Made by a program: the position numbers and the translations under genes
NCBI GenBank assembly: GCA_903907995.1
Contig: CAIVQH010000019.1
Span: 186,001-250,000 of the forward strand
Reading direction: 5' to 3'
Origin: an uncultured Verrucomicrobiota bacterium
Lineage (GTDB): Bacteria > Verrucomicrobiota > Verrucomicrobiia > Limisphaerales > UBA9464
DNA length: 64,000 nucleotides
Notes under the pieces: generated by a model
Databases searched by the model: none
What the model was told of the DNA's origin: nothing
The model's input: only the letters and a program-made list of their open reading frames with translations
Shown: positions 1 through 64,000 of the stretch, in pieces
Layout: every line of letters starts with the position of its first letter
Position numbering within the stretch: the first letter of the stretch is position 1

Positions 1-301
1 ACCCCATGAACGCGCCGTCGTAACGGTCGGCGGCGCGTTGTTCGAGCAGTTCGAGCACGCGGCGACGGATGGCCGGCACCCGGTGCAGGCGATGGGTCTC
101 CAGAAACTTGAACACCGGTTCGCCGCCAGCGAGCAGGCGGCCCCGGATATTGAGGCGAACAGCGTCGTCGTCATCCGCGAGCAGCGTGAGCATCGCGGTG
201 AGTTGGGTGTCGGTGAACGTCGCGGAGGGGGCGGGCTTGGTGGTATTCGGTTCCACGTTCACGGAGGCGACACTAGCACAGCCTTGGACCCTTTGCAGCA
301 T
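1..301 (-). CDS. Hypothetical protein, N-terminal part (runs off the left edge)
   Basis: An open frame of about 100 codons runs off the window. Its possible ATG (301-299) lies 8 bp past the stop of the cytochrome/dehydrogenase gene upstream on the same strand, so the two may be co-transcribed. The visible part begins with a low-complexity Thr/Pro stretch. It then reads like helical-repeat sequence, with a run of four aspartates (LLADDDDAVR) and a charged helix (RRRVLELLEQRAADR). Similar N-termini occur in SirB1/transglutaminase-like proteins, but that is only a guess. The first 15 codons are unconvincing, so the true start may be internal (for example GTG). Confidence 0.45.
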   Translation of the reverse strand, partial: MLQRVQGCASVASVNVEPNTTKPAPSATFTDTQLTAMLTLLADDDDAVRLNIRGRLLAGGEPVFKFLETHRLHRVPAIRRRVLELLEQRAADRYDGAFMG

Positions 302-309
302 TTAACCTC

Positions 310-1989
310 TCATCGGCTGGCTGGCTTGGGAGTTAAGGCCAGAATTCGTCCCGGCAGCCAGCCGAGCTTGCCTTTGAAATCCGTTGGACGGGTGTATTCG
401 AGCACGTAGATCTGGTGGCCGGCGAGATGGACGTCAATGGGGCGGGCCAGGGGCGCGAGAAAGGTGGTCGCGGTCGTGGTCCAATGTCCCTGCGCGTCCT
501 GCGCCATTTTCAGGTTCAGCACGTCGAAGCCAGTATCGTCGTTGTTCACGCCGGGGATCAGGTTGCCAAAGCGCCCCATCAGGAAACTGTTGCGGACGGA
601 TTCCGGCCATGTGTCATCCAGCCAGACCAAACCGGCGGGTGAACTGTGAGGCGTGAACGTGCCGGTCGGTTTGCCTTCCAGCAGGGCGGCGGGACCGGTG
701 TTGATCACGGGCAGCACGAAGTGCAGCCCCGCCGGAGCCAGCGGGGTGTAGGGGTACCATTTCTTATCTGCTGGCGCGTCGGTAAACTGATAGGGAAAGC
801 CATGGTGCTCAGGCGCTTCGCCCGGCTTCGGGGGGGTGATGGCGTCCATCTCTTCCGGCGCATGGGCATCAGGGCCGTTGGCCACGGTGAACAGCTGGCC
901 GGAGCCGTTCCAGCCGAGGCTGTAGGGATTGCGGATGCCCCGGGCGACGACTTCCAGTTTCGGTTCCGTCGCCTGCGGATCGAAGCGCCAGACGCCGGCA
1001 GTGATGCCCACTTCGCCCATCTTGCCCAGGTTCGGCACGTCGCCGGTTCCGCCGCCATCGGTGCGGGAACCGCTGCTCACATACAGCAGCCCATCGGGGC
1101 CGAAACGGATGTCGGAGATACCGTGGTTGTAAGGCCCGATGCCATAGGGGTAGTTCGTGCGGAACCACAGTTGTGGCGCTATGGGATCGCCCTCCGCATC
1201 GAAGGCGCTGGTGCGGAAGATGCCGACCTCGTTGGTCACGAGCGGACGGCTTTCCACGCGGTGGTTGAAGGTGATCCACAGCCGGCGCTGGGCGTCGAGG
1301 GTCATTCCCAGCGTTCCGAAGTCGGCACCTTTCAATCCGGGATAATTGGTGGGCCAGAGGATCTGCTTGAGCTTCTTTGTGCCCAGATCCAGCCGCCACG
1401 CCGAGCCGTTCTGGCCCAGCACGAAGAGCTTGGAGCCCTTGCCATCGCTGGCGAGGCGGGTGGCGAACTCCGGGAGGCGCGCCACTTCGGCCAGGTCAAA
1501 GCCCGCCGGGGCCGGCGGCAGGGGGCGGAAGTCGCTCGCCTGTTTCAGTGCCTCGAAGGTTTTGAAATCCGTCGTTGCCCGCACTTCACCCACTTCGGTG
1601 GCGGCGAACTTTCCGCCTGGATTGCCCCAGGAATTCATCACGAACGTCAGCACATCCGCCACCTGCACGTCGGTCAGCACCTGGGCGGGCATCGCCCCCT
1701 GATAGGCCTCACCCTTGACCGTGATCGGCTGGTTCAACCCGCCCACGACCGCGCGGATGGCCTCGTGCGGATTGGCCGCCAGCCAGTCGGAACCGGCGAG
1801 CGGGGGATAGGTGCCCTTGGTGCCGCGCCCGGTGATCTGGTGGCAGATGGAACAATTGGCCGCGTAAAGCATCCGGCCCCGGTTCACCGAGGCGGTCACT
1901 TCGGGCGGCAGTCCGGCCGCATTCTCCGCTTGGGCCGCGAGTGCCAGGCCGAACCAGGCCAGAACAACATGGATACCGGGGAAACGCAT
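310..1989 (-). CDS. Secreted cytochrome c / glucose-sorbosone dehydrogenase-like beta-propeller protein
   Basis: A 559-residue exported protein. A signal peptide (about residues 1-21) is followed by a class I cytochrome c domain with a CSICH haem site (Cys46, Cys49, His50) and a probable axial Met100 in GAMPAQ. From about residue 150 to the end it resembles the PQQ-type glucose/sorbosone dehydrogenase beta-propeller. The fusion suggests a periplasmic sugar or alcohol oxidase that passes electrons through its own haem to the respiratory chain. The substrate cannot be read from the sequence. The start is the ATG directly before the signal peptide. It is divergent from the phzF-like gene. Confidence 0.85.
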   Translation of the reverse strand: MRFPGIHVVLAWFGLALAAQAENAAGLPPEVTASVNRGRMLYAANCSICHQITGRGTKGTYPPLAGSDWLAANPHEAIRAVVGGLNQPITVKGEAYQGAMPAQVLTDVQVADVLTFVMNSWGNPGGKFAATEVGEVRATTDFKTFEALKQASDFRPLPPAPAGFDLAEVARLPEFATRLASDGKGSKLFVLGQNGSAWRLDLGTKKLKQILWPTNYPGLKGADFGTLGMTLDAQRRLWITFNHRVESRPLVTNEVGIFRTSAFDAEGDPIAPQLWFRTNYPYGIGPYNHGISDIRFGPDGLLYVSSGSRTDGGGTGDVPNLGKMGEVGITAGVWRFDPQATEPKLEVVARGIRNPYSLGWNGSGQLFTVANGPDAHAPEEMDAITPPKPGEAPEHHGFPYQFTDAPADKKWYPYTPLAPAGLHFVLPVINTGPAALLEGKPTGTFTPHSSPAGLVWLDDTWPESVRNSFLMGRFGNLIPGVNNDDTGFDVLNLKMAQDAQGHWTTTATTFLAPLARPIDVHLAGHQIYVLEYTRPTDFKGKLGWLPGRILALTPKPASR

Positions 1990-2114
1990 GGGCGGGACGT
2001 TAGGAACCGGTTTCTACAAGTCAACGCCGTGGCGGTGTGACGGTGGGCCGATTTAAGTGTGGGCGGGGAACGTAGAGCGCGGAGCAAGAGGTTGGCGCGA
2101 CGGGATTCTCCATT

Positions 2115-2202
2115 TGGTAGCAGCCGATGTTAGGAGGCTCAATTTTTCTTCGCCGGCATTGGCACTCCGATCAAATGGAGCTCGTCACCTCGGCTGCTAC
2201 CA
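2115..2202. repeat. Inverted repeat in the divergent intergenic region
   Basis: The region between the cytochrome gene and the PhzF gene (1990-2271) has no convincing gene. It holds a perfect 13-bp inverted repeat, TGGTAGCAGCCGA at 2115-2127 and its complement at 2190-2202, and CTCCATTT just before the left arm is mirrored by AAATGGAG (2174-2181). The function is unknown. It could be a dispersed repeat or a folded leader of the PhzF transcript. Confidence 0.5.
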
Positions 2203-2271
2203 CAGCAGATCGGAATCGGGCCTGACTTCGGGCTTGGCTCCCAGCCTTGGAGGCCAAAGATTCGCCCGCCG

Positions 2272-3063
2272 ATGAGCTTGCCAATTTGCGTCGTCGATGC
2301 TTTCACGACCGAGAAGTTTCGTGGTAACCCCGCTGCCGTCTGCCTGCTGTCCACGGGTGCGGATGAGTCTTGGATGCAACAGGTCGCCGCCGAAATGAAC
2401 CTCTCCGAGACAGCCTTCCTCGTGCCACAGGGCGATGGGTGGGAGTTGCGCTGGTTCACCCCGAAGGCGGAGGTTGCCCTGTGCGGCCATGCCACACTCG
2501 CCAGCGCCCATGCGCTATGGGAGTCGGGGCGGCTGTCGCCGGAAGCCCGGGCGATCTTCCACACGCTGCAAAGCGGCATGCTGACCTGTGTCCGGCGTAA
2601 CGGGCGGATCGAGATGGATTTTCCCACGCGCGCCGCCACCGCCGCTGCGTTGCCGGCGGGACTGGCTGAAGCTCTCGGTGCGTCACCGGTTTGGACGGGT
2701 CGCAGCACCTACGACTACCTCTGCGAACTGGCGGACGAAGACGCGGTCCGCACTTTGCAGCCCGATCACGCAGCGCTCGCGAATCTGCCCGTGCGGGGTG
2801 TCATCGTCACCGCCCGTGGTAGTGGGGAGCATGACTTCGTGTCCCGCTTCTTCGCGCCCGGCGTGGGCGTGGCGGAAGATCCGGTGACGGGCTCGGCGCA
2901 TTGCACGCTCGCCCCATTCTGGGCCGAGCGGCTCGGGAAATCGTCCATGCGCGCCTGGCAGGCCAGTGCCCGGGGTGGCGAGGTTCACGTACGGGTGGAA
3001 GGCGACCGCGTGGCGCTCGGCGGTCAGGCGGTGACCGTCTGGCGCGGGGAACTGCTGGCTTGA
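2272..3063 (+). CDS. PhzF family isomerase/epimerase-like protein
   Basis: 263 residues, a normal length for the PhzF family (diaminopimelate-epimerase fold). The N-terminus has the family pattern VDAFTTEKFRGNPAAV. The catalytic glutamate is Glu46 in NLSETAF. The second half carries the DPVTGSAHC signature that forms part of the active site. Family members catalyse isomerisations, but most, including this one, have no known substrate. There are no phenazine genes nearby, so a role in phenazine synthesis is not implied. The start is the ATG at 2272. Confidence 0.9.
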   Translation: MSLPICVVDAFTTEKFRGNPAAVCLLSTGADESWMQQVAAEMNLSETAFLVPQGDGWELRWFTPKAEVALCGHATLASAHALWESGRLSPEARAIFHTLQSGMLTCVRRNGRIEMDFPTRAATAAALPAGLAEALGASPVWTGRSTYDYLCELADEDAVRTLQPDHAALANLPVRGVIVTARGSGEHDFVSRFFAPGVGVAEDPVTGSAHCTLAPFWAERLGKSSMRAWQASARGGEVHVRVEGDRVALGGQAVTVWRGELLA

Positions 3064-3106
3064 GGTTGGGATTGTGGTTTTCCAGCGATGAGGGAACTTC
3101 ACCTCC

Positions 3107-4360
3107 ATGTCCATGAAGCGCCGCCGATTCCTGCAGGGCTGTCTCGTCGCTTCGGCGTCTTGCGCCACATCATTTCGGCCGATCCTCGCCGCCGCCGCCG
3201 AAGTCGCCGGAACGGCTTGGATTGACCCGGCCACGGCCAAAGACTGGCTGGCGCGGTGGGAGCGGCGAATCCAAGGCGACGCGCGCGACCGGGCGTGTGA
3301 CAAGGAGATGGGCGAGGAACTCGGTTGGCTCGTGAGTCCGTTTCTCAACGGCTTCTATTACGGCCATCTCGCGACGGGTGAGCTGAAGTGGGTTGAGCTT
3401 TTCGTGGACTGGTCGGACTCCTGCCTCCGTCGGGCCGTGCGGGAGCCGGACGGCTTCCTTGGCTGGCCCAAGGGTGACGGCGGGGGTGGGGATTCGAAGG
3501 AGTACGCTGCCGACAGCCTGCTGGGCGAGGCGATGATGCTTCGTTCGATGGTGCTGATGGCCGACCACATCAAAAAGACCCCCGCACTCTTGGCGAAGTG
3601 GGGTGGCAAATCCGCCGAATATCTGAAGCTCGCGGAGGATGTGTTTCAGAAATGGGATGCGCGTGGCTGCTGGCGGGAGGTTAAGGAGGGCGGTCTGTGG
3701 GTTGTGCCGGCCTTTGGCATCGATGCCCAGACCGGTCAATGGTCGGCGGGCTATGCGCAGCGTCAGACGACCGGCTTTTCCAACCCCGACAATAAGCAGA
3801 ACCACATCGCCCGCTGGTTGCTGGCCCTGCACGACGCCACGGGGAAGCCGGTTTACCGCGCCCGCGCGGAATCCTGGTTTCGCCTGATGAAGTCGCGTCA
3901 GCGGACACGCGAGGGCGGGAAATATCTCGTCTGGAACTACTGGGACCCGGCTGGCCCGTGGGACTACAAGCCTGACGGCTCGCCGCGCCACTGGGTCGGC
4001 GTCCACCCCAATGGCGGATATTACGAGATCGATGTCGAAGGCATCGTGGATGCCTTCGAGCACGGTCTTGTTTTTAACAAGGACGACATCGCCCGGCTCG
4101 TGGCGACCAATCGCGACTACATGTGGAACCAGCAGGTGGAGGGGACGAAATTTCAGCGCATTGATGGCGAACAACCCGATCCACGCTGGAAAGGTTCACC
4201 GGGTGTGCTGTGGACCGCGCTGGTGCCGCACGATGCGACGCTCCGGCGCATCTTTGTGGCGAACCACAATCCTGCCGGGTGGGGTGGGATTGGGCCGACT
4301 CCTTGGTTTCTGAGCCTGGGGCGTGATTCTTCCGGCCCGCGGGGCCGGCTTGCGAAGTAG
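3107..4360 (+). CDS. Tat-exported hypothetical protein, probable alpha/alpha-barrel
   Basis: 417 residues. The N-terminus is a twin-arginine signal (MSMKRRRFLQGCLVASAS) ending near Ala-Ala-Ala at about residue 35, so the protein should be exported folded. The mature part is rich in Trp, Tyr and Gly, with evenly spaced helices (for example WLVSPFLNGFYYGHL and ADSLLGEAMMLRSMVLMAD). This resembles six-hairpin glycosidase-like barrels, but no catalytic signature was recognised. A second possible start is ATG 3113. The stop codon lies inside the left arm of a 28-bp inverted repeat. It faces sdhB convergently. Confidence 0.75.
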   Translation: MSMKRRRFLQGCLVASASCATSFRPILAAAAEVAGTAWIDPATAKDWLARWERRIQGDARDRACDKEMGEELGWLVSPFLNGFYYGHLATGELKWVELFVDWSDSCLRRAVREPDGFLGWPKGDGGGGDSKEYAADSLLGEAMMLRSMVLMADHIKKTPALLAKWGGKSAEYLKLAEDVFQKWDARGCWREVKEGGLWVVPAFGIDAQTGQWSAGYAQRQTTGFSNPDNKQNHIARWLLALHDATGKPVYRARAESWFRLMKSRQRTREGGKYLVWNYWDPAGPWDYKPDGSPRHWVGVHPNGGYYEIDVEGIVDAFEHGLVFNKDDIARLVATNRDYMWNQQVEGTKFQRIDGEQPDPRWKGSPGVLWTALVPHDATLRRIFVANHNPAGWGGIGPTPWFLSLGRDSSGPRGRLAK

Positions 4361-4461
4361 GACGGTGCGTCTCGCCCGTCTTCAAATTTTCTTCTTCTTC
4401 GTCAATCCGCACGCGGATGGAGAGGCAAAGATGGAAGACGGGCGAGACGCACCGTCCTACT
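4356..4461. repeat. 28-bp perfect inverted repeat between convergent genes
   Basis: The arms at 4356-4383 and 4434-4461 are perfect complements (core GACGGTGCGTCTCGCCCGTC), separated by 50 nt that contain their own small hairpin (ATCCGC/GCGGAT, 4405-4418). The left arm includes the TAG stop of the upstream gene, and the right arm ends 9 bp before the sdhB stop codon. A run of T follows the right arm. It could act as a bidirectional terminator and may be a dispersed element. Confidence 0.85.
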
Positions 4462-4470
4462 TTTTTGGGG

Positions 4471-5247
4471 TCAGCCCGCGCCGCCGCCGGCGACTTTCTT
4501 CGGCTCGCCCTTGAGCAGGGCGACCCCGTAGTCGCGGTTCATGCGGGCGATGAAGTCGATGCTGATGGACTTTGGACAAGCGGCCTCGCAGGAGCCGGTC
4601 ACGGTGCAGTTGCCGAAGCCTTCCTCATCCATCTGGTTCACCATCGCGCGCACGCGCCGGTAGCGTTCGGGCTGCCCCTGCGGCATGAGTCCGAGGTGCG
4701 AGACCTTCGCGGCGACGAAGAGCATGGCGCTGGCGTTCTTGCACGCCGCCACGCACGCGCCGCAGCCGATGCATTGCGCGGCGTCCATGGCGAGGTCGGC
4801 GTCTTCCTTGGGCACCGGGATGCTGTTCGCGTCGGGCGCGGCTCCGGTACGGACGCTGATGAAGCCGCCGGCGTGCTGGATGCGGTCAAAGGCCTTCCGG
4901 TCGCAGACGAGATCCTTGATGATCGGGAAGGGCTTCGCACGCCATGGCTCGACGATGATTTCGTCACCGTCCTTGAAGCTGCGCATGTAGGTCTGGCAGG
5001 TGGCCACGCCGTGGTGCGGGCCATGCGGCTTGCCATCGATGACCAGGGAGCAGGTGCCGCAGATGCCCTCGCGGCAATCGTGGTCGAAGGCGATCGGCTC
5101 CTCGCCCTTGTTCGCGAGTTCCTCGTTCACCACGTCGAGCATCTCCAGGAACGACATGTTCTCGTTCAGCTCGGGCGAGGTGTACGTCTTCAGTTCGCCG
5201 GCGGACGTCGCGTTCTTCTGACGCCACACTTTCAAGGTAACTTTCAT
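4471..5247 (-). CDS. sdhB: Succinate dehydrogenase/fumarate reductase iron-sulfur subunit
   Basis: 258 residues. It transfers electrons from the flavoprotein subunit to the membrane cytochrome b. All three cluster sites are visible: the [2Fe-2S] site in CREGICGTC (Cys58, 63, 66) with Cys84, the first C-terminal set [11 protein letters not shown] (Cys159, 162, 165, 169), and the second set with Cys214, Cys220 and Cys224. In transcription order it is the last sdh gene, separated from sdhA by two unrelated genes. Just upstream of its ATG the DNA repeats the word TTACGATTT. Confidence 0.97.
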
Positions 5248-5266
5248 TCGATTTACGATTTTTGAA

Positions 5267-5812
5267 TTACGATTTGCGGGCGCGCCGGCAGCGGGCTTCG
5301 CGGTGCTTCGAGGCAGAGCTGGTCACAATGGGTGACGACCCGGATGCGATCACAGTTTGTGATCGCATGCCTTTGAAGGCGTAAGGGTGATAGGTTGCCC
5401 GACGAAACTGGGTCGAGGTGGTCACCGATTGTGACCACCTATCTGCAGGTGGTTCCGTTGATTTTGTGGCATCTCCGGATGAACCGGTCACAGATTGTGA
5501 CCGGTTCCCGTAGCTTGAAGTCACAATTTGTGACTTCAAGTTTACGCCATTTTCTTGGTGTTTCGAGGGGGGGGCAGCACTTGAGGTCACAAATTGTGAC
5601 CTCAAGATCTGCGTACTCTCCTCCTCGGAAAGCTGAAACATGAAGTCTTCCGGAAACCTTTCGAGGTTACGTTTCACCGCCTGGTTGAGTGCCTTGGTTT
5701 CAACCTCGTAAAGCTCCGCCAATTGGAAATCCAGCAGCACCTTCTGCCCCCGCACGAGCAGGATGCGGCGCTCGATGCGTTCGGCAGGAATCAGATTGGA
5801 TTCGGTGCTCAT
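5267..5812 (-). CDS. ORF6N-domain protein with expanded SQxVTS palindromic segment
   Basis: 181 residues. Residues about 10-65 match the ORF6N domain ([20 protein letters not shown], then [13 protein letters not shown]), a DNA-binding-associated domain of phage and mobile-element proteins. After the family peptide LRSQFVTSS the protein repeats variants of SQxVTS several times before the family block [10 protein letters not shown] resumes. The normal C-terminus appears degenerate. The repeats are encoded by DNA palindromes (see 5344-5606). It overlaps the upstream gene by 4 bp (ATGA) and sits between sdhA and sdhB. Base composition looks lower in GC than its neighbours, which suggests acquisition. 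Confidence 0.85.
5344..5606. repeat. Array of palindromes (core TCACAnnnTGTGA) inside the ORF6N gene
   Basis: Five hairpin units lie at 5344-5368, 5416-5440, 5481-5507, 5514-5540 and 5580-5606, with a decayed sixth near 5318-5340. Each has 10-12-bp arms around a loop of about 3 nt and the core GTCACAnnnTGTGAC or a close variant. The outer arm bases differ from unit to unit but stay complementary. Unit centres are 66, 33, 66 and 72 bp apart, always multiples of three, so each adds an in-frame SQxVTS-type peptide. One unit (5416-5440) has a single mismatch next to the loop. Confidence 0.92.
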
Positions 5813-6375
5813 GGCCTGCCTTGAGGAGCTTTTCGCTTGGGTGCGGTTGCCGCGAGAGCCGTAGAGTAGCCATCTCCGAACTCAACCATCGTGATGTCCT
5901 CAAACCTGAAACGCCTTGGCTTCTGCCACTCGCAGTTGCAGTCCAAGTCGTGGAGCGTCACCGTAGAATCGGAAACCTTGAGCACCTCGCCTACGTAGCA
6001 GACGTCAGGACGTTTTCGTTCGATATGGATCACGACCAAGGGGAACAGAACCGCCACGGACTCCAGCATTCTTCGCCAATCGGAAACAGATACTGAATCT
6101 GGCATGATCGGACGCAGCTCTCGTAGATGTGCTGCCCGTTGCTGCCAGTATTTTTTCTGGTCGAACACCCGGTAGTCGCTTGCATCGGCAATGGGGATCA
6201 CGCTGTAGCCGTTCAGAGAAAAAGTGTCCCAATCCAACTGATGAAACAGCATCAGAGATTCAGATAAGCCCGCCACGAAGCCCGCCACACGCCCCAGGCT
6301 TCGTGGGCGCCGTTCCACCTGGAAGAGGTTCTTCCCTACATGCTTCTTAAACGTTTTGTAGCGAGGAGACGCCAT
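5809..6375 (-). CDS. Conserved-looking hypothetical protein (188 aa)
   Basis: 188 residues with no signal peptide or membrane segment. The N-terminal half contains LFHQLDWDTFSLNGYSVIPI and the C-terminal half a beta-rich block (VGEVLKVSDSTVTLHDLDC ... FRFEDITMVEFGDGY) that looks like a small SH3/Sm-like barrel. I do not recognise a named family and assign no function. The stop overlaps the ATG of the ORF6N gene (ATGA), so the two are probably translationally coupled. It begins 26 bp after the sdhA stop and appears to be read from the sdh transcript. Lower GC than the sdh genes. Confidence 0.7.
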   Translation of the reverse strand: MASPRYKTFKKHVGKNLFQVERRPRSLGRVAGFVAGLSESLMLFHQLDWDTFSLNGYSVIPIADASDYRVFDQKKYWQQRAAHLRELRPIMPDSVSVSDWRRMLESVAVLFPLVVIHIERKRPDVCYVGEVLKVSDSTVTLHDLDCNCEWQKPRRFRFEDITMVEFGDGYSTALAATAPKRKAPQGRP

Positions 6376-6401
6376 GACAGTGATCTATCGTGAACAGCGC
6401 C

Positions 6402-8363
<1,962 letters not shown>

Positions 8364-8364
8364 G

Positions 8365-9147
8365 TTACTTCGCGCCTCCTTTCAGAACCTTCACGGCCGG
8401 AGTGCGGCCGCCGCCCCCGATGTCGGCCTTGAGCCGGTTTGCGTACTCCTGGCCGTGGTGGAAGACCAGCACCGACACCGGCATGGAGATGTAGCCGAGA
8501 AAGACCAGCAGGCTGGCCAGGCGCGCGAAGGCGGCGATGCGCGGCGCCCAGACGTGATTTCGCAGGCCGAGGGACTGGAACATCGAGGCCAGACCGTGGC
8601 CAAGGTGGAAGCAGAGCAGCCCGATCGCCACGATGTAGAACAGCGAAACGTACCAGACGCTGAAGCCGCAGACCATCATGGCGTAGATGTCCATCTCGCC
8701 GTTGTTGGGCTGGTAAAGCTCCTCGAAGCTCAGGCCCGTGAAGTTCACCTGCTCGACCAGGACCGTGAAATGCAGGAGGTGATAGACGATGAAGGCGAGA
8801 ATGATCAGCCCGGAGAACAGCATCGTGCGCGAGGCGAGCGTGGCGTCCAGCGGCTTGGCCTTGCTGGCATAGCCCTGCGGGCGGGCGGCCTTGTTCTGGC
8901 CGCTCAGCGTGATCGCCGAGGCGATGTGCAGGCCGACCAGCGCCAGCAGACCGAGCCGGGCCGGCCAGAGAATCTCGGGCGTGCTCTTGAGGAAATGGCC
9001 GTAGCGGTTGATGGCCTCCGGCGGCAGGAAGAACTGCAGGTTGCCCAGCAGGTGCCCGACCACGAAAAGGAACATGCCCGCTCCGGAGAGCGCCATGATG
9101 TACTTCTTCCCGAGGGAAGATCGCCAGATCTGTTGCAACAGGTTCAT
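8365..9147 (-). CDS. sdhC: Succinate dehydrogenase cytochrome b558-type subunit
   Basis: 260 residues with five predicted membrane segments. This is the length of the single-chain di-haem cytochrome b that anchors SdhAB and reduces or oxidises quinone. Candidate haem ligands are histidines in [25 protein letters not shown] and LLCFHLGHG. It is the first gene of the leftward sdhC-sdhA-(two inserts)-sdhB unit, with a plausible sigma70 promoter upstream at 9194-9222. Confidence 0.95.
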
Positions 9148-9193
9148 GAACTTACGTGCCGGAGGATACGCCGCCGTCCTCTGGGTTGAACTT

Positions 9194-9222
9194 ATCTAAT
9201 GTTCCAAGCGCGACAACGTCAA
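9194..9222 (-). promoter_or_regulatory. Candidate sigma70 promoter of the sdh operon
   Basis: On the minus strand TTGACG (9222-9217) and TTAGAT (9199-9194) are separated by 17 nt, about 47 bp upstream of the sdhC ATG. The -35 box is good and the -10 box is weak (three of six matches), so this is only a candidate. Confidence 0.45.
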
Positions 9223-9261
9223 TGAATCAGCGCGGGATATAAGGGATGCTTGCCACTGACG

Positions 9262-9963
9262 TTAGCTTATGCCCAGCCGGCCGGGCAGCTCCGCCAATGA
9301 GGAGAGCTGGTCAAGCGGCTGGCCGGTACACCTTCCGCGACGCAGCAGCAGGGATGACCAGCCGCAGGCGCGGGCGGCCTCGGCGTCTTCCCGGGCGGAG
9401 TCACCCACATGCAGCAAGTCCGCCGGAGCGAGCCGCAGGCGGTGGGCCGCATGAGCGAAAATCTCCGGCGAAGGCTTGTGCGCGCCCGCCTCCGCCGAAA
9501 CGACAATGACTTCGAAATGCCGGGCGAGATCCAGCCGCTGTAGCAGAGGGCCGAGGCGTTCATCCCAGTTGGAGAGGGCGGCCAGCCGGATGCCGGCAGC
9601 GGCCAGGGATTCCAGACAGGGCCGAACGTCGGGGAACACGTGCCAGGCGTCCGGTTCGGTGAACCGTTCCCACAGCGCTTGGAAAAGCTCCGGGGCGGCG
9701 GCCTTGGGGGTGAGTCCCTCGAACGTGCTCCGGACGATCGCGGCCCAATCGGCCGTGGTGTAATTGAAAGTGCCGGGCACCCGGTGCGCCGCCCGCCAGG
9801 CTGCGGCGAAGCGTTCGTTCAGCAGTCCGGGCTCCAGCCGTTCGCCGAGGACGGCTTGCGCGCCCTCGGCATAGAGGTGCCCCACCGACGGCCAGGGCTC
9901 GATCAGGGTGCCACCCACATCGAACGTCACCGCCCGTACCCCGGCTGCGAACGGCCGGCTCAT
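9262..9963 (-). CDS. HAD superfamily hydrolase (phosphatase-like)
   Basis: 233 residues from the ATG at 9963-9961, which overlaps the stop of the preceding CAP-domain gene (ATGA). HAD motifs are in order: TFDVGGTLIEPW (motif I), LSNWDERLG (motif II), KPSPEIF (motif III lysine) and HVGDSAREDAEAA (motif IV). Motif I has Gly where many phosphatases have the second Asp; this DVGGTL form also occurs in REG-2/HDHD3-like members. The substrate is unknown. An upstream extension of the frame exists but lies inside the neighbouring gene, so it was not used. Confidence 0.88.
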   Translation of the reverse strand: MSRPFAAGVRAVTFDVGGTLIEPWPSVGHLYAEGAQAVLGERLEPGLLNERFAAAWRAAHRVPGTFNYTTADWAAIVRSTFEGLTPKAAAPELFQALWERFTEPDAWHVFPDVRPCLESLAAAGIRLAALSNWDERLGPLLQRLDLARHFEVIVVSAEAGAHKPSPEIFAHAAHRLRLAPADLLHVGDSAREDAEAARACGWSSLLLRRGRCTGQPLDQLSSLAELPGRLGIS

Positions 9964-12900
9964 TGCGCCTGCACGCGCAGGAAGCCGGCACCGCCGGAGG
10001 GGGCGATCTGCTTGAAACTGAAATGTCCCGGCGAGTTGGTGGCAAGGGTCGCCACCAGTGGCAGGTAGGGGCCGGCGGGATCGGACGCCTTGAGCAGCGT
10101 AAGCAGGGTCGCGTTCGCGCCCGTCAGGGTGAAATCCACCCGCAGATTGCCATTGGGCCCGAGCACGATCGCACTGACGTCGAGCGCCTGGGCGGTGGGG
10201 AGAGTGAAGGTCGCGGTGACTGACTTGTTGGCGTTCATCACCAGGTTGGTGGGACTGACGGTGCCGTTCAGATCGCCCGACCAACCGGTGAACACCCAGC
10301 CAGGAAGCGGCGTGGCAGTGAGCGACACGACATCGTTGGAGAGGTAAGCGCCTTTGAGTGGTAGCGCGGTGACGGTCCCCAATCCGTTGACTCCGGTGGT
10401 CAGGGTGAAGGTGGGAGCAAAGACGGCGGTGACCGACCTGTTGGCGCTCATCACCAGGTTGGTGGGACTGATGGAGCCGCTCAGGTCGCCCGACCAGCCG
10501 GTGAACACCCAGCCGGGTGCCGGCGTGGCGGTGACCGACACGACGTCGTTGGAGAGGTAAGCGCCTTTGAGTGGCAGCGCAGTCACGGTCCCCAGTCCAT
10601 TGGTGGCGGTGGCGAGCGTGAAAGTGGGAGCGAAGATCGCGGTAACCGACCTGTTGGCGTTCATCACCAGGTTGGTGGGACTGATGGACCCGCTCAGATC
10701 GCCCGACCAGCCGGTGAACACCCAGCCGGGAGCCGGTGTCGCGGTGACCGACACAACGTCATTTGAGAGATAAACTCCCTTGGTGGGCAGCGCGGACACG
10801 GAGCCCTGTCCATTGACGGCGGTGGTGAGGGTGAAGGTAGGAACGAAGATAGCGGTGATCGACTTGTTCCCGTCCATCACCAGGTTGGTCGGGCTCAGCG
10901 AGCCACCCAGATCGCCGGTCCAGTTCACGAAAGCCCAGCCCGGTGCTGCGGTGGCGCTCAACGACACTACCTCCCCGTTGGCGTAGGTGGCCTTCAGCGG
11001 ATTGGCCGTTACCGTACCCTGACCGCTGACCGCCGTGGCCAAAGTATGATTGTTGCTGAAATTGGCGGTGACGGTGGTGTTCGCGTTGAGCGTCAGCAAG
11101 AGCGGATTGGCACTGCCGGTGGCCCCGCCTGACCAGCCCATGAAAGCCATGCTGAACATGGGGTTGGCGATCAGCGTGACCGGAGTGCCGGGCGAGTAGA
11201 TCCCGCCTGGAGGGAGGGCCAAGACGCTGCCGGGGCCGTTGGTGGCCAGCGTGAGCGTGACCGATGGCGGGGTGCCGGTGGTCGTGCTCAGGAAGAACCA
11301 GGGCCCGAAATTCAGGAAGCGCCCGCCAATCTGCGGGCTGGCGTGCAGCGCATAGTCACCGGCCGCCGGCGGCACGAAGCCAAAGCTGGGCTGAGTCTCC
11401 GCAGTGGTTGTGATCTGGGTCAGCTGTTCGACACCCGTGAAGCTGAGATCGTCGAAGAAGAAACCGTAGAGCGATCCGGTCTGGTTGAAAAAGACGGTCT
11501 GTGCGCCCCTCACGACCACGTAGGTGAAGCGCACCGAGATTTCCTGGTCGGCGAAGGCGGTCAGCGGAATGACCCGCGGCGTAAATCCGTTTTCGATGGT
11601 GCTACCGCTGTTGTTCGTGCGGCCGTGCTGTTCCCAAAGGGTGATCCAGGAAGCGCCGCTGTTCGTGGAAATCTGCGCCCGGGCAAACTCGTTGGTGGTG
11701 GCGGCAGCGAGGCGGGTCGCAAAGGTCATCTGGGCCGTGGCGGTGGTCCGCAACCGCGCGTTGAGGGTCAGCACCTGATCCGTGGAGTTGGTGTGCGCCA
11801 GATGGTAGCTGGCCGTGCCGGTCGCGTGCGAATCCGTGGAGATCACCGAGTAGCCCGGCGCGACACTGGCGGTGAAATCGCCGGCGCCGGTCTCGGCCCC
11901 GATCACGCCGGAGAAGAGCGTGCGTTTGGCATATTCCCAGCGGTAGGCGGTGGCACCGGGAACGGGCTGGGCGACATACGGCGTGGAGCCGGACACGTTG
12001 GCCAGCTTGGTGCCGCCGATGATGGGCGGCACATAGGTCAGCGCGAGGTCCACCTTGAGATTGCTGCCGCCGGCGACCGTGACGGACTTCGAGAACCCGG
12101 TGAAGTTTGGTCCGTTGAAGCTCACCACCTGCGGGCCGTCTGCCGTGGGCACGGCATAGCCGCCCGAATTGGCCGTGACCGCGAAATTGTCGTTGCCGCC
12201 GATCGTGACGGTCAGGCCGCCGATGCCCTCGCCGGGGTCGTAGGCCTGGTTGCCATTCAGATCATAGTAGGCGACGCCGGTCACCAGCGGCTGCTGGCCC
12301 GGGCGCGCGCCGAAATCAAAGGTCACCAGCTGCGGTCCGACTTTGCCGATGTTGGTGATGCCATTGTTGATGTTGGTGACCGTGTTGCTGGCATTCAGCA
12401 CCCCGATGCCGATTTCGTGGAAGCTGGCCGAATGGTTGTTGAGCCGGTGGCCGGGCGGATCCTGCACGCCGCCGGGACCGTTCCCCCAGTCCACCTCGAA
12501 GCCCGCGTGGCCGTTGGGGACCGAGTCGGCAAAGGCAAAGACGCTCTCGCCGGCGGTGCTGAATGTGTAGCCCGCCGCCGTGATACGGTCGCCGGTCGTA
12601 TTGACCACATTCGCCGATCCGGCCGGGCTGGTTTCCTCGTGGGCCTGGATGCCGTTGGCCAGCATCCACTGCGTATGGCCCCGCGCGGCCGTGGTCAGAT
12701 GCGGTTCCAGCGCCAGCGGGGGCAGGGGCGGAAAGGCCGCCAGGTCCGTCTGCAGCTTCGCCAGGTCCACGTTGAAAAACTGGTAGGCGGCCAGCGTGAC
12801 GGAATCCAGGTTGGCCGTCGTGGCGAGGCGGACGCCTTCCGCGGCCGGGTTGGCCCGGGCGCGGTTGAGCAGCTCCAGGTAGTACTGCTCGTCATCCGTG

Positions 12901-13067
12901 GGATCGCCGATGGAGTACTGGACGCCGGTGCCGGCCGGCGTCGGGGCGTTCGGGCGCGGGGCGGGATTTTTGAACTCGGTCACCGCCGGCGGGGGCGCCA
13001 CGGGATCGGCCGCACGCAGCGCGGTCATGCACACCAACCCCGCGAGCAAATGTCTCAATGCCTTCAT
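9960..13067 (-). CDS. Secreted CAP (SCP-like) domain protein with InlB-type B-repeats
   Basis: 1035 residues. A signal peptide (MKALRHLLAGLVCMTALRA) is followed by a CAP/SCP domain (about residues 55-210) with YYLELLNRARANP, HTQWMLANG and HEIGIGV. Next come a SdrD-like/carboxypeptidase-like segment (YYDLNGNQAYDPGEGIGG) and a middle adhesive region. Five beta-rich repeats of about 71 residues follow, of the divergent InlB-B type (GWVFTGWSGDL, SPTNLVMNANRSV). It ends with a C-terminal domain finishing GAGFLRVQAQ. It is probably cell-surface or extracellular, and the role is unknown. Confidence 0.9.
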   Translation of the reverse strand: MKALRHLLAGLVCMTALRAADPVAPPPAVTEFKNPAPRPNAPTPAGTGVQYSIGDPTDDEQYYLELLNRARANPAAEGVRLATTANLDSVTLAAYQFFNVDLAKLQTDLAAFPPLPPLALEPHLTTAARGHTQWMLANGIQAHEETSPAGSANVVNTTGDRITAAGYTFSTAGESVFAFADSVPNGHAGFEVDWGNGPGGVQDPPGHRLNNHSASFHEIGIGVLNASNTVTNINNGITNIGKVGPQLVTFDFGARPGQQPLVTGVAYYDLNGNQAYDPGEGIGGLTVTIGGNDNFAVTANSGGYAVPTADGPQVVSFNGPNFTGFSKSVTVAGGSNLKVDLALTYVPPIIGGTKLANVSGSTPYVAQPVPGATAYRWEYAKRTLFSGVIGAETGAGDFTASVAPGYSVISTDSHATGTASYHLAHTNSTDQVLTLNARLRTTATAQMTFATRLAAATTNEFARAQISTNSGASWITLWEQHGRTNNSGSTIENGFTPRVIPLTAFADQEISVRFTYVVVRGAQTVFFNQTGSLYGFFFDDLSFTGVEQLTQITTTAETQPSFGFVPPAAGDYALHASPQIGGRFLNFGPWFFLSTTTGTPPSVTLTLATNGPGSVLALPPGGIYSPGTPVTLIANPMFSMAFMGWSGGATGSANPLLLTLNANTTVTANFSNNHTLATAVSGQGTVTANPLKATYANGEVVSLSATAAPGWAFVNWTGDLGGSLSPTNLVMDGNKSITAIFVPTFTLTTAVNGQGSVSALPTKGVYLSNDVVSVTATPAPGWVFTGWSGDLSGSISPTNLVMNANRSVTAIFAPTFTLATATNGLGTVTALPLKGAYLSNDVVSVTATPAPGWVFTGWSGDLSGSISPTNLVMSANRSVTAVFAPTFTLTTGVNGLGTVTALPLKGAYLSNDVVSLTATPLPGWVFTGWSGDLNGTVSPTNLVMNANKSVTATFTLPTAQALDVSAIVLGPNGNLRVDFTLTGANATLLTLLKASDPAGPYLPLVATLATNSPGHFSFKQIAPSGGAGFLRVQAQ
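10194..11045 (-). repeat. Four tandem 213-bp repeats coding the B-repeat domains
   Basis: Four consecutive 71-codon units have exact 213-bp spacing (unit boundaries at 10406, 10619 and 10832). The middle two are nearly identical at both DNA and protein level, pointing to recent duplication or gene conversion. A fifth, diverged unit precedes them at about 11046-11258. Assembly errors are possible here. Confidence 0.92.
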
Positions 13068-13134
13068 CTCAATAGAAATCAGTCATAGCCAAGCCAATCG
13101 AATTGCAGCGAGAGAAAAAACGGACGGACCCAAA

Positions 13135-14595
13135 TCATTCATCCGGACCACCCAGGCCGGCGGCCAAATCTTCCGCGCTCCAGTTTTGACGGGCGGTCTC
13201 CAGTCGGTCCGCCGTGCGGCCATGTTCCCAGACGGCGAATCGAGCCGTTCGCCCTGGATCGCCCGTCCACGCCGGTTGCGCCAGCAGACCCGCCAGGTAG
13301 CCCCCGAGAGCATCTCCGCTGCCACCTTGGGCCAGGCCCGGGTTGCCGGTCGGATTCACATGGGCCGGCCCCGTGGGGCCACCGACCAATGTCTGGTGAC
13401 CTTTCAGGACCGTCCAGATGCCCTGGCCCGTGAAAGCGGCGAGCATCTCGGGTCGCTTCAGGTCCGTGGGCAGTCCGCGTTTGGCGAGCCAGCGGGCCGC
13501 TTCGCCCGGATGGGGGGTGATGATGCGCAATGCCTGCGCACACGGCGTCTCGGTGGCCAACCAGTCCAGCGCGCTGGCATCGGCCACCATGGGCAGGGAC
13601 AATTCCCGCCACCACGCCACAACCTGCGCGCGCAGCCAGTCCGGCACTTCCGGGCCGGCCAGGCCGGGGCCAACCAGCAGAACGGTGGTCTTGGCCGGGA
13701 GCTCCAGGGGTTGCCGCCAGGGGCGCACCATCGGGGCGGCCAGTTGCGAGGCGACCGGCCCGTAGGTTTCCGGCGAAGTAATGACCGTGATCAGCCCCGG
13801 CCGGGCGCGGCCAGCGGCCCGGGCGGCCAGCACAGCCGCACCATGGTATCCCAGGCTGCCCGCGATGATGGTCACGTGGCCAAAGCTGCCCTTGTGGGCA
13901 ACGACTGGGCGGGCCGGGGGAAGGGCGGAGAAATCGGACGTTTCCGTCCACCACAATGGGAAATCAACCGCGGTGCCGGTCTGTCGGCGCTGTTTTTCAC
14001 CAATGACCGTCTCCGGGTAGGGCAGCAGCCCGACGCCGGTCGCGACTTCCAACCGCCCGACGTATTCCATGGCGGATTCCGCCAGCAGTCCGCGCTTGGG
14101 CGCGCCAATCGTGAGGGTGATGGTGGCACGGATGGCGGCACCGCGCGGCAGCCCGGTGTCAGCATCCAGCCCGGAAGGGGTGTCCACGGCCAGAATCGGC
14201 AGGCCGCATTCATTGACCGCCGCAAAGAGCTCCTGCCAGGCAGGATCAATCTCCCGGTTCAGGCCGACGCCGAACATCCCATCCACGATCCACCCGGGCT
14301 TGGAGTCGCGCGCCAGCAACAGCCGGAGATCGGTCACTACCTGGCGCGGGATGAAGGCGTTCACAATCTTCGCATCCCGTTCGCCCAGATGGGCTAGCGC
14401 GGCCCGGGTGTCGTCGCCATTGTGGCCACGGCCGGCGAGCAAAACGATGCGGTCGCCCGGCTGGGTAAGTTCGCGCAGGCGCGCGGCCAGACGCTCGCCC
14501 ACCCGGGCGATCACATCGGCTTCACGGACGCCGGCGGCCCAGGTGGCGTCTTCCCAGGCGCGCATCTGTTCAAGGGTTAGGACGGGCAGGGCCAT
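13135..14595 (-). CDS. nnr: Bifunctional NAD(P)HX epimerase/dehydratase
   Basis: 486 residues, the two-domain YjeF arrangement. The N-terminal half (to about residue 210) is the NAD(P)HX epimerase with GRGHNGDD. The C-terminal half is the ADP/ATP-dependent NAD(P)H-hydrate dehydratase with GSFGHVTIIAGS and the phosphate-binding GNPGLAQGGSGDALGGYLAG. The protein repairs hydrated NAD(P)H. The start is the ATG at 14595-14593, at the usual position before the helix LTLEQMRAWEDATW. Confidence 0.93.
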   Translation of the reverse strand: MALPVLTLEQMRAWEDATWAAGVREADVIARVGERLAARLRELTQPGDRIVLLAGRGHNGDDTRAALAHLGERDAKIVNAFIPRQVVTDLRLLLARDSKPGWIVDGMFGVGLNREIDPAWQELFAAVNECGLPILAVDTPSGLDADTGLPRGAAIRATITLTIGAPKRGLLAESAMEYVGRLEVATGVGLLPYPETVIGEKQRRQTGTAVDFPLWWTETSDFSALPPARPVVAHKGSFGHVTIIAGSLGYHGAAVLAARAAGRARPGLITVITSPETYGPVASQLAAPMVRPWRQPLELPAKTTVLLVGPGLAGPEVPDWLRAQVVAWWRELSLPMVADASALDWLATETPCAQALRIITPHPGEAARWLAKRGLPTDLKRPEMLAAFTGQGIWTVLKGHQTLVGGPTGPAHVNPTGNPGLAQGGSGDALGGYLAGLLAQPAWTGDPGRTARFAVWEHGRTADRLETARQNWSAEDLAAGLGGPDE

Positions 14596-14677
14596 GTCGG
14601 TCTCAGGGCTGACGCAGCCACTTTAAGCTACGTCGCCGCTCAGCATCCGGATTCACCGGATTTGCACGGGTGAAATT

Positions 14678-16156
14678 TCAGTGAACAGCGAGTTCCTGTC
14701 GGATGCCGAACTTTTCCACCCGCTTGCGCAGGGTGGCGCGGGTGATGCCGAGCAGCTTGGCCGCCTGCACCTGGTTGCCCTTCGTTTCCTTGAGGGCCTC
14801 GATGATGAGTTCGCGCTCCACGGCCGGCAGCACGCGCAGCTTGCTGTCGCCCCGGGCGAAGCGAAACAGCTGGCGGGCAATGCCCGGAATATCCATGGGC
14901 TGGGCGGCCGATGCGGAGGGGGCAACGGCCACGGTGGCCGGGCCGGTGGGGCCGTTGGCTGCGGTGCCCGCCGGCGTTTCTGTCTGGATCGCCGAAAGCA
15001 CCTCGGCCGGCAGGTCCGAGGGCAGAATGGCGGAGCCCTTGGCCACGACCGTGGCGCGGCGCAGCACGTTCTCCAGCTCGCGGACGTTGCCGGGCCAGTG
15101 ATAGGCTTCCAGGGCCGCGAGCGTGACCTGCCCCAGCGACTTTGGCTTGCCGCCGGGACCAGCCAGCTTCCGCAGGAAGTAATCCACCAGCAGCCGGATG
15201 TCATCCCGGCGTTCCCGCAACGGCGGGAGCTGGATGCGCACGACATTCAGCCGGTAGAACAGGTCCTCGCGGAACTGCTTCGCCTTGACGGCCTCTTCCA
15301 GGGGCTTGTTGGTCGCCGCGATCACGCGGACGTCCACCTTGATGGACTCGCCACCGCCCACGCGCTCAAACGTGCCGTTCTGCAGCACGCGGAGGATCTT
15401 TGTCTGCGTGGTGGACGTCATGTCGCCGATTTCGTCCAGGAAGATGGTGCCCTTGTCGCACTGTTCGAACTTGCCGATGCGCAGCTGGGTGGCCCCGGTG
15501 AAGGAGCCCTTCTCGTGGCCGAACAGCTCGCTTTCCAGCAGGTTCTCGGGGATGGCCGCGCAGTTGATCGCCAGAAACGGACGCTCACTCCGGCGGCTGT
15601 AATGGTAGATGGCCCGCGCCACGAGCTCCTTGCCGGTGCCGCTTTCGCCGGTGATGAGCGCGGTGGCATCCGTGGCGGCGACCTGGCCAATGAGCTTGAA
15701 GATCGCCTGCATGGACTCGCTGCGGCCGATGACCCCGGCCTCGTAGTCCTCCGACTCGAGCATCGGCTGGAGGGCGACCGCCTGGCGCATGTCGCGGGCG
15801 GCCTTGAGCGCCGCCGCGACCAGGGCTTTCAGCTTGGGCACGTCGAAGGGCTTCAGCAGGTAGTCGTAGGCTCCGAGCTTCATCGCCTCGATGGCGGTCT
15901 GCGTGGTGCCGTAGGCGGTCATCAGGATGACCGGCAGCTTGGGGTCCAGCTGGCGGATGCGGCGGAGCGTTTCGAGGCCATTGAGGCCGGCCATCCGGAT
16001 GTCGCTGAGAATGAGGTCGGGCTTGATCTTGGGGATGAGGCGCAGGCCTTCCTCGCCGCTGGAGGCGGTGTGCAGCTCGAGTTCAGGGGAGTCGAAGATG
16101 CGGCGGAACGAGTATTGCACGTCGGCCTCGTCATCGATCAGCAGCAGTTTGTCCAT
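14678..16156 (-). CDS. Sigma54-dependent response regulator, NtrC family
   Basis: 492 residues from ATG 16156-16154. The receiver domain starts at [10 protein letters not shown], with phospho-acceptor Asp52 and Lys102 in LLKPF. The AAA+ domain has Walker A GESGTGKE, the sigma54-contacting loop in the form GSFTGA, and Walker [12 protein letters not shown] variable Ala/Pro linker leads to a Fis-type helix-turn-helix ([20 protein letters not shown]). No sensor kinase is encoded nearby, so its signal and targets are unknown. An in-frame extension of 29 codons upstream was rejected because the receiver motif begins right at this ATG. Confidence 0.95.
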
Positions 16157-16398
16157 CAGGTGTCCGAAAGCTAGCGCGCGGGAAGGCAGATTGCCAACCA
16201 TGCTTGCCGCTGACTTATGGGGAAGAGAGGTCGAAGCCCCCACGAACGGCGCCGTTCGGCACTATCCGACGGTTTGCGGAAGATTTTTGTGGCATTGGAA
16301 ACCTCCTTTGTTACTTTGCGCGGCCTTCGTTCCGACCAGTCGCTTGTGCAGGCGTCCCGGCGAAACGGGGAAAAGCGTTCAAATTCGCGTAACCAGCT

Positions 16399-17007
16399 GT
16401 GAGTGCCAACAAAGCTTCGGTAAAGAAACCGGCTCCCGTCGTCCGCGGCAAGACCGTCGGTTCGGCGAGCGCGGCGTCCATCCTTGGACGCCCGTTGGCT
16501 AAGAACGCCAAGACCTCGGCCCCCACGTGGACGCCGAACAGCAAGGTGAAGCCGGACCTGCAGAAGTTCTACCAGAACCTGCTGGAGCTGCACGCCCGCC
16601 TGCGCGACCAGATGTCCGGTCTCGCCAAGGAATCCCAGGCCGAGATGGAGAGCTACAGCCTCCACATGGGCGATTCCGGCACCGACAATTTCGACCGTGA
16701 TTTCGCCCTGAGCCTGCTGTCGTCCGACCAGGATGCCATTTACGAGATCGAGGAGGCCCTGAAGCGCATTGAAAAGGGCACCTACGGCATCTGCGAGCTC
16801 ACCAGCAAACCCATTCCCAAGGCCCGGCTGGAAGCCATCCCTTGGGCCCGTTTTACCGTTGAGGCCCAGGCCCAGCTGGAGAAGGAAGGCGCGCTGAAAC
16901 AGCGCCGTCTCGGTGCGCTCGGCACCGTGGATGCCGCCGGCGGACCCGACGTGGATGACGGTGATGACGAACCGGATGAGAAGCCGGCCGCGAAAGAAAA
17001 GGACTGA
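16399..17007 (+). CDS. DksA/TraR-like protein lacking the zinc-finger cysteines
   Basis: 202 residues from a GTG start. A basic low-complexity N-terminus (about 1-45) precedes the DksA-type coiled coil with an acidic tip (GDSGTDNFDRDFAL) and the family helix EIEEALKRIEKGTYGICE. Only one cysteine remains of the usual four (CELTSKPIPKARLEAIPWAR). The family form is CxxC...CxxC, so the zinc finger is missing as in zinc-independent DksA paralogues. The C-terminus is acidic. It probably binds the RNA polymerase secondary channel. It is followed at once by rpmG and rpsR, and then the zinc uptake genes. Confidence 0.85.
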   Translation: MSANKASVKKPAPVVRGKTVGSASAASILGRPLAKNAKTSAPTWTPNSKVKPDLQKFYQNLLELHARLRDQMSGLAKESQAEMESYSLHMGDSGTDNFDRDFALSLLSSDQDAIYEIEEALKRIEKGTYGICELTSKPIPKARLEAIPWARFTVEAQAQLEKEGALKQRRLGALGTVDAAGGPDVDDGDDEPDEKPAAKEKD

Positions 17008-17013
17008 TTTTTT

Positions 17014-17181
17014 ATGCCCCGCGAAGTTGTAACCATTGAGTGCTCGGAAGCGCGCAAGGAAGGAAAGCCCCCCAGCCGCTACCAGACCAGCCGTAACAAG
17101 AAGCTGCAGACCGAGAAGGTGGAGAAGATGAAGTTTAATCCCTTCCTCCGCCGTCACACCCTGCACAAAGAAATCAAGTAA
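17014..17181 (+). CDS. rpmG: 50S ribosomal protein L33, zinc-free (C-minus) form
   Basis: 55 residues, usual L33 length. Matches include [20 protein letters not shown], then RNKK and [18 protein letters not shown]. Only one cysteine is present, so it lacks the paired CxxC zinc ribbon of C-plus L33. It lies 6 bp after the DksA-like gene and 3 bp before rpsR, in one operon. Confidence 0.95.
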
Positions 17182-17184
17182 GCC

Positions 17185-17433
17185 ATGCCCCGCAAGACCA
17201 GTCTCGAGGAAAAGAAGAAACGCCGCAGCGCATCCTCGCGCACCCCTCGGCCCAAGCCGAAGGTCGATTTCACCATCGACGCGATCGACTACAAGAACGT
17301 CACCCTGCTCAAGCAGTTCGTGACGGAAAATGGTCGCATCCTGCCGCGCAAGTACACCGGCCTGCCGGCCCATTATCAGCGCAATCTGTCCGACGCGATC
17401 AAACGCGCCCGCCAGATGCTGCTGATGAAGTAA
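17185..17433 (+). CDS. rpsR: 30S ribosomal protein S18, cysteine-free form
   Basis: 82 residues. The S18 core is [20 protein letters not shown] followed by [20 protein letters not shown]. The N-terminus is a basic tail without the zinc-binding CxxC pair that some S18 paralogues have. It is the last gene before a strong terminator at 17447-17476. Confidence 0.96.
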
Positions 17434-17446
17434 TCGGCGCCCGTCG

Positions 17447-17476
17447 AAAACCCGCTGGGTAAGCCAGCGGGTTTTT
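17447..17476 (+). terminator. Rho-independent terminator after rpsR
   Basis: A 12-bp perfect stem (AAAACCCGCTGG, 17447-17458, with its complement at 17464-17475) and a 5-nt loop, with a T run overlapping the right arm. It separates the ribosomal genes from the zinc transport operon. Confidence 0.92.
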
Positions 17477-17487
17477 CGTGCACACAG

Positions 17488-17505
17488 TTTGCAATTCATT
17501 TGCAA
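17488..17505. promoter_or_regulatory. Candidate Zur/Fur-family operator upstream of znuA
   Basis: TTGCAA-N5-TTGCAA (17489-17505) is a direct and inverted repeat of the self-complementary word TTGCAA. It sits between the rpsR terminator and the znuA ATG (28 bp before it), the expected place for an operator. The same operon ends with a Fur/Zur-type regulator, hence the assignment. The binding word of this organism's Zur is not known. Confidence 0.45.
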
Positions 17506-17533
17506 CAAGGCGTCGGGCTGCTATTTCCTTCCT

Positions 17534-18514
17534 ATGCCCTCCGGCTTACGAAGCTTCCTGGCCCTGCTCGTCCTGTTGTTAGGACTTGCTGGAAAGGCAT
17601 TTGGAGAGGATGGCAAAATCAGGGTGCTTACCTCCATCCCGCCCCTCTATTGCTGGGCGGTGAACGTGGCAGGCGATCTGGCCACGGTGGAGAATCTGCT
17701 GCCGGCCGATGTCGGCCCCCATGATTATCAGTTCAAGCCCAAGGACTTGAAACGCCTCCAGGCCGCCGATCTGATCGTGCTGAACGGGCTTGGCCTGGAG
17801 GAGTGGTTCACGAGGGCCATCCAAGCCAATGCGATGGACGCCGAACGCAAGGTCATCCACATCGCCGATGGCTTGTTGGAGACGAACCTGATTTTCCACC
17901 TGCCCACCCTGGAACTGGACCCGGGTAAGCCAGGAAAAGAGCAAGGGCATGAGCACGATCACGGACCTCGGACCCGGGACTCGGGACCCGGGACCGATCA
18001 TGACCTGGCCAACCCTCATCTCTGGCAGGACCCGCAACTGGCCATGCACGGGGTCACCAACATCCTGCTGGCCCTGCAGCGGATCGACCCTGCCCTCGCC
18101 GCCGGTTACCAGCGCAACGCCACGGCCTACCTGAGCCGGTTGGCCGCCCTGGACACCGAGATCCGGCAGGCCGTTGCCGGCTTTTCATCCCGCACCGTGG
18201 TGACGTATCACGACGCCTTTCCCTATTTCTGCCGCCGCTACGGAATCGACCTGGCCGGAGTCATTGAGCAGGTGCCCGGCTCCGATCCTTCACCGCGTTA
18301 TCTGGCGGAGCTGCTGAAAGTCATCCGCGCGCGGAAGGTGAAGGTCATCTTCACCGAGCCGCAGTTCAACCCGCGTCTGGCGAAGCGTCTGGCGGACGAT
18401 CTCGGCATTGCGGTTGCCGAACTCGACGTGCTGGAGACCGGCGCGCTTTCGCCGGACAGCTACGAGGATGGCCTCCGGCGCAATCTCCGCGTGCTGCAAC
18501 AATACCTGAAGTGA
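17534..18514 (+). CDS. znuA: Zinc ABC transporter, periplasmic binding protein
   Basis: 326 residues from ATG 17534 (an upstream in-frame ATG at 17489 would put the operator inside the gene). A signal peptide ends near GKAFGE. Metal ligands are the histidines in VGPHDYQ, ANPHLW and YHDAFPYF. A His/Asp-rich loop (EQGHEHDHG ... TDHD) is typical of zinc-specific family members. Inside that loop the DNA is a reiterated GGACCCGGGACTC-type word coding PRTRDSGPGT. First gene of znuA-znuC-znuB-zur. Confidence 0.93.
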   Translation: MPSGLRSFLALLVLLLGLAGKAFGEDGKIRVLTSIPPLYCWAVNVAGDLATVENLLPADVGPHDYQFKPKDLKRLQAADLIVLNGLGLEEWFTRAIQANAMDAERKVIHIADGLLETNLIFHLPTLELDPGKPGKEQGHEHDHGPRTRDSGPGTDHDLANPHLWQDPQLAMHGVTNILLALQRIDPALAAGYQRNATAYLSRLAALDTEIRQAVAGFSSRTVVTYHDAFPYFCRRYGIDLAGVIEQVPGSDPSPRYLAELLKVIRARKVKVIFTEPQFNPRLAKRLADDLGIAVAELDVLETGALSPDSYEDGLRRNLRVLQQYLK

Positions 18515-18515
18515 C

Positions 18516-19304
18516 ATGGCCGAAATCCATTTCCATCCCCGTGGGCTGGCCATCGAGGTGCGTGGCCTGCGCGTCACCCTCGGCGACACCGCGGTGCTGC
18601 GCGGGGTGGATTTCCATGTGCCCAAGGGCCAGATCGTCGCGCTGATCGGTCCCAATGGCTCCGGCAAGACCACGCTGCTACGCTGCCTGCTGGGGCTGCA
18701 ACGGCCCGATGCGGGGCAGGTAAGGCTGCTGGGGGAGGAAGTCGGCCCGGCGGTGTTGAAGCGCATCGGCTACGTGCCGCAGCGGCTGCCTTTCGACCGC
18801 AGTTTCATCCTGAGCGTCCGGGAGTTCCTGTCGCTCCGGCTGCGGGAGACGCGCGGCTGGTTCTGGCAGCGCCACCGGAGTACCGATGCCCATCTCCGGG
18901 CCGCTCTCGCCGAGGTCGGGGTGGATCATCTCTTTGACCGGCCCATCGCCGGCCTGAGCGGCGGCCAGTTGCAGCGCGTGCTCATCGCCTTCAGCCTGCT
19001 GGGCAAGCCGGAGCTGCTCCTGCTCGACGAGCCCACCGCCGGCGTGGACACCCCGGGCGAACAGGATTTTTACGGGCTGATCACGGAGGTTCATCGCCGG
19101 CACAAACTCACCGTCGTACTGGTCTCCCACGATCTCTCGATGGTGTACCGGCACGCTGCCCGCGTGTACGCGCTCAATGGGATCATCTGTTGCGAAGGGA
19201 CGCCGGAAGAGGTGATGAACGCCGATTCGCTCAAGCAGGCCTACGGCATTCACGTGACGCCCTATCACCACGAACACGGCCCCGGCCACCACCATGTTCA
19301 CTGA
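18516..19304 (+). CDS. znuC: Zinc ABC transporter, ATP-binding protein
   Basis: 262 residues, begins 1 nt after the znuA stop. It has Walker A GPNGSGKTTLLR, signature LSGGQLQRVLIA, Walker B LLLLDEPTAG and the H-loop LVSHDLSMV. The His-rich C-terminus (TPYHHEHGPGHHHVH) fits a zinc transporter. It powers the ZnuB permease. Confidence 0.95.
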   Translation: MAEIHFHPRGLAIEVRGLRVTLGDTAVLRGVDFHVPKGQIVALIGPNGSGKTTLLRCLLGLQRPDAGQVRLLGEEVGPAVLKRIGYVPQRLPFDRSFILSVREFLSLRLRETRGWFWQRHRSTDAHLRAALAEVGVDHLFDRPIAGLSGGQLQRVLIAFSLLGKPELLLLDEPTAGVDTPGEQDFYGLITEVHRRHKLTVVLVSHDLSMVYRHAARVYALNGIICCEGTPEEVMNADSLKQAYGIHVTPYHHEHGPGHHHVH

Positions 19305-20118
19305 AGCCTACATGCAGCGCGCGCTGCTCACCGCCCTGCTGCTGGCGCCGCTGTGCGGACTGCTCGGCGTCTTTGTCACGGCGCGGCGGATGGCCTTCTT
19401 CAGCGACACCATTTCGCACGCGGCGCTGGCCGGCATCGCGGTTGGCTTCTGGCTCGGCTTCACTGACCCGACGCTGCCGATGATCGCCGTCAGCCTGGGC
19501 GTGGCGATGTTCATGCTCTGGCTACGGGAGAAGACCGACCTGCTCAACGACACCATCATGGCCCTGTTGCTGAGCGGCTCGGTCGCCTTCGGCATCGTCG
19601 TGCTGAGCCTGCTCAAGGGCTACCGTGGCGAGCTCCACCGCTATCTCTTCGGCGACATCCTCAGCGTGGGACCGCAGGAGGTGGCGATCGCCGTGGTCGT
19701 CACGGCCATTGTCGGCACGGTGGTTTTCGCCCGCCTCAACGCGCTTGCCCTGTTGACCGCCCACGAGGATCTCGCCCACGTTTCCGGCATTTCCGTGCGC
19801 GGGTTGAACTACGCCTTTGTGCTCGTGCTCACCGTGGTCGTGGCACTCAGCATCCGGCTGCTGGGAATCATCCTCGTCACCTCGCTGCTGGTGATCCCGC
19901 CGGCCACGGCCCGGAACCTGGCCAACAATCTCCGCCAGCAGCTGATTCTCGCGATTATTGTGGGCGCCTTGGGTGGTGCGGGCGGGGTGGCGCTCAGCTT
20001 CCAGTTCGACCTGCCGTGCGGGCCATCCATCGTGCTGACGTGCCTGGGCCTGTTCCTGATCACCTTGGTCGGCAGCGCCCTCCGGAAATCCCGCCGCAGA
20101 AACCTTTCACCCATATGA
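19294..20118 (+). CDS. znuB: Zinc ABC transporter, permease
   Basis: 274 residues with about eight membrane segments, in the ABC-3 family (zinc/manganese). Family landmarks are MAFFSDTISHAALAGIAVGF and RLLGIILVTSLLVIPPATAR. The chosen ATG overlaps the end of znuC by 11 bp; an ATG six codons later (MQRALL) is possible. The stop overlaps the regulator start (ATGA). Confidence 0.94.
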   Translation: MFTEAYMQRALLTALLLAPLCGLLGVFVTARRMAFFSDTISHAALAGIAVGFWLGFTDPTLPMIAVSLGVAMFMLWLREKTDLLNDTIMALLLSGSVAFGIVVLSLLKGYRGELHRYLFGDILSVGPQEVAIAVVVTAIVGTVVFARLNALALLTAHEDLAHVSGISVRGLNYAFVLVLTVVVALSIRLLGIILVTSLLVIPPATARNLANNLRQQLILAIIVGALGGAGGVALSFQFDLPCGPSIVLTCLGLFLITLVGSALRKSRRRNLSPI

Positions 20119-20603
20119 AGCAGCCCTGCGCATTGCATCCACATCCGCATTCGCACGCCCACCGGCTTATCCAACCGCCGCTGAACGAGCTTACGGAGCA
20201 GTTGCGCCGCCGGGACCGCAAGATCACGGCCCCGCGCCAGGCGATTCTCGAAGTTCTCCGCCGCCACCAGCATCCGCTGACCAACCGGGAAATCCATGCC
20301 GCGCTCGGGGAGAGCGAATGCGATCTCGCGACCGTGTACCGCAACCTGAACACTCTGGAGCAGATGGGCATGGTGCGCCGCTTCGACTTCGGCGACGGTA
20401 CGGCGCGTTTCGAACTGCTCGCCGAAGGGGACGATGGCCACCACCACCATCTTGTCTGCACGCGGTGCTCCACGGTCGTCGAGGTGGACGGCTGCTTCAG
20501 CACCGAGGTGGAAGCCCGCCTCGCGCGCACGCACGGCTTCACCCAGATTACCCATCGTCTGGAATTTTTCGGGCTTTGCCCGAAGTGCGCCGCGGGGACG
20601 TGA
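20115..20603 (+). CDS. zur: Fur family transcriptional regulator, probable Zur
   Basis: 162 residues from ATG 20115, overlapping the znuB stop. A His-rich N-terminus (CALHPHPHSHAHR) is followed by the winged helix with DLATVYRNLNTLEQMGMV. The metal sites are HHHHLVCTRC and the C-terminal CPKC. Position at the end of a zinc uptake operon makes Zur the most likely role (a zinc-loaded repressor of this operon). Fur or PerR cannot be excluded from sequence alone. Confidence 0.88.
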   Translation: MKQPCALHPHPHSHAHRLIQPPLNELTEQLRRRDRKITAPRQAILEVLRRHQHPLTNREIHAALGESECDLATVYRNLNTLEQMGMVRRFDFGDGTARFELLAEGDDGHHHHLVCTRCSTVVEVDGCFSTEVEARLARTHGFTQITHRLEFFGLCPKCAAGT

Positions 20604-20610
20604 CGAGTAT

Positions 20611-20687
20611 GCAGTAATCAGTAGGTCAGTGATCAGTAATCAGTGAAGCATCCGTGATGCATGGTCCACTGACCTACTGATTACTGC
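20611..20687. repeat. Hairpin built from the word CAGTAATCAGT, between convergent genes
   Basis: Perfect 21-bp arms at 20611-20631 and 20667-20687 (GCAGTAATCAGTAGGTCAGT plus one base), with extra tandem copies of the word in the loop. It lies between the 3' ends of zur and the esterase gene. The same word makes the hairpin at 26695-26774. Confidence 0.92.
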
Positions 20688-20695
20688 TCATTGGC

Positions 20696-21565
20696 TCACT
20701 TCTTCAGCAGCCCCTGCCAGCCCAGCCAGTCGGTGAAGCGTTCGATCCAGCCGTCCGTGGGTTTGTTTTGAACGTTCATGCCGAAGCCGTGACCGCCCTG
20801 CGCCACCAGGTGCAGTTCGGCGGACTTCTTGGCGGCCGTCCATTCGCGGTAGAGGTCCACGCTCTGCGGCGCGAGCCCGAGCGGGTCATCGGTGGCGGTG
20901 AGGATGAACAGGGGCGGCGCATCGGCGGGCACCCCCTTGGGCTTCGGCGTCCAACTGAACGCGGGATAGATGGGCGCGACAAAGTCAGGCCGGGTCGCGG
21001 CGGTGTAGTTGTACGCCACCGAGCACGCCACGGTGCCGCCGGCGGAAAATCCGATGATGCCCACCCGCTGCGGATTCACGCCGTATTCCGCCGCGTGCGT
21101 ACGGACGTACCCGATCGCGGCCAGCCCGTCGGCCATCGCCAACGGGATGATGGGTGCGACGATGGGGCCGATGTCGCCGCTGGCCATGAGTTCCTTGGCC
21201 GGGTCATCCGTCTTGCACTCCACCAGCCGGTAACGGAGCACGAAGCTGGTCACCCCCTTCTTCGCGAGCGCATGGGCTACGTCAAAACCCTCGCTGTTGA
21301 TGGACAGCAGGAAGAAGCCGCCACCGGGCGCGATGACGACCGCAGTGCCATTGGCGACGGTGGGATCGGGGTGGACAACGGTGATCGTGGGATTTACCAC
21401 GTTGAACACGACGGGACCACCCCACGCGGTTTTGGGAACTTCCTTTTCAGTGTGGGTCCATTTCTCGGAGCCGGGGGCTGGGCCGTCGTAAAGGCGGATC
21501 ACTTTGTCCTCGGCGCTGAGGCTCAGGCAGCCAATGGCGAGCAGGGGCAGCAGAAAGGTACGCAT
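20696..21565 (-). CDS. Secreted alpha/beta-hydrolase (carbohydrate esterase-like)
   Basis: 289 residues from ATG 21565-21563, with a signal peptide ending at SLSAED. It has the alpha/beta-hydrolase oxyanion block VVIAPGGGFF, nucleophile motif GFSAGG and a late histidine in AQGGHGFGM. It resembles esterases/lipases (BD-FAE, acetyl-xylan esterase-like) that deacylate polysaccharides. A GTG at 21589 would overlap the upstream stop (GTGA), but the ATG start gives a cleaner signal peptide. Probably co-transcribed with the esterase upstream. Confidence 0.86.
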   Translation of the reverse strand: MRTFLLPLLAIGCLSLSAEDKVIRLYDGPAPGSEKWTHTEKEVPKTAWGGPVVFNVVNPTITVVHPDPTVANGTAVVIAPGGGFFLLSINSEGFDVAHALAKKGVTSFVLRYRLVECKTDDPAKELMASGDIGPIVAPIIPLAMADGLAAIGYVRTHAAEYGVNPQRVGIIGFSAGGTVACSVAYNYTAATRPDFVAPIYPAFSWTPKPKGVPADAPPLFILTATDDPLGLAPQSVDLYREWTAAKKSAELHLVAQGGHGFGMNVQNKPTDGWIERFTDWLGWQGLLKK

Positions 21566-21585
21566 GGTTTTCCCGGTTTGAAATT

Positions 21586-22776
<1,191 letters not shown>

Positions 22777-22864
22777 TTAAATCGGTTTCAGCGAGGCCAA
22801 AGCACGGGCCCCACCGTATGAAGTCGCACTTGCCACAAGTTGCCGAGCGGCGTAGAGCGGGAGC

Positions 22865-23290
22865 ATGACTCGGCTGGGAAATCTCGGGTGTTGCGTGTGC
22901 TTGGCGGCTTTGGCGGCAGGTACGGTTCAGGCGCAGTCCATCCAGAACAACCAGACGGCGACCGCCGTGGCGGCCAATATGACCGGAGTGACCGGGCAGG
23001 GGCGGGGCATCACCGCCGTGACGCGCCGCACGGTGATGAGCGCGCCGGGGCAGGCGGCGAATGGCTTTTTTGCCGCCGGCGGAGTCAATGTGGGGCCAAT
23101 CGCAAATGTTCCTGTGCCAGTCGCAGCTCCGGCCGCACCCGTGGTGGCGGCCAATTCGCCCGGCTTGGAGCGCCCCGACGTGCAAGCCGCCCTGCGACAG
23201 CTGGCGGCGTCGGGCAACGTCGAGGCCCGCCAGTTGCTAAAGCCTTCCACGCCAATCGCTACCGCAGCAGCGACTGCCTCGCCCCATTGA
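22865..23290 (+). CDS. Hypothetical small secreted protein
   Basis: 141 residues. An N-terminal signal peptide (CVCLAALAAGTVQAQ) is followed by Asn/Thr/Ala/Val-rich low-complexity sequence and a helix RPDVQAALRQLAASGN near the end. No family was recognised. The signal peptide and codon bias toward G/C third positions favour this frame over the overlapping frames, but the gene is not certain. Confidence 0.5.
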   Translation: MTRLGNLGCCVCLAALAAGTVQAQSIQNNQTATAVAANMTGVTGQGRGITAVTRRTVMSAPGQAANGFFAAGGVNVGPIANVPVPVAAPAAPVVAANSPGLERPDVQAALRQLAASGNVEARQLLKPSTPIATAAATASPH

Positions 23291-23531
23291 GGGGAGGCCG
23301 CGTTTATCGGCGAATTCGGGCGGAAAAGCCTTATTGAGGGCTGCTGCCGAGCACTGAGGTGGAACCCTAGGGAGGCAGTCAGATGCGGCTTTCACGAGGA
23401 GGAGAGGGCTTACCCACGAACAGGCGGGCACCCGATTGTAACGTCGCGTGATATTCCCATGATTGGGCTCGTACTTGACCGAGTTATCCGGGTTTCAGTT
23501 GGAAACCGGAAGCCGGTCGGAAGATCAAATC

Positions 23532-24464
23532 ATGACCACACGCAACTCAGCTTGGTTCCGGGCCGCAATTCTGGCAGCCGCCACCGCCGCCCTCGTTCCG
23601 ATGACGACGCAGGCGACGACCCCGGGCTCGCTGGGCTCGATCACCACCGATGTGTACATCGGCTCGACGGTCACCTCGACCGCCGTCGGCGTCGGCTGGA
23701 AGATCGGTACGGTCGCCAACTCGACCGAGTGGGTGACGGAGATCGGCTTCACCCTGGATTCGGTGACGCTGAACGGCGGCACCAGCACGGTGCCGGCCGG
23801 CTTCGGCAGCACGGCGGGGATCACCGGCGGTTTCTGCGTGGAACTGGGGCAGAACGTCAACGTGCCTTCCACGGTCACCTACGACTTCGTGCCGCTCAGC
23901 CGCCTCGACTATTCGACGGCTCCGGGCTCCGGCACCGGCGCTGCGCAGTCGTCGGGTGTCGCTTCCGGCGGCATCGGGACGAGCAAGGCGGTGCTCATCC
24001 AGCTTCTCTTCGATCAGTATTACGCGCCGCTCGTGCCGAACGGCAGCGCCTCGACGACGGTTCAGAACAACCGCTCCGCCTTTCAGATCGCCCTGTGGAA
24101 GTTCACCCACCAGCAGCTGAACGGCACGGTCGCCGCTTCCAACTGGAGCCTGAACTACACCTCCGGCAGCGCCACGTCGGACACCTTCGGTTACGTCACC
24201 ACGCCTTCGTCCGGTGACGCGGCGATCATCGCGACCGCCAGCGGCTACATCAGCAGCGTGCTGGCGCTCTACAACACCTATGGCGACAGCTACCACGGCA
24301 CCACGCCGCTGATCGGCCTCGCCAGCCCCGACTACCAGGACCTGATCGCGGTCTCGAACAACCCCAATTTCGCCTCCCCGGTCCCCGAGACATCCACCTG
24401 GGCGGCGGTGGGCTTCGTGGCGCTCGCCATCGGTGGCACCGCCTGGCGCCGGATGCGCCGCTGA
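23532..24464 (+). CDS. PEP-CTERM-like exported protein
   Basis: 310 residues from ATG 23532. A signal peptide (about 1-28, ending TTQATT) leads to a Ser/Thr/Gly-rich mature region containing CVELGQNVNVP. The C-terminus has the sorting signature VPETSTWAAVG, a membrane helix and a basic tail WRRMRR, as in PEP-CTERM proteins recognised by an exosortase/archaeosortase system. No exosortase is in the window. Function unknown, probably surface or extracellular matrix. Confidence 0.85.
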   Translation: MTTRNSAWFRAAILAAATAALVPMTTQATTPGSLGSITTDVYIGSTVTSTAVGVGWKIGTVANSTEWVTEIGFTLDSVTLNGGTSTVPAGFGSTAGITGGFCVELGQNVNVPSTVTYDFVPLSRLDYSTAPGSGTGAAQSSGVASGGIGTSKAVLIQLLFDQYYAPLVPNGSASTTVQNNRSAFQIALWKFTHQQLNGTVAASNWSLNYTSGSATSDTFGYVTTPSSGDAAIIATASGYISSVLALYNTYGDSYHGTTPLIGLASPDYQDLIAVSNNPNFASPVPETSTWAAVGFVALAIGGTAWRRMRR

Positions 24465-24521
24465 TTTGTCCGCCGGATTCGGCGCTAAAATCGGCATTCG
24501 AACCTCGAAATTCGAAATTTA

Positions 24522-24555
24522 AAAAGGCCCTGGCGCAAGCCGGGGCCTTTTGCTT
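24522..24555 (+). terminator. Rho-independent terminator after the PEP-CTERM gene
   Basis: Stem AAAAGGCCC paired with GGGGCCTTTT around TGGCGCAAGCC, then TTTT. Directly before it (24496-24520) lie reiterated TTCGAAATT words, the same word as at 43869-44008. Confidence 0.82.
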
Positions 24556-24618
24556 TTCACGGGACCGTTACCGAAAAAAAGTTGCGGTGTTCCGAGGCGG
24601 TACTACTTCTGGCCACCT

Positions 24619-25068
24619 ATGAACTTCAGCCAGCCTGATCTCACCCTCCACGCACCCCGCAGTCCGCGCGTCCAGCTCGGTGGCTACGTCACGCTCCCGC
24701 GCATGATCGACAAGTGCCGGGCCACGCTCGCCAGCAAAAACGGCGAGTATCACTACAACTGCCCGCTGGACCAGCGCCTGCTGGCCTTCGCCGGCGTCGA
24801 TGCCGAGGCCTTCAAGGCTCAGGTGGCATCCGGCAAGGGCGACGGCGAGCTGCTGGAATGGTTCTCCGCCAACGCGGCCAACAAGCCCGCCGACTGGCAG
24901 ATCGAGCAATGGAGCCGCTGGTACAGCGCCCGTACCGTCAGCGATGTCGAAACCCGCGAGTACTTCAACGGCCTGCATAAGAAGTACGGCGAGAAGCGCG
25001 AGGATATCGTCAACTGGTTCGACCTGCTGGACGTGGATGACTACGTGAGCTTCGGCGGCAAGGCCTGA
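24619..25068 (+). CDS. DUF5069 domain-containing protein
   Basis: 149 residues from ATG 24619. The DUF5069 pattern is visible: LGGYVTLPRMIDKCRATLA near the N-terminus, YHYNCPLDQRLLAFAGVD, and WFDLLDVDDYVSFGGKA at the end. The family is common in Verrucomicrobiota and its function is unknown. No signal peptide or membrane segment. Confidence 0.88.
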   Translation: MNFSQPDLTLHAPRSPRVQLGGYVTLPRMIDKCRATLASKNGEYHYNCPLDQRLLAFAGVDAEAFKAQVASGKGDGELLEWFSANAANKPADWQIEQWSRWYSARTVSDVETREYFNGLHKKYGEKREDIVNWFDLLDVDDYVSFGGKA

Positions 25069-25241
25069 GCCGGAGAATTCGCGCGGGTTTCCGCGAACAC
25101 ACGCCGGATGGTTTGACCGCCATCCGGCGTGATCCTTTTCGGGGGCTGCTTTGGGAATGGTCCGGAGAGTTTGGGTGACAAAAACTCCCGTTTGCCAATT
25201 CTACGCAGACGTATCACTTTGTCGTCCGTCCTAATCAGCAC

Positions 25242-26678
25242 ATGAGCGACATCCCGCATCTGCCCGCCCTGCGTCTCGGCCGCCCCTACGAGTCCCTCGA
25301 CAAGATCGAGGTCAAGGACCACCGCACCGGCGAGGTCCGGGCGCTCGTCTCCCAGGTCAATGGCGGCATCCTGAAACGGGACTTCACCAAGCTGGCCGCC
25401 GCCCGCGCCTCGCTGAAGAAGTTCACCGTCGCGGAACTCGTCGCCCTGTCGGCCAAGGCCGGCGAACTCTTCCTCAATGGAACGCTGCCGTTCGGCGATC
25501 GCGGTCACACGCAGTCGCCGGCCGAATACATCGCGACCCTCAGCGGCACCTCCGGCCTGCCGCATGTGATGGTGAAGCGCAACATGAGCAAACTGCACTA
25601 CGCCCTCACGCACCTCGGCGAAGTGCTCAACGGCCTCTCGCGCGGACTTGATTTTACGATCATTGACCGTGGCTACGGCGAACAGTTCGGCACGAAGCTC
25701 AGCTTCTTTCCCACCTGCTCGGCGCTCGGCCTCGTGATGCCGAGCAATTCCCCGGCGGTGAATTCGCTCTGGCTCCCGGCCGTGGCGCTCAAGACCCCCG
25801 TGGTCATCAAGCCCGGCAAGGAAGAGCCGTGGACGCCCTACCGGCTGATCCAGGCCTTCATCGCCGCCGGTGTGCCGGCCGAGGCTTTCGGTTTCTATCC
25901 GACCGACCACGACGGCGCGGCGACGATCCTGAACACCTGCGGTCGCGCGCTGATCTTCGGCGACAAGAGCACCACCGACCAGTACGCGCACAATCCGGCC
26001 ATCGAGGTTCACGGTCCCGGCTGGAGCAAGTTCCTCATCGGCGATGACCAGATCGAGAACTGGCGCGAGTACATCGACGTGATTGCCGGTGCGATCAGCG
26101 ACAACGGCGGACGCTCCTGCATCAATGCCAGCGCGGTGGTCGTGCCGAAGTACGCCGCCGAAATCGCCGATGCGCTCGCGCAGAAGCTCGGGCCCTTCGC
26201 GCCGACCCGCCCGGATGACGAGAAGGCCAAGCTCTCCGGCTTCGCGAACATCAAGATGGCCGACTTCATCGACAGCCAGATCGAGGAGGGACTGAAGACG
26301 CCCGGCGCCGAGGACGTGACCGCGAAGTATCGCGGCGGCCCGCGCAAGACGGTCTTCGAAGGCGGCACCTACATGCGCCCGACCATCGTGCGCTGCGACA
26401 GCTTCGCGCATCCGCTGGCGAACAAGGAATTCCTCTGCCCCTACGCGAGTGTCGTCACCTGCCCGCAGTCCGAAATGCTGAGCAAGATCGGCTACACCCT
26501 CGCGTGCTCGGCCATCACCAAGGACCAGGCCTTCATCGAGCAGATCGAGGCCTTCCCGCACATCGAGCGGCTGAACATCGGCCCGGTCTCGACCATGGCG
26601 ATCTCCTGGGACCAGCCGCACGAGGGCAACATGTTCGAGTTCCTCTGGCAGCGCCGGAGCATCGAGCGCGCGTGGTGA
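25242..26678 (+). CDS. Aldehyde dehydrogenase family protein
   Basis: 478 residues. It oxidises an aldehyde (or reduces an acyl-CoA) with NAD(P). The cofactor region includes LGLVMPSNSPAVNSLWLPA and VVIKPGKEEPW. The catalytic cysteine is in NGGRSCINAS. The usual general-base glutamate region is replaced by IEVHGPGWSK, which is closer to the acyl-CoA reductase-like branch. Substrate unknown. The gene stands alone between DUF5069 and a convergent glgA. Confidence 0.88.
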   Translation: MSDIPHLPALRLGRPYESLDKIEVKDHRTGEVRALVSQVNGGILKRDFTKLAAARASLKKFTVAELVALSAKAGELFLNGTLPFGDRGHTQSPAEYIATLSGTSGLPHVMVKRNMSKLHYALTHLGEVLNGLSRGLDFTIIDRGYGEQFGTKLSFFPTCSALGLVMPSNSPAVNSLWLPAVALKTPVVIKPGKEEPWTPYRLIQAFIAAGVPAEAFGFYPTDHDGAATILNTCGRALIFGDKSTTDQYAHNPAIEVHGPGWSKFLIGDDQIENWREYIDVIAGAISDNGGRSCINASAVVVPKYAAEIADALAQKLGPFAPTRPDDEKAKLSGFANIKMADFIDSQIEEGLKTPGAEDVTAKYRGGPRKTVFEGGTYMRPTIVRCDSFAHPLANKEFLCPYASVVTCPQSEMLSKIGYTLACSAITKDQAFIEQIEAFPHIERLNIGPVSTMAISWDQPHEGNMFEFLWQRRSIERAW

Positions 26679-26694
26679 GGCGGCTGATAGTAAT

Positions 26695-26774
26695 CAGTAA
26701 TCAGTAAAACAGTAATCAGTGAGACGATGCTTCGGCCGTCTTCGGGTCACTGATTACTGTTTTACTGATTACTG
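26695..26774. repeat. Hairpin built from CAGTAATCAGT words, between convergent genes
   Basis: Perfect 28-bp arms at 26695-26722 and 26747-26774, each made of reiterated CAGTAATCAGTAAAA-type words, around a 24-nt loop that is itself partly self-complementary (GACG ... CGTC). It lies between the 3' ends of the aldehyde dehydrogenase and glgA. Same family as 20611-20687. Confidence 0.93.
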
Positions 26775-26786
26775 GTTCACTGGCCC

Positions 26787-28244
26787 TCAGACCCCGTGCA
26801 ACACCTGCTCGTACAGCTCCACGTACTCCCGGGCCTGCTTTTCCCACGAGTAGTCCGTGGTCATGCCGTTGCGGCGGTAGTGCGCCAGCAGTTCCGGCTC
26901 GGCGAACAGCGCGAGGGCCTTGCGGATGGCGTGGGCGAGCGCGGGCGCGGACGCCTCGCTGAACTTGATGCCCGTGGCGCGCTCGGCGCTCTCGCGGATG
27001 TCCGTGACCGAGTCGTCCAACCCGCCCGTGGCGCGCACCACTGGCACGGTGCCGTAGCGCAGCGAGTAAAGCTGGTTGAGTCCGCACGGCTCGAAGCGTG
27101 ACGGCATCAGGTAGAAATCGGCGCCGGCCTCGAGCCGCTGGGCGAGCGCGGGCTGGAAGCCGATCTTGGCGGCGATCTGCTGCGGATGCCGCGCGGCGAG
27201 GGCACGGTAGGCGGTTTCCAGTTTGGGATCGCCGCTGCCGAGCAGGGCGAACTGCATCTGCCCACCCTCGGCCAGGATCTGCTCCAGGGCCACCAGCAGG
27301 TAATCGGCACCTTTCTGGTCGGCGAGCCGCGTGATATTGGTGAAGAGCGGCACGTCCGACCGCACCGGCAGGCCCAGCTCTTTTTGCAGTTCGAGCTTGT
27401 TGGCCAGCTTGCCGGCAAGGTGGTCCACGTCGAAGGCGTGCTTCAGATCGGCGTTCCGCGTCGTGTTCCACTCGGCATAGTCCACCCCGTTGAGGATGCC
27501 GGTGAGCTCGTACTCACGGCGCAGCAGCAGCCGGTCGAGGCCGCAGCCAAACTCCGGGGTGCAGATTTCCCGCGCGTAACGGGGACTCACGGTCGTGAGC
27601 GCGTCGGCGAGGTTGAGGCCTGCCTTCAGGCAGTTGAGTTGCCCGTGGGCTTCGCCGCTGTTCATGTGCAGCCAGTCCGATGGCACATTCGTTCGCGCAA
27701 ACTCGGTCACCGGAAACCAGCCCTGGTAGGCGAGGTTGTGGATGGTGAAGAGCAGCTTGGGTGCGCGCTGCCAGCCGCTGGTCACTTGGGCGTGCCGCGT
27801 CAAGAGCGGCACGAGGCCCGTTTGCCAGTCGTGGCTTTGCAGCAGCTGGGGCGGGGCGGGCAGATGCCGGGCCAGCAGCACGGCCGCCTTGCTGAAGAAG
27901 ATGAAGCGCGCGGCGTTGTCGGGGTAATCGACGTTGTGCTCGTTGTAGATGCCGGGCCGGTCGAAGAAGCCGGGCTGGTCCACAAACCAGAGGGTGAGAT
28001 TCGGCTCCGGATCGAGCCGCCAGAATTCCCCTGGCACCAGCTGGTCGCCCATGGGCACATCGAATCGCCAGCCGGCCGGCCGGATTTCCGGATGCCGTTT
28101 CCGGATGCCGCGGTAGAGCGGGGTGACGACATCCACGGAGTGTCCCGCTTGCGCCAGCGCGCGGGTGAGCGCGCCCACCATGTCCGCGAGGCCGCCCGTT
28201 TTGCTGAACGGGTGCAGTTCGCTCGCGGCGTGCAGGATGCGCAT
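26787..28244 (-). CDS. glgA: Glycogen (starch) synthase
   Basis: 485 residues from ATG 28244-28242, normal for GT5 bacterial glycogen synthases. It transfers glucose from ADP-glucose to an alpha-1,4-glucan. The ADP-glucose-binding KTGGLADMVGAL is at residues about 16-27. LLFTIHNLAYQG and the C-terminal donor site PSRFEPCGLNQLYSLRYG are present. An upstream in-frame ATG (28280) was rejected because the family begins at MRILHAASE. No other glycogen genes are in the window. Confidence 0.95.
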   Translation of the reverse strand: MRILHAASELHPFSKTGGLADMVGALTRALAQAGHSVDVVTPLYRGIRKRHPEIRPAGWRFDVPMGDQLVPGEFWRLDPEPNLTLWFVDQPGFFDRPGIYNEHNVDYPDNAARFIFFSKAAVLLARHLPAPPQLLQSHDWQTGLVPLLTRHAQVTSGWQRAPKLLFTIHNLAYQGWFPVTEFARTNVPSDWLHMNSGEAHGQLNCLKAGLNLADALTTVSPRYAREICTPEFGCGLDRLLLRREYELTGILNGVDYAEWNTTRNADLKHAFDVDHLAGKLANKLELQKELGLPVRSDVPLFTNITRLADQKGADYLLVALEQILAEGGQMQFALLGSGDPKLETAYRALAARHPQQIAAKIGFQPALAQRLEAGADFYLMPSRFEPCGLNQLYSLRYGTVPVVRATGGLDDSVTDIRESAERATGIKFSEASAPALAHAIRKALALFAEPELLAHYRRNGMTTDYSWEKQAREYVELYEQVLHGV

Positions 28245-28322
28245 CGCCGCAACTTCACAACTCGCGTCGCGTGGGAACAAGCCGGAAAAGTTGCGAGGGT
28301 AGGAGGCAGGAGGGACGGCGTC

Positions 28323-28341
28323 CGGAGTCAGGAGTCAGGAG
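28323..28341. repeat. Short tandem word GGAGTCA
   Basis: GGAGTCAGGAGTCAGGAG lies between glgA and xerC, followed by GCTCATGCTCATGCTC (28368-28384). The first word is the same as in the arms of the large inverted repeat at 46095-46514. The rest of 28245-28421 shows no gene. Confidence 0.6.
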
Positions 28342-28421
28342 TTGGCTTGGGGTCATCTTCCTGCTCCCGCTCATGCTCATGCTCTTGCCCGTCTGTGTTG
28401 AGCCGCTTTAACCGACCCCAA

Positions 28422-29393
28422 TTACTTCTGCTCGCGGGCCCGCGGGTGGGCCTGGTCGTAAACTTTCTTCAGCCGGTCCAACGTCAGGTGGGTGTACACC
28501 TCGGTGCTGGAGAGCCGGGTGTGGCCGAGCAGTTCCTGCACGCCGCGCAGGTCGGCCCCGCGATCCAGCAGGTGGGTGGCGAAGCTGTGACGGAGCTTGT
28601 GGGGCGTGAGCGCGGGATCAAGCCCTGCGGCGGCCAGATACCGCTTCAGGCCGCGCTGAACGGTCTGGGGTTGGACGGGCTCAAACGAATTTTCGGCGGC
28701 GACGAACACCGGCAGTCCGGGCGCGAGCGGATGCTTCACCGCGCCCCAATAACGCTCGATGGCAGCGGCGGCCGGCCGGCCCAACGGAACGTGCCGCTCT
28801 TTCTTGCCCTTGCCGCGGATAAGCAGGGTGCGACCCGCGCGGTCATACTCCTCGGTTCTCAACCCGCAGACTTCGCTGATGCGGAGCCCCGAGGAATAGA
28901 TCGTTTCCAGCAGGGCGGCATCGCGCAGAAATGGGATCGCGTCCACCGGACCATCGCTGCGTGCCTGCTCCTTCGCCAGCTCGCGGAGCGGTGCTTCGAG
29001 CAGGGCGTTGATCTGGTCCTCGGTGAGAAACTGGGGCAGGCGCTTTTCCGACTTGGGCAGGGCGAGGTCGCGGATCGGCAGCCGGCTGATGGCGCCTTCG
29101 CGCAGCAGAAATTTGTAGAAGGTGCGCAGCGCGCTGAAGCGGAGCTGGATGGCGGCCCGGCTCAGCTGCTGCCGGCCCAGCTTGCGGAGAAAGCGGCGGA
29201 AATCATCGCGCTCCAGCTCCGGCCAGCGGGGAGCCGAGCCGGCCTCCGCCTGCCACCAGGCGCCGAATTCCGCTAGCGCGTGGTCATAGTTGCGGACGGT
29301 GTAAACCGACGCGCCCCGCTCGGAAGCGAGGTGCTGATGGAAGCGTTCCCGCCACAAATCGGGCGTCGGGGCAGGGGAAACGGGCTCGTCCAC
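28422..29393 (-). CDS. xerC: Tyrosine recombinase XerC-like
   Basis: 323 residues. The N-terminal SAM-like DNA-binding domain spans about 15-110 and the catalytic domain follows. Catalytic residues are visible: Arg in YSSGLRISEV, Lys in GKGKKERHV, His-x-x-Arg in HKLRHSFATHL, and His/Tyr in LGHTRLSSTEVYTH. Most likely the chromosome-dimer resolvase. XerD is equally possible from sequence alone. It is adjacent to, but divergent from, tRNA-Tyr; no integrated element is evident. Confidence 0.9.
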   Translation of the reverse strand: MDEPVSPAPTPDLWRERFHQHLASERGASVYTVRNYDHALAEFGAWWQAEAGSAPRWPELERDDFRRFLRKLGRQQLSRAAIQLRFSALRTFYKFLLREGAISRLPIRDLALPKSEKRLPQFLTEDQINALLEAPLRELAKEQARSDGPVDAIPFLRDAALLETIYSSGLRISEVCGLRTEEYDRAGRTLLIRGKGKKERHVPLGRPAAAAIERYWGAVKHPLAPGLPVFVAAENSFEPVQPQTVQRGLKRYLAAAGLDPALTPHKLRHSFATHLLDRGADLRGVQELLGHTRLSSTEVYTHLTLDRLKKVYDQAHPRAREQK

Positions 29394-29507
29394 GGAGGGA
29401 GGCTAGGCGGAACAATCGCATCATTCAGGAAAAAACCACTTGAGCGAACCCCCTCGCGTTTGCATTCATTTCCGCCCGCCCGGTCCGGGCGGCTCAAACG
29501 AGGTCGT

Positions 29508-29593
29508 GGTAGGTTATCCAAGTGGCCAAAGGGTGCAGACTGTAAATCTGTCGGCTCACGCCTTCGCTGGTTCGACTCCAGCACCTACCACCA
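29508..29593 (+). tRNA. tRNA-Tyr (anticodon GTA)
   Basis: The 7-bp acceptor stem GGTAGGT/ACCTACC (29508-29514 and 29583-29589) is followed by A and an encoded CCA. The anticodon loop CTGTAAA carries GTA. The long variable arm and TTCGACT T-loop fit a class II tRNA-Tyr of 86 nt including CCA. Confidence 0.96.
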
Positions 29594-29599
29594 CTCGCT

Positions 29600-29631
29600 T
29601 TTCGGCGGTGGCCCGCAGGCCAGCCGCCGAA
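29600..29631 (+). terminator. Possible terminator hairpin after tRNA-Tyr
   Basis: TTTCGGCGGTGGCC pairs with GGCCAGCCGCCGAAA (one bulge) around CGCA. There is no clear T run after it, so its role as a terminator is uncertain. Confidence 0.4.
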
Positions 29632-29704
29632 ACTTGGCGGAAAATCCCTTTGACACTTTCCCGGCCTTTGGCTCATTCATTCGCCGCTCCGGGAAACCGG
29701 GGTA

Positions 29705-29827
29705 CTCATCCAGAGTGACCGAGGGTACGGCCCGATGACGTCACGGCAACCGGTCGGACTGGCAGTCCGACGACCAGGTGCCAAATCCGGTCCGCAGTTC
29801 CGACAACGGGAAGGCGGCAAAGATGAG
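29705..29827 (+). promoter_or_regulatory. SAM riboswitch (S-box, SAM-I type)
   Basis: Conserved S-box pieces occur in order. P1 is CTCATC (29705-29710) with GATGAG (29822-29827). The core includes CAGAGTGACCGAGGG, GGCCCGATGA and CGGCAACC, then AGGTGCCAAATCC. Just downstream GAGAAGAG (29825-29832) can pair with CTCTTCTC (29850-29857). That stem shares bases with P1, so the two are mutually exclusive, as expected of an expression platform. It ends 98 bp before the threonine-synthase-like gene, so high SAM should lower expression of that operon. Confidence 0.88.
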
Positions 29828-29925
29828 AAGAGCCGGTCATGCTTTTGCCCTCTTCTCGTCCGTACGTGAAGCGGGCTTTTGTTTGCCCGGATCACGTCGC
29901 CACGGCGAAAGCACGACGCAAAGCC

Positions 29926-31188
29926 ATGAGTGACAAGCAAGGTTACATGAAGGCGCTGAAGTGCCGCGAGTGCGGCCGGGAATACCCGCTCACCGCCACC
30001 CACGTCTGCGAGTTCGATTTCGGCCCGCTCGAGGTCGCCTACGACTATGAGCGTATCAGGAAATCGCTCAGCCGCGAGGCCATCTGCTCCCGCCCCCAGA
30101 CCATGTGGCGCTACCACGAGCTGCTGCCGGTCGCCGGCGAGCCCACCGTGGGCCGCCAGGTGGGCTACACGCCGTTGGTGAAGGCCGACCGCCTCGCCAA
30201 GCGCCTGGGCGTCCGTGAGCTGTGGGTGAAGAACGACGCGGTGAACTACCCCACGCTGTCCTTCAAGGACCGCGTGGTCTCCGTCGCGCTGAGCCGCTCG
30301 GTGGAGCTGGGCTTCAAGACCGTGGCCTGTGCCTCGACCGGCAACCTGGCCAATTCCGTCGCCGCCAACGCCGCCGCCGCCGGGCTCGATGCCTACGTGT
30401 TCATCCCGTCCGACCTGGAGCAGGGCAAGATCGTCAACTCGCTGGTCTATGGCGCGAATGTCATCGGCATCAAGGGCCACTACGACGAGGTGAACCGCCT
30501 CTGCGCCGAGATCGCCGGCAAGTACGGCTGGGCGTTTGTGAACGTCAATATGCGCCCCTACTACGCCGAGGGCAGCAAGAGCATGGGCTTCGAGATCGTC
30601 GAGCAGCTCGGCTGGCGGATCCCGGAACACACCATCATCCCGATGGCGTCGGGCTCCCTGCTGACCAAGGTTCACAAGGCTTACCAGGAATTCATCAAGA
30701 TCGGCGTCATGGACGAGGCCAAATGGAAGATGCACGGCGCGCAGGCGACCGGTTGCTCGCCCATCAGCGCCGCGCAGAAGGCGGGTCTGGATTTCTTCAA
30801 GCCGGTCAAGCCGAACACCATCGCGAAGTCGCTCGCCATCGGCACTCCCGCCGACGGCTTCTATGCGCTCAAGGTGATGAAGGAGACCGGTGGCCACAGC
30901 GATGATGTGACCGACGACGAGATCCGCGAGGGCATCCGCATCCTGGCCGAGGACGAGGGCATCTTTGCCGAGACCGCCGGCGGTGTGACCGTGGGCGTGG
31001 CGAAGAAGCTCATCGCCTCGGGACGGATCGCTGCCGACTCCAGCGCGGTGCTGTGCATCACCGGCAACGGGCTGAAGACCATCGAGGCGATGACCGGCCA
31101 CGTGGGGCAGACCCGCGACATCCGGCCGAGCCTGCGCGAGTTCGAGGCGCTGCTGGCCCAGGACAAACCGCAACTGGTGAAGGGCTGA
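29926..31188 (+). CDS. thrC: Threonine synthase-like PLP enzyme under a SAM riboswitch
   Basis: 420 residues. An N-terminal zinc-ribbon-like segment (LKCRECGREYPL) precedes a fold-type II PLP enzyme with the cofactor lysine in TLSFKDRVV, the glycine-rich phosphate loop CASTGNLANSVAANAA and GNGLKT near the end. By family it converts O-phosphohomoserine to threonine. However, it lies behind an S-box and upstream of two ThiS/MoaD-like sulfur carriers and a NIL-domain protein. An alternative role in homocysteine formation is therefore worth testing (inference). ATG 29947, preceded by AAGG, is a second possible start. Confidence 0.9.
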   Translation: MSDKQGYMKALKCRECGREYPLTATHVCEFDFGPLEVAYDYERIRKSLSREAICSRPQTMWRYHELLPVAGEPTVGRQVGYTPLVKADRLAKRLGVRELWVKNDAVNYPTLSFKDRVVSVALSRSVELGFKTVACASTGNLANSVAANAAAAGLDAYVFIPSDLEQGKIVNSLVYGANVIGIKGHYDEVNRLCAEIAGKYGWAFVNVNMRPYYAEGSKSMGFEIVEQLGWRIPEHTIIPMASGSLLTKVHKAYQEFIKIGVMDEAKWKMHGAQATGCSPISAAQKAGLDFFKPVKPNTIAKSLAIGTPADGFYALKVMKETGGHSDDVTDDEIREGIRILAEDEGIFAETAGGVTVGVAKKLIASGRIAADSSAVLCITGNGLKTIEAMTGHVGQTRDIRPSLREFEALLAQDKPQLVKG

Positions 31189-31244
31189 GCAGGCCGGACA
31201 GCATCAAGCACCGGCGGGCCACCGCCGATATCCCCTTGAACGAC

Positions 31245-31517
31245 ATGATCCAGATTTCGATTCCGCCCACCCTGCGCCGCTTCTGCGGCGACCAGGAGAA
31301 CGTGGCCGTCGCGCCCGGCACCGTGGCCAGCGCGATCGAGCAGCTCCATGACCGCTTCAACGGCATTCGTGACCGGCTGCTGGACCCGCAGGGAAACGTG
31401 CGGGGCAGCGTGCTGGTCTTTGTGAACCAGGAGGATATCCGCTTCCTGCAGAACCAGCAGACCCCGCTGAGCCCAGGCGACGTGGTCAGCATCATCCCGG
31501 CATTTGCCGGCGGCTGA
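31245..31517 (+). CDS. ThiS/MoaD-like sulfur-carrier protein (copy 1)
   Basis: 90 residues from ATG 31245. It has the beta-grasp pattern of ThiS/MoaD proteins: IQISIPPTLRRFC, VAPGTVASAIEQL, EDIRFLQNQQTPLSPGD, and the required C-terminal Gly-Gly (IIPAFAGG). That terminus is adenylated and converted to a thiocarboxylate by E1-like enzymes. It starts 56 bp after the thrC-like gene. No moaE, thiG or molybdopterin genes are nearby, so it more likely serves amino-acid sulfur transfer. Confidence 0.88.
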   Translation: MIQISIPPTLRRFCGDQENVAVAPGTVASAIEQLHDRFNGIRDRLLDPQGNVRGSVLVFVNQEDIRFLQNQQTPLSPGDVVSIIPAFAGG

Positions 31518-31573
31518 TTTTCACCGCTTGCCCGCGCCCCATCCATCTCCGACAGTCCCGTCCTCGTATCGCT

Positions 31574-31849
31574 ATGTCCGTCAAAGTCCGCATCCCCACT
31601 CCGCTCCGCAAGCTCACCAATGAGCAGGAGCTCGTCGAAGTCGCGCCCGGCACCATAGGTGCCGCCATCCTTGAATTGCAGCAGCGGTTCCCGGGCATTC
31701 AGGAACGCCTGGTGGATGACGCCGGGCAGGTCCGCCGCTTCGTGAATATCTACGTGAACGAGGAGGACATCCGTTTCCTGCAGAACAGCGACACGCCGCT
31801 GAAGAGCGGTGACGAGGTGAGCATCATCCCCGCGATCGCCGGGGGTTGA
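31574..31849 (+). CDS. ThiS/MoaD-like sulfur-carrier protein (copy 2)
   Basis: 91 residues. A clear paralogue of the preceding gene: VKVRIPTPLRKLT, VEVAPGTIGAAILEL, EDIRFLQNSDTPLKSGD and the same IIPAIAGG end. Two carriers in tandem suggest either a recent duplication with different partner enzymes or increased dosage. Co-directional, 56 bp after copy 1. Confidence 0.89.
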   Translation: MSVKVRIPTPLRKLTNEQELVEVAPGTIGAAILELQQRFPGIQERLVDDAGQVRRFVNIYVNEEDIRFLQNSDTPLKSGDEVSIIPAIAGG

Positions 31850-31886
31850 TCGTCGTAAACGTCTGCGCCCCAATCCAAGGTTTCCC

Positions 31887-32168
31887 ATGGCCGCCAAGAA
31901 ATCCAAGTCCTCGAAGTTCGCCACTCCCAGCAGCGCGCGGCTGTGGCTTATGTACCCGCCGAAGCTCATCAAGCAGCCGGTCATCTGGGAGCTCACCCAC
32001 AAGTTTGACCTGGTTACCAACGTGCGGCAGGCGAGTGTCACCGACGAGATCGGCATCGTGTGCCTCGAACTCGAAGGAGCACCGGCCGAGGTCGAGGCCG
32101 GAATCAAATGGCTCCGGAAGCTTGGAGTGAACGTCGAGCCGGTCGAGCTCGGCACTGTCGAGTCCTGA
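31887..32168 (+). CDS. NIL-domain protein
   Basis: 93 residues: a Lys/Ser-rich N-terminus followed by a NIL domain (ARLWLMYPPKLIKQPVIWEL, then FDLVTNVRQASVTDEIGIV and LEGAPAEVEAGIKWLRKLG). NIL domains occur at the C-terminus of the methionine importer ATPase MetN and in proteins of reductive homocysteine synthesis, where they bind sulfur amino acids. Its place at the end of the riboswitch operon supports a methionine-related role. A terminator follows. Confidence 0.86.
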   Translation: MAAKKSKSSKFATPSSARLWLMYPPKLIKQPVIWELTHKFDLVTNVRQASVTDEIGIVCLELEGAPAEVEAGIKWLRKLGVNVEPVELGTVES

Positions 32169-32200
32169 TGGCCTTGATACCTTCCCAAAATCTGCCGACG

Positions 32201-32221
32201 GCCCGCTTCGGCGGGCTTTTT
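32201..32221 (+). terminator. Rho-independent terminator of the thrC-like operon
   Basis: GCCCGC-TTCG-GCGGGC (32201-32216) with a stable UUCG-type tetraloop, followed by five T. Confidence 0.92.
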
Positions 32222-32357
32222 CGTTGATATTTGTAAGCGCGCTGTACGGGTCTTGCCGCACACCAATCCGGCCTTGACCGCGTGCCCCGGCGCTCCTATC
32301 ACCAGAAAAAACGATACCCCATTTCAGTCAGTACAACCCCATACCCACTAACCACCT

Positions 32358-32663
32358 ATGACGAAGCGAGACCTTGTTGTCCGCATCTCCAGCGAAACCG
32401 GCCTGATCCAGGAACAAGTCCTGGATGTGGTCCAAAAGACCCTCGACTACATCTCCGAAGCGGTCGCCCAGGGCAAGACCGTCGAACTCCGTAACTTCGG
32501 GGTGTTCGAGGTGAAAATCCGCAAGGCCCGCATCGGTCGCAATCCCAACTCGCCGGCCAAGGATGTCCCGATCCCGCCCCGCGCCGTGGTGAAGTTCAAG
32601 CCCGGCAAGGAAATGCGCGATTCGGTGATCAAACTGACCCCGGAGGGCGAGGCGAAGGCCTGA
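32358..32663 (+). CDS. HU/IHF family DNA-binding protein
   Basis: 101 residues, slightly longer than HU (90). The HU fold is clear: LVVRISSETGLIQEQVLDVV, GKTVELRNFGVFEVKIRKAR, and the DNA-intercalating arm region IGRNPNSPAKDVPIPPRAVV. It bends and compacts DNA as a dimer. Whether it is HU or an IHF subunit cannot be decided. Single-gene unit between two terminators. Confidence 0.93.
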   Translation: MTKRDLVVRISSETGLIQEQVLDVVQKTLDYISEAVAQGKTVELRNFGVFEVKIRKARIGRNPNSPAKDVPIPPRAVVKFKPGKEMRDSVIKLTPEGEAKA

Positions 32664-32678
32664 AGGCCTGAACGAGTT

Positions 32679-32711
32679 GGGCCGGTCGTCCTTAGGGACG
32701 CCGGTCCTTTT
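32679..32711 (+). terminator. Probable terminator after the HU gene
   Basis: GGGCCGGTCGTCC pairs with GGACGCCGGTCC (one bulge) around TTAG, followed by TTTT. Confidence 0.68.
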
Positions 32712-32761
32712 GACTTCGTCATTTTCCCGGGACGGTGGTTGTCGCTAGGCTGCGCGGACGC

Positions 32762-34015
32762 ATGAGTGAACGTCTGCCCGGTTTCCGTGATTTCTACCCC
32801 GAGCCGCTCCCGGCCAACGAGCCGTGGAGTTGCGATTTGCGACAGCACATCTTCCGTTGCTGGCGTGAGACCGCTCGCCGCTATGGCTTTCGTGAGTACG
32901 ACGGACCGCCTTTGGAGCCGCTGGAGCTGTACACCAACAAGTCCGGGGCGGAGATTGTCGCGCAGCTGTTCAACTTTGACGACAAGGGTGGGCGGGCGGT
33001 CTCGATGCGGCCGGAGATGACCCCGACGGTCGCCCGCATGGTGGCGACCGCAGAGCGCGCTTACAAGAAGCCCATCAAGTGGTTTTCGCTGCCGCAGCTC
33101 TTCCGCTACGAGAAGCAGCAGAAGGGCCGCCTCCGCGAGCACTTCCAGCTCAACTGCGACATCTTCGGCGAAGCCGACGTGAGCGCCGACGCCGAGATTG
33201 TCGCCCTGCTCATCGACGTGCTCCGGACGCTCGGGCTGACCAGCGAGGACTTTGTCATCCGCCTCAGCAGCCGGCAGGCGTGGCAACGCTTCTTCGCAGC
33301 GCGCGGGGGAGATCCGACGAAGGCCTACGAATTCTATCAGGTCGTGGACAAGCTGGAGCGTGAACGTCCCGAAGTCAGCGCCGAGAAGCTGGCCCCGCTA
33401 CGCGTGAAGTTGGAGGAAGTGCAGGCCTTCATCACCGCGAGCGTACCCGAACCCGAGCTGCAGGCCGTGCTCGACAGCCTGGCCGCCCGGGGGCTGAGCG
33501 ACTTCGTGAAGGTGGACTATGGCGTCATTCGCGGACTGGCCTACTACACGGGCATCGTGTTCGAGGCGTTCGACCGCAAGGGAGAGTTCCGCGCGCTGGC
33601 CGGCGGCGGACGTTACGACCAACTTGTGAAGCAGGTCAGCGAGGGCAAGGTCGACCTGCCGGCGCTCGGCTTCGGCATGGGCGACGTCGTCCTCGCCGAA
33701 CTGCTCAAGGTCCGCAAGCTCGTCCCCTCCTTCGCCGGCACGGTGGACGTCGTGGTGCTCATCGAGGACGAAACCCTGCGCGCCGACTCGCTCCGGATCG
33801 TCCAGCAGCTCCGCGAAGCCGGGCGCGCCGTGGATTACAGCCTCACGCCCGCGAAGGGCGACAAGCAGTTCAAGCGCGCCCTGGAACTGGGTGCCACCCA
33901 CACCATCCGCCTCGAACGCGGTGCCGATGGGGTGGTGATGGCCAAGGTGAAGAATCTGAAAATACGCGAGGAGAAGGTGGTTGCGGTATCAGAAGTCGTG
34001 GGTGTGCTGGGCTGA
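32762..34015 (+). CDS. hisS: Histidyl-tRNA synthetase
   Basis: 417 residues from ATG 32762. Class II motif 1 is near VARMVATAERAYKKPIKW. Motif 2 is RYEKQQKGRLREHFQLNCD. The HisRS-specific signatures RGLAYYTGIVFEAF and AGGGRYDQLV are present, as is the C-terminal anticodon-binding domain (VDVVVLIEDETLRADSLRIV). It charges tRNA-His. Upstream in-frame codons (32735) are not supported by the family. The 3' end faces the giant secreted protein gene only 10 bp away. Confidence 0.96.
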   Translation: MSERLPGFRDFYPEPLPANEPWSCDLRQHIFRCWRETARRYGFREYDGPPLEPLELYTNKSGAEIVAQLFNFDDKGGRAVSMRPEMTPTVARMVATAERAYKKPIKWFSLPQLFRYEKQQKGRLREHFQLNCDIFGEADVSADAEIVALLIDVLRTLGLTSEDFVIRLSSRQAWQRFFAARGGDPTKAYEFYQVVDKLERERPEVSAEKLAPLRVKLEEVQAFITASVPEPELQAVLDSLAARGLSDFVKVDYGVIRGLAYYTGIVFEAFDRKGEFRALAGGGRYDQLVKQVSEGKVDLPALGFGMGDVVLAELLKVRKLVPSFAGTVDVVVLIEDETLRADSLRIVQQLREAGRAVDYSLTPAKGDKQFKRALELGATHTIRLERGADGVVMAKVKNLKIREEKVVAVSEVVGVLG

Positions 34016-34025
34016 TCAGGGAACC

Positions 34026-37000
34026 TCACTCCACCACCGCCCGGAAGAACTGCGCCGGCCCGGCCGAGGCGGGCAGGGCAAAGTCGAGACTGATCAAACC
34101 CGAGGCCAAAGTTTCCCAATGCTGGAGATCGGTGGAGACATCCAGACGCACTGTCTGATCCAGTACCGAGTTGTCGGTCTGGACATGGATCAGGAGGGAG
34201 CCGTCCACAGGGGACATCTGGGTCGAAATGACCGGAAGGTCCGGCTCGACGAGGCTGATCTGCTTGAGGTTGCTGGTGACCTGGCCAAACGGATAGGTCA
34301 CCACCGCCTGGTAGTTACCCGCCGCCCCGGGATCCGAGCCACTGATGATTAGGGGTGAGCCGCTGGCCACCCTTTCGCCATCGTGCAGCCAGGCAATGCT
34401 TTGCCCGAAATCTGCGGGTGTGGGGACCGACAGGCTCACCCCATTGGTCTCGTGGGCGAGGAGGCGTACGGGGTACTCGCGGGTCGAGCCATTCACACGG
34501 ACCAACGGCGGCAGGGCGTTCGTGACGAGCAGGCCATCCAACGAAATGGCCCGAAGCAGCACCACGTCGAGCATTTCCACAGAATTGGCGGAAAAGAAAT
34601 TGGTCACGCCTTCAACGGCCGACACGGCCTCCCGCAGGAATTTCCAGTCGGTTCCGTTGGTACTCGTCTGAAGGGTGAGCGGCCGGCCCGCCTCGCTGGC
34701 ATAGGTGATCTGGAACCCGTTGGTGCTGGTGCCGCTGATGCTGGGCGGGGTGAAGGCAGGCCCGCCCGGACGAAGCACCCGTCGGGGAATCGGGACTGCT
34801 CCCCGGCCGCCGGGTGGCAGCCATAGCAGACGGGAGGAGGCGTTGCCGTAGTCTTCGAAGTAATCCAGCACCAGCCGGTAGGGTTTGCCAGCTTCCAACT
34901 GAAGGGAGGGTGAGCTGGCGATGGTAGCGGAGCTGGACCTCCAATTGGAAACGATCAGCTTGCCGTCTAGCCAAAGGCGGACGCCGTCGTCAGAATACGT
35001 GGAGAGAGTGTACTGGCCGGTGACTTCTGGCACCAGCCAACCCGTCCAGATGATGGCAAAGTAATCGTTGCTGCTGCCCCGCGGCGCAGTTCCGTCCCAC
35101 TCAAAATAAACCTCGGCATCTCGGTGCTGATCGAGCTTGTGGAGGAAGTAGTTTTTGCCCGACACGAGCGGTTTGTAGCTCTGCTCGTTAGGTGTCTGGC
35201 TGGCGAAAATCTCCGCCGTCAGTCCCGTGTCGTCATCCTCAAGCGTGACCACGCAGTTGGTGCGGCCGATGTCGAGGGTGGTGCCGTTCGCGGAATCCAA
35301 GGTGACGAGGATGGTCCGGTCATCATTCGGCGTTAGATTCTGGGCGGTCAGGGGAATTGTCAGCCGGACCTCGCTGATTCCCGGCCCGAACTGTATCTGG
35401 CCGTTGGTGGCTTGGAAATCCACGCCCGCCACGGCCGAACCGGCTTGGATCTGATAGGTCACCTGCGCGGCGGTCTGGACCGGCCCGGTTCGCCGGAGGG
35501 GCACCTGTATCCCGCTGGCTCCTTCACCGACCGTGATGGAGCCCCAGATGAGCTCGACCCGGGAAACCGGCGCCTTGGGCGCATCCAGGCGAACCACCCG
35601 CGGGGGATTGCTCATGCCCACCAGCAGGTTGCCGGACGGCTCGACCGAAAACACGGTGCAACCGTGGGCCAGTTCGCGGAGCAGGGTTCCGTCATCCGCA
35701 AACAGAAGGATCTGGCCGTTCCGGAATCGGGTGATGATCTCGCCGCCCGGCAGCACCTGCATCTGCACGATTTCGCCGGCGGGGTAGGTGGGCTGGAAGG
35801 TGGAATCCCGGGAACCGTCCTGGTTCAGACGCACCCAACTGGAAGCCGGGGTGCCTCCGAAACTGAAGAAACTTCCGGAAACGAGAATCCGGTCCTGATT
35901 GTCGGCGGCGGCGGCGTAGGCCGGGCTGTTGAAGCCGGCTCCGGTAAAGAAAGAGTCGTTGAAACTTCCATCGGAAGTCAGCCCCGCAATGCGGCTTCGA
36001 TTGGTGGCCCCGAAGGGATTTCCAAAACTTCCGACCACTATCATCCTTCCGTCGCGCAAGCGCGCCACGTCACTGCCGCCGCCGGCCACCCAGCTGTCCG
36101 CGAAGTTGGCGGCGAACGCCGGATCGCGTGATCCGTCAGGAAGGAGCCGGATCACGGACCTCATCAGGGAAGGAATGCCGGTGGAAAAGTTGCCCCAAAG
36201 GAGCAGGCGACCTGAGCCGTCGCTGACCATGTTGGTGATCGAGGCCACATAAAAAAACGCATCCCCTTCGAGGGCGGTGAACCCGTCATCCTCCGACCCG
36301 TCTGGAAACAGGCGGCGCAAGATACGCGACTTCGCGACCTTGTTGGGAAATGCCCCATGCACCAGGATGCCGCCGTCGGGCTGCACCGCCAGATGCGAGA
36401 CGGGATTCGAGCTGGTGAGGCTGGGAGGAGAGAAAGTCGGGTCCACCGAGAGATCCGGCTGCAGCCGGACGAGCGAAGGACGGCTGATTCCGCCGGCGTT
36501 GGTGAAAGCGCCCCCGACCAGAATCCTGCCATCTGGAAGGGGTAGGATGGCGTAAGGAGCCCCATCGAGCCCGATCTGGTCGTAGTTCGTGAAGGTGAGG
36601 TTGAGCGTCCGGTTGGCACCCAGCAGCACATCGGGAAGGCCATCGGTTTTTAGGGTCACTGTCAGGGTTTTGCTGCCATGAGCATCCGGGACGTCGATGA
36701 TCTGCAGCGACAGGGATCCCAGATCGGCACCCGTCTCCACGGTTGCCTCCGTCAATGCGGAGAAATCAACTCCGAGGCTGGCGTCGCCCCCAAATTCTAC
36801 CGGCAATTCCAGCCCGTCGTAGGAACCGGTGCGGCGGATCGGCAGCAACAGCGCTCCCTGCAGCCAGTTCACGGACAGTGCGTTGGTGGTGAATTCCACC
36901 AGGTTTGTCAGCAGGGTCACCCGGGCGACCGAGCTGGTCAGCGTGCCGTAGGGATTGCTGACGACCACGTCATAGCTGCCCAAGTCGGCTAGGTTCGTGA

Positions 37001-38711
37001 TCATCAGGGGCAATACGCTGTTGGTCTGAAATTCCAGTAGTTTTCCGTCCTGTCGCCATTGGTAGCCTGGATCCGGCAGGCCGACCGCCACGATCGACAA
37101 TGAATTGCTCACCCCAAAAGCCACCCCGAGGTTGGTGAGCTGCTGCACAATCTCCGGGAACGGCAGATGGATGGTGACGGGGTCGCTGCGGACCTGCTGG
37201 CTGGCCGAGGTCACCTGCAGCGTGTAGTCCCCCGCAGTCGCCGCCGAAACCTCCGGCAGGTGCAGGGAGACGTTGGTTTCACCCGCCAGCGGATCGCCGT
37301 TAAGGAACCATTGGAATGTTGCCGGTCCCTCACCCGTGACCTCCGAAGTCAGGAAAAGCTCGGTGCCCGGGGGAATCGGCGAGGATGCCGAGATCTTGGC
37401 CTTCACCTCAGGCCGGATCTCCAGCACCAGCAGGCCGCCTTTCTCGGTACCCACGTAGGCCACATTCCCCACTGCTGCGATGGATATGATCTGTCCCGGT
37501 GTTTGATAGCCGCCCAGATATTGGATGTCGGACGGATTGAGGACGTCCAAGACTTGGAGTCCGGTGGTCAGTTCTCCCACGTAAGCGGTGCTGTCCACCA
37601 CGCGTACGGCCAGAACAGCCCGGCTCGGATCATAGAAATTTTGACTCAGGCTTTTGATGACTTTTGGATCAGTTACATCGAGCACTTCCAAGCCGTAGTA
37701 GCCACAGGCCAGATAGGCCGTGTTCGCCTTGACTTCCGGAATTCCCGTCACTCCCGTCGCAGCAAAGTCGCCCAGGTGGATGATGTTGGCCGGATTTTCC
37801 ACATCCAGGGCGAGAAAACCGAACTGCAAATCTGTGGCATAGGCAATGTTTCCGGCGATTTTCCCTCCGGTTACCGGAGTGAGTGCCTGATAATTGCCCG
37901 CCGTCCGGATGTTGGCGGGATCACTGATATCCAGAACCTGCAGGCCAGCCGGCGCATCGGTCAGATAGGCGAATTTTCCCGCCACTTCCACGTTGATGCC
38001 ATACCCCCCTTGGTCGTAACCGCCCAGGCGACGGATGTTGCCGGGATCGGTGGTGTCCAATATTTGCAGATCCTCCTGGGCGGTGAGGTAGGCAAGGTTA
38101 CCCACCACCCGCACATTTCTGGCCCCGAAGGCGGCGTATTTTCCCAGTAACACCGGCTGGGCGGGATCGGTGACATCCAGAATCACCAGGCCATCCGAGC
38201 CATCCGAATAGACCGTTACATAGGCGCGGTTTCCCACCGCTTGGATGTCATAGGCAGATCCTCCGATGTCACAGGCACCGATCTGCCGAACCGACACGGT
38301 CCGTTCGTTGAAAGTGCGCAAGGCGGATGCGGGGGCGTTGTGTGCATCCCCGGCCTGCTCGGCCAAGATCACCACCTGACCCACGTTGGTGGCGATCACA
38401 CTGTCCGTTGAAATGAGCGCAGGTCCGCTCTTCACCCGAAATGTCACGGGTAATCCGCTGCTCGCTGTGGCCGTCAATGGGAATGCCTTGCCCAGGGCCA
38501 ACATTCCGTTCGTTGGGGAAATCCACGTGAGGGTCTGCGATGTCTGAGCCCCGGCATTCCAGGCAAGGCAAAGCAAGGCCAGCAGGAGCAGGAACCGGGC
38601 TACGGCCTGACGTGGCGGAAGAGAATCGGAAGCTGTCGCATTTGCGCTTCCTCCACCGGCTTCAGATATATGCCTGATGTGAGCGCTACTGCGTATAGAG
38701 AAGAGGGACAT
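34026..38711 (-). CDS. Giant secreted protein with LVIVD, Ig-like, delta-60, Calx-beta and PA14 domains
   Basis: About 1561 residues. A hydrophobic export segment (ARFLLLLALLCLAWNAGAQ) lies about 40-55 residues in, so the start is uncertain (ATG 38711 chosen; a TTG at 38759 is also open). Then come an MBG/Ig-like module (SPTNGMLALGKAFPL), LVIVD repeats (GLVILDVTDPAQPVLLGKYA and similar) and Ig-like domains. Delta-60 repeats (DGRILVGGAFTNAGG), a Calx-beta domain (EGASGIQVPLRRTG), a PA14 domain (GQYTLSTYSDDGVRLWLDGK) and more Ig-like sequence follow. The end is FFRAVVE. Probably extracellular adhesion or binding. Shares its N-terminal design with the 61493-63208 gene. Confidence 0.9.
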   Translation of the reverse strand: MSLFSIRSSAHIRHISEAGGGSANATASDSLPPRQAVARFLLLLALLCLAWNAGAQTSQTLTWISPTNGMLALGKAFPLTATASSGLPVTFRVKSGPALISTDSVIATNVGQVVILAEQAGDAHNAPASALRTFNERTVSVRQIGACDIGGSAYDIQAVGNRAYVTVYSDGSDGLVILDVTDPAQPVLLGKYAAFGARNVRVVGNLAYLTAQEDLQILDTTDPGNIRRLGGYDQGGYGINVEVAGKFAYLTDAPAGLQVLDISDPANIRTAGNYQALTPVTGGKIAGNIAYATDLQFGFLALDVENPANIIHLGDFAATGVTGIPEVKANTAYLACGYYGLEVLDVTDPKVIKSLSQNFYDPSRAVLAVRVVDSTAYVGELTTGLQVLDVLNPSDIQYLGGYQTPGQIISIAAVGNVAYVGTEKGGLLVLEIRPEVKAKISASSPIPPGTELFLTSEVTGEGPATFQWFLNGDPLAGETNVSLHLPEVSAATAGDYTLQVTSASQQVRSDPVTIHLPFPEIVQQLTNLGVAFGVSNSLSIVAVGLPDPGYQWRQDGKLLEFQTNSVLPLMITNLADLGSYDVVVSNPYGTLTSSVARVTLLTNLVEFTTNALSVNWLQGALLLPIRRTGSYDGLELPVEFGGDASLGVDFSALTEATVETGADLGSLSLQIIDVPDAHGSKTLTVTLKTDGLPDVLLGANRTLNLTFTNYDQIGLDGAPYAILPLPDGRILVGGAFTNAGGISRPSLVRLQPDLSVDPTFSPPSLTSSNPVSHLAVQPDGGILVHGAFPNKVAKSRILRRLFPDGSEDDGFTALEGDAFFYVASITNMVSDGSGRLLLWGNFSTGIPSLMRSVIRLLPDGSRDPAFAANFADSWVAGGGSDVARLRDGRMIVVGSFGNPFGATNRSRIAGLTSDGSFNDSFFTGAGFNSPAYAAAADNQDRILVSGSFFSFGGTPASSWVRLNQDGSRDSTFQPTYPAGEIVQMQVLPGGEIITRFRNGQILLFADDGTLLRELAHGCTVFSVEPSGNLLVGMSNPPRVVRLDAPKAPVSRVELIWGSITVGEGASGIQVPLRRTGPVQTAAQVTYQIQAGSAVAGVDFQATNGQIQFGPGISEVRLTIPLTAQNLTPNDDRTILVTLDSANGTTLDIGRTNCVVTLEDDDTGLTAEIFASQTPNEQSYKPLVSGKNYFLHKLDQHRDAEVYFEWDGTAPRGSSNDYFAIIWTGWLVPEVTGQYTLSTYSDDGVRLWLDGKLIVSNWRSSSATIASSPSLQLEAGKPYRLVLDYFEDYGNASSRLLWLPPGGRGAVPIPRRVLRPGGPAFTPPSISGTSTNGFQITYASEAGRPLTLQTSTNGTDWKFLREAVSAVEGVTNFFSANSVEMLDVVLLRAISLDGLLVTNALPPLVRVNGSTREYPVRLLAHETNGVSLSVPTPADFGQSIAWLHDGERVASGSPLIISGSDPGAAGNYQAVVTYPFGQVTSNLKQISLVEPDLPVISTQMSPVDGSLLIHVQTDNSVLDQTVRLDVSTDLQHWETLASGLISLDFALPASAGPAQFFRAVVE

Positions 38712-38850
38712 GGCGTCTGAATGAGCGCACTGACTAGAGGGGAGGGAGGATGAATACAAGCCGCAACTCCGAGTCCGGAGAGCTGGGGATCAGTTCTGAA
38801 TCCAATGGGCAATGGGAGGTCGTCCTCCCTCTGACGGGAGGCCTGCCAGT

Positions 38851-40113
38851 TCAGGCATCGGAAAGTTTTTCCTGGGGAAGAAGCAACGCCAGGAAAGCGG
38901 CGGGAACGAACAGAAAACCCGCATAGAAGAGCGCTGACCGGACGTCGACACTCGTTGTGAAGATCCCGAAAAACACCACGCCGGCGGCGGACACGATGCG
39001 GCCGAAATTATAGCAGAAGCCCGCGCCGGTTGTGCGTAGTAAAACGGGGAAGAGCGGGGGCAGGCACATGGTGAACAGGCCGAACACGCCCTGACACGCA
39101 CCGATCAACACCAGCCAGATGCGCAGCGCCGCCCAGGTGGGCTGCTCCGCGTAGGCCGCGATCATGAAGACTCCATACGCGGCGAGCATTCCGACCATGG
39201 TGCGCTTGTAGCCGAACAGTGAGGCAAGCCAGCCGGCGAGATAGTTGCCGACGACCGAGCCGACCATCAGGAGGAAGAGCGCGACGGTGGCGTAACGGTT
39301 CTGCTCGGGCGCGGAGAGCATGAGCACTTCGGGCAGCTTCCGCACGTGGGATTGCTGCCAGAACATGAAGGTCCAGTGGGCGGTGAGCGAGATTGCACAA
39401 ATGGCGAGCACCGGCCAGGTGACCTTGGCCACCTCGCCCCGGAACAGGTCCATGATGCCGGGCATGGCGACCTTGGATTTGCCGCGGGCCGCATGCCATT
39501 CATCAGGCTCGGGTACATGCCGGCGAATCCAGAGGACCAGCAGCGCGGGCAGTATGCCCACGAGAAAGATGGTCCGGGGCGGCTGCTTCTCGAGCAGCCA
39601 GCCGAAAAAGCAGGCCAGTACGACGCCGAGATTTACAGCGGTCTGCAAGGTGGCCGCGATCCAGGGACGCCACTGCTTTGGCCAAGTTTCCGAAAGCAGG
39701 GAAGCGCCGACGGCCCATTCCCCGCCGATGCCGAGTGCGGCCAGGAAGCGGAAGATCAGGAGGTGCCACCATTCGTGGGCGAAGTAGCTCAGGCCGGTGC
39801 AGCCGGCGTAGGTCAGAATCGTGAGCGACAGGGCACGGGAACGCCCCAGTAGGTCGCCGAGCCGGCCGAAGAACGCGCCGCCGAGCGCCCAGCCGATGAG
39901 AAAGGCCGCCTGGATCAGGGCGCCGCGTTTACCCACGAGCGGGTCCGCCGGAGATTTCGCCAACAACAGCTCGGCCACAAACGGCGTGGCGACGAGCGTG
40001 TAGAGGTGCATGTCCAGCCCGTCGAAGAGCCAGCCCAGCCACGCGGCGAGGCCTGACTTCCATTGCTGCGTGGAGAGATCACGCAGGCGTGGGGCAGGGC
40101 GGGTGAGGTTCAT
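38851..40113 (-). CDS. MFS transporter, metabolite:H+ symporter-like
   Basis: 420 residues with 12 predicted membrane helices. The first helix contains GWLFDGLDMHLYTLV and the loop after helix 2 has the MFS motif GRLGDLLGRSRAL. GIGGEWAVGASLLSETWP in helix 5 is typical of the aromatic-acid/sialate/sugar-acid symporter group. The substrate is unknown. Single gene, same strand as the giant protein gene, 139 bp away. Confidence 0.9.
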   Translation of the reverse strand: MNLTRPAPRLRDLSTQQWKSGLAAWLGWLFDGLDMHLYTLVATPFVAELLLAKSPADPLVGKRGALIQAAFLIGWALGGAFFGRLGDLLGRSRALSLTILTYAGCTGLSYFAHEWWHLLIFRFLAALGIGGEWAVGASLLSETWPKQWRPWIAATLQTAVNLGVVLACFFGWLLEKQPPRTIFLVGILPALLVLWIRRHVPEPDEWHAARGKSKVAMPGIMDLFRGEVAKVTWPVLAICAISLTAHWTFMFWQQSHVRKLPEVLMLSAPEQNRYATVALFLLMVGSVVGNYLAGWLASLFGYKRTMVGMLAAYGVFMIAAYAEQPTWAALRIWLVLIGACQGVFGLFTMCLPPLFPVLLRTTGAGFCYNFGRIVSAAGVVFFGIFTTSVDVRSALFYAGFLFVPAAFLALLLPQEKLSDA

Positions 40114-40216
40114 CGGAAAAGCGGGCTGAGTGAATCAGAGCACACGCTTGGCGACCAACGGTTTTCCCACCTCAGTGTGACCTTGACCGAAAGCCAGCGG
40201 CAGCGGTGGAGCTGCC

Positions 40217-40993
40217 TTGAAGTTCGGAGTGACGAATCGCAGGGTTAGCCCGGTGCCGGATCACGATCCACGATTCAAATCGCTCTACGGGAAACCGAAG
40301 AAATTCTCGGACCCATACGGAGAATGCCCGAATGAAATCCAAAAAGAGCTCCTGGGAAAAAAGCCGGGTGAGATGGGATGGCGTGACTACTTCTGGATCT
40401 TCGCGGTCGGGGTGGCCCCGGTGACCTACGAGGAGGGTCTGTTCTTTCTGCCCGATGCATTTGACTGCCTTCGGCAAAACACAGATGGCGACGGCATTCA
40501 GATCGATTCCGGCGTGATTTGGTTCATATCCCATCATGCCGACCGGCTGAAGGCGGACGGCCTGTTGGCGGCCTGCCAGGGCGAAGTGGATCGGTGTTTC
40601 GCACACTGGACCCGTCAGTTCGTCGTCATTCACTTCGATCAGGCCGCCTGCGAGGCCAAAGGCTGGAGGCTGAAACGGTTCAACATCGTCGAGGACAGCC
40701 AGGTTCTATGCGAAACGATTGAAGCGTTGGTGCAGTGGGAAACCAACCGCGCTTGGGGCGAGTCCTTCATCGCCCGGTTGGCAGAATCGGAAAACGATCC
40801 CCTGCAATCCGCCTGGTTTCTGGAATATGCCCATGAGGCGACCTGTTGGGGGGAGTTCCATCAGTATCCGGAGAATCTTGGACGGGAGCGAGCCTTGCTC
40901 GAACGCCACGCCCGCATTGTCCTTGAATCAAAGGAGCTGTTCGACGTGCATCCGACCTATTGGGAGGACGTCTTTGATGGTCTCAATCTTTGA
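40217..40993 (+). CDS. Hypothetical cytoplasmic protein
   Basis: Up to 258 residues from a TTG at 40217; GTG codons at 40229 and 40251 are equally possible starts. No signal peptide or membrane segment. Acidic and Trp-rich, with GWRDYFWIFAVGVAPVTYEE in the middle and ERHARIVLESKELFDVHPTY near the end. No family recognised. GC is somewhat lower than in the neighbours. Confidence 0.65.
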   Translation: MKFGVTNRRVSPVPDHDPRFKSLYGKPKKFSDPYGECPNEIQKELLGKKPGEMGWRDYFWIFAVGVAPVTYEEGLFFLPDAFDCLRQNTDGDGIQIDSGVIWFISHHADRLKADGLLAACQGEVDRCFAHWTRQFVVIHFDQAACEAKGWRLKRFNIVEDSQVLCETIEALVQWETNRAWGESFIARLAESENDPLQSAWFLEYAHEATCWGEFHQYPENLGRERALLERHARIVLESKELFDVHPTYWEDVFDGLNL

Positions 40994-41053
40994 GTTTCCC
41001 CGCGCCGCGCTCTGCGTTCCCCATTTTCAATCGGGCATTGGCAGCGGCCCTGG

Positions 41054-41890
41054 TCACCTCAGTTTCACCCGTTTGCGACCGGCGTAGAGATTGAAGCGGC
41101 CATCCCGCAGAAAACCCACCAGCGTCTGGCCATTGGCCCGGGCAAATTCGACCGCGAGGGATGACGGCGCGGAAACCGCCGCGACCAGGGCGATCCCGGC
41201 GGCGAGCGCCTTCTGCATCAGCTCGAACGAGGTGCGCCCGCTGACCAGCAGCAGGTGGTCGCGGAGCGGCGTCAGTCCGTCGAGGAACGCGCGGCCGAGC
41301 ACCTTGTCCACCGCGTTATGCCGGCCCACATCTTCCCGGAGAACGAGCAACTCACCGGTGGCGGTAAACAGGGCGGCGGCGTGGAGTCCGCCGGTGGAGG
41401 CAAAGGTGGTCTGCGCGGCGCGCATCCTGTCGGGGAGAGCAAGCAGGGTTTCGGGCGCGACCGTGAACTCCGAGGTCACGCGAGGGAACTGGCCCCGCAC
41501 GGCGGCGATGCTCGCCTTGCCGCACAGGCCGCAGCTTGAGGACGCGAAGACGTGCCGGGTGAGCCGGGTGAAATCGACCTGCACCTCCGGGGCGAGGAGC
41601 ACATCCACGACATTTCCGGCGCGGTTGCGCGGCGAGGTCCGGATGTCCCGCACCTCGTCGCGCTGGCGGATGATTCCCTCGGTGACCAGGAATCCGATGG
41701 CCAGTTCCGGATCATGCCCCGGGGTGCGCATGGTCACGCTGACCGACCGGGAATCGACGCGGATTTCCAGCGGCTCTTCCGCCGCGAGTTGGTCGGTGGC
41801 GGTGACAGAACGGCCATCCTGCCAACGGATGATGCGGATGGGTTTCAATTGCTGGGCTGGGTTGAACCACGGTTGGCAGGTCTCGCGCAA
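41054..41890 (-). CDS. fdhD: Formate dehydrogenase accessory sulfurtransferase FdhD
   Basis: About 278 residues. FdhD moves sulfur from a cysteine desulfurase to the Mo/W cofactor of formate dehydrogenase. Signatures are AAEEPLEIRVDSRSVSVTMR, the catalytic cysteine loop SSCGLCGKAS, TGGLHAAALF and EDVGRHNAVDKVLG. There is no ATG near the family start. TTG at 41890 or 41848 are candidates, and the open frame farther upstream runs into an inverted repeat and is unlikely to be coding. No formate dehydrogenase gene is in the window. Confidence 0.92.
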   Translation of the reverse strand: MRETCQPWFNPAQQLKPIRIIRWQDGRSVTATDQLAAEEPLEIRVDSRSVSVTMRTPGHDPELAIGFLVTEGIIRQRDEVRDIRTSPRNRAGNVVDVLLAPEVQVDFTRLTRHVFASSSCGLCGKASIAAVRGQFPRVTSEFTVAPETLLALPDRMRAAQTTFASTGGLHAAALFTATGELLVLREDVGRHNAVDKVLGRAFLDGLTPLRDHLLLVSGRTSFELMQKALAAGIALVAAVSAPSSLAVEFARANGQTLVGFLRDGRFNLYAGRKRVKLR

Positions 41891-41912
41891 GGTTGCGGAG
41901 GGGAAGTGATTT

Positions 41913-42004
41913 AATTTGGAAAACAGGAAAGCAGGAAAGGGAGCGAAGCAATCAGGCCCATGGGTTTGGCAAACCTCAGCCGTTCCTTTCCTGTTTTCCA
42001 AATT
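41913..42004. repeat. Hairpin built from GGAAAACAGGAAAG words
   Basis: Perfect 19-bp arms AATTTGGAAAACAGGAAAG (41913-41931) and complement (41986-42004), with an extra GCAGGAAAGG copy next to the left arm. It lies between the divergent fdhD and DUF1080 genes. The same word builds the hairpin at 48334-48396. Confidence 0.92.
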
Positions 42005-42109
42005 CAAAATTCGGATCTGTTCCGACAATCGCCCGGTCGATTCTTTCTTTGCGGTCCGTCTTCGTTCCGATTCACACTGTCGGCGCATCTCACCTGTCCC
42101 CGAAGAATT

Positions 42110-42892
42110 ATGCCGACTTCACTGGCCCGTCGTTTCGCCCTGCTGATCGTGGCGGGAATCGTTTGCCACACCGCTGCCGTCATGGCGGCCGACGTGGGCG
42201 TTGGGGCGAAGCCCATTCGCGGCGCGGAGGTCATCATCGATGGCAGCCGCAAGCTGCTTGATGACAAGTGGACCTACTGGCAGGGGCCGCGCTTCGCCTC
42301 GTCGCTGCCGATCAAGTGGCCCATCGTGAATGACCCGGTCGATCCGGGCACGGTGGTCATGACCGATGACCGCGCGGCGGATGGCGGCAAATACGGCGCG
42401 GCCGACATCGTGACGAAAAAAGCCTATCGCGACTTCCGGCTGCACATCGAGTTCAACGTCGCCAAGGAGCACGGCAACAGCGGCGTCTATCTTCAGAACC
42501 GCTACGAGATCCAGATCTGCGAGGGCGACCGCACGAAGCATGGGATGGGCGCAGTGATCAACGAGACCGATTCGCCCTACGACGCGTTCAACGGCCTCGG
42601 CAAGTGGAACGCCTACGACATCGAGTTTCGCGCGGCGCGGTTCACCGACGGCAAGCTGACCGAGAAGGCGATGGTCACGATGTATTTCAACGGGAAGAAA
42701 GTGCATTCCAACGTCCACATCAGCCAGGTCTGGGGCGGTCCCAATTCCGGCGTGGATGGCGGCAATGACGAGGGCCGGGGCATCACTGACACGCCGCAGG
42801 GCCTGAAGCTGCAATGCGAGGGGCACGATGTGCGCTACCGCAATGCCTGGATCAAGGAGCTGAACCTGAAGGGCGCGGACACGGATTTTTGA
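42110..42892 (+). CDS. DUF1080 (3-keto-disaccharide hydrolase) domain protein
   Basis: 260 residues from ATG 42110, with a signal peptide ending near AVMAAD. One DUF1080 domain (concanavalin-like fold): DFRLHIEFNVAKEHGNSGVY, LQNRYEIQICEGD, GKWNAYDIEF and a C-terminal VRYRNAWIKEL. Family members act on 3-keto-glycosides in sugar catabolism and are greatly expanded in Planctomycetes and Verrucomicrobiota. Periplasmic or extracellular. The sequence upstream of the ATG is repeat DNA and not coding. Confidence 0.9.
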   Translation: MPTSLARRFALLIVAGIVCHTAAVMAADVGVGAKPIRGAEVIIDGSRKLLDDKWTYWQGPRFASSLPIKWPIVNDPVDPGTVVMTDDRAADGGKYGAADIVTKKAYRDFRLHIEFNVAKEHGNSGVYLQNRYEIQICEGDRTKHGMGAVINETDSPYDAFNGLGKWNAYDIEFRAARFTDGKLTEKAMVTMYFNGKKVHSNVHISQVWGGPNSGVDGGNDEGRGITDTPQGLKLQCEGHDVRYRNAWIKELNLKGADTDF

Positions 42893-42920
42893 ACCGCCGC
42901 CACCTTCGCCAGCACCCGGT

Positions 42921-43817
42921 TCAGCCCAGCACCGTGAGCAGGATGCCCAGCAGGACGCCGAAGATCGCGAAGAGCTTCTGTCGTCCGTGGTGTTCGCCAA
43001 ACCAGAGCACGCCGCCGGCAAACGCCACCAGCGTGCTGCCGCGCCGGAGGCTGGAGACCAGCGAGATCAGCGCGGCCGGGTCTCGTAGCGCGCTGAAATA
43101 GAGGAAATCGGCCACCAGCAGCGACAGCGCGAGCAGGAGGATGCTCCAGCGCCATTGGAATTCCCCGCGCGGCCACCAACGGAACTTCCAACCAGCCACA
43201 AACGGGATCAGCAGGCCTACCAGGTAGATACAGAACCAGGCCTGCACGGTGGCTGCGGTGAAGCCGGCCCGGGCCATCAGGAATTTGTCGTAGAGCGCGC
43301 TGACGGCGGCCAGCAAGGTCCCGAGGAACACCCAGCCGATCCACGGATTGCGGTGGAAGTGAATGCCTTCCTGACGCCCGGCGACGGAAAGCCCAATGAA
43401 AGAGGCGAGCGTGGTGGCCACGCCCAGGATTTCCAGTCCGGTCGGCCGTTCGTGGAGAAACAGCAACGCCCCGAAGAGCGTCCAGACCGGGCTGGTGGCG
43501 CGGATGGGCGAGGAAATGGAGACGGGCAGATGCTTCACCGCGAAGTAAACACAGGCCCATGAGGAACCGACGATCAGCGACTTGAGCAGCAGCAGGCCAT
43601 GTTGATGCCAGGTCAGCGCGCTGACGGTCAGAGCAGTTGGCCATGTGCCCGGAAGGAGCGCCTCAATCGCCATGAGCAGCAGCCAGACGGCGGCGCTGCT
43701 GAGGGTGCTCAGAAAGAGCACGGGCAGCACGGCATTGCCGCGGACGGCGTGTTTGGTGAAGACCTCGTACCCACCGAGAAAGACGGCGGAGACAAGGCTG
43801 GCAACGGCCCAGTGCAT
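42921..43817 (-). CDS. EamA/DMT family transporter
   Basis: 298 residues from ATG 43817-43815, ten membrane helices in two EamA halves (HLPVSISSPIRATSPVWTLF in the first; ALISLVSSLRRGSTLVAFAG in the second). A drug/metabolite transporter of unknown substrate. The frame stays open upstream through the TTCGAA-type repeat region, but that extension codes reiterated low-complexity peptide and was left out. Convergent with the DUF1080 gene (28 bp apart). Confidence 0.9.
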   Translation of the reverse strand: MHWAVASLVSAVFLGGYEVFTKHAVRGNAVLPVLFLSTLSSAAVWLLLMAIEALLPGTWPTALTVSALTWHQHGLLLLKSLIVGSSWACVYFAVKHLPVSISSPIRATSPVWTLFGALLFLHERPTGLEILGVATTLASFIGLSVAGRQEGIHFHRNPWIGWVFLGTLLAAVSALYDKFLMARAGFTAATVQAWFCIYLVGLLIPFVAGWKFRWWPRGEFQWRWSILLLALSLLVADFLYFSALRDPAALISLVSSLRRGSTLVAFAGGVLWFGEHHGRQKLFAIFGVLLGILLTVLG

Positions 43818-43868
43818 TCCCAAGCGCGTGGTTTGACCGGTTGCCGGGCGGCGGGCAAGAGCCAAGGG

Positions 43869-44008
43869 AATTTCGAATGCCGAATTTCGAGTTTCGAATG
43901 GAGGAATGCGGAACATCCGGCGGCCACGGCGTTCAGCATTCCCAATTCGAACTGCGGCACTCGAAACTTCGGCACTCGAAACTCGAAATTCGAAATTCGA
44001 AATTCAAA
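43869..44008. repeat. Inverted region of reiterated TTCGAAATT words
   Basis: Tandem GAATTTCGAA/TTTCGAATG words at about 43869-43901 face GGCACTCGAAAC and TCGAAATTCGAAATTCG words at 43945-44008, giving an imperfect long hairpin. It fills the space between the divergent EamA and YdcF-like genes, so both promoters must lie in or beside it. Same word as at 24496-24520. Confidence 0.85.
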
Positions 44009-44030
44009 CACCTCCGCCTACCCTCCGCAC

Positions 44031-44732
44031 ATGAGCGATCCGGACGGCCAAAAATGCTGGGGCCTGCTACGGCGACGCACGTGCGTGATACCGACGTGGC
44101 GCGGTTGGCTGGTGCTGATGGGCATGCTGACGTTGGTGGTAGTCGCCTTCGTTCGGGTTCTGCATCCGCTGCTCACGGTCAATCAGCCCATCCCCGCGGA
44201 TTTCCTCATCGTCGAGGGCTGGGGACCGGATTTCGTGATGAAAGCCTCCATCGACGAATTTCACCGGGGTGGCTACCGCCAGATGATTGTCACGGGTGGG
44301 CCGCTGGAAAAAGGTTCGCCCCTGATGCAGTACCGGACGACGGCCGACCTGGGGGCGGAGACCATCCGGGCGCTGGGCCTGACGACCAACGTGCTGGCAC
44401 TGCCCGCGCCCGAAGTCCCGAAGGACCGGACCTACACCTCCGCCCTGGTGCTGAAGCGCTGGTTTCATCAGCAAGGGCTGAACACGGTGCGGTTCAACGT
44501 GCTGACCATCGGCCCGCACGCCCGCCGGACCCGGATGATGTTCCGGAAAGCCTTCGAGGATGAGGCCGAGATCGGCATCATCGCCGTGCCTGACGAGCGC
44601 TACGATGAGCGGCACTGGTGGGCTTCCAGCCAAGGGTTCCGCGCGACCATTGATGAGTTGGTGGCCTACGTTTATGCCGTGACCCTTTTCCGGCGGACGG
44701 CCGAGGCTGATCTTCCGTTGGAACTCCATTAG
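44031..44732 (+). CDS. YdcF/DUF218 family membrane-anchored protein
   Basis: 233 residues from ATG 44031. One membrane helix (about residues 26-47, WLVLMGMLTLVVVAFV) is followed by a DUF218/SanA-like domain: PADFLIVEGWG, GGYRQMIVTGG and TYTSALVLKRWF. Homologues (SanA, ElyC, YdcF) act in envelope polysaccharide metabolism, but the exact reaction is not established. The start lies immediately downstream of the TTCGAA repeat region. Confidence 0.83.
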   Translation: MSDPDGQKCWGLLRRRTCVIPTWRGWLVLMGMLTLVVVAFVRVLHPLLTVNQPIPADFLIVEGWGPDFVMKASIDEFHRGGYRQMIVTGGPLEKGSPLMQYRTTADLGAETIRALGLTTNVLALPAPEVPKDRTYTSALVLKRWFHQQGLNTVRFNVLTIGPHARRTRMMFRKAFEDEAEIGIIAVPDERYDERHWWASSQGFRATIDELVAYVYAVTLFRRTAEADLPLELH

Positions 44733-44852
44733 CCGTAGAAACTTGGAGTGGATCCCCGGAATGGGGCAAAGACGCGGTTGACGTGTTTTCCTCCTAAAGG
44801 TTTTCCTGACTTCATCCGCAAAGTTAATGACACCCCGTGGTGTCTCTGTCCG

Positions 44853-46091
44853 ATGCAGCTCCAATGTGAAACCAAGACCGGCTACGTGCGGGCCGATATT
44901 GCCATCGCCTCCAATGGTGAGGTGCTGCCGATCGCACCAGAGGAGGCTCCGGGCTTGCCGGAGGATTTTGGGCGGCAACCTACGTCGGCGGCCGAGAAAA
45001 TGGTCGTCCCGGCTTCCACCGTCGTGGCCGAGTCCATCCGGCAACTGCTGCTGCTCCTGCCCGGTCGGACGGTCGCAACGCGGCTGGAGGATGGGAGCCT
45101 GCGTCTGATCCTGAAGCTGGACGAAGAAACCCTGGCCGCGACCGAGCCGGTGCTGCAGTCGCTGGCGATTTACCATGCGATTCCCGCCGCCCGGCCACCG
45201 GTGCCTGCGCCCATCGCGGTTCCCGCCCCTGTGCCGGTGCCCATCCCAGTGCCAGCGCCTGTGACGCTGTCCGCGCCAGCGCCCGTCTCCACCCCTGCTC
45301 CGGTGAAGGCACCGGTGCCAAAGCCTTTGCTGACGGCGCAGGTTCTGATCGTGGATGATGATCCGCTTTACCGCCTCCTGCTGCGCCGAATCCTGGAGCA
45401 GCTGCCCGAATGCCTCATCATTGAGGCCACAGGCGGACAGGAAGCGATTGAGCTCTTCAAAGGCGGCCTGGTGCCGGATCTGTGCCTGTCCGACATCACC
45501 ATGCCGGAGATGGACGGGTTGCAGCTGCTCCAGCGTATCCGGGTCATGCCCGGGCTGGCCCAGCTGAATGTCATCCTGTGCACCTCGACGACCGAGCGCG
45601 ACACGGTCCGCAAGGCGGCCGAGCTGAACGTGACCCGCTATCTGGTGAAGCCGTTCCAGCCCGCGATCGTACGGGAGCAGGTGCGCGAGCTGCTGGGCCA
45701 GATCATTGCCCGCCGCCGAAAGCAGTGGCACGAATTGCAGGAGCGCCTCGGACTCAGTGCCGAGGTCTGTGTCGAACTGGTGCGGCAGCTGGCCGCACAG
45801 ACCCGGGAAACGGTCACCTCGGTCCGCAGCCACCTTTCGGCGGGACGCAAGCACGCCGCGACCATGAAAGTCAGCACGCTCAAGGGCACCTCCAGCATCC
45901 TGCAGGACCCGGTGCTGACGGCGGCGATCCAGACCCTATACGACCGCCTGTGCGGCACGGATCTGACCTCGGCGATCGACAGCCTCGACGAGCTGGAGCT
46001 GGAGGGCAAACGGATCGAGGTCATGGCGGACAAGCTCGCCATGCTCGTCACCGGCCCGGTGACGCTCACGAAAGTGACGACGGCGGCATGA
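44853..46091 (+). CDS. CheY-like response regulator with Pro/Val linker
   Basis: 412 residues from ATG 44853. The N-terminal about 110 residues are unrecognised (MQLQCETKTGYVRADIAIAS). A linker of alternating Pro/Val/Ala follows (PAPIAVPAPVPVPIPVPAPV), then a receiver domain with VLIVDDDPLY, phospho-acceptor Asp in DLCLSDITMPEMDG and Lys in YLVKPF. The C-terminal 110 residues are helical with a possible HPt-like histidine region (GRKHAATMKVSTLKG). No DNA-binding domain, so it probably works by protein contacts. Confidence 0.83.
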   Translation: MQLQCETKTGYVRADIAIASNGEVLPIAPEEAPGLPEDFGRQPTSAAEKMVVPASTVVAESIRQLLLLLPGRTVATRLEDGSLRLILKLDEETLAATEPVLQSLAIYHAIPAARPPVPAPIAVPAPVPVPIPVPAPVTLSAPAPVSTPAPVKAPVPKPLLTAQVLIVDDDPLYRLLLRRILEQLPECLIIEATGGQEAIELFKGGLVPDLCLSDITMPEMDGLQLLQRIRVMPGLAQLNVILCTSTTERDTVRKAAELNVTRYLVKPFQPAIVREQVRELLGQIIARRRKQWHELQERLGLSAEVCVELVRQLAAQTRETVTSVRSHLSAGRKHAATMKVSTLKGTSSILQDPVLTAAIQTLYDRLCGTDLTSAIDSLDELELEGKRIEVMADKLAMLVTGPVTLTKVTTAA

Positions 46092-46094
46092 GGC

Positions 46095-46514
46095 AGGAGA
46101 CAGGAGCGGCCTTTCGGCCGGGAGTCAGGAGTCAGGAGGCGGAAACGGAGCGGGGGTGAACGAAGGAACGCGGCCCATCGGGTGTGTCCTCGCGAGCTGC
46201 TGCGGCCTGCATGGGAAGGGCCGTGTCGGTCCCGACGCGCAACGTGCTGCCGGCATCTTGCCGGCAGGGGCTTGACGAAGCCCGCGATGGGAGAGCATTC
46301 ACGCATCGGTCCGCACCGACGGGCAGCACGTTGGCCTTCGTGATCGTCCTCGGGAGCCGAGGCGGCCTAGGCCTAGGGTGGCCCGGCTCGCGCGGACGCT
46401 CGCCCCACCCAGATTATTTCTTTCGCAACCTCCTTCGGCAACGACGCACGGATTATTCGGGCCCGTCGTTCTCCTGACTCCTGACTTCCGGCCGAAAGGC
46501 CGCTCCTGTCTCCT
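46095..46514. repeat. Large nested inverted repeat filling a 500-bp intergenic region
   Basis: The 44-bp outer arms 46095-46138 and 46471-46514 match with one mismatch (AGGAGACAGGAGCGGCCTTT, then CGGCC and AGTCAGGAGTCAGGAG). Inside are a 12-bp inverted repeat (46240-46251/46322-46333), a hairpin CTGCCGGC-ATCTT-GCCGGCAG (46247-46267) and a 12-bp palindrome CCTAGGCCTAGG (46366-46377). No convincing gene occurs between 46092 and 46594. It separates the convergent response-regulator and rpsT genes. Confidence 0.9.
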
Positions 46515-46533
46515 CTCTCTCCAGACCAAAGCG

Positions 46534-46573
46534 GAAAGCGCGGCGTTCCTCAGGGAGGAAGCGCCGCGCTTTC
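46534..46573 (-). terminator. Terminator hairpin after rpsT
   Basis: GAAAGCGCGGCGTTCCTC pairs with its complement (46555-46573, one bulged base) around a 3-nt loop. It is 22 bp beyond the rpsT stop. On the minus strand a short T-rich stretch (CTTTCCGCTTT) follows. Confidence 0.7.
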
Positions 46574-46594
46574 GCGTCGGGCAGGGACTGCCGC

Positions 46595-46882
46595 TTACTT
46601 GGCGGCCGGAGCGGGCGTCGCCTTGGTCTTGTTCAGGCGAAGCTGAAGGCGGCTGCGCTTGCGGCTGGCCTTCTCCTTCTTGACGACGCCCACCTTGGCG
46701 GCCTTGTCAAAGGCGGAGGCGACATCGTTATAGGCCGCCTTGGCCTCATCGACCTTGCCGGCGTCGATCAGCACGAGATACTTCTTCTCGAGCGTCTTGA
46801 GGCGCGACTTGATCGACTTGTTGTGGGCGGCCTTGCGCGCATTGCTGCGGACGCGCTTTTCTGCGGACTTCGTATTCGGCAT
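46595..46882 (-). CDS. rpsT: 30S ribosomal protein S20
   Basis: 95 residues. Typical S20: MPNTKSAEKRVRSNARKAAH, KSIKSRLKTLEKK and a basic helical body. It binds 16S rRNA early in 30S assembly. The C-terminus is an Ala/Pro-rich tail. A promoter candidate lies at 46910-46937. Confidence 0.96.
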   Translation of the reverse strand: MPNTKSAEKRVRSNARKAAHNKSIKSRLKTLEKKYLVLIDAGKVDEAKAAYNDVASAFDKAAKVGVVKKEKASRKRSRLQLRLNKTKATPAPAAK

Positions 46883-46909
46883 AGCTTCTTACTTCAAAAT
46901 GGAGGCGGG

Positions 46910-46937
46910 ACGGTATCGACGCGAAACCGTTTGTCAA
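46910..46937 (-). promoter_or_regulatory. Candidate sigma70 promoter of rpsT
   Basis: Minus-strand consensus TTGACA (46937-46932), 16-nt spacer, then TACCGT (46915-46910), about 28 bp before the ATG. The -35 is perfect and the -10 weak. Confidence 0.55.
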
Positions 46938-46944
46938 CGCGTTG

Positions 46945-48276
46945 TTACGGCAGACCGGTTGGAGGGGCGGCCTCGGTGGTGACCGCTTTGCCGTCGGGCA
47001 GGGGGCGATGATAGACCGTCTGGGTCGGGAAGGCGAATTCGAGGCCCTCCGCGTCGAAGCGGCGTTTCACCTCCAGGTTCAGCTCCTGGATGTCGGCCAG
47101 GTTGGCCCGTGAGTCGGTGCCTTTGCCCCAGTAGATGACCTGCAGGTTGAGCGCGGAGTCGAGGTACTTGTTGAACGAGACGATCACGTCCTGGGTTTTC
47201 GGGTGGGACTTGAATATTTCGAGCAGCAGGTCGGCGGCCCGCTTCACCCGGTCGGCCGAGTTGTCGTAGGTGATGCCAAAGTTCAGCTCGGTCTTGATCG
47301 TGGGGCGGCGGCTGATGTTGACGATCGTGGTGTTGCCGATGGTTTTGTTGGGCACCGTGATGAGGAAACCGTCAAGGCTGCGCACGCGGGTCGAGCGCAG
47401 GCCCATCTCCTCCACGTTGCCATCCACGTCGCCCACCCGGATGCGGTCGCCAATCTGGAACGGCTTGTCCACGAACACGGACACCGCGCCGAAGAGATTG
47501 GATACCGTGTCCTGCGCGGCGAGGCCGAGCGCGAGGCCGACGACCGAGACGGAGGCGAGCGCCGTCTTGATGTCGAAACCGAGGTGGTCGAGCGTGGTCA
47601 GCGCCGCCACGACCAGGATGAAGCCCTTGAAGAGCCGGCCCATAAGGAAGAGGAAGTGCTCGTTGAAAGCCTGTTCCCCGGCGCTGGCGGCCTTTCCCTT
47701 CTGCCAGATTTCCACCAGCGCATCCACGGCCCGCAGCACCACGGTGACGATCGCAAAGGCGACGATGATCGTGGTGATCTTGGAGACCCAGATCTCGCTG
47801 CGCCCGGTCCAGTCGAAGATCGCCAGCCCCATATGCACGAGGATGACGAAGACCACGACCTTGACCGGGCCGTCCAGCAAGTTGATCACGATGTCGTCCC
47901 ATTCGGTCTCCGTCTTGGCCGCCCATTGTTTCAGCCGGGCGTTGATGAACCAGTCCACGAACTTGGACACATAGAACGCGAGGAAGATGTAGAGCAGCGT
48001 GGCCAGGTATTGCCAAAGGGGGTGGCCGAAGACGAGCGGCTGCAAGGCCTCCACGTGCTTGAGCCCGAAGGACAGCGTGTCGGCGTGTTCACGGGTGAAG
48101 GCGTCGAGCGGAACGGTCAGCTTGCTGGGCGAATTGGTGATCGCGACGGCCGGGGCATTCGTGCTCGCTGCCGGCGCGTCGGCGGCAACGGCCGGCCAGG
48201 CCGACCACAGCAGCAGCCCTGCGAGGCCAAGCAAGGCGGCGCGCAGGAAGTTTTCCGGATTCAGAAACCGTTTCAT
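46945..48276 (-). CDS. MscS family mechanosensitive channel
   Basis: 443 residues. A signal-like N-terminus (about 1-32) and three to four membrane helices are followed by the MscS pore helix and beta domain: GLALGLAAQDTVSNLFGAVS, then DKPFQIGDRIRVGDVDGNVE and TVPNKTIGNTTIVN. It should open under membrane tension to release solutes. A single gene on the minus strand, with a GGAAAACAGGAA-word hairpin just upstream. Confidence 0.93.
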   Translation of the reverse strand: MKRFLNPENFLRAALLGLAGLLLWSAWPAVAADAPAASTNAPAVAITNSPSKLTVPLDAFTREHADTLSFGLKHVEALQPLVFGHPLWQYLATLLYIFLAFYVSKFVDWFINARLKQWAAKTETEWDDIVINLLDGPVKVVVFVILVHMGLAIFDWTGRSEIWVSKITTIIVAFAIVTVVLRAVDALVEIWQKGKAASAGEQAFNEHFLFLMGRLFKGFILVVAALTTLDHLGFDIKTALASVSVVGLALGLAAQDTVSNLFGAVSVFVDKPFQIGDRIRVGDVDGNVEEMGLRSTRVRSLDGFLITVPNKTIGNTTIVNISRRPTIKTELNFGITYDNSADRVKRAADLLLEIFKSHPKTQDVIVSFNKYLDSALNLQVIYWGKGTDSRANLADIQELNLEVKRRFDAEGLEFAFPTQTVYHRPLPDGKAVTTEAAPPTGLP

Positions 48277-48333
48277 TGGGGCGGCGATGTAGCGGTGGAG
48301 CAGCGGATTGGCAAGCGGGCGGGGAAGGGATCA

Positions 48334-48396
48334 AATCTGGAAAGCAGGAAAACAGGAATGGGTACTGTCTTTTCCTGTTTTCCTGTTTTCCAGATT
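48334..48396. repeat. Hairpin built from GGAAAACAGG words
   Basis: 25-bp arms at 48334-48358 and 48372-48396 with one mismatch and a 13-nt loop (AATCTGGAAAGCAGGAAAAC core). It lies 14 bp beyond the eutC stop and 58 bp before the mscS start, both leftward. It may terminate the ribH-eutC transcript. Same word as 41913-42004. Confidence 0.93.
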
Positions 48397-48410
48397 AATT
48401 CCTCTTAAGT

Positions 48411-49199
48411 TCAGCCTTGGACCTGCGGGGTTGCGGCCACGGCAGGCAGCGCGCCGGAATATTCGTCCTTCAGCTCCACCCCGCTGACGCGGCGGCGGCG
48501 GGCCTCAGTGAGCAGCCAGTGCAGCTTGGCCGCGGCGGCTTCTGGTGCGAGGCCGAGCGAGCTGATGTTCGACACGCAGTTGCGGTGTGCGTCGGTGTTG
48601 CCGACGCGTGGCCGGTGCACGAGGTAGGCGCCAAGGCTGTCCGGGGAGATCAGGCCGGGGCGTTCGCCTAGTAGCATCAGGGCAAACGGCACGCCTAAGC
48701 GCTCGCCGATGTCGTCCTGAATCGCCACGCGTCCCCGTCGCACGAGGCACAGCGGAGCCAGTCGCCAGCCATCAGCGCGGAGCAGGGACACTAGCGTGGC
48801 CAGCACGGCGGCGGCGTGGGCTTCGGTCGCCAGGGCGGAGAGGCCTTCGCTGACGCAAAGGACGAGGTCGTATGCCGAGCCATGATTTTTCTCCGCCAGC
48901 AGTCGGATGGAAGCAGCGTCGAGTCGGCGACCCAGATCGGGCCGCAACAGGAACTCATCCAGATCACGGGCGGCGCTGGCCAGCCGCAGAACATTCAAGC
49001 CTGAGGCGGCACCAAGTTCGTCCGCGAGGCGCGCTTCGTCCAATGGATGGAGCAGGGCGTCGCGGGCGCGGGCATGCGCCAGGCGGAAGTCCAGCAGGGC
49101 CTGCGTGGGCAGGCTGCCTCCGGCCCGGCCCAAGGCGACGCGGGCCGGCGTGAAGCGCCGCAGCGACTGCCAGGTGGCGGGCTGGAGGGTGGGAGTCAT
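48411..49199 (-). CDS. eutC: Ethanolamine ammonia-lyase small subunit EutC
   Basis: 262 residues, normal EutC length. Signatures are DFRLAHARARDALLHPLD, EKNHGSAYDLVLCVSEGLSA, QDDIGERLGV and PRVGNTDAHRNCVSNI. With EutB it forms the B12-dependent lyase that splits ethanolamine into acetaldehyde and ammonia. No eutB or other eut gene is in the window. Instead its ATG overlaps the ribH stop by 4 bp, so it is co-translated with lumazine synthase, an unusual pairing. Confidence 0.93.
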   Translation of the reverse strand: MTPTLQPATWQSLRRFTPARVALGRAGGSLPTQALLDFRLAHARARDALLHPLDEARLADELGAASGLNVLRLASAARDLDEFLLRPDLGRRLDAASIRLLAEKNHGSAYDLVLCVSEGLSALATEAHAAAVLATLVSLLRADGWRLAPLCLVRRGRVAIQDDIGERLGVPFALMLLGERPGLISPDSLGAYLVHRPRVGNTDAHRNCVSNISSLGLAPEAAAAKLHWLLTEARRRRVSGVELKDEYSGALPAVAATPQVQG

Positions 49200-49672
49200 T
49201 GGGGCAGCTGACGGAACAGGCGGGCCATCTCCAGCGCGGTGCGGGCGCCTTCGGTGCCCCGGTTGGTCTCGGGGTCGAGACAGCGGGCCTTGGCCTGCTC
49301 CGGTTTGACAATCGTGAGCACCTGGTGGATGATCGGGACGCCGGTATCCACCGAAATTTGCATCAGGGCGGTGGTGACGGATTCGCCAATGTGCTGGGCG
49401 TGCGTGGTTTCCCCCTGCCAGATCAACCCCAGACAGAGGATGGCTTCGGGCCGGTCCTCCTCACGCCAGGCCAGCGTCGCCGTTGCCACGGGAATCTCGA
49501 ACGAACCCGGCACCCGGACGACTTCGACCGTCTCGACCTTCGCGGCGGCGAGCTCGGCCTTGGCGGCGCGAAGCATGCCATCCACGTAGCGGGCGTTGTA
49601 ACGCGAGGCGACAATGGCGAACCGGCCACCGGGAAGAACTTTCGGCGCCGAGGCGCGTTGGGCACGAAGCAT
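49196..49672 (-). CDS. ribH: 6,7-dimethyl-8-ribityllumazine synthase
   Basis: 158 residues. It joins 5-amino-6-ribitylaminouracil with dihydroxybutanone phosphate in riboflavin synthesis. Family motifs are RFAIVASRYNARYVDGML, VPGSFEIPVA, the active-site loop WQGETTHAQHI (His in the catalytic position) and NRGTEGARTALEM. No other rib genes are adjacent. Overlaps eutC (ATGA). Confidence 0.95.
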   Translation of the reverse strand: MLRAQRASAPKVLPGGRFAIVASRYNARYVDGMLRAAKAELAAAKVETVEVVRVPGSFEIPVATATLAWREEDRPEAILCLGLIWQGETTHAQHIGESVTTALMQISVDTGVPIIHQVLTIVKPEQAKARCLDPETNRGTEGARTALEMARLFRQLPQ

Positions 49673-49713
49673 GGCACGATGGTTGGCTGAAGAAGGCCCG
49701 TTGGCAAACAGCT

Positions 49714-49863
49714 ATGAACGTTCAACGTCCAACGCGGAACGTCCAACGTTCACAGCCGGAGACCGCCGGCGGCTTATGACCTGGGTGCTTCCGCAAGGAC
49801 GGTTTCGAACTGCGACACGGCTCGTTGAACGTTCAAAGTTGGACGTTGGATGTTGGACGTTCC
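49714..49863. repeat. Inverted GTCCAACGTTCAACG-word repeat, reaching into the neighbouring gene
   Basis: Left block 49714-49752 (GAACGTTCAACGTCCAACG, then GGAACGTCCAACGTTC) faces right block 49823-49863 (GTTGAACGTTCAAAGTTGG, then ACGTTGGATGTTGGACGTTC), its imperfect complement. The right block covers the stop and last codons (ERPTSNVQL) of the leftward Gcr-like gene. Intergenic sequence 49673-49832 otherwise holds no gene. Confidence 0.88.
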
Positions 49864-51884
49864 GTCTCTTTTTCCCGTTCCGTCCCTCGCAGCGGCAGCA
49901 AAAACGTGAGGGGTTCCCGATAGATGCGCTGCCGCAGGGCGCGATAGAACCCGCTGCGCTCGGGAGCGCGCACGGAGCGGGCGCGAATGGCCACCGTGAG
50001 CGCCAAGGCAAAGCTCACCCCGACGTTCAGCACGGCAATCCCGGCAATGCCTACCACGGCGAGCACGAACGGTCGTGTAAACAAGGCGTCCGTTCCCAGC
50101 GCCGCCACGGCGGCGGTCAATTGTCCGGTGGACAGCGTGACGTGCCGCACCTCCAGCGGCAGGCTGAAGAACTCCGCGACGGCCGGCGTCATGCCCAGCA
50201 GGATGCCGATGGCGACGTTGCCGACAAAGCCGACCACGTTGCGTTCGGCGGCCCGGGCGAGGCGGGAACTCCAGACCGGCCCCAAGAGGCGGCGCAGGCG
50301 GCGATGCTCCGCCAGGGCGGCGCGGAACTGGTGCAGCGCAAACCAGTTCCCGGCCCAGCCGGCGGCCAGGCTGGACAGCCAGAGCAGCACCCCGGTAAAC
50401 GCGGCAAACAGCCAGCAACCACCGAAGGGGCTGAACGAATGCATCACCTTCGTTGCCTTCGCGGTCGTGATCAGGTCATGGCCGGCGTAGGTGTGGAACA
50501 GCGCGTTAAGGATCAGCACCGCGGGGATGACCAGCCCCAGATTGCCTGCCACGGCGGCGACCTGCGATCGGATGAGGTACACCACCTCGTCCACCAACGC
50601 CTCCAGCCGGGTCGGGTCGCGCAGCTCGTGCATCTGGTTGGCCAGGGCGGGTGCGGTGCTGGCGGGCTGCTTGGTGGCCAGCGTGAAGCCGAGGCACTGC
50701 ATCAGCACGAAACTGGCGGAATAATTGGCGGCCGCGAGCAGGCCCTCGAAAAAGCCGGCGAGAGCCAGTCCGACGAGTTTGAGCTTCACCGCCGTGGTCA
50801 CGGCCGTCACCGCGCCGCCGCCGGCGGCGCTGGCCAGCATATCCACGTATTCGCGCGGAGTACGGGCGATGTAATGCTTGCCGGTCTCGGCGTTGTGCTC
50901 GACGAGGCGCTCGGTGAAGAGCCGCAGGTTTTGCGTGGTCAGGCCTCGCAGGCTGTGGCGGGCGTGGTTCTCCCGCACCACATCGGTCAGGAAGGCGAGC
51001 GTGCGCTCCGGGCTGAACTGCGGGTCGCCCCAGACCGGCAGCAGCAGGTCGAGCCGCCGCAGATGGGCGCGCAGGCGTTCCAGATCGTAAACCAGATCGA
51101 TGCTCACGCCGGTTTCCTCCAGCCGCGCGAACACCTGGTCCACCGCCAGGTCGCAGGCGTCGGCCAGGGCGCGCACGTAGTTGAGGTCGGCGGCCGGCGC
51201 GGCCTCGCCGCTCTTTCCGGCGGCCCCGGCCATCATGTGCTCGATGGCCGTCGCCAGCTTCAGGAAGGGCAGGTCGCGGAACGACCGCTGGCCGAGCCGG
51301 ATCCGGATGTCGGGCATGCAGCCGATCGCGCGAATGCGGGTGGCCAGCTGGCCCAGCGCATCTTCCACGTCGTCATGCAGGGTGTTCCAGCCAGCCTCGT
51401 CCGGGGTTTCGCCATATTGCCAGAGGTCGGCCAGGCCGTGGACCAGCTCGGGCGGGAGCGACTCCAGCCGGTCCACATCCTGGGCGGAGGGGAACAGCCG
51501 GGCGAGCACCTCGCCGAGGTCGCGGTTCCCCGGGGCGGTGGGCAGCAGCTCCGAGCCGAGTCGCGACATCGCCTCGCGGATGAAACCCGCCTCGCGGGGC
51601 AGGCCTGTCTCACAAAAAAGATCCAGCGCCTGCGTATCCCGCACGATGGACCGGAGCAGCCGGGCCACGCGCAGCCGCGCCTCTGGCTGCCGATCCAGCT
51701 GCTGGAGCAGGAATTTCAGCCTTGCCCCCGACGACGCGCGACGGACCCAGGCGAGCAGGTCCTCCAGCCATTCGATCCGCTCAGCCAGAGGGGCCTGGGA
51801 ATCGGCGTTGGCCAGCAGGCTGTCCACCGGCGTGACCGCCGTGGTGTTGAGGAGCCGGGTGCGAAGTTGTTCAAGCCAATGCAC
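49833..51884 (-). CDS. Gcr-type membrane protein (Pfam 'site-specific recombinase' family)
   Basis: 683 residues from a GTG start. A long helical soluble N-terminal part (about 1-345) leads to the family block ARTPREYVDMLASAAGGGAV, followed by six or more membrane helices. It matches the family named after gonococcal gcr and labelled site-specific recombinase, although it has no known recombinase catalytic motif and the membrane helices argue for an envelope role. The last nine residues come from an intergenic-type repeat. Function should be treated as unknown. Confidence 0.8.
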   Translation of the reverse strand: MHWLEQLRTRLLNTTAVTPVDSLLANADSQAPLAERIEWLEDLLAWVRRASSGARLKFLLQQLDRQPEARLRVARLLRSIVRDTQALDLFCETGLPREAGFIREAMSRLGSELLPTAPGNRDLGEVLARLFPSAQDVDRLESLPPELVHGLADLWQYGETPDEAGWNTLHDDVEDALGQLATRIRAIGCMPDIRIRLGQRSFRDLPFLKLATAIEHMMAGAAGKSGEAAPAADLNYVRALADACDLAVDQVFARLEETGVSIDLVYDLERLRAHLRRLDLLLPVWGDPQFSPERTLAFLTDVVRENHARHSLRGLTTQNLRLFTERLVEHNAETGKHYIARTPREYVDMLASAAGGGAVTAVTTAVKLKLVGLALAGFFEGLLAAANYSASFVLMQCLGFTLATKQPASTAPALANQMHELRDPTRLEALVDEVVYLIRSQVAAVAGNLGLVIPAVLILNALFHTYAGHDLITTAKATKVMHSFSPFGGCWLFAAFTGVLLWLSSLAAGWAGNWFALHQFRAALAEHRRLRRLLGPVWSSRLARAAERNVVGFVGNVAIGILLGMTPAVAEFFSLPLEVRHVTLSTGQLTAAVAALGTDALFTRPFVLAVVGIAGIAVLNVGVSFALALTVAIRARSVRAPERSGFYRALRQRIYREPLTFLLPLRGTEREKETERPTSNVQL

Positions 51885-51998
51885 GCTTCACTGTGACGAC
51901 GTTTTCCTTCACAGCCAGCAAAGTCTCGGAAATCCACGGGGAACATTTGACCGTTTTCAGCGTTGCGCGGCGGCAGAAGGGTGCGTTTCGATAGCTCC

Positions 51999-52787
51999 AT
52001 GCCAAAGGGTGCACTGATTTTCGCGGCGATTCTTTCCCTGCTTTTGCTGCTGGTGCTCGGTTTCCTGCAAATCCGTCACCAAAGCCAGGCGCAATCGGCG
52101 GCCGAGACGGCGGCAGCCGAGGCCCGGAAGGTTGCCGAACAGGCTGCCGCCACCAACGCCACGCTCGCCACCGAGCTGGAATCATTGCGCGGGCACGCCA
52201 CCGAGCTGGAGCAGCAGGTGCAGCAGGCACAACAGGCGCGCGATTCCCTGGAACAGCAGATGCGGACGGAGCTGGATTCGAAGGACATCACCATTTCCCA
52301 GCTCCAGGGCAAGCTGACCGTGAACATCCTCGACCGGGTGCTTTTTGATTCAGGCCGGGCCGACCTCAAACCCGAAGGTCAGGCCGTGCTGGTCAAGGTG
52401 GCGAAGGTGCTGGCCAAATTTCCCAAGCGCCCCGTGCAGGTCATCGGGCACACGGACAACGTGCCGATTCACGATCGCACCACCGACGGATTTACCGACA
52501 ACTGGGCCCTTTCCGCCGGACGCGCGGTGGCGGCGGTACGTTTCCTGGTGGAGCGGACCGGGGCCGATCCCAAACGGCTCAGCGCTGCGGGTTGCGGCGA
52601 GTTCAAGCCCATCGCCGACAACGCCACCTTGGAAGGCCGGGCCAAGAACCGCCGCATCGCCGTGGTGGTGCTGCCGGAAGAGCTGGGTGCGGCCGACGTC
52701 ACAAATGCCTCACCTGCCCGCCCATCCGCTGCCTTCAACGCACCTGCCAGTGGCGCAGGCACTAACGCAGATTCGCCTGTGCCGTGA
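51999..52787 (+). CDS. OmpA/MotB-like peptidoglycan-binding protein
   Basis: 262 residues from ATG 51999. An N-terminal membrane anchor (LIFAAILSLLLLLVLGF) and an Ala/Glu/Gln-rich coiled coil (about 25-100) lead to an OmpA_C domain: ILDRVLFDSGRADLKPEG, VIGHTDNVPIHDR, GCGEFKPIADN and the peptidoglycan-contacting KNRRIAVVV. The C-terminal tail is Ala/Pro-rich. It probably tethers the inner membrane to the cell wall. No flagellar genes are nearby. Confidence 0.9.
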   Translation: MPKGALIFAAILSLLLLLVLGFLQIRHQSQAQSAAETAAAEARKVAEQAAATNATLATELESLRGHATELEQQVQQAQQARDSLEQQMRTELDSKDITISQLQGKLTVNILDRVLFDSGRADLKPEGQAVLVKVAKVLAKFPKRPVQVIGHTDNVPIHDRTTDGFTDNWALSAGRAVAAVRFLVERTGADPKRLSAAGCGEFKPIADNATLEGRAKNRRIAVVVLPEELGAADVTNASPARPSAAFNAPASGAGTNADSPVP

Positions 52788-52942
52788 TGGCCGGTGTCGG
52801 GAAGGTCTGCTTCAGCATTGAATGTGGCGGGCATTACGGCGTCGAATCAACGCTTGTGAAAAATTTCACGAAGGCGCTTGCTTCAAGGCGCCCGGGTGAT
52901 AATTTTTTCACGGTTTTTACAGGCAGAATACACGTAACGCTT

Positions 52943-53650
52943 ATGAACACTACTCTCGCATTCGTCTCCACCCTGGCCGCCACGGCGCTTGTGGCCAACG
53001 CCGGGGAGATTTCCGGCAAAGTCACCCTGAAGGGCACACCGCCCCCGGCCCAGGCGATCGCGGCCGTGAAGGCGGATGCAAACTGCGGCAAGTTCCACGA
53101 TACCGACGTGATGTCCCGCACCTTCGTGGTCGGCGCCGATAGCGGCCTCGCCAACGTGGTGGTTTACATCAAGGGCGGTCTGGAGGGGAAAGCCTTCCCG
53201 GCGCCCGTGGAAAAGCCGCTGATCGACCAGAAGGGTTGCATGTACGAACCCTACGTGAGCGCGGTGATGGCCGGGCAGACCTTCCAGTTGCAGAACTCGG
53301 ATCCGGTCATGCACAACATCATGGCCACGCCGAAGCTGAACAAGGGATTCAATTTCGCCCAGGCCACCCCTGGCCAGGTCAATGACAAGGTGTTCGACAA
53401 GCCCGAACTCGGCGTGAAGCTGGCCTGCAGCGTTCATCCGTGGATGGTTGCCTATGTCAGCGTGCTGGAGAATCCGTTTTTCGCCGTGACCGACAAGGAC
53501 GGCAAGTTTGTCATCAAGGGCGAACTGCCGGATGGCAAATACACCGTGGAAGCGTTCCACCAGAAGCTGGGGGCGGCCGGTGCCGTCAGCCAGGAAATCG
53601 AAGTGAAGGGCGGCAAAGCGACCGCTGCGTTCACGCTTGAGCTCAAGTAA
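52943..53650 (+). CDS. Exported cupredoxin-like / carboxypeptidase-regulatory-like protein
   Basis: 235 residues from ATG 52943, with a signal peptide ending ALVANAG. It contains NCGKFHD, a cysteine in GCMYEP, then DPVMHNIMATPKLN and CSVHPWMVAY. The His ... Cys-x-x-His-x-x-Met arrangement is that of a blue-copper site. A carboxypeptidase regulatory-like beta domain (GKFVIKGELPDGKYTVEAFH) ends it. It precedes the cytochrome oxidase genes, so it may handle copper or electrons for them (inference). Upstream is the palindrome GTGAAAAATTTCAC (52856-52869). Confidence 0.82.
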   Translation: MNTTLAFVSTLAATALVANAGEISGKVTLKGTPPPAQAIAAVKADANCGKFHDTDVMSRTFVVGADSGLANVVVYIKGGLEGKAFPAPVEKPLIDQKGCMYEPYVSAVMAGQTFQLQNSDPVMHNIMATPKLNKGFNFAQATPGQVNDKVFDKPELGVKLACSVHPWMVAYVSVLENPFFAVTDKDGKFVIKGELPDGKYTVEAFHQKLGAAGAVSQEIEVKGGKATAAFTLELK

Positions 53651-53667
53651 GCTGTCTTTTTAAAGCC

Positions 53668-53703
53668 GCCGGGGGTGCCCAATGGCACCCCCGGCGTTTT
53701 TTG
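53668..53703 (+). terminator. Rho-independent terminator after the cupredoxin-like gene
   Basis: A perfect 12-bp stem GCCGGGGGTGCC (53668-53679) with complement 53684-53695 around CAAT, then G and six T. The apparent ATG of ctaA (53682) lies within the hairpin. Confidence 0.9.
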
Positions 53704-54944
53704 CTGATTTCTTGAACGTCCCCGCCCAACCGCAGTCCGGCCGCTGGCTTTTTCGCTACGCGGTCCTGACGCCTCTCTGCACCCTGGTGCTGGTGTGCCT
53801 GGGCGGGCTGGTGACGAGCAAGGGCGTGGGCATGGCGGTGCCGGACTGGCCGACCAGCTACGGCTACAACATGTTCGCGCTGCCCATCGCGACCTGGTTC
53901 ACGGACGGGATTTTTCACGAGCACACGCACCGTCTGGTGGCGACTTGGGTGGGTATTCTGGTGGTGGGCTTGACGCGCTGGCTGGGCGGGCGGCCGGCCT
54001 GCCGTCCTTTGCTGATCATCGGGCTGGCCGAACTGGTTGCCGGATTTTTGCTCCTGCGCGTGGGGCCCGACTGGAAAGGTGCCGGATATTTTCTCTCCGG
54101 CATTGGCGGAGTGGTGCTGCTGGCCGGTCTGGTCCCCATCCGTAATGCGCCGCTGGCGCGTCCATTGCCAACCCTGGGCTGGCTGGCCTTCACGGCTGTC
54201 CAAGTGCAGGGGTTGTTGGGTGGCCTGCGCGTGGTGCTGGACCGGCAGATCGTCGCGGACACGACTCTGGGGACGGTGTTTGGCCTGGTGCATGCCTGTC
54301 TCGGTCAGGGATTCTTCGTTCTGCTCTGCGCCATCGCCCTGCTGCTGTCGTCGTTTTGGCAGCGGCTGGGGAAGGGGATGAATGGCATTCGTTCGAATGC
54401 TTTGAACTGGCTGCTGCCGGCGACCACCGGAATCATTTTCCTGCAGCTCGTCCTGGGAGCGCTGATGCGCCATCAGCACGCCGGCCTGGCCATCCATGAT
54501 TTTCCGCTCGCCTATGGTACAGTGTGGCCGGCGACCGACCCGGAATCCCTGCTGCGATACAACCACCAGCGGACGGACGAGACTTCCGTGACGGTCTTTC
54601 AGATTTTTCTGCAGATGTTTCATCGGATCGGGGCGGTGACGATTGTCATTTTGGTGGTATCCAGCTTTGTTTCCGTACGGAAAAATGCTGTCGGCACCCC
54701 GCTGATGTGGGGAGGAAATCTCTGGCTGGGACTGATCATTGCGCAGTTTTTTCTTGGCGCGGCCACCATCTGGACGGACAAAGCGGCCGACATTGCCACC
54801 GCGCATGTCGCGATTGGCGCGCTGTCGCTGGCCACGGGAGCCCTGCTCACCCTGGCCGCCCGGCGGATTGCGCTGCCGATCCGGCAGGGGCAGCTGGGTG
54901 GTTCCGAACCCGCAGCCGTGTTTGCCAAACCTTTCGTGCGTTAA
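53682..54944 (+). CDS. ctaA: Haem A synthase (COX15/CtaA)
   Basis: Up to 420 residues and about eight membrane helices. It oxidises haem O to haem A for cytochrome aa3. Haem/substrate histidines occur in GIFHEHTHRLVATW, GLVHACLGQGFF, MRHQHAGLAIHDFPLAYG and MFHRIGAVTI. GMAVPDWPTSYGYNMF is a family signature. The ATG sits inside the preceding terminator, so the start may instead be TTG 53712 (NVPAQPQSGRW...). ctaB follows 8 bp after the stop. Confidence 0.92.
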   Translation: MAPPAFFADFLNVPAQPQSGRWLFRYAVLTPLCTLVLVCLGGLVTSKGVGMAVPDWPTSYGYNMFALPIATWFTDGIFHEHTHRLVATWVGILVVGLTRWLGGRPACRPLLIIGLAELVAGFLLLRVGPDWKGAGYFLSGIGGVVLLAGLVPIRNAPLARPLPTLGWLAFTAVQVQGLLGGLRVVLDRQIVADTTLGTVFGLVHACLGQGFFVLLCAIALLLSSFWQRLGKGMNGIRSNALNWLLPATTGIIFLQLVLGALMRHQHAGLAIHDFPLAYGTVWPATDPESLLRYNHQRTDETSVTVFQIFLQMFHRIGAVTIVILVVSSFVSVRKNAVGTPLMWGGNLWLGLIIAQFFLGAATIWTDKAADIATAHVAIGALSLATGALLTLAARRIALPIRQGQLGGSEPAAVFAKPFVR

Positions 54945-54952
54945 CATTTGAT

Positions 54953-55960
54953 TTGAAAGCCGCCGTTCCAGTCCTGACCGCTGAAAACCTCGCCACCGAC
55001 AAGGGGCGGGTGGCGCTTTTCAGCGAGCTCTTCAAGGCCCGGCTGACGCTGCTGGTGGTGCTGACGACCCTGGTGGGCTTCTACCTCGGCTCCGCCATTG
55101 GCGTCCCGGTGGATTACGCGCTGATGTTCCACACCGTGTTTGGTACGGCCCTCGTGGCGGCCGGCGCATCGGCGCTGAACCAGCTGATCGAGCGGGAGCA
55201 CGACGCCCGCATGAAGCGCACGGAGAACCGGCCCCTGCCGGCGCAGCGGATCACGCCCAATTCCGTCCTGCTGCTGGGCGCGCTGCTGAGCGTGGCCGGG
55301 CTGGCCTGGCTGCTGTTTGCCGTCAACCCCCTCACGGCCTTTCTCGGGGCGGTGACGCTGGCGAGCTACCTGTTCGTTTACACGCCGCTCAAGCGGCTGA
55401 CCGTCCTGAACACCGCCGTCGGCGCGGTCCCCGGCGCGCTGCCGCCCCTGATGGGCTGGGCGGCGGCCACGAACAGCGTTTCGGCTGGCGGTTGGGCGCT
55501 GTTTGCCATCCTGTTTTTCTGGCAGCTGCCGCACTTCATGGCCATTTCCTGGCTGTACCGGGAAGATTACGCGCGCGCCGGCTACCGCATGCTGTCGGGT
55601 GTTGATCCCGAAGGACGGCGCACGGCGGCCTCGGCCGTCCGCAACACCATCGCGCTCCTGCTCATCAGCCTGTTCCCCTATGTGCTGCATCTCGCCGGGC
55701 GCTACTATCTGGCCGGTGCTTTCGTGCTGGGTGCCGTCTTTCTGGCCTGCGCGATTGTCTTTGCCCGGAAGCTGACACCACGGGCCGCCCGGCAGCTGTT
55801 TTTTGCCAGCATCATTTATCTCCCGCTGTTGCTGGGCTTATTGGTTGCCGATAAGGCCACCAAAAAATTGACACCCGAGGGTGCAGTTTCCACACAATCC
55901 CTCCCGCGCGCGGAGCAGGGGGCCAATCCTGTTGCCGCCCCGGCCACCCTTTTGAACTGA
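54953..55960 (+). CDS. ctaB: Protohaem IX farnesyltransferase (haem O synthase)
   Basis: About 335 residues from a TTG at 54953; GTG 55010 is an alternative, and there is no ATG near the family start. UbiA-type prenyltransferase with nine helices. The prenyl-diphosphate site is NQLIEREHDARMKRTENRPL and a second polar loop is LYREDYARAGYRML. It makes haem O, the substrate of CtaA encoded just upstream. Followed 14 bp later by subunit I. Confidence 0.93.
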   Translation: MKAAVPVLTAENLATDKGRVALFSELFKARLTLLVVLTTLVGFYLGSAIGVPVDYALMFHTVFGTALVAAGASALNQLIEREHDARMKRTENRPLPAQRITPNSVLLLGALLSVAGLAWLLFAVNPLTAFLGAVTLASYLFVYTPLKRLTVLNTAVGAVPGALPPLMGWAAATNSVSAGGWALFAILFFWQLPHFMAISWLYREDYARAGYRMLSGVDPEGRRTAASAVRNTIALLLISLFPYVLHLAGRYYLAGAFVLGAVFLACAIVFARKLTPRAARQLFFASIIYLPLLLGLLVADKATKKLTPEGAVSTQSLPRAEQGANPVAAPATLLN

Positions 55961-55974
55961 TCGCAGAGAAAAAT

Positions 55975-57783
55975 ATGCAAACCGCCACGACCCACGCACC
56001 CGCGCATGGCCACGATCATGCGCACGCGCATGAGCACCACGAGCCGGGCTTCTTCTCGAAGTACATCTTTTCCACCGACCACAAGGTCATTGGCATCCAG
56101 TACGGCATCACCTCGCTGCTGTTCCTCTTCTTCGGCTTTTCGCTGATGATGGCGATGCGCTGGCAGCTGGCGTACCCGGGCAAGGCGATTCCGGTGGTGG
56201 GCGAGCTGCTCCGGAAGGTCCTCGGCGATGAAATGGCCTCGGGCGGCGTGATGTCGGCCGACCTTTACAACTCCTTTGGCGCGATGCACGGCACCATCAT
56301 GGTGTTCCTCGCGATTGTGCCGCTGGCCTTCGGCGCCTTCGGCAACTACGTGACGCCGCTGCAGGTCGGCGCACCCGACATGGCGTTCCCCCGGCTGAAC
56401 ATGGCCAGCTACCACATGTATTTCTGGGGTGGCGTGATCATGCTCGCGAGCTTCTTCACTCCCGGCGGTGCGGCGAAGTCCGGCTGGACGAGCTATTCGC
56501 CGCTGGCGACGCTGGCCGACACCAGCAACGTCATCAACGGCCAGACCATGTGGCTGCTCGGCATGGTGATGCTCATCACCTCCTCGCTGCTCGGCTCGGT
56601 GAACCTCATCACCACCATCATCCAGCTCCGGGTGAAGGGCCTGACCTGGATGCGCCTCCCGTTCTTCACGTGGGCGCAGTTTGTGACCAGCTTCCTGCTG
56701 CTGCTCGCCTTCCCGCCGCTGGAGGCCGCCGGCCTGATGCAGCTCGCGGACAACCTGCTCAAATCCTCGTTCTTTATGCCCACCGGTCTCGTGACCAGCG
56801 GTGGCATCGTGCCGGTGAGCGGTGGTGGCAACCCCTTGCTCTGGCAGCACCTGTTCTGGTTCCTCGCGCACCCCGAGGTGTACGTGCTGATCCTGCCGGC
56901 GATGGGCATCGTCTCCGAGGTCATCGCGAACAACACCCGCAAGCCGCTCTGGGGCTACAAGTCGATGGTGTACGCGTCGATGGGCCTTGGCTTCGTGTCC
57001 TTCATCGTGTGGGCCCATCACATGTACCTGACGGGCATGGGCACGACGATCTCGACCTTCTTCCAGACGACCACGATGATCATCTCGATCCCGTCGGTCA
57101 TCATTCTGACGTCGCTGTTCATCTCGCTGTGGGGCGGTTCCATCCGCTTCAACACGCCGATGCTCTTCGCGCTCGCGTTCCTGCCGATGTTCGGCATCGG
57201 CGGTCTCACCGGTCTGCCGCTGGGCTTCAACGCCTCGGACATCTACCTGCACGATTCCTACTACGTGATCGGCCACTTCCACTACGTGGTCGCGCCGGGC
57301 ACGATCTTCGCGCTCTTTGCGGGCGTGTACTTCTGGTACCCGAAGATCACCGGCCGCTTCATGAGCGAGATCCTCGGCAAGATTCATTTCTTCGGGTCGT
57401 TCGTGTGCATGAACCTGATCTTCTTCCCGATGTTCATCCAGGGTCTCCGCGGCATGAGCCGGCGCATGTATGACGGCGGTTCGACCTACTTCGGCAACGG
57501 CGTCGATCCCGGCGTGCTGAAGCTGAACGAGGGCATTTTGCACGCCGCCCTGGCGCTGGCCTTCTTCCAGCTGTTCTTCATCATCAACTTCTTCTGGAGC
57601 CTCTACGGCGGCAAAAAGGCCGAGTCCTCGAACCCGTGGAATGCCACGACGCTGGACTGGGCCACGCCGACTCCCGTGCCGCACGGCAATTTCGAGACCG
57701 CGCCGACCGTTTATCGCGGACCCTACGAGTACAGCGTTCCCGGTGCCGCGCGTGATTTCATCCCGCAGGACCAGAAGGACTGA
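55975..57783 (+). CDS. ctaD: Cytochrome c oxidase subunit I
   Basis: 602 residues. Contains low-spin haem a, haem a3 and CuB. Ligands are visible: His in GAMHGTIMVF, His and cross-linked Tyr in HPEVYVLILPAMG, the CuB His pair in VWAHHMYLTGM, and haem a3/a histidines in DSYYVIGHFHYVV. The His-rich N-terminus (THAPAHGHDHAHAHEHHEPG) may bind copper. A C-terminal extension follows the last helix. Confidence 0.97.
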   Translation: MQTATTHAPAHGHDHAHAHEHHEPGFFSKYIFSTDHKVIGIQYGITSLLFLFFGFSLMMAMRWQLAYPGKAIPVVGELLRKVLGDEMASGGVMSADLYNSFGAMHGTIMVFLAIVPLAFGAFGNYVTPLQVGAPDMAFPRLNMASYHMYFWGGVIMLASFFTPGGAAKSGWTSYSPLATLADTSNVINGQTMWLLGMVMLITSSLLGSVNLITTIIQLRVKGLTWMRLPFFTWAQFVTSFLLLLAFPPLEAAGLMQLADNLLKSSFFMPTGLVTSGGIVPVSGGGNPLLWQHLFWFLAHPEVYVLILPAMGIVSEVIANNTRKPLWGYKSMVYASMGLGFVSFIVWAHHMYLTGMGTTISTFFQTTTMIISIPSVIILTSLFISLWGGSIRFNTPMLFALAFLPMFGIGGLTGLPLGFNASDIYLHDSYYVIGHFHYVVAPGTIFALFAGVYFWYPKITGRFMSEILGKIHFFGSFVCMNLIFFPMFIQGLRGMSRRMYDGGSTYFGNGVDPGVLKLNEGILHAALALAFFQLFFIINFFWSLYGGKKAESSNPWNATTLDWATPTPVPHGNFETAPTVYRGPYEYSVPGAARDFIPQDQKD

Positions 57784-57821
57784 AGCCGCCGCCCCTACCT
57801 TAACCTTTTGACCATCAGTTC

Positions 57822-58676
57822 ATGGAAATCCCATATACGGTAAAACCCCGGCCCGACACGGGGCTCTACAATGCGAAGATCGGCATCTGGCTGTTCCTCG
57901 CCTCGGAAGTGATGCTCTTCGGCGCGCTCTTTTCCGCCTACATCCTGCTCCGCGTCGGCGCGCCCGACGGCTTCTGGCCGGATGTCCCGACCGCCTGGCC
58001 GCACGGCCTGCTGAACGTCCCGCTGGGCACGTTCAACACAGCGGTGCTCATCACCTCCTCAATGACCGTGATGATGGCGTGGACCGCGCTCAAGGAGAAC
58101 AATTTCGCCAAGTTCCGGAAGTTCATGACCGTGACGCTCCTTTGCGCCGTCCTGTTCCTCTGCATCAAGGGCTACGAATACAACGACAAGTTCACCCACT
58201 ACGTCATCCGCCTGAAGGATGGCTCGGCGCTGACCGGTCATTTGGAGATTAACGGTTCCAGCCCGCGTTTCTGGACCGAGGACACCCTGGCGGCGAAGAA
58301 GCTGGAGTCCGTCGAGGTGCTGCAGGACATCCCGACCGTGCTGCGCTATCCCTCGGGCTTCAAGCACGAGGAAGTGGCCCATGAGCCCGGTGAGCACCAC
58401 ATCAAGCGGGAGATCAAGACGGCGGACATCCAGAGCCTGCGCCCGTTCGTGCCGGCCACGGGGACGTTCTTCGCGGTCTATTTCACCATGACCTTCCTCC
58501 ACGCCCTGCACATCATCGGCGGCGTGCTGGTGATGGGCTACATGACCTTCGTCGGGGGCGGCATGTGGAAGACGGAACCCGAACGCTATACGAACCGCAT
58601 CGAGTCGGTCGGCCTGTTCTGGCATTTCGTCGATCTGGTCTGGATCTTCCTCTTCCCGGTCATGTACCTCCTCTGA
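57822..58676 (+). CDS. ctaE: Cytochrome c oxidase subunit III with an inserted soluble segment
   Basis: 284 residues. Helices are near 20-43, 68-88 and 100-117, then two more after about 210, with the family motifs IWLFLASEVMLFGALFSAY, ALHIIGGVLVMGY and FWHFVDLVWIFLFP. Between helices 3 and 4 is a hydrophilic segment of about 85 residues (from YVIRLKDGSALTGHLEING to HHIKREIKTADIQSLRP). This segment is much longer than usual and looks like a small beta domain. Confidence 0.94.
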   Translation: MEIPYTVKPRPDTGLYNAKIGIWLFLASEVMLFGALFSAYILLRVGAPDGFWPDVPTAWPHGLLNVPLGTFNTAVLITSSMTVMMAWTALKENNFAKFRKFMTVTLLCAVLFLCIKGYEYNDKFTHYVIRLKDGSALTGHLEINGSSPRFWTEDTLAAKKLESVEVLQDIPTVLRYPSGFKHEEVAHEPGEHHIKREIKTADIQSLRPFVPATGTFFAVYFTMTFLHALHIIGGVLVMGYMTFVGGGMWKTEPERYTNRIESVGLFWHFVDLVWIFLFPVMYLL

Positions 58677-58691
58677 CAAGCCAAGCTACCC

Positions 58692-59060
58692 ATGAGTGAC
58701 GCCACCCATACCCATACTTCCGAGACGGTCGCGGTTTCCGGCCATCACCGTACCCCGGGCGAAGAGCGCAAGGTTTACTTCACGGTCGCCGTGACCCAGA
58801 TCGTCTGCGCCGTGCTGACCGTGCTGGCCCGTTACTGGCAGCTCGACAGCACCGCGCTGACCATCGCGTTTGCGCTGCTGCTGCCCTGCATCAGCGCCAG
58901 CCTGGTCGCCTGCTACCTCATGCACATGCTGGAGCGCAAGGCGGTCTACATGTCCATGGCGCTGACGATCCCGTTCTTCATCGCGATGATCGCGCTGCCG
59001 CTGTGGAGCGACGGCAACCGGCCCAAGGGCTATCACCACGCCACCCACTATGTCCCTTAA
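58692..59060 (+). CDS. ctaF: Cytochrome c oxidase subunit IV family protein
   Basis: 122 residues with three membrane helices: VYFTVAVTQIVCAVLTVLAR, LTIAFALLLPCISASLVACY, and the subunit IV pattern YLMHMLERKAVYMSMAL leading into helix 3. A small accessory subunit of bacterial aa3-type oxidases. Starts 15 bp after ctaE. Confidence 0.88.
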   Translation: MSDATHTHTSETVAVSGHHRTPGEERKVYFTVAVTQIVCAVLTVLARYWQLDSTALTIAFALLLPCISASLVACYLMHMLERKAVYMSMALTIPFFIAMIALPLWSDGNRPKGYHHATHYVP

Positions 59061-59256
59061 GACTTTCCACATCGTCTTCATCACCGTGTGCGTGCTGCTG
59101 CTGCTCTTCCTCAGCGGATGGGCCTTCAGCAACAGCCGCCAGGGTGGCGGGACCTTGGACGCGGTCTGGGGTTCGCTGGCGCTCGCGACAGCGGTGGCGC
59201 TGGCGGTCTATGGCCAGCGCTTTTTGAAGCGGCTCAAACACATCAGCTTCCTGTGA
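59050..59256 (+). CDS. Small membrane protein of the cytochrome oxidase operon
   Basis: 68 residues, two membrane helices (IVFITVCVLLLLFLSGWAF and LDAVWGSLALATAVALAVYG). It overlaps ctaF by 11 bp and the next small gene by 4 bp (GTGA), so it is part of the translationally coupled operon. No named family recognised; possibly an assembly factor or accessory subunit. Confidence 0.75.
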   Translation: MSLKTFHIVFITVCVLLLLFLSGWAFSNSRQGGGTLDAVWGSLALATAVALAVYGQRFLKRLKHISFL

Positions 59257-59510
59257 AACGTCGTCTTTTACCCGTCTTGGCCGCGCTGGCGGCGTTCATC
59301 CCGCAGCACGCGCATGCCTGTGCCGCCTGCTTCGGCAAGTCCGACTCGCCGCTCGCCCTCGGCATGAACTACGGCATCCTGGCACTGCTGGCCGTCATCA
59401 CGATGGTGCTGTGCTTCGTCGCGAGCTTCTTTGTCTTTGTGGCGCGCCGGGAGGCCCGGTTTGTCGCCGAAGAGGCCGCCCAGCCGACCGAACCGACGCA
59501 ATCCCTTTAA
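59253..59510 (+). CDS. Small exported membrane protein with a CxxC motif
   Basis: 85 residues from GTG 59253. A signal peptide (LLPVLAALAAFIPQHAHA) precedes CAACFGKSDSPLALGMNYG, a membrane helix (ILALLAVITMVLCFVASFFVF) and a charged tail. The CAAC pair could bind copper or form a disulfide. It sits immediately before subunit II, whose CuA site needs copper loading, so an assembly role is possible (inference). Confidence 0.75.
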   Translation: MKRRLLPVLAALAAFIPQHAHACAACFGKSDSPLALGMNYGILALLAVITMVLCFVASFFVFVARREARFVAEEAAQPTEPTQSL

Positions 59511-59528
59511 TTTTCCCCGTCCCTTCCT

Positions 59529-60305
59529 ATGGATTTTTTCAAGTATAACATCCTGAGACTCCCGGAGGTCGCATCCGCCCATGGCGACCGCATTGACGAC
59601 CTGATCGTCTACGTCCACCTGCTGATGGCGGCGCTGTTTGTCGGCTGGCTCGCGTTCTTTGTCTTCGCCCTCCTCAAGCACCGCCGGGCGAGCAACCCCA
59701 AGGCCGACTACGTGGGCGCCCGCTCGCACTTCTCGACCTACGCCGAGGTCGGTGTGGCGGCCATCGAGGGCCTGCTGCTGCTCGGTTTTGCCGTCCCGCT
59801 CTGGGCCAAGGCCGTGGAGAAATTCCCCGAGGAAAAGGACGCGCTGGTGATCCAGGTCATCGGCCAGCAGTTCGCGTGGAACGCCCATTATGCCGGACCG
59901 GACGGCAAGTGGGGCCACCAGGACATCAAGTTCGCCAGCACCACCAACCCGTTCGGCCTGGATGCCGCCGACCCGGCGACCAAGGACGACGTGACCACGC
60001 TCTCCAACGAGCCCTTCCTGCTGCCAGTGAACAAGGAGGTCATCTGCAAGATCTCGAGCATGGACGTCATCCACAGCTTCAAGCTCCCCGTGATGCGCGT
60101 CACGCAGGACGCCATCCCGGGCATGAGCATCCCGGTCCACTTCAAGCCGACCAAGATCGGTGACTACACCATCACCTGCGCGCAGCTCTGCGGCAACGGC
60201 CACTCGAAGATGCGTGGCAATTTCAAGGTCGTGGACCAGGCCGCGTTCGACAAATGGTTCGCCGACAAGGCCAAGTCCGGCGCGGCGGGCGCCAGCTTCG
60301 AGTGA
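59529..60305 (+). CDS. ctaC: Cytochrome c oxidase subunit II
   Basis: 258 residues. Two membrane helices (about 28-48 and 72-92), then the periplasmic cupredoxin domain. CuA ligands are His in SSMDVIHSFKLP and the set CAQLCGNGHSKM (two Cys, His, Met). The aromatic region VIGQQFAWNAHY is the electron entry site. No fused cytochrome c domain is present. Unusually it follows subunits I, III and IV. A terminator follows. Confidence 0.96.
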   Translation: MDFFKYNILRLPEVASAHGDRIDDLIVYVHLLMAALFVGWLAFFVFALLKHRRASNPKADYVGARSHFSTYAEVGVAAIEGLLLLGFAVPLWAKAVEKFPEEKDALVIQVIGQQFAWNAHYAGPDGKWGHQDIKFASTTNPFGLDAADPATKDDVTTLSNEPFLLPVNKEVICKISSMDVIHSFKLPVMRVTQDAIPGMSIPVHFKPTKIGDYTITCAQLCGNGHSKMRGNFKVVDQAAFDKWFADKAKSGAAGASFE

Positions 60306-60326
60306 CCGGTTGAATTTATCATGGGA

Positions 60327-60355
60327 GGCCGCCGGAGTTTCTCCGGCGGCCTTTT
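60327..60355 (+). terminator. Rho-independent terminator after ctaC
   Basis: GGCCGCCGGAG (60327-60337) pairs perfectly with CTCCGGCGGCC (60341-60351) around TTT, followed by TTTTA. Ends the main oxidase transcript before sco. Confidence 0.92.
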
Positions 60356-60377
60356 ATTTTCGCGGGATAACTGACTG

Positions 60378-60992
60378 ATGGACCGTTTTCAAAAGATCGT
60401 GTGGGGAGGCCTCGTCGCCGCGCTGGTGGCGATTGGTGTGATTTATTTCCTGTCGGCCACGCGCCGCTCACCTCTGCCCGTGATCAGCCAGGTGCACCCG
60501 TTTGCCGCGACCAACCAGCTTGGTGAAGCGGTCGGTGCCGATGCGCTGCGCGGACATGTCTCGGTGGTGAACGTCATCTTCTCCCGCTGCCCCACGCAGT
60601 GCCCTAAGCTCACCCAGCAGATGGCGCGGGTGCAGGCGGCGGTCGGCCCCGGAGTGCGCCTGCTCACCCTCACCGCCGATCCTGGCTATGACACGCCGGA
60701 GGTGCTGAAGCGCTATGCCCAGCGCAATGGCGCGGACCCGGCGAAATGGTGGTTCCTCACGGGCAGCAAGGCGGAGATCTACCGGCTGGCGGTCAGCGAC
60801 CTGAAGTTCTCGGTGCTCGAATCCGCCAACCCCGCCGAGGCCAAGCTGGAGGATCTGTTCATCCACACCACCGACTTTGCGATCGTGGACCGGGCCGGAC
60901 GCCTGCGGACGGTCGTCCACGGTGAGGAACCGGATGCCCCCGCCCAGATCGTTGCCCTCGTGAAGCAGTTGCAGCGCGAAACCTCCCTATGA
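60378..60992 (+). CDS. SCO1/SenC family copper chaperone
   Basis: 204 residues. N-terminal anchor (IVWGGLVAALVAIGVIYFL), thioredoxin-like fold with the copper-binding CPTQCP and the distal His in EDLFIHTTDFAIVD. SCO proteins deliver copper to, or reduce, the CuA site of subunit II. Its stop overlaps the next gene (ATGA). Confidence 0.94.
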   Translation: MDRFQKIVWGGLVAALVAIGVIYFLSATRRSPLPVISQVHPFAATNQLGEAVGADALRGHVSVVNVIFSRCPTQCPKLTQQMARVQAAVGPGVRLLTLTADPGYDTPEVLKRYAQRNGADPAKWWFLTGSKAEIYRLAVSDLKFSVLESANPAEAKLEDLFIHTTDFAIVDRAGRLRTVVHGEEPDAPAQIVALVKQLQRETSL

Positions 60993-61435
60993 CCCTCGCC
61001 GACATTCCCGCCGTGAACGCCAGCCTCAACGGCCTCAGCGCCGTGCTGCTGCTCTATGGCTTCTACCACATCCGCGCCGGCCACAAGCTCGCCCACCGCA
61101 ACTGCATGATCGCGGCGTTCATCTCGTCGTCGCTGTTTCTGGGGTGCTACCTCTACTACCACTACCAGATGCAGCAGCAGTTCGGCCGGGCGCACACCAG
61201 CTTCACCGATCCGGCCTGGTTCCGTCCCATCTACCTCACCATCCTGTTCACGCACCTGCTGGGAGCCTTCGTCATCCTGCCGCTGATCTTCACGACCTTT
61301 TACCGGGCGATCCGCGGACAGTTCGAGCAGCACAAAACGATCGCGCGGGTGACCCTGCCGATCTGGCTCTACGTCTCCTTCACCGGCGTGCTCATCTATC
61401 TGCTGCTCTACCAGGTCTTCCCGCAGCGGAGGTGA
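60989..61435 (+). CDS. DUF420 family membrane protein
   Basis: 148 residues with four helices: LNGLSAVLLLYGFYHIRAG, NCMIAAFISSSLFLGCYLYY, the helix around ILFTHLLGAFVILPLIF, and LPIWLYVSFTGVLIYLLLY. Conserved histidines occur in the second and third helices. DUF420 genes regularly accompany Sco and cytochrome oxidase genes and resemble CtaM-like assembly factors. Overlaps sco by 4 bp. Confidence 0.9.
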   Translation: MTLADIPAVNASLNGLSAVLLLYGFYHIRAGHKLAHRNCMIAAFISSSLFLGCYLYYHYQMQQQFGRAHTSFTDPAWFRPIYLTILFTHLLGAFVILPLIFTTFYRAIRGQFEQHKTIARVTLPIWLYVSFTGVLIYLLLYQVFPQRR

Positions 61436-61492
61436 GCCTAGCCTGGCGGCCGATGGCGGTAATGGCGAGATGCCCGAATCGGGCTTTGCAGT

Positions 61493-63208
61493 TCACGGGT
61501 GGATGAGCCGGAAAAAGCTGTCCGTTTTTACCGATTCTAGGCGCACGCGGACTTGTCCATCCGCCTCAGTGGGTGGCGTCGCCACCTCTTGCCACGACCT
61601 ATTGGGCAAGGTGGTTTCGAGGGCTTGCAGTTTTAATCCCGTGAGCCCGGCGGCCCAAGTCAGTTCCAATGGTCCGCCCGCAAAGCGGCCATTCAGGCGT
61701 GGTGGAGTGACCTCGAAGGTCCATTCGGCATTGGCTGGCAGATAGGAATTGTCGCCGTACTGTTCGGCCCGGAGGGTGACCAGTCCGAGGTCGGTCAGTC
61801 TGACCCGGTTGTTCTCAATGTAGGCGGGACCGTTCAGAACGGAAAAGGTGAGCGGCAGTCTGCTCGAGGTGGTGACGGACGGGACCAATGGCTGGCCTGT
61901 GTAGGGAAACGTCAAGGGAAGCTGCCATTCCAGTGCTTGCGGCTGGCCCGCTCTCACCTTGAAAAATCGCAAACCGTAGCCTGCATCCGCCACTGCCATG
62001 AAGTCTCCCACCAGATGCAGCCCCAGGGCGTGCTGGGTTGCGAAGCCCCCGATGCGAACTAGGTTGGCGGGATTGCTCACGTCAATGGCCTGCACTCCGG
62101 CGAATCCGTCCGCCACGTAGGCGATGCTACCGACGACCTGCAGCCGATTGGCCGCACCCTCGCCCTCTCCGCGGAAAAACCGGCCCAGCCTGACTGGTTG
62201 GGTGGGCTTGCTTACGTCAATCACCTGCAAAGTATATGCGCCGTCGGCCACGTAGGCGGTGGTTCCTACCACCTGCACGTCGCTGGCAGTCCCGTCGGTG
62301 TCACACCCGCCAAGGAATACCGGGTTGGCGGGGTTGCTCACGTCGATGATCTGCAGGCCGGCGCCTGCCGCCGCCACGTAAGCCAGGTTTCCCACCACTT
62401 GGATGCCAACGGCCACGCCAAGGATGTCGGCGGAACCGAGGAGCACCGGTTGAGCGGGTTTGCTGACATCGAGGATCAGCAGGTCGTCCAAGACATCTGC
62501 CACATATGCCGTGGTGCCGATCACGCAGACACTGGTGCAGACGTCACCGGTGTCGAAGCCACCGAGGCGTGCCGGGTGATCTGGATTGCTCACATCAATA
62601 ATCTGCAAACCGGCGTATGCGTTGGCCACATAGGCCAAGTTGCCCACCACCTTCACGTCATACAACTGGCCGGTGGTCTTGAGAAAGCCGCGACTCGTGG
62701 GTTTGGCGGGGTTTTTGAGATCGACGATTTGCAAGCCGCCTCCGGTGGCCATGTAGGCGAACTGACCCACCACCTGCACTTGGTAAGCATTGTTGGTCGC
62801 GTATCTTCCCGCGTCCGTCAGAATTACCTGCGGCAGATTGAAGGTGTGCACCGCTCGTGCCGGCAGGTAATGTTCGTTGCCCGCTTGGGTAGCGGAGACG
62901 ACCACCTGCCCTAGGGCAGTTACCGTGATAATATCATTGGCAATCACGGCCGGGCCGGCTTCTACCTGCAGGATGGTGGGCAAGCCGCTGCTGGCGGAAA
63001 CGCTCAGTGGATACGGTGTATTCAGGCTCAATATGGCGTTAGTTGTTTCTTTCCAGACTAGGGTTTGGGGTGCCTGGCCCTGAAGCTCATCCGAGAGCGC
63101 CAGCCAGGTGACAGTCAAGAGAATACAGGCTAGTGGGTGCCGCAAGAGGCGGGGGAAGAACGCCGCTTTATCACCGGTGCGACTGAGGGGAATCGACGAG
63201 TGGATCAT
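61493..63208 (-). CDS. Secreted LVIVD-repeat protein
   Basis: 571 residues from ATG 63208-63206 (a GTG at 63232 is also open). After a signal segment (LACILLTVTWLALSDELQGQ) comes the same MBG/Ig-like module as in the 34026-38711 protein, then about seven LVIVD repeats (GLQIIDVSNPDHPARLGGFD and similar) forming a probable beta-propeller. A second MBG-like module follows, and a C-terminal domain ends SFFRLIHP. Probably extracellular; no enzymatic motif. Confidence 0.9.
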   Translation of the reverse strand: MIHSSIPLSRTGDKAAFFPRLLRHPLACILLTVTWLALSDELQGQAPQTLVWKETTNAILSLNTPYPLSVSASSGLPTILQVEAGPAVIANDIITVTALGQVVVSATQAGNEHYLPARAVHTFNLPQVILTDAGRYATNNAYQVQVVGQFAYMATGGGLQIVDLKNPAKPTSRGFLKTTGQLYDVKVVGNLAYVANAYAGLQIIDVSNPDHPARLGGFDTGDVCTSVCVIGTTAYVADVLDDLLILDVSKPAQPVLLGSADILGVAVGIQVVGNLAYVAAAGAGLQIIDVSNPANPVFLGGCDTDGTASDVQVVGTTAYVADGAYTLQVIDVSKPTQPVRLGRFFRGEGEGAANRLQVVGSIAYVADGFAGVQAIDVSNPANLVRIGGFATQHALGLHLVGDFMAVADAGYGLRFFKVRAGQPQALEWQLPLTFPYTGQPLVPSVTTSSRLPLTFSVLNGPAYIENNRVRLTDLGLVTLRAEQYGDNSYLPANAEWTFEVTPPRLNGRFAGGPLELTWAAGLTGLKLQALETTLPNRSWQEVATPPTEADGQVRVRLESVKTDSFFRLIHP

Positions 63209-63380
63209 ACTCCAGTGTGCTTTCAGTTTCACTGCAATTGCGAATAGCCCTTAAAATATGGGGCCTAGCATACGAAGGCGACAACTTCGTGCCGCCATCT
63301 GTTCGGCGTCGCGTCTTGTCATTATTCGTCATCAAGGAAACAGCCCAGAAATCCGCTAACCTAGGAGACTGTTTCATCCT

Positions 63381-64000
63381 GTGGTGTTTGTTTGGGCCAT
63401 TGCCGGGTTTGTGCTGGTGATCTGGTGGGTGTTGAGATTTTCCAACTTCCGTTGGCTCGCCCGCTCGCGCATGGCTTTGGCCAATGCGGCCACCTCGGGG
63501 TCGGTGGATGCCCGGATCGTGGATTGCGCCCATTGCGGCCAAAGTAACCGCCTGCGCCCCAGGACTGATCCTACCCGGTATCGCTGTGGCGCGTGCCAGC
63601 AGTCGTTGCCGAATCCGTTTGCCCCGCCACCCGCACCGCCGCCGACTCGGGCGCAGCCGGAGGTGTGGTTCCGGCCTTCCGGCCTCACCGGCGCACCCAA
63701 AAGACCCATCGTTTTCCGCGATCTTCAGCCCGAACAGCGTTCGGTCACGGCGGATGACGTGGCGGACGTGGTCGATGCCTTTACCGGCGAGGGGCTGAAG
63801 CCGGCGTTGGGGCTCTTCCAGTGCTTCCAGTGCGAAGTCTATTACCACCGGGCGAGCGTCGAGACGCTGAAGGCGGAAAATGGCGGCCAATGCGTGGCCT
63901 GCCTGAGCATTTCCATCCGGCCGGTAACGCTGACTTCGCCGCATCGCGGGTTTCGCTCCGCCACCGCCGAACCGCCGGTCCGCGCAACCTTGCCGGCGGA
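63381..64000 (+). CDS. Membrane-anchored protein with two zinc ribbons (runs off the right edge)
   Basis: An open frame of at least 206 codons from a GTG (63381 or 63384), with AGGAG 13-17 bp upstream. One membrane helix (WAIAGFVLVIWWVLRF) is followed by a first zinc ribbon (CAHCGQSNRL ... CGACQQSL), a Pro-rich linker and a second Cys set (CFQCEVYYHR ... CVACLS). C-terminal function cannot be seen. The opposite-strand frames here look like shadows. Confidence 0.72.
   Translation, partial: MVFVWAIAGFVLVIWWVLRFSNFRWLARSRMALANAATSGSVDARIVDCAHCGQSNRLRPRTDPTRYRCGACQQSLPNPFAPPPAPPPTRAQPEVWFRPSGLTGAPKRPIVFRDLQPEQRSVTADDVADVVDAFTGEGLKPALGLFQCFQCEVYYHRASVETLKAENGGQCVACLSISIRPVTLTSPHRGFRSATAEPPVRATLPA

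Follow-up and report, generated by a model that had tools for sequence, protein, structure and literature searches.

The operon studied here lies on the forward strand of the window, by which we mean the whole 64-kb stretch of DNA analysed. It opens with a SAM riboswitch aptamer (S-box, RF00162; 29703..29829), which Infernal scored at 71.4 bits (E 1e-14; gathering score 44.4). A terminator-like stem with a T-rich tail follows in the leader (29858..29876) and, judged by a pattern scan only, is a candidate expression platform. Then come the genes of a ThrC-like, fold-type II PLP enzyme, proposed as a MetM-like homocysteine synthase (29926..31188), of two MetO-like sulfur-carrier proteins of the ThiS/MoaD family (31245..31517 and 31574..31849) and of a NIL-domain protein (31887..32168). 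The pattern scan placed a terminator-like stem-loop at 32200..32217, with a T-rich tail (TTTTCGTTGA) after it; such sites number 6 in the 64-kb stretch, against 1.9 expected from shuffles. An earlier, sequence-only reading of this DNA had described the S-box, the four genes, with the two carriers ending in Gly-Gly, and the closing terminator, and Infernal, the profile scans and the pattern scan confirmed each of them.

The order S-box, enzyme, carrier and NIL protein, whose conservation in related genomes was raised in that reading, is indeed kept. Among 97 distinct loci, the window's own included (116 minus 8 duplicates and 11 with short downstream sequence), a carrier is encoded downstream of the enzyme in 94 and a NIL protein in 78, and an S-box precedes the gene in 27 of the 30 relatives whose upstream sequence is long enough, so that the arrangement is far beyond chance. 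We also searched 17 genomes for S-boxes, scoring at most the 125 best-looking candidates in each. An S-box was found in 13, every time directly upstream of a ThrC-like gene, and the four genomes without one, of which one is only 54% complete, also lack this gene. The S-box of the operon was the sole one found among the best 125 of 409 candidates scored in the window's own genome, G000.

The ThrC-like enzyme (420 aa) matches Pfam PALP, and threonine synthases are its best-scoring families, with 272 bits for TIGR00260 (thrC; over the cut-off of 167) and 296 bits for NF006050, just below the cut-off of 303. The predicted model was modest (mean pLDDT 71.5, with values below 50 at residues 208-215 and 290-306 among others), and no active-site geometry is therefore claimed from it; in fold comparison, threonine synthases came out on top (Z 27.6-32.4), and CapA2 (29.5) and TrpB (26) were also matched. 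Both the equivalog score and the predicted fold would suit a second threonine synthase placed under SAM control, as would a Microcystis homologue, 51.6% identical to MetM, for which the available part of PMC12172450 describes threonine synthase and threonine deaminase activities in vitro. This explanation appears very improbable since G000 already encodes, elsewhere, a canonical ThrC, 38% identical to the ThrC-like enzyme and located 1.8 kb from a homoserine dehydrogenase match, which is the second, ordinary thrC that the sequence-only reading had anticipated. Moreover, carriers and a NIL protein would be pointless beside a threonine synthase, and the enzyme occurs where the MetB/MetY route is missing (see below). 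In a quick tree, 24 ThrC-like rows (one of the 25 chosen was filtered out as redundant) fall on one side of a branch, apart from canonical ThrC (SH-aLRT 100), and a row from the actinomycete Nonomuraea sits among them on a long branch. The residue comparison left out redundant rows and the canonical row L189, which has a stop inside, and its alignment numbering is the position in the 420-aa protein plus 29. The catalytic Lys114 is retained, and clade-specific residues were present in 91 of 91 ThrC-like rows, which also argues against a second threonine synthase. Aligned residues near the substrate phosphate site are unlike those of canonical ThrC, so the substrate of the ThrC-like enzyme could differ.

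Carrier 1 (90 aa) and carrier 2 (91 aa) match Pfam ThiS with E 1.5e-13 and 4.8e-18, respectively, and both end in GG. Across the 97 loci, this terminus is found on 95 of 106 carriers, and 7 of the 106 have no readable GG end owing to frame breaks or partial starts. The best solved relative of carrier 2 is 3dwg chain C (E 7.5e-21), labelled 9.5 kDa culture filtrate antigen cfp10A, which we take to be CysO. This likeness would fit a CysM/CysO-type cysteine synthase with O-phosphoserine as its substrate. We regard that possibility as the least probable of those weighed here because an S-box is the mark of methionine/SAM genes and the enzyme is related to ThrC, not to CysM, whose profile covered only residues 74-183 and scored 38 bits against a cut-off of 413. 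In addition, the operon's contig in G000 encodes a CysK that shares 56% identity with the E. coli enzyme, and cysteine synthesis therefore does not depend on the operon. Sulfide is able to replace protein sulfur donors in related enzymes, and the enzyme could in principle be an O-phosphohomoserine sulfhydrylase using free sulfide, with carriers that serve other thiolation and merely share the operon. This is unlikely given that a carrier follows the enzyme in nearly all the loci counted above and likewise in Nonomuraea, and that the Xiphinematobacter-like genome G201 keeps a carrier adjoining the enzyme though no match to moaABCDE or moeA was found there.

A MoeB/ThiF-like E1, also put forward by the sequence-only reading, was found in G000 (contig C31) and carries a rhodanese domain. 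Of 23 genomes, 22 have an E1 match at E<=1.3e-76, and the ThiF-rhodanese architecture occurs in all four that were domain-scanned. As thiG is present in the Xiphinematobacter-like genome, the E1 there may be kept for thiamin. The JAB-type peptidase that had been suggested as a further partner did not stand up: 15 of the 19 genomes tested have none over the cut-off, the search in six pmoA-bearing and two Xiphinematobacter-like genomes found none, and the one of G000 (C19:252451-253035) lies in an E1-E2-JAB cluster just beyond the window. We therefore rejected it as a generally required part; homocysteine release would need no JAB peptidase or would use another enzyme.

Conventional homocysteine genes were then compared with the distribution of the ThrC-like enzyme. 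Profile searches of G000 returned no MetX (E<1e-50) and no PF01053 (Cys_Met_Meta_PP; MetB/MetC/MetY-type) enzyme at E<=1e-30, the best of the weak matches having E 8.9e-6; both absences bear out what had been supposed from the sequence, and metA would be useless without a PF01053 enzyme. PF02574 was found in 20 of 22 genomes, in 12 of them, G000 included, within ORFs of MetH-like length (1246-1338 aa). Among 387 genomes of the phylum, PF01053 is missing in 16 of the 17 with the ThrC-like enzyme versus 14 of the 370 without it (enzyme at E<1e-190, PF01053 at E<=1e-30, at most the best 4 candidates per genome scored). This replacement, seen in 9 of 10 families, gives a Fisher value of 2.7e-19, uncorrected for relatedness. 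In a set of 145 genomes, weak matches to PF01053 reach E<=0.001 in all 145, and E<1e-50 was used as the threshold. Strong PF01053 matches occur in 19 of the 101 relatives that carry the enzyme, and 20 of the 44 relatives without the enzyme also lack a strong PF01053 match, 15 of these 20 being less than 90% complete and 5 not. MetX was detected in 11 of the 101 relatives with the enzyme versus 25 of the 44 without it, at E<1e-50, a threshold at which it is to be read knowing that neither relatives nor controls gave a match at the curated cut-off. The six pmoA-bearing genomes, which we infer to be Methylacidiphilaceae, all have the enzyme, carrier and NIL protein, five of them with an S-box, and lack PF01053 at E<=1e-30. 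A MetM/MetO-like route appears to be the chief source of homocysteine in the window's order and in some other families, including Methylacidiphilaceae and Xiphinematobacter.

To look beyond the phylum, genome contigs were scanned for the enzyme, and 594 stretches matched. Of the best 80 loci, most are titled Verrucomicrobiota or its taxa, a few only bacterium, several Akkermansia muciniphila, and one Klebsiella pneumoniae, which is probably a mislabelled bin. In a scan of plasmid records, Nonomuraea showed the order S-box, enzyme and carrier on a chromosome filed as a plasmid, its enzyme being 53% and its carrier 48% identical to those of the window. A further 147 plasmid records matched, all below 60% identity (35-37% among the matches listed).

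With a probability of about 0.88, judged from sequence comparison, the operon would make homocysteine for methionine from O-phosphohomoserine and a carrier thiocarboxylate, as a verrucomicrobial version of Streptomyces MetM/MetO. Most checks favour this proposal of the sequence-only reading, which stays a prediction for the window's proteins. Because the Microcystis homologue formed no clear homocysteine in vitro, according to the available part of PMC12172450, sequence similarity alone does not fix activity. Gene content, conservation, homologies and the phyletic replacement of the MetB/MetY route are what the data show; for substrate, sulfur donor and mechanism we infer the following scheme. 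The E1 with its rhodanese domain would adenylate and thiolate the Gly-Gly end of the carriers, while the ThrC-like enzyme would draw O-phosphohomoserine from the threonine pathway and eliminate phosphate, as in ThrC. The carrier thiocarboxylate would then attack C-gamma, in place of the addition of water to C-beta, and the product would be released as homocysteine and methylated by the MetH-type protein. Plentiful SAM would turn the operon off through the riboswitch, and methionine would probably be sensed by the NIL protein.

NIL was the sole match in a Pfam scan of this short protein (E 1.6e-11), which showed no ferredoxin domain. Both profile and predicted fold give the C2 (NIL) domain of MetN (3dhx/3tui) as its closest solved structure, and its Asn45 aligns with MetN Asn295, the Asn being kept; the fold is the same, but the operon protein is free-standing whereas the MetN domain belongs to a transporter. 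We propose from this modelled likeness that it may be a methionine-sensing subunit. More tentatively, at somewhat under even odds, it could be a dedicated sensor that inactivates the MetM/MetO enzyme by binding to it, giving a double feedback with SAM acting on RNA and methionine on protein. The finding offers the NIL domain a testable job and, if true, would make it a third component of a thiocarboxylate homocysteine route, of which no printed example was found in the literature searched.

The operon also offers genes for gaps that are in print. Cultures of Methylacidiphilum fumariolicum were raised in ammonium mineral salts medium, and those who modelled the organism saw no genetic evidence for homocysteine synthesis (available part of PMC12341988); the available part of PMC2474590 predicts that M. 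infernorum has most of the key routes to every amino acid and names no methionine gap. A methionine-pathway gap has been reported for Xiphinematobacter (PMC4607532, PMC7857533). The route would explain methionine synthesis without textbook genes in bacteria like the methane-eating Methylacidiphilum. Automatic annotation takes the enzyme for a threonine synthase, so genomes relying on the route would be miscalled methionine auxotrophs. For Aquifex, Pyrolobus and Acidimicrobium, whose homocysteine routes are unknown according to the portion of PMC5764234 available, the question becomes directly searchable. The accessible portions of PMC7311316, PMC7857596 and PMC12452182 held nothing that we found on this route, and the literature searched, most subscription papers lying outside it, gave no description of the operon from Verrucomicrobiota.

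Several known systems share parts of this operon. Mycobacterial CysM/CysO likewise combines a fold-type II PLP enzyme, a carrier and an E1-rhodanese, but makes cysteine from O-phosphoserine with an enzyme of another branch of fold type II. In Wolinella, HcyS/HcyD/HcyF make homocysteine with MetY (PF01053) and a JAB peptidase. A carrier thiocarboxylate is the sulfur donor for homocysteine in that route as in the one proposed here, whereas here strong PF01053 is lacking and JAB is absent from most genomes tested. In the parts available, MoeZR is the subject of PMC3227635, and PMC5764234 names the protein thiocarboxylate pathway and places a NIL protein in homocysteine synthesis by the DUF39/NIL-ferredoxin route. 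A NIL protein is thus present in both, but that of the operon is short and without a ferredoxin domain, and DUF39 was found in 0 of 145 genomes by a search that matched 3 of 14 control genomes. Finally, the available part of PMC12172450 describes experimental conversion of O-phosphohomoserine to homocysteine by Streptomyces MetM/MetO (Hasebe et al. 2024, Appl Environ Microbiol 90:e01247-24), with metO, of the sulfur-carrier family, adjoining metM and a SAM riboswitch upstream of metM. As far as that description goes, the ThrC-like enzyme, the adjacent carrier gene and the upstream riboswitch are common to both, whereas in Verrucomicrobiota a NIL gene is usually present as well and a second carrier gene occasionally. 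The phylum also differs, the same-layout homologue of Nonomuraea, taken as a stand-in for S. albulus MetM, being 53% identical. MetO is reportedly the thiocarboxylate donor, and the pathway is said to occur in other bacteria too. Since the operon matches MetM/MetO, its core chemistry is not new; what is new here is the apparent main-route role in these verrucomicrobial groups and the conserved third protein, NIL, at 78 of 97 loci.

Every part of the arrangement described in the sequence-only reading could be located on the + strand between 29703 and 32217: an S-box (SAM riboswitch RF00162; 29703-29829), the gene of the 420-aa ThrC-like PLP enzyme (29926-31188), two genes of ThiS/MoaD-like carriers (31245-31517 and 31574-31849), the NIL gene (31887-32168) and a terminator-like stem (32200-32217). 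The window corresponds to G000:C19:186001-250000, G000 being its own genome and C19 the contig. Upstream of the operon lie a tyrosine-recombinase-like ORF, judged by eye (28422-29393, - strand), and a tRNA-Tyr (29508-29593, + strand).

The order S-box, enzyme, carrier, NIL is kept in relatives. An S-box lies 5' of the enzyme gene in 27 of the 30 testable loci (L192 falling outside this set) and was not found there in L197, L199 and L203. When up to 125 best candidates were scored per genome, 13 of the 17 scanned genomes had exactly one S-box, each time preceding the ThrC-like gene, and the four with no match are the same four that lack this gene. The 116 loci collected gave 108 distinct ones, 97 of which had enough downstream sequence for a layout count: the enzyme is followed by carrier and NIL in 70, by two carriers and NIL in 8, by a carrier without NIL in 13, by two carriers without NIL in 2, by three carrier matches in 1 and by neither in 3. 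Among the best 80 of 594 matching stretches, the named nearest relatives are Verrucomicrobiota, with labels including Limisphaerales, Pedosphaera and subdivision 3. Some MAG contigs carrying the operon (L145, L077, L078, L084 and others of these 80) are titled Klebsiella pneumoniae or Akkermansia muciniphila, probably wrongly.

Sequence comparison indicates that the ThrC-like enzyme is not the threonine synthase of the genome. A second, canonical thrC, a gene that the sequence-only reading had proposed to look for, is present in G000 (C46:209187-210158; 38% identity to the enzyme), and 1.8 kb upstream of it the homoserine dehydrogenase portion of E. coli ThrA finds a match. In a quick tree of 24 ThrC-like enzymes, 17 canonical ThrC and 2 outgroups, all 24 group together, split from the rest by a branch whose SH-aLRT support is 100, the actinomycete row being long-branched. 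The catalytic Lys114 is retained; Arg210, Ser217, Ala241, Lys248, Gly353 and Thr385 are invariant in 91/91 ThrC-like rows and Thr350 is present in 89/91, while the 17 canonical rows have another majority residue at each of these seven positions. Several of the seven align close to where Thermus ThrC binds the substrate phosphate and the PLP phosphate.

The enzyme is found where the usual route to homocysteine is absent. In a set of 145 relatives, comprising 101 with the enzyme (fragments counted) and 44 without, PF01053 (MetB/MetC/MetY) was found at E<1e-50 in 19/101 versus 24/44, and MetX at the same threshold in 11/101 versus 25/44. Strong PF01053 is also missing in 20 of the 44 enzyme-less relatives, which counts against replacement; completeness is below 90% in 15 of these 20. 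In a phylum-wide sample of 387 genomes, the enzyme, called at E<1e-190 (next match 1.9e-80), occurs in 17. With the best 4 candidates per genome scored, PF01053 (E<=1e-30) was not found in 16/17 enzyme-bearing versus 14/370 enzyme-less genomes; since it is present in 357/387, the PF01053 route is the rule over the phylum, and these counts indicate that the ThrC-like route clusters in the order of the window and in certain other families. These 17 genomes span 10 families, in 9 of which PF01053 is missing, the counts taking no account of kinship. Within one family (f77), the enzyme without PF01053 is seen in two genomes and PF01053 without the enzyme in a third.

One family with genomes of 2.2-2.5 Mb supplies 6 of the 17; pmoA is found in all six, which we read as Methylacidiphilaceae. 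As passages of one paper state, the 2024 genome-scale model of Methylacidiphilum fumariolicum has L-homocysteine without genomic evidence, orphan reactions being inserted, and cultures were grown in ammonium mineral salts medium (PMC12341988). Likewise, in the relevant passage of the Xiphinematobacter americani genome paper, essential amino acid pathways are retained with methionine as the exception (PMC4607532), and a similar statement on methionine is found in part of another source (PMC7857533). The Xiphinematobacter-like genome G201 (same genus code as G180) contains the enzyme and a carrier, with neither S-box nor NIL adjoining them. It also gives matches to thrA, thrB (25%, E 2.8e-8), metK, iscS, thiG and an E1; E. 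coli metE, metH, metF, moaA-E and moeA were unmatched at E<=1e-3, and PF02574, the homocysteine methyltransferase domain, was not found. One may speculate that this symbiont makes homocysteine and leaves its methylation to the animal host, splitting methionine synthesis between them.

PF02574 is present in 20/22 genomes. The ORFs that carry it are 1246-1338 aa long in 12 of them, G000 included, and 613-848 aa long in the six with pmoA. The sequence-only reading had also proposed to look for an E1 and a JAB-type peptidase. An E1 was found at E<=1.3e-76 in 22/23 enzyme-bearing genomes (the exception being G465), with a rhodanese domain in all four that were domain-scanned (G000, G201, G186 and G265); in G265 the E1-rhodanese protein is fused to a carrier and has a JAB gene upstream (L254:5954-8113). 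The peptidase fared less well, exceeding its cut-off in only 4/19 genomes. The JAB of G000 is a member of an E1-E2-JAB cluster, a bacterial operon for ubiquitin-like conjugation in which PADLOC gives E1-E2 matches. Its ThiF-like E1, UQ_con E2-like and JAB genes lie directly beyond the window end, at G000:C19:250576-253035 (L208:5576-8035); a JAB/ThiF pair also occurs in G003:C58.

Carriers of four loci (L054, L060, L095 and L200) have 1-7 residues beyond GG, and a strong JAB gene (E<=1e-10) is found in the three of these genomes whose JAB status is known. In a post hoc comparison of 38 genomes with both known, G000, G003 and G110 (JAB 2e-10 to 1e-9) being placed among the others, tailed carriers occur in 3/7 strong-JAB genomes versus 0/31 others (p 0.004, also post hoc, with one unread carrier counted to give 32 others). 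This brings to mind Wolinella, where HcyS is trimmed by HcyD.

A profile built from 25 NIL proteins has the MetN C2 domain as its best solved-structure match (E 3.1e-8). All 11 Foldseek matches (E<=0.001) of the predicted NIL model (pLDDT 81.6) are either MetN or the C-terminal/NIL domain of an ABC transporter protein. Asn45, invariant in 25/25 proteins and present in 21/23 of another set, aligns to MetN Asn295; chain 6cvl has Ala at this position, reportedly a mutation made to abolish methionine binding. Given the likeness to MetN C2 and this alignment, we therefore propose that the NIL protein is a methionine sensor.

Outside the phylum, Nonomuraea gerenzanensis has an S-box (68.7 bits), the enzyme (53% identity over 98%) and a carrier (48%) in the same order, NIL being unmatched in the 21 kb stretch covered. 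This layout is that described for metM/metO of Streptomyces albulus: according to part of a paper that refers to Hasebe et al. 2024, O-phosphohomoserine is turned into homocysteine by MetM, the metM gene carries a SAM riboswitch and metO belongs to the sulfur-carrier family (PMC12172450). The same part gives as a warning a Microcystis homologue that is chiefly a threonine synthase and deaminase (PMC12172450). The sequence-only reading, in which the ThrC-like enzyme would form homocysteine from O-phosphohomoserine and carrier thiocarboxylate, is supported as a prediction for the window's proteins, and this chemistry is of the MetM/MetO kind. As far as our literature searches showed, what is new is the verrucomicrobial extension of the route, the filled pathway gaps and the NIL component.
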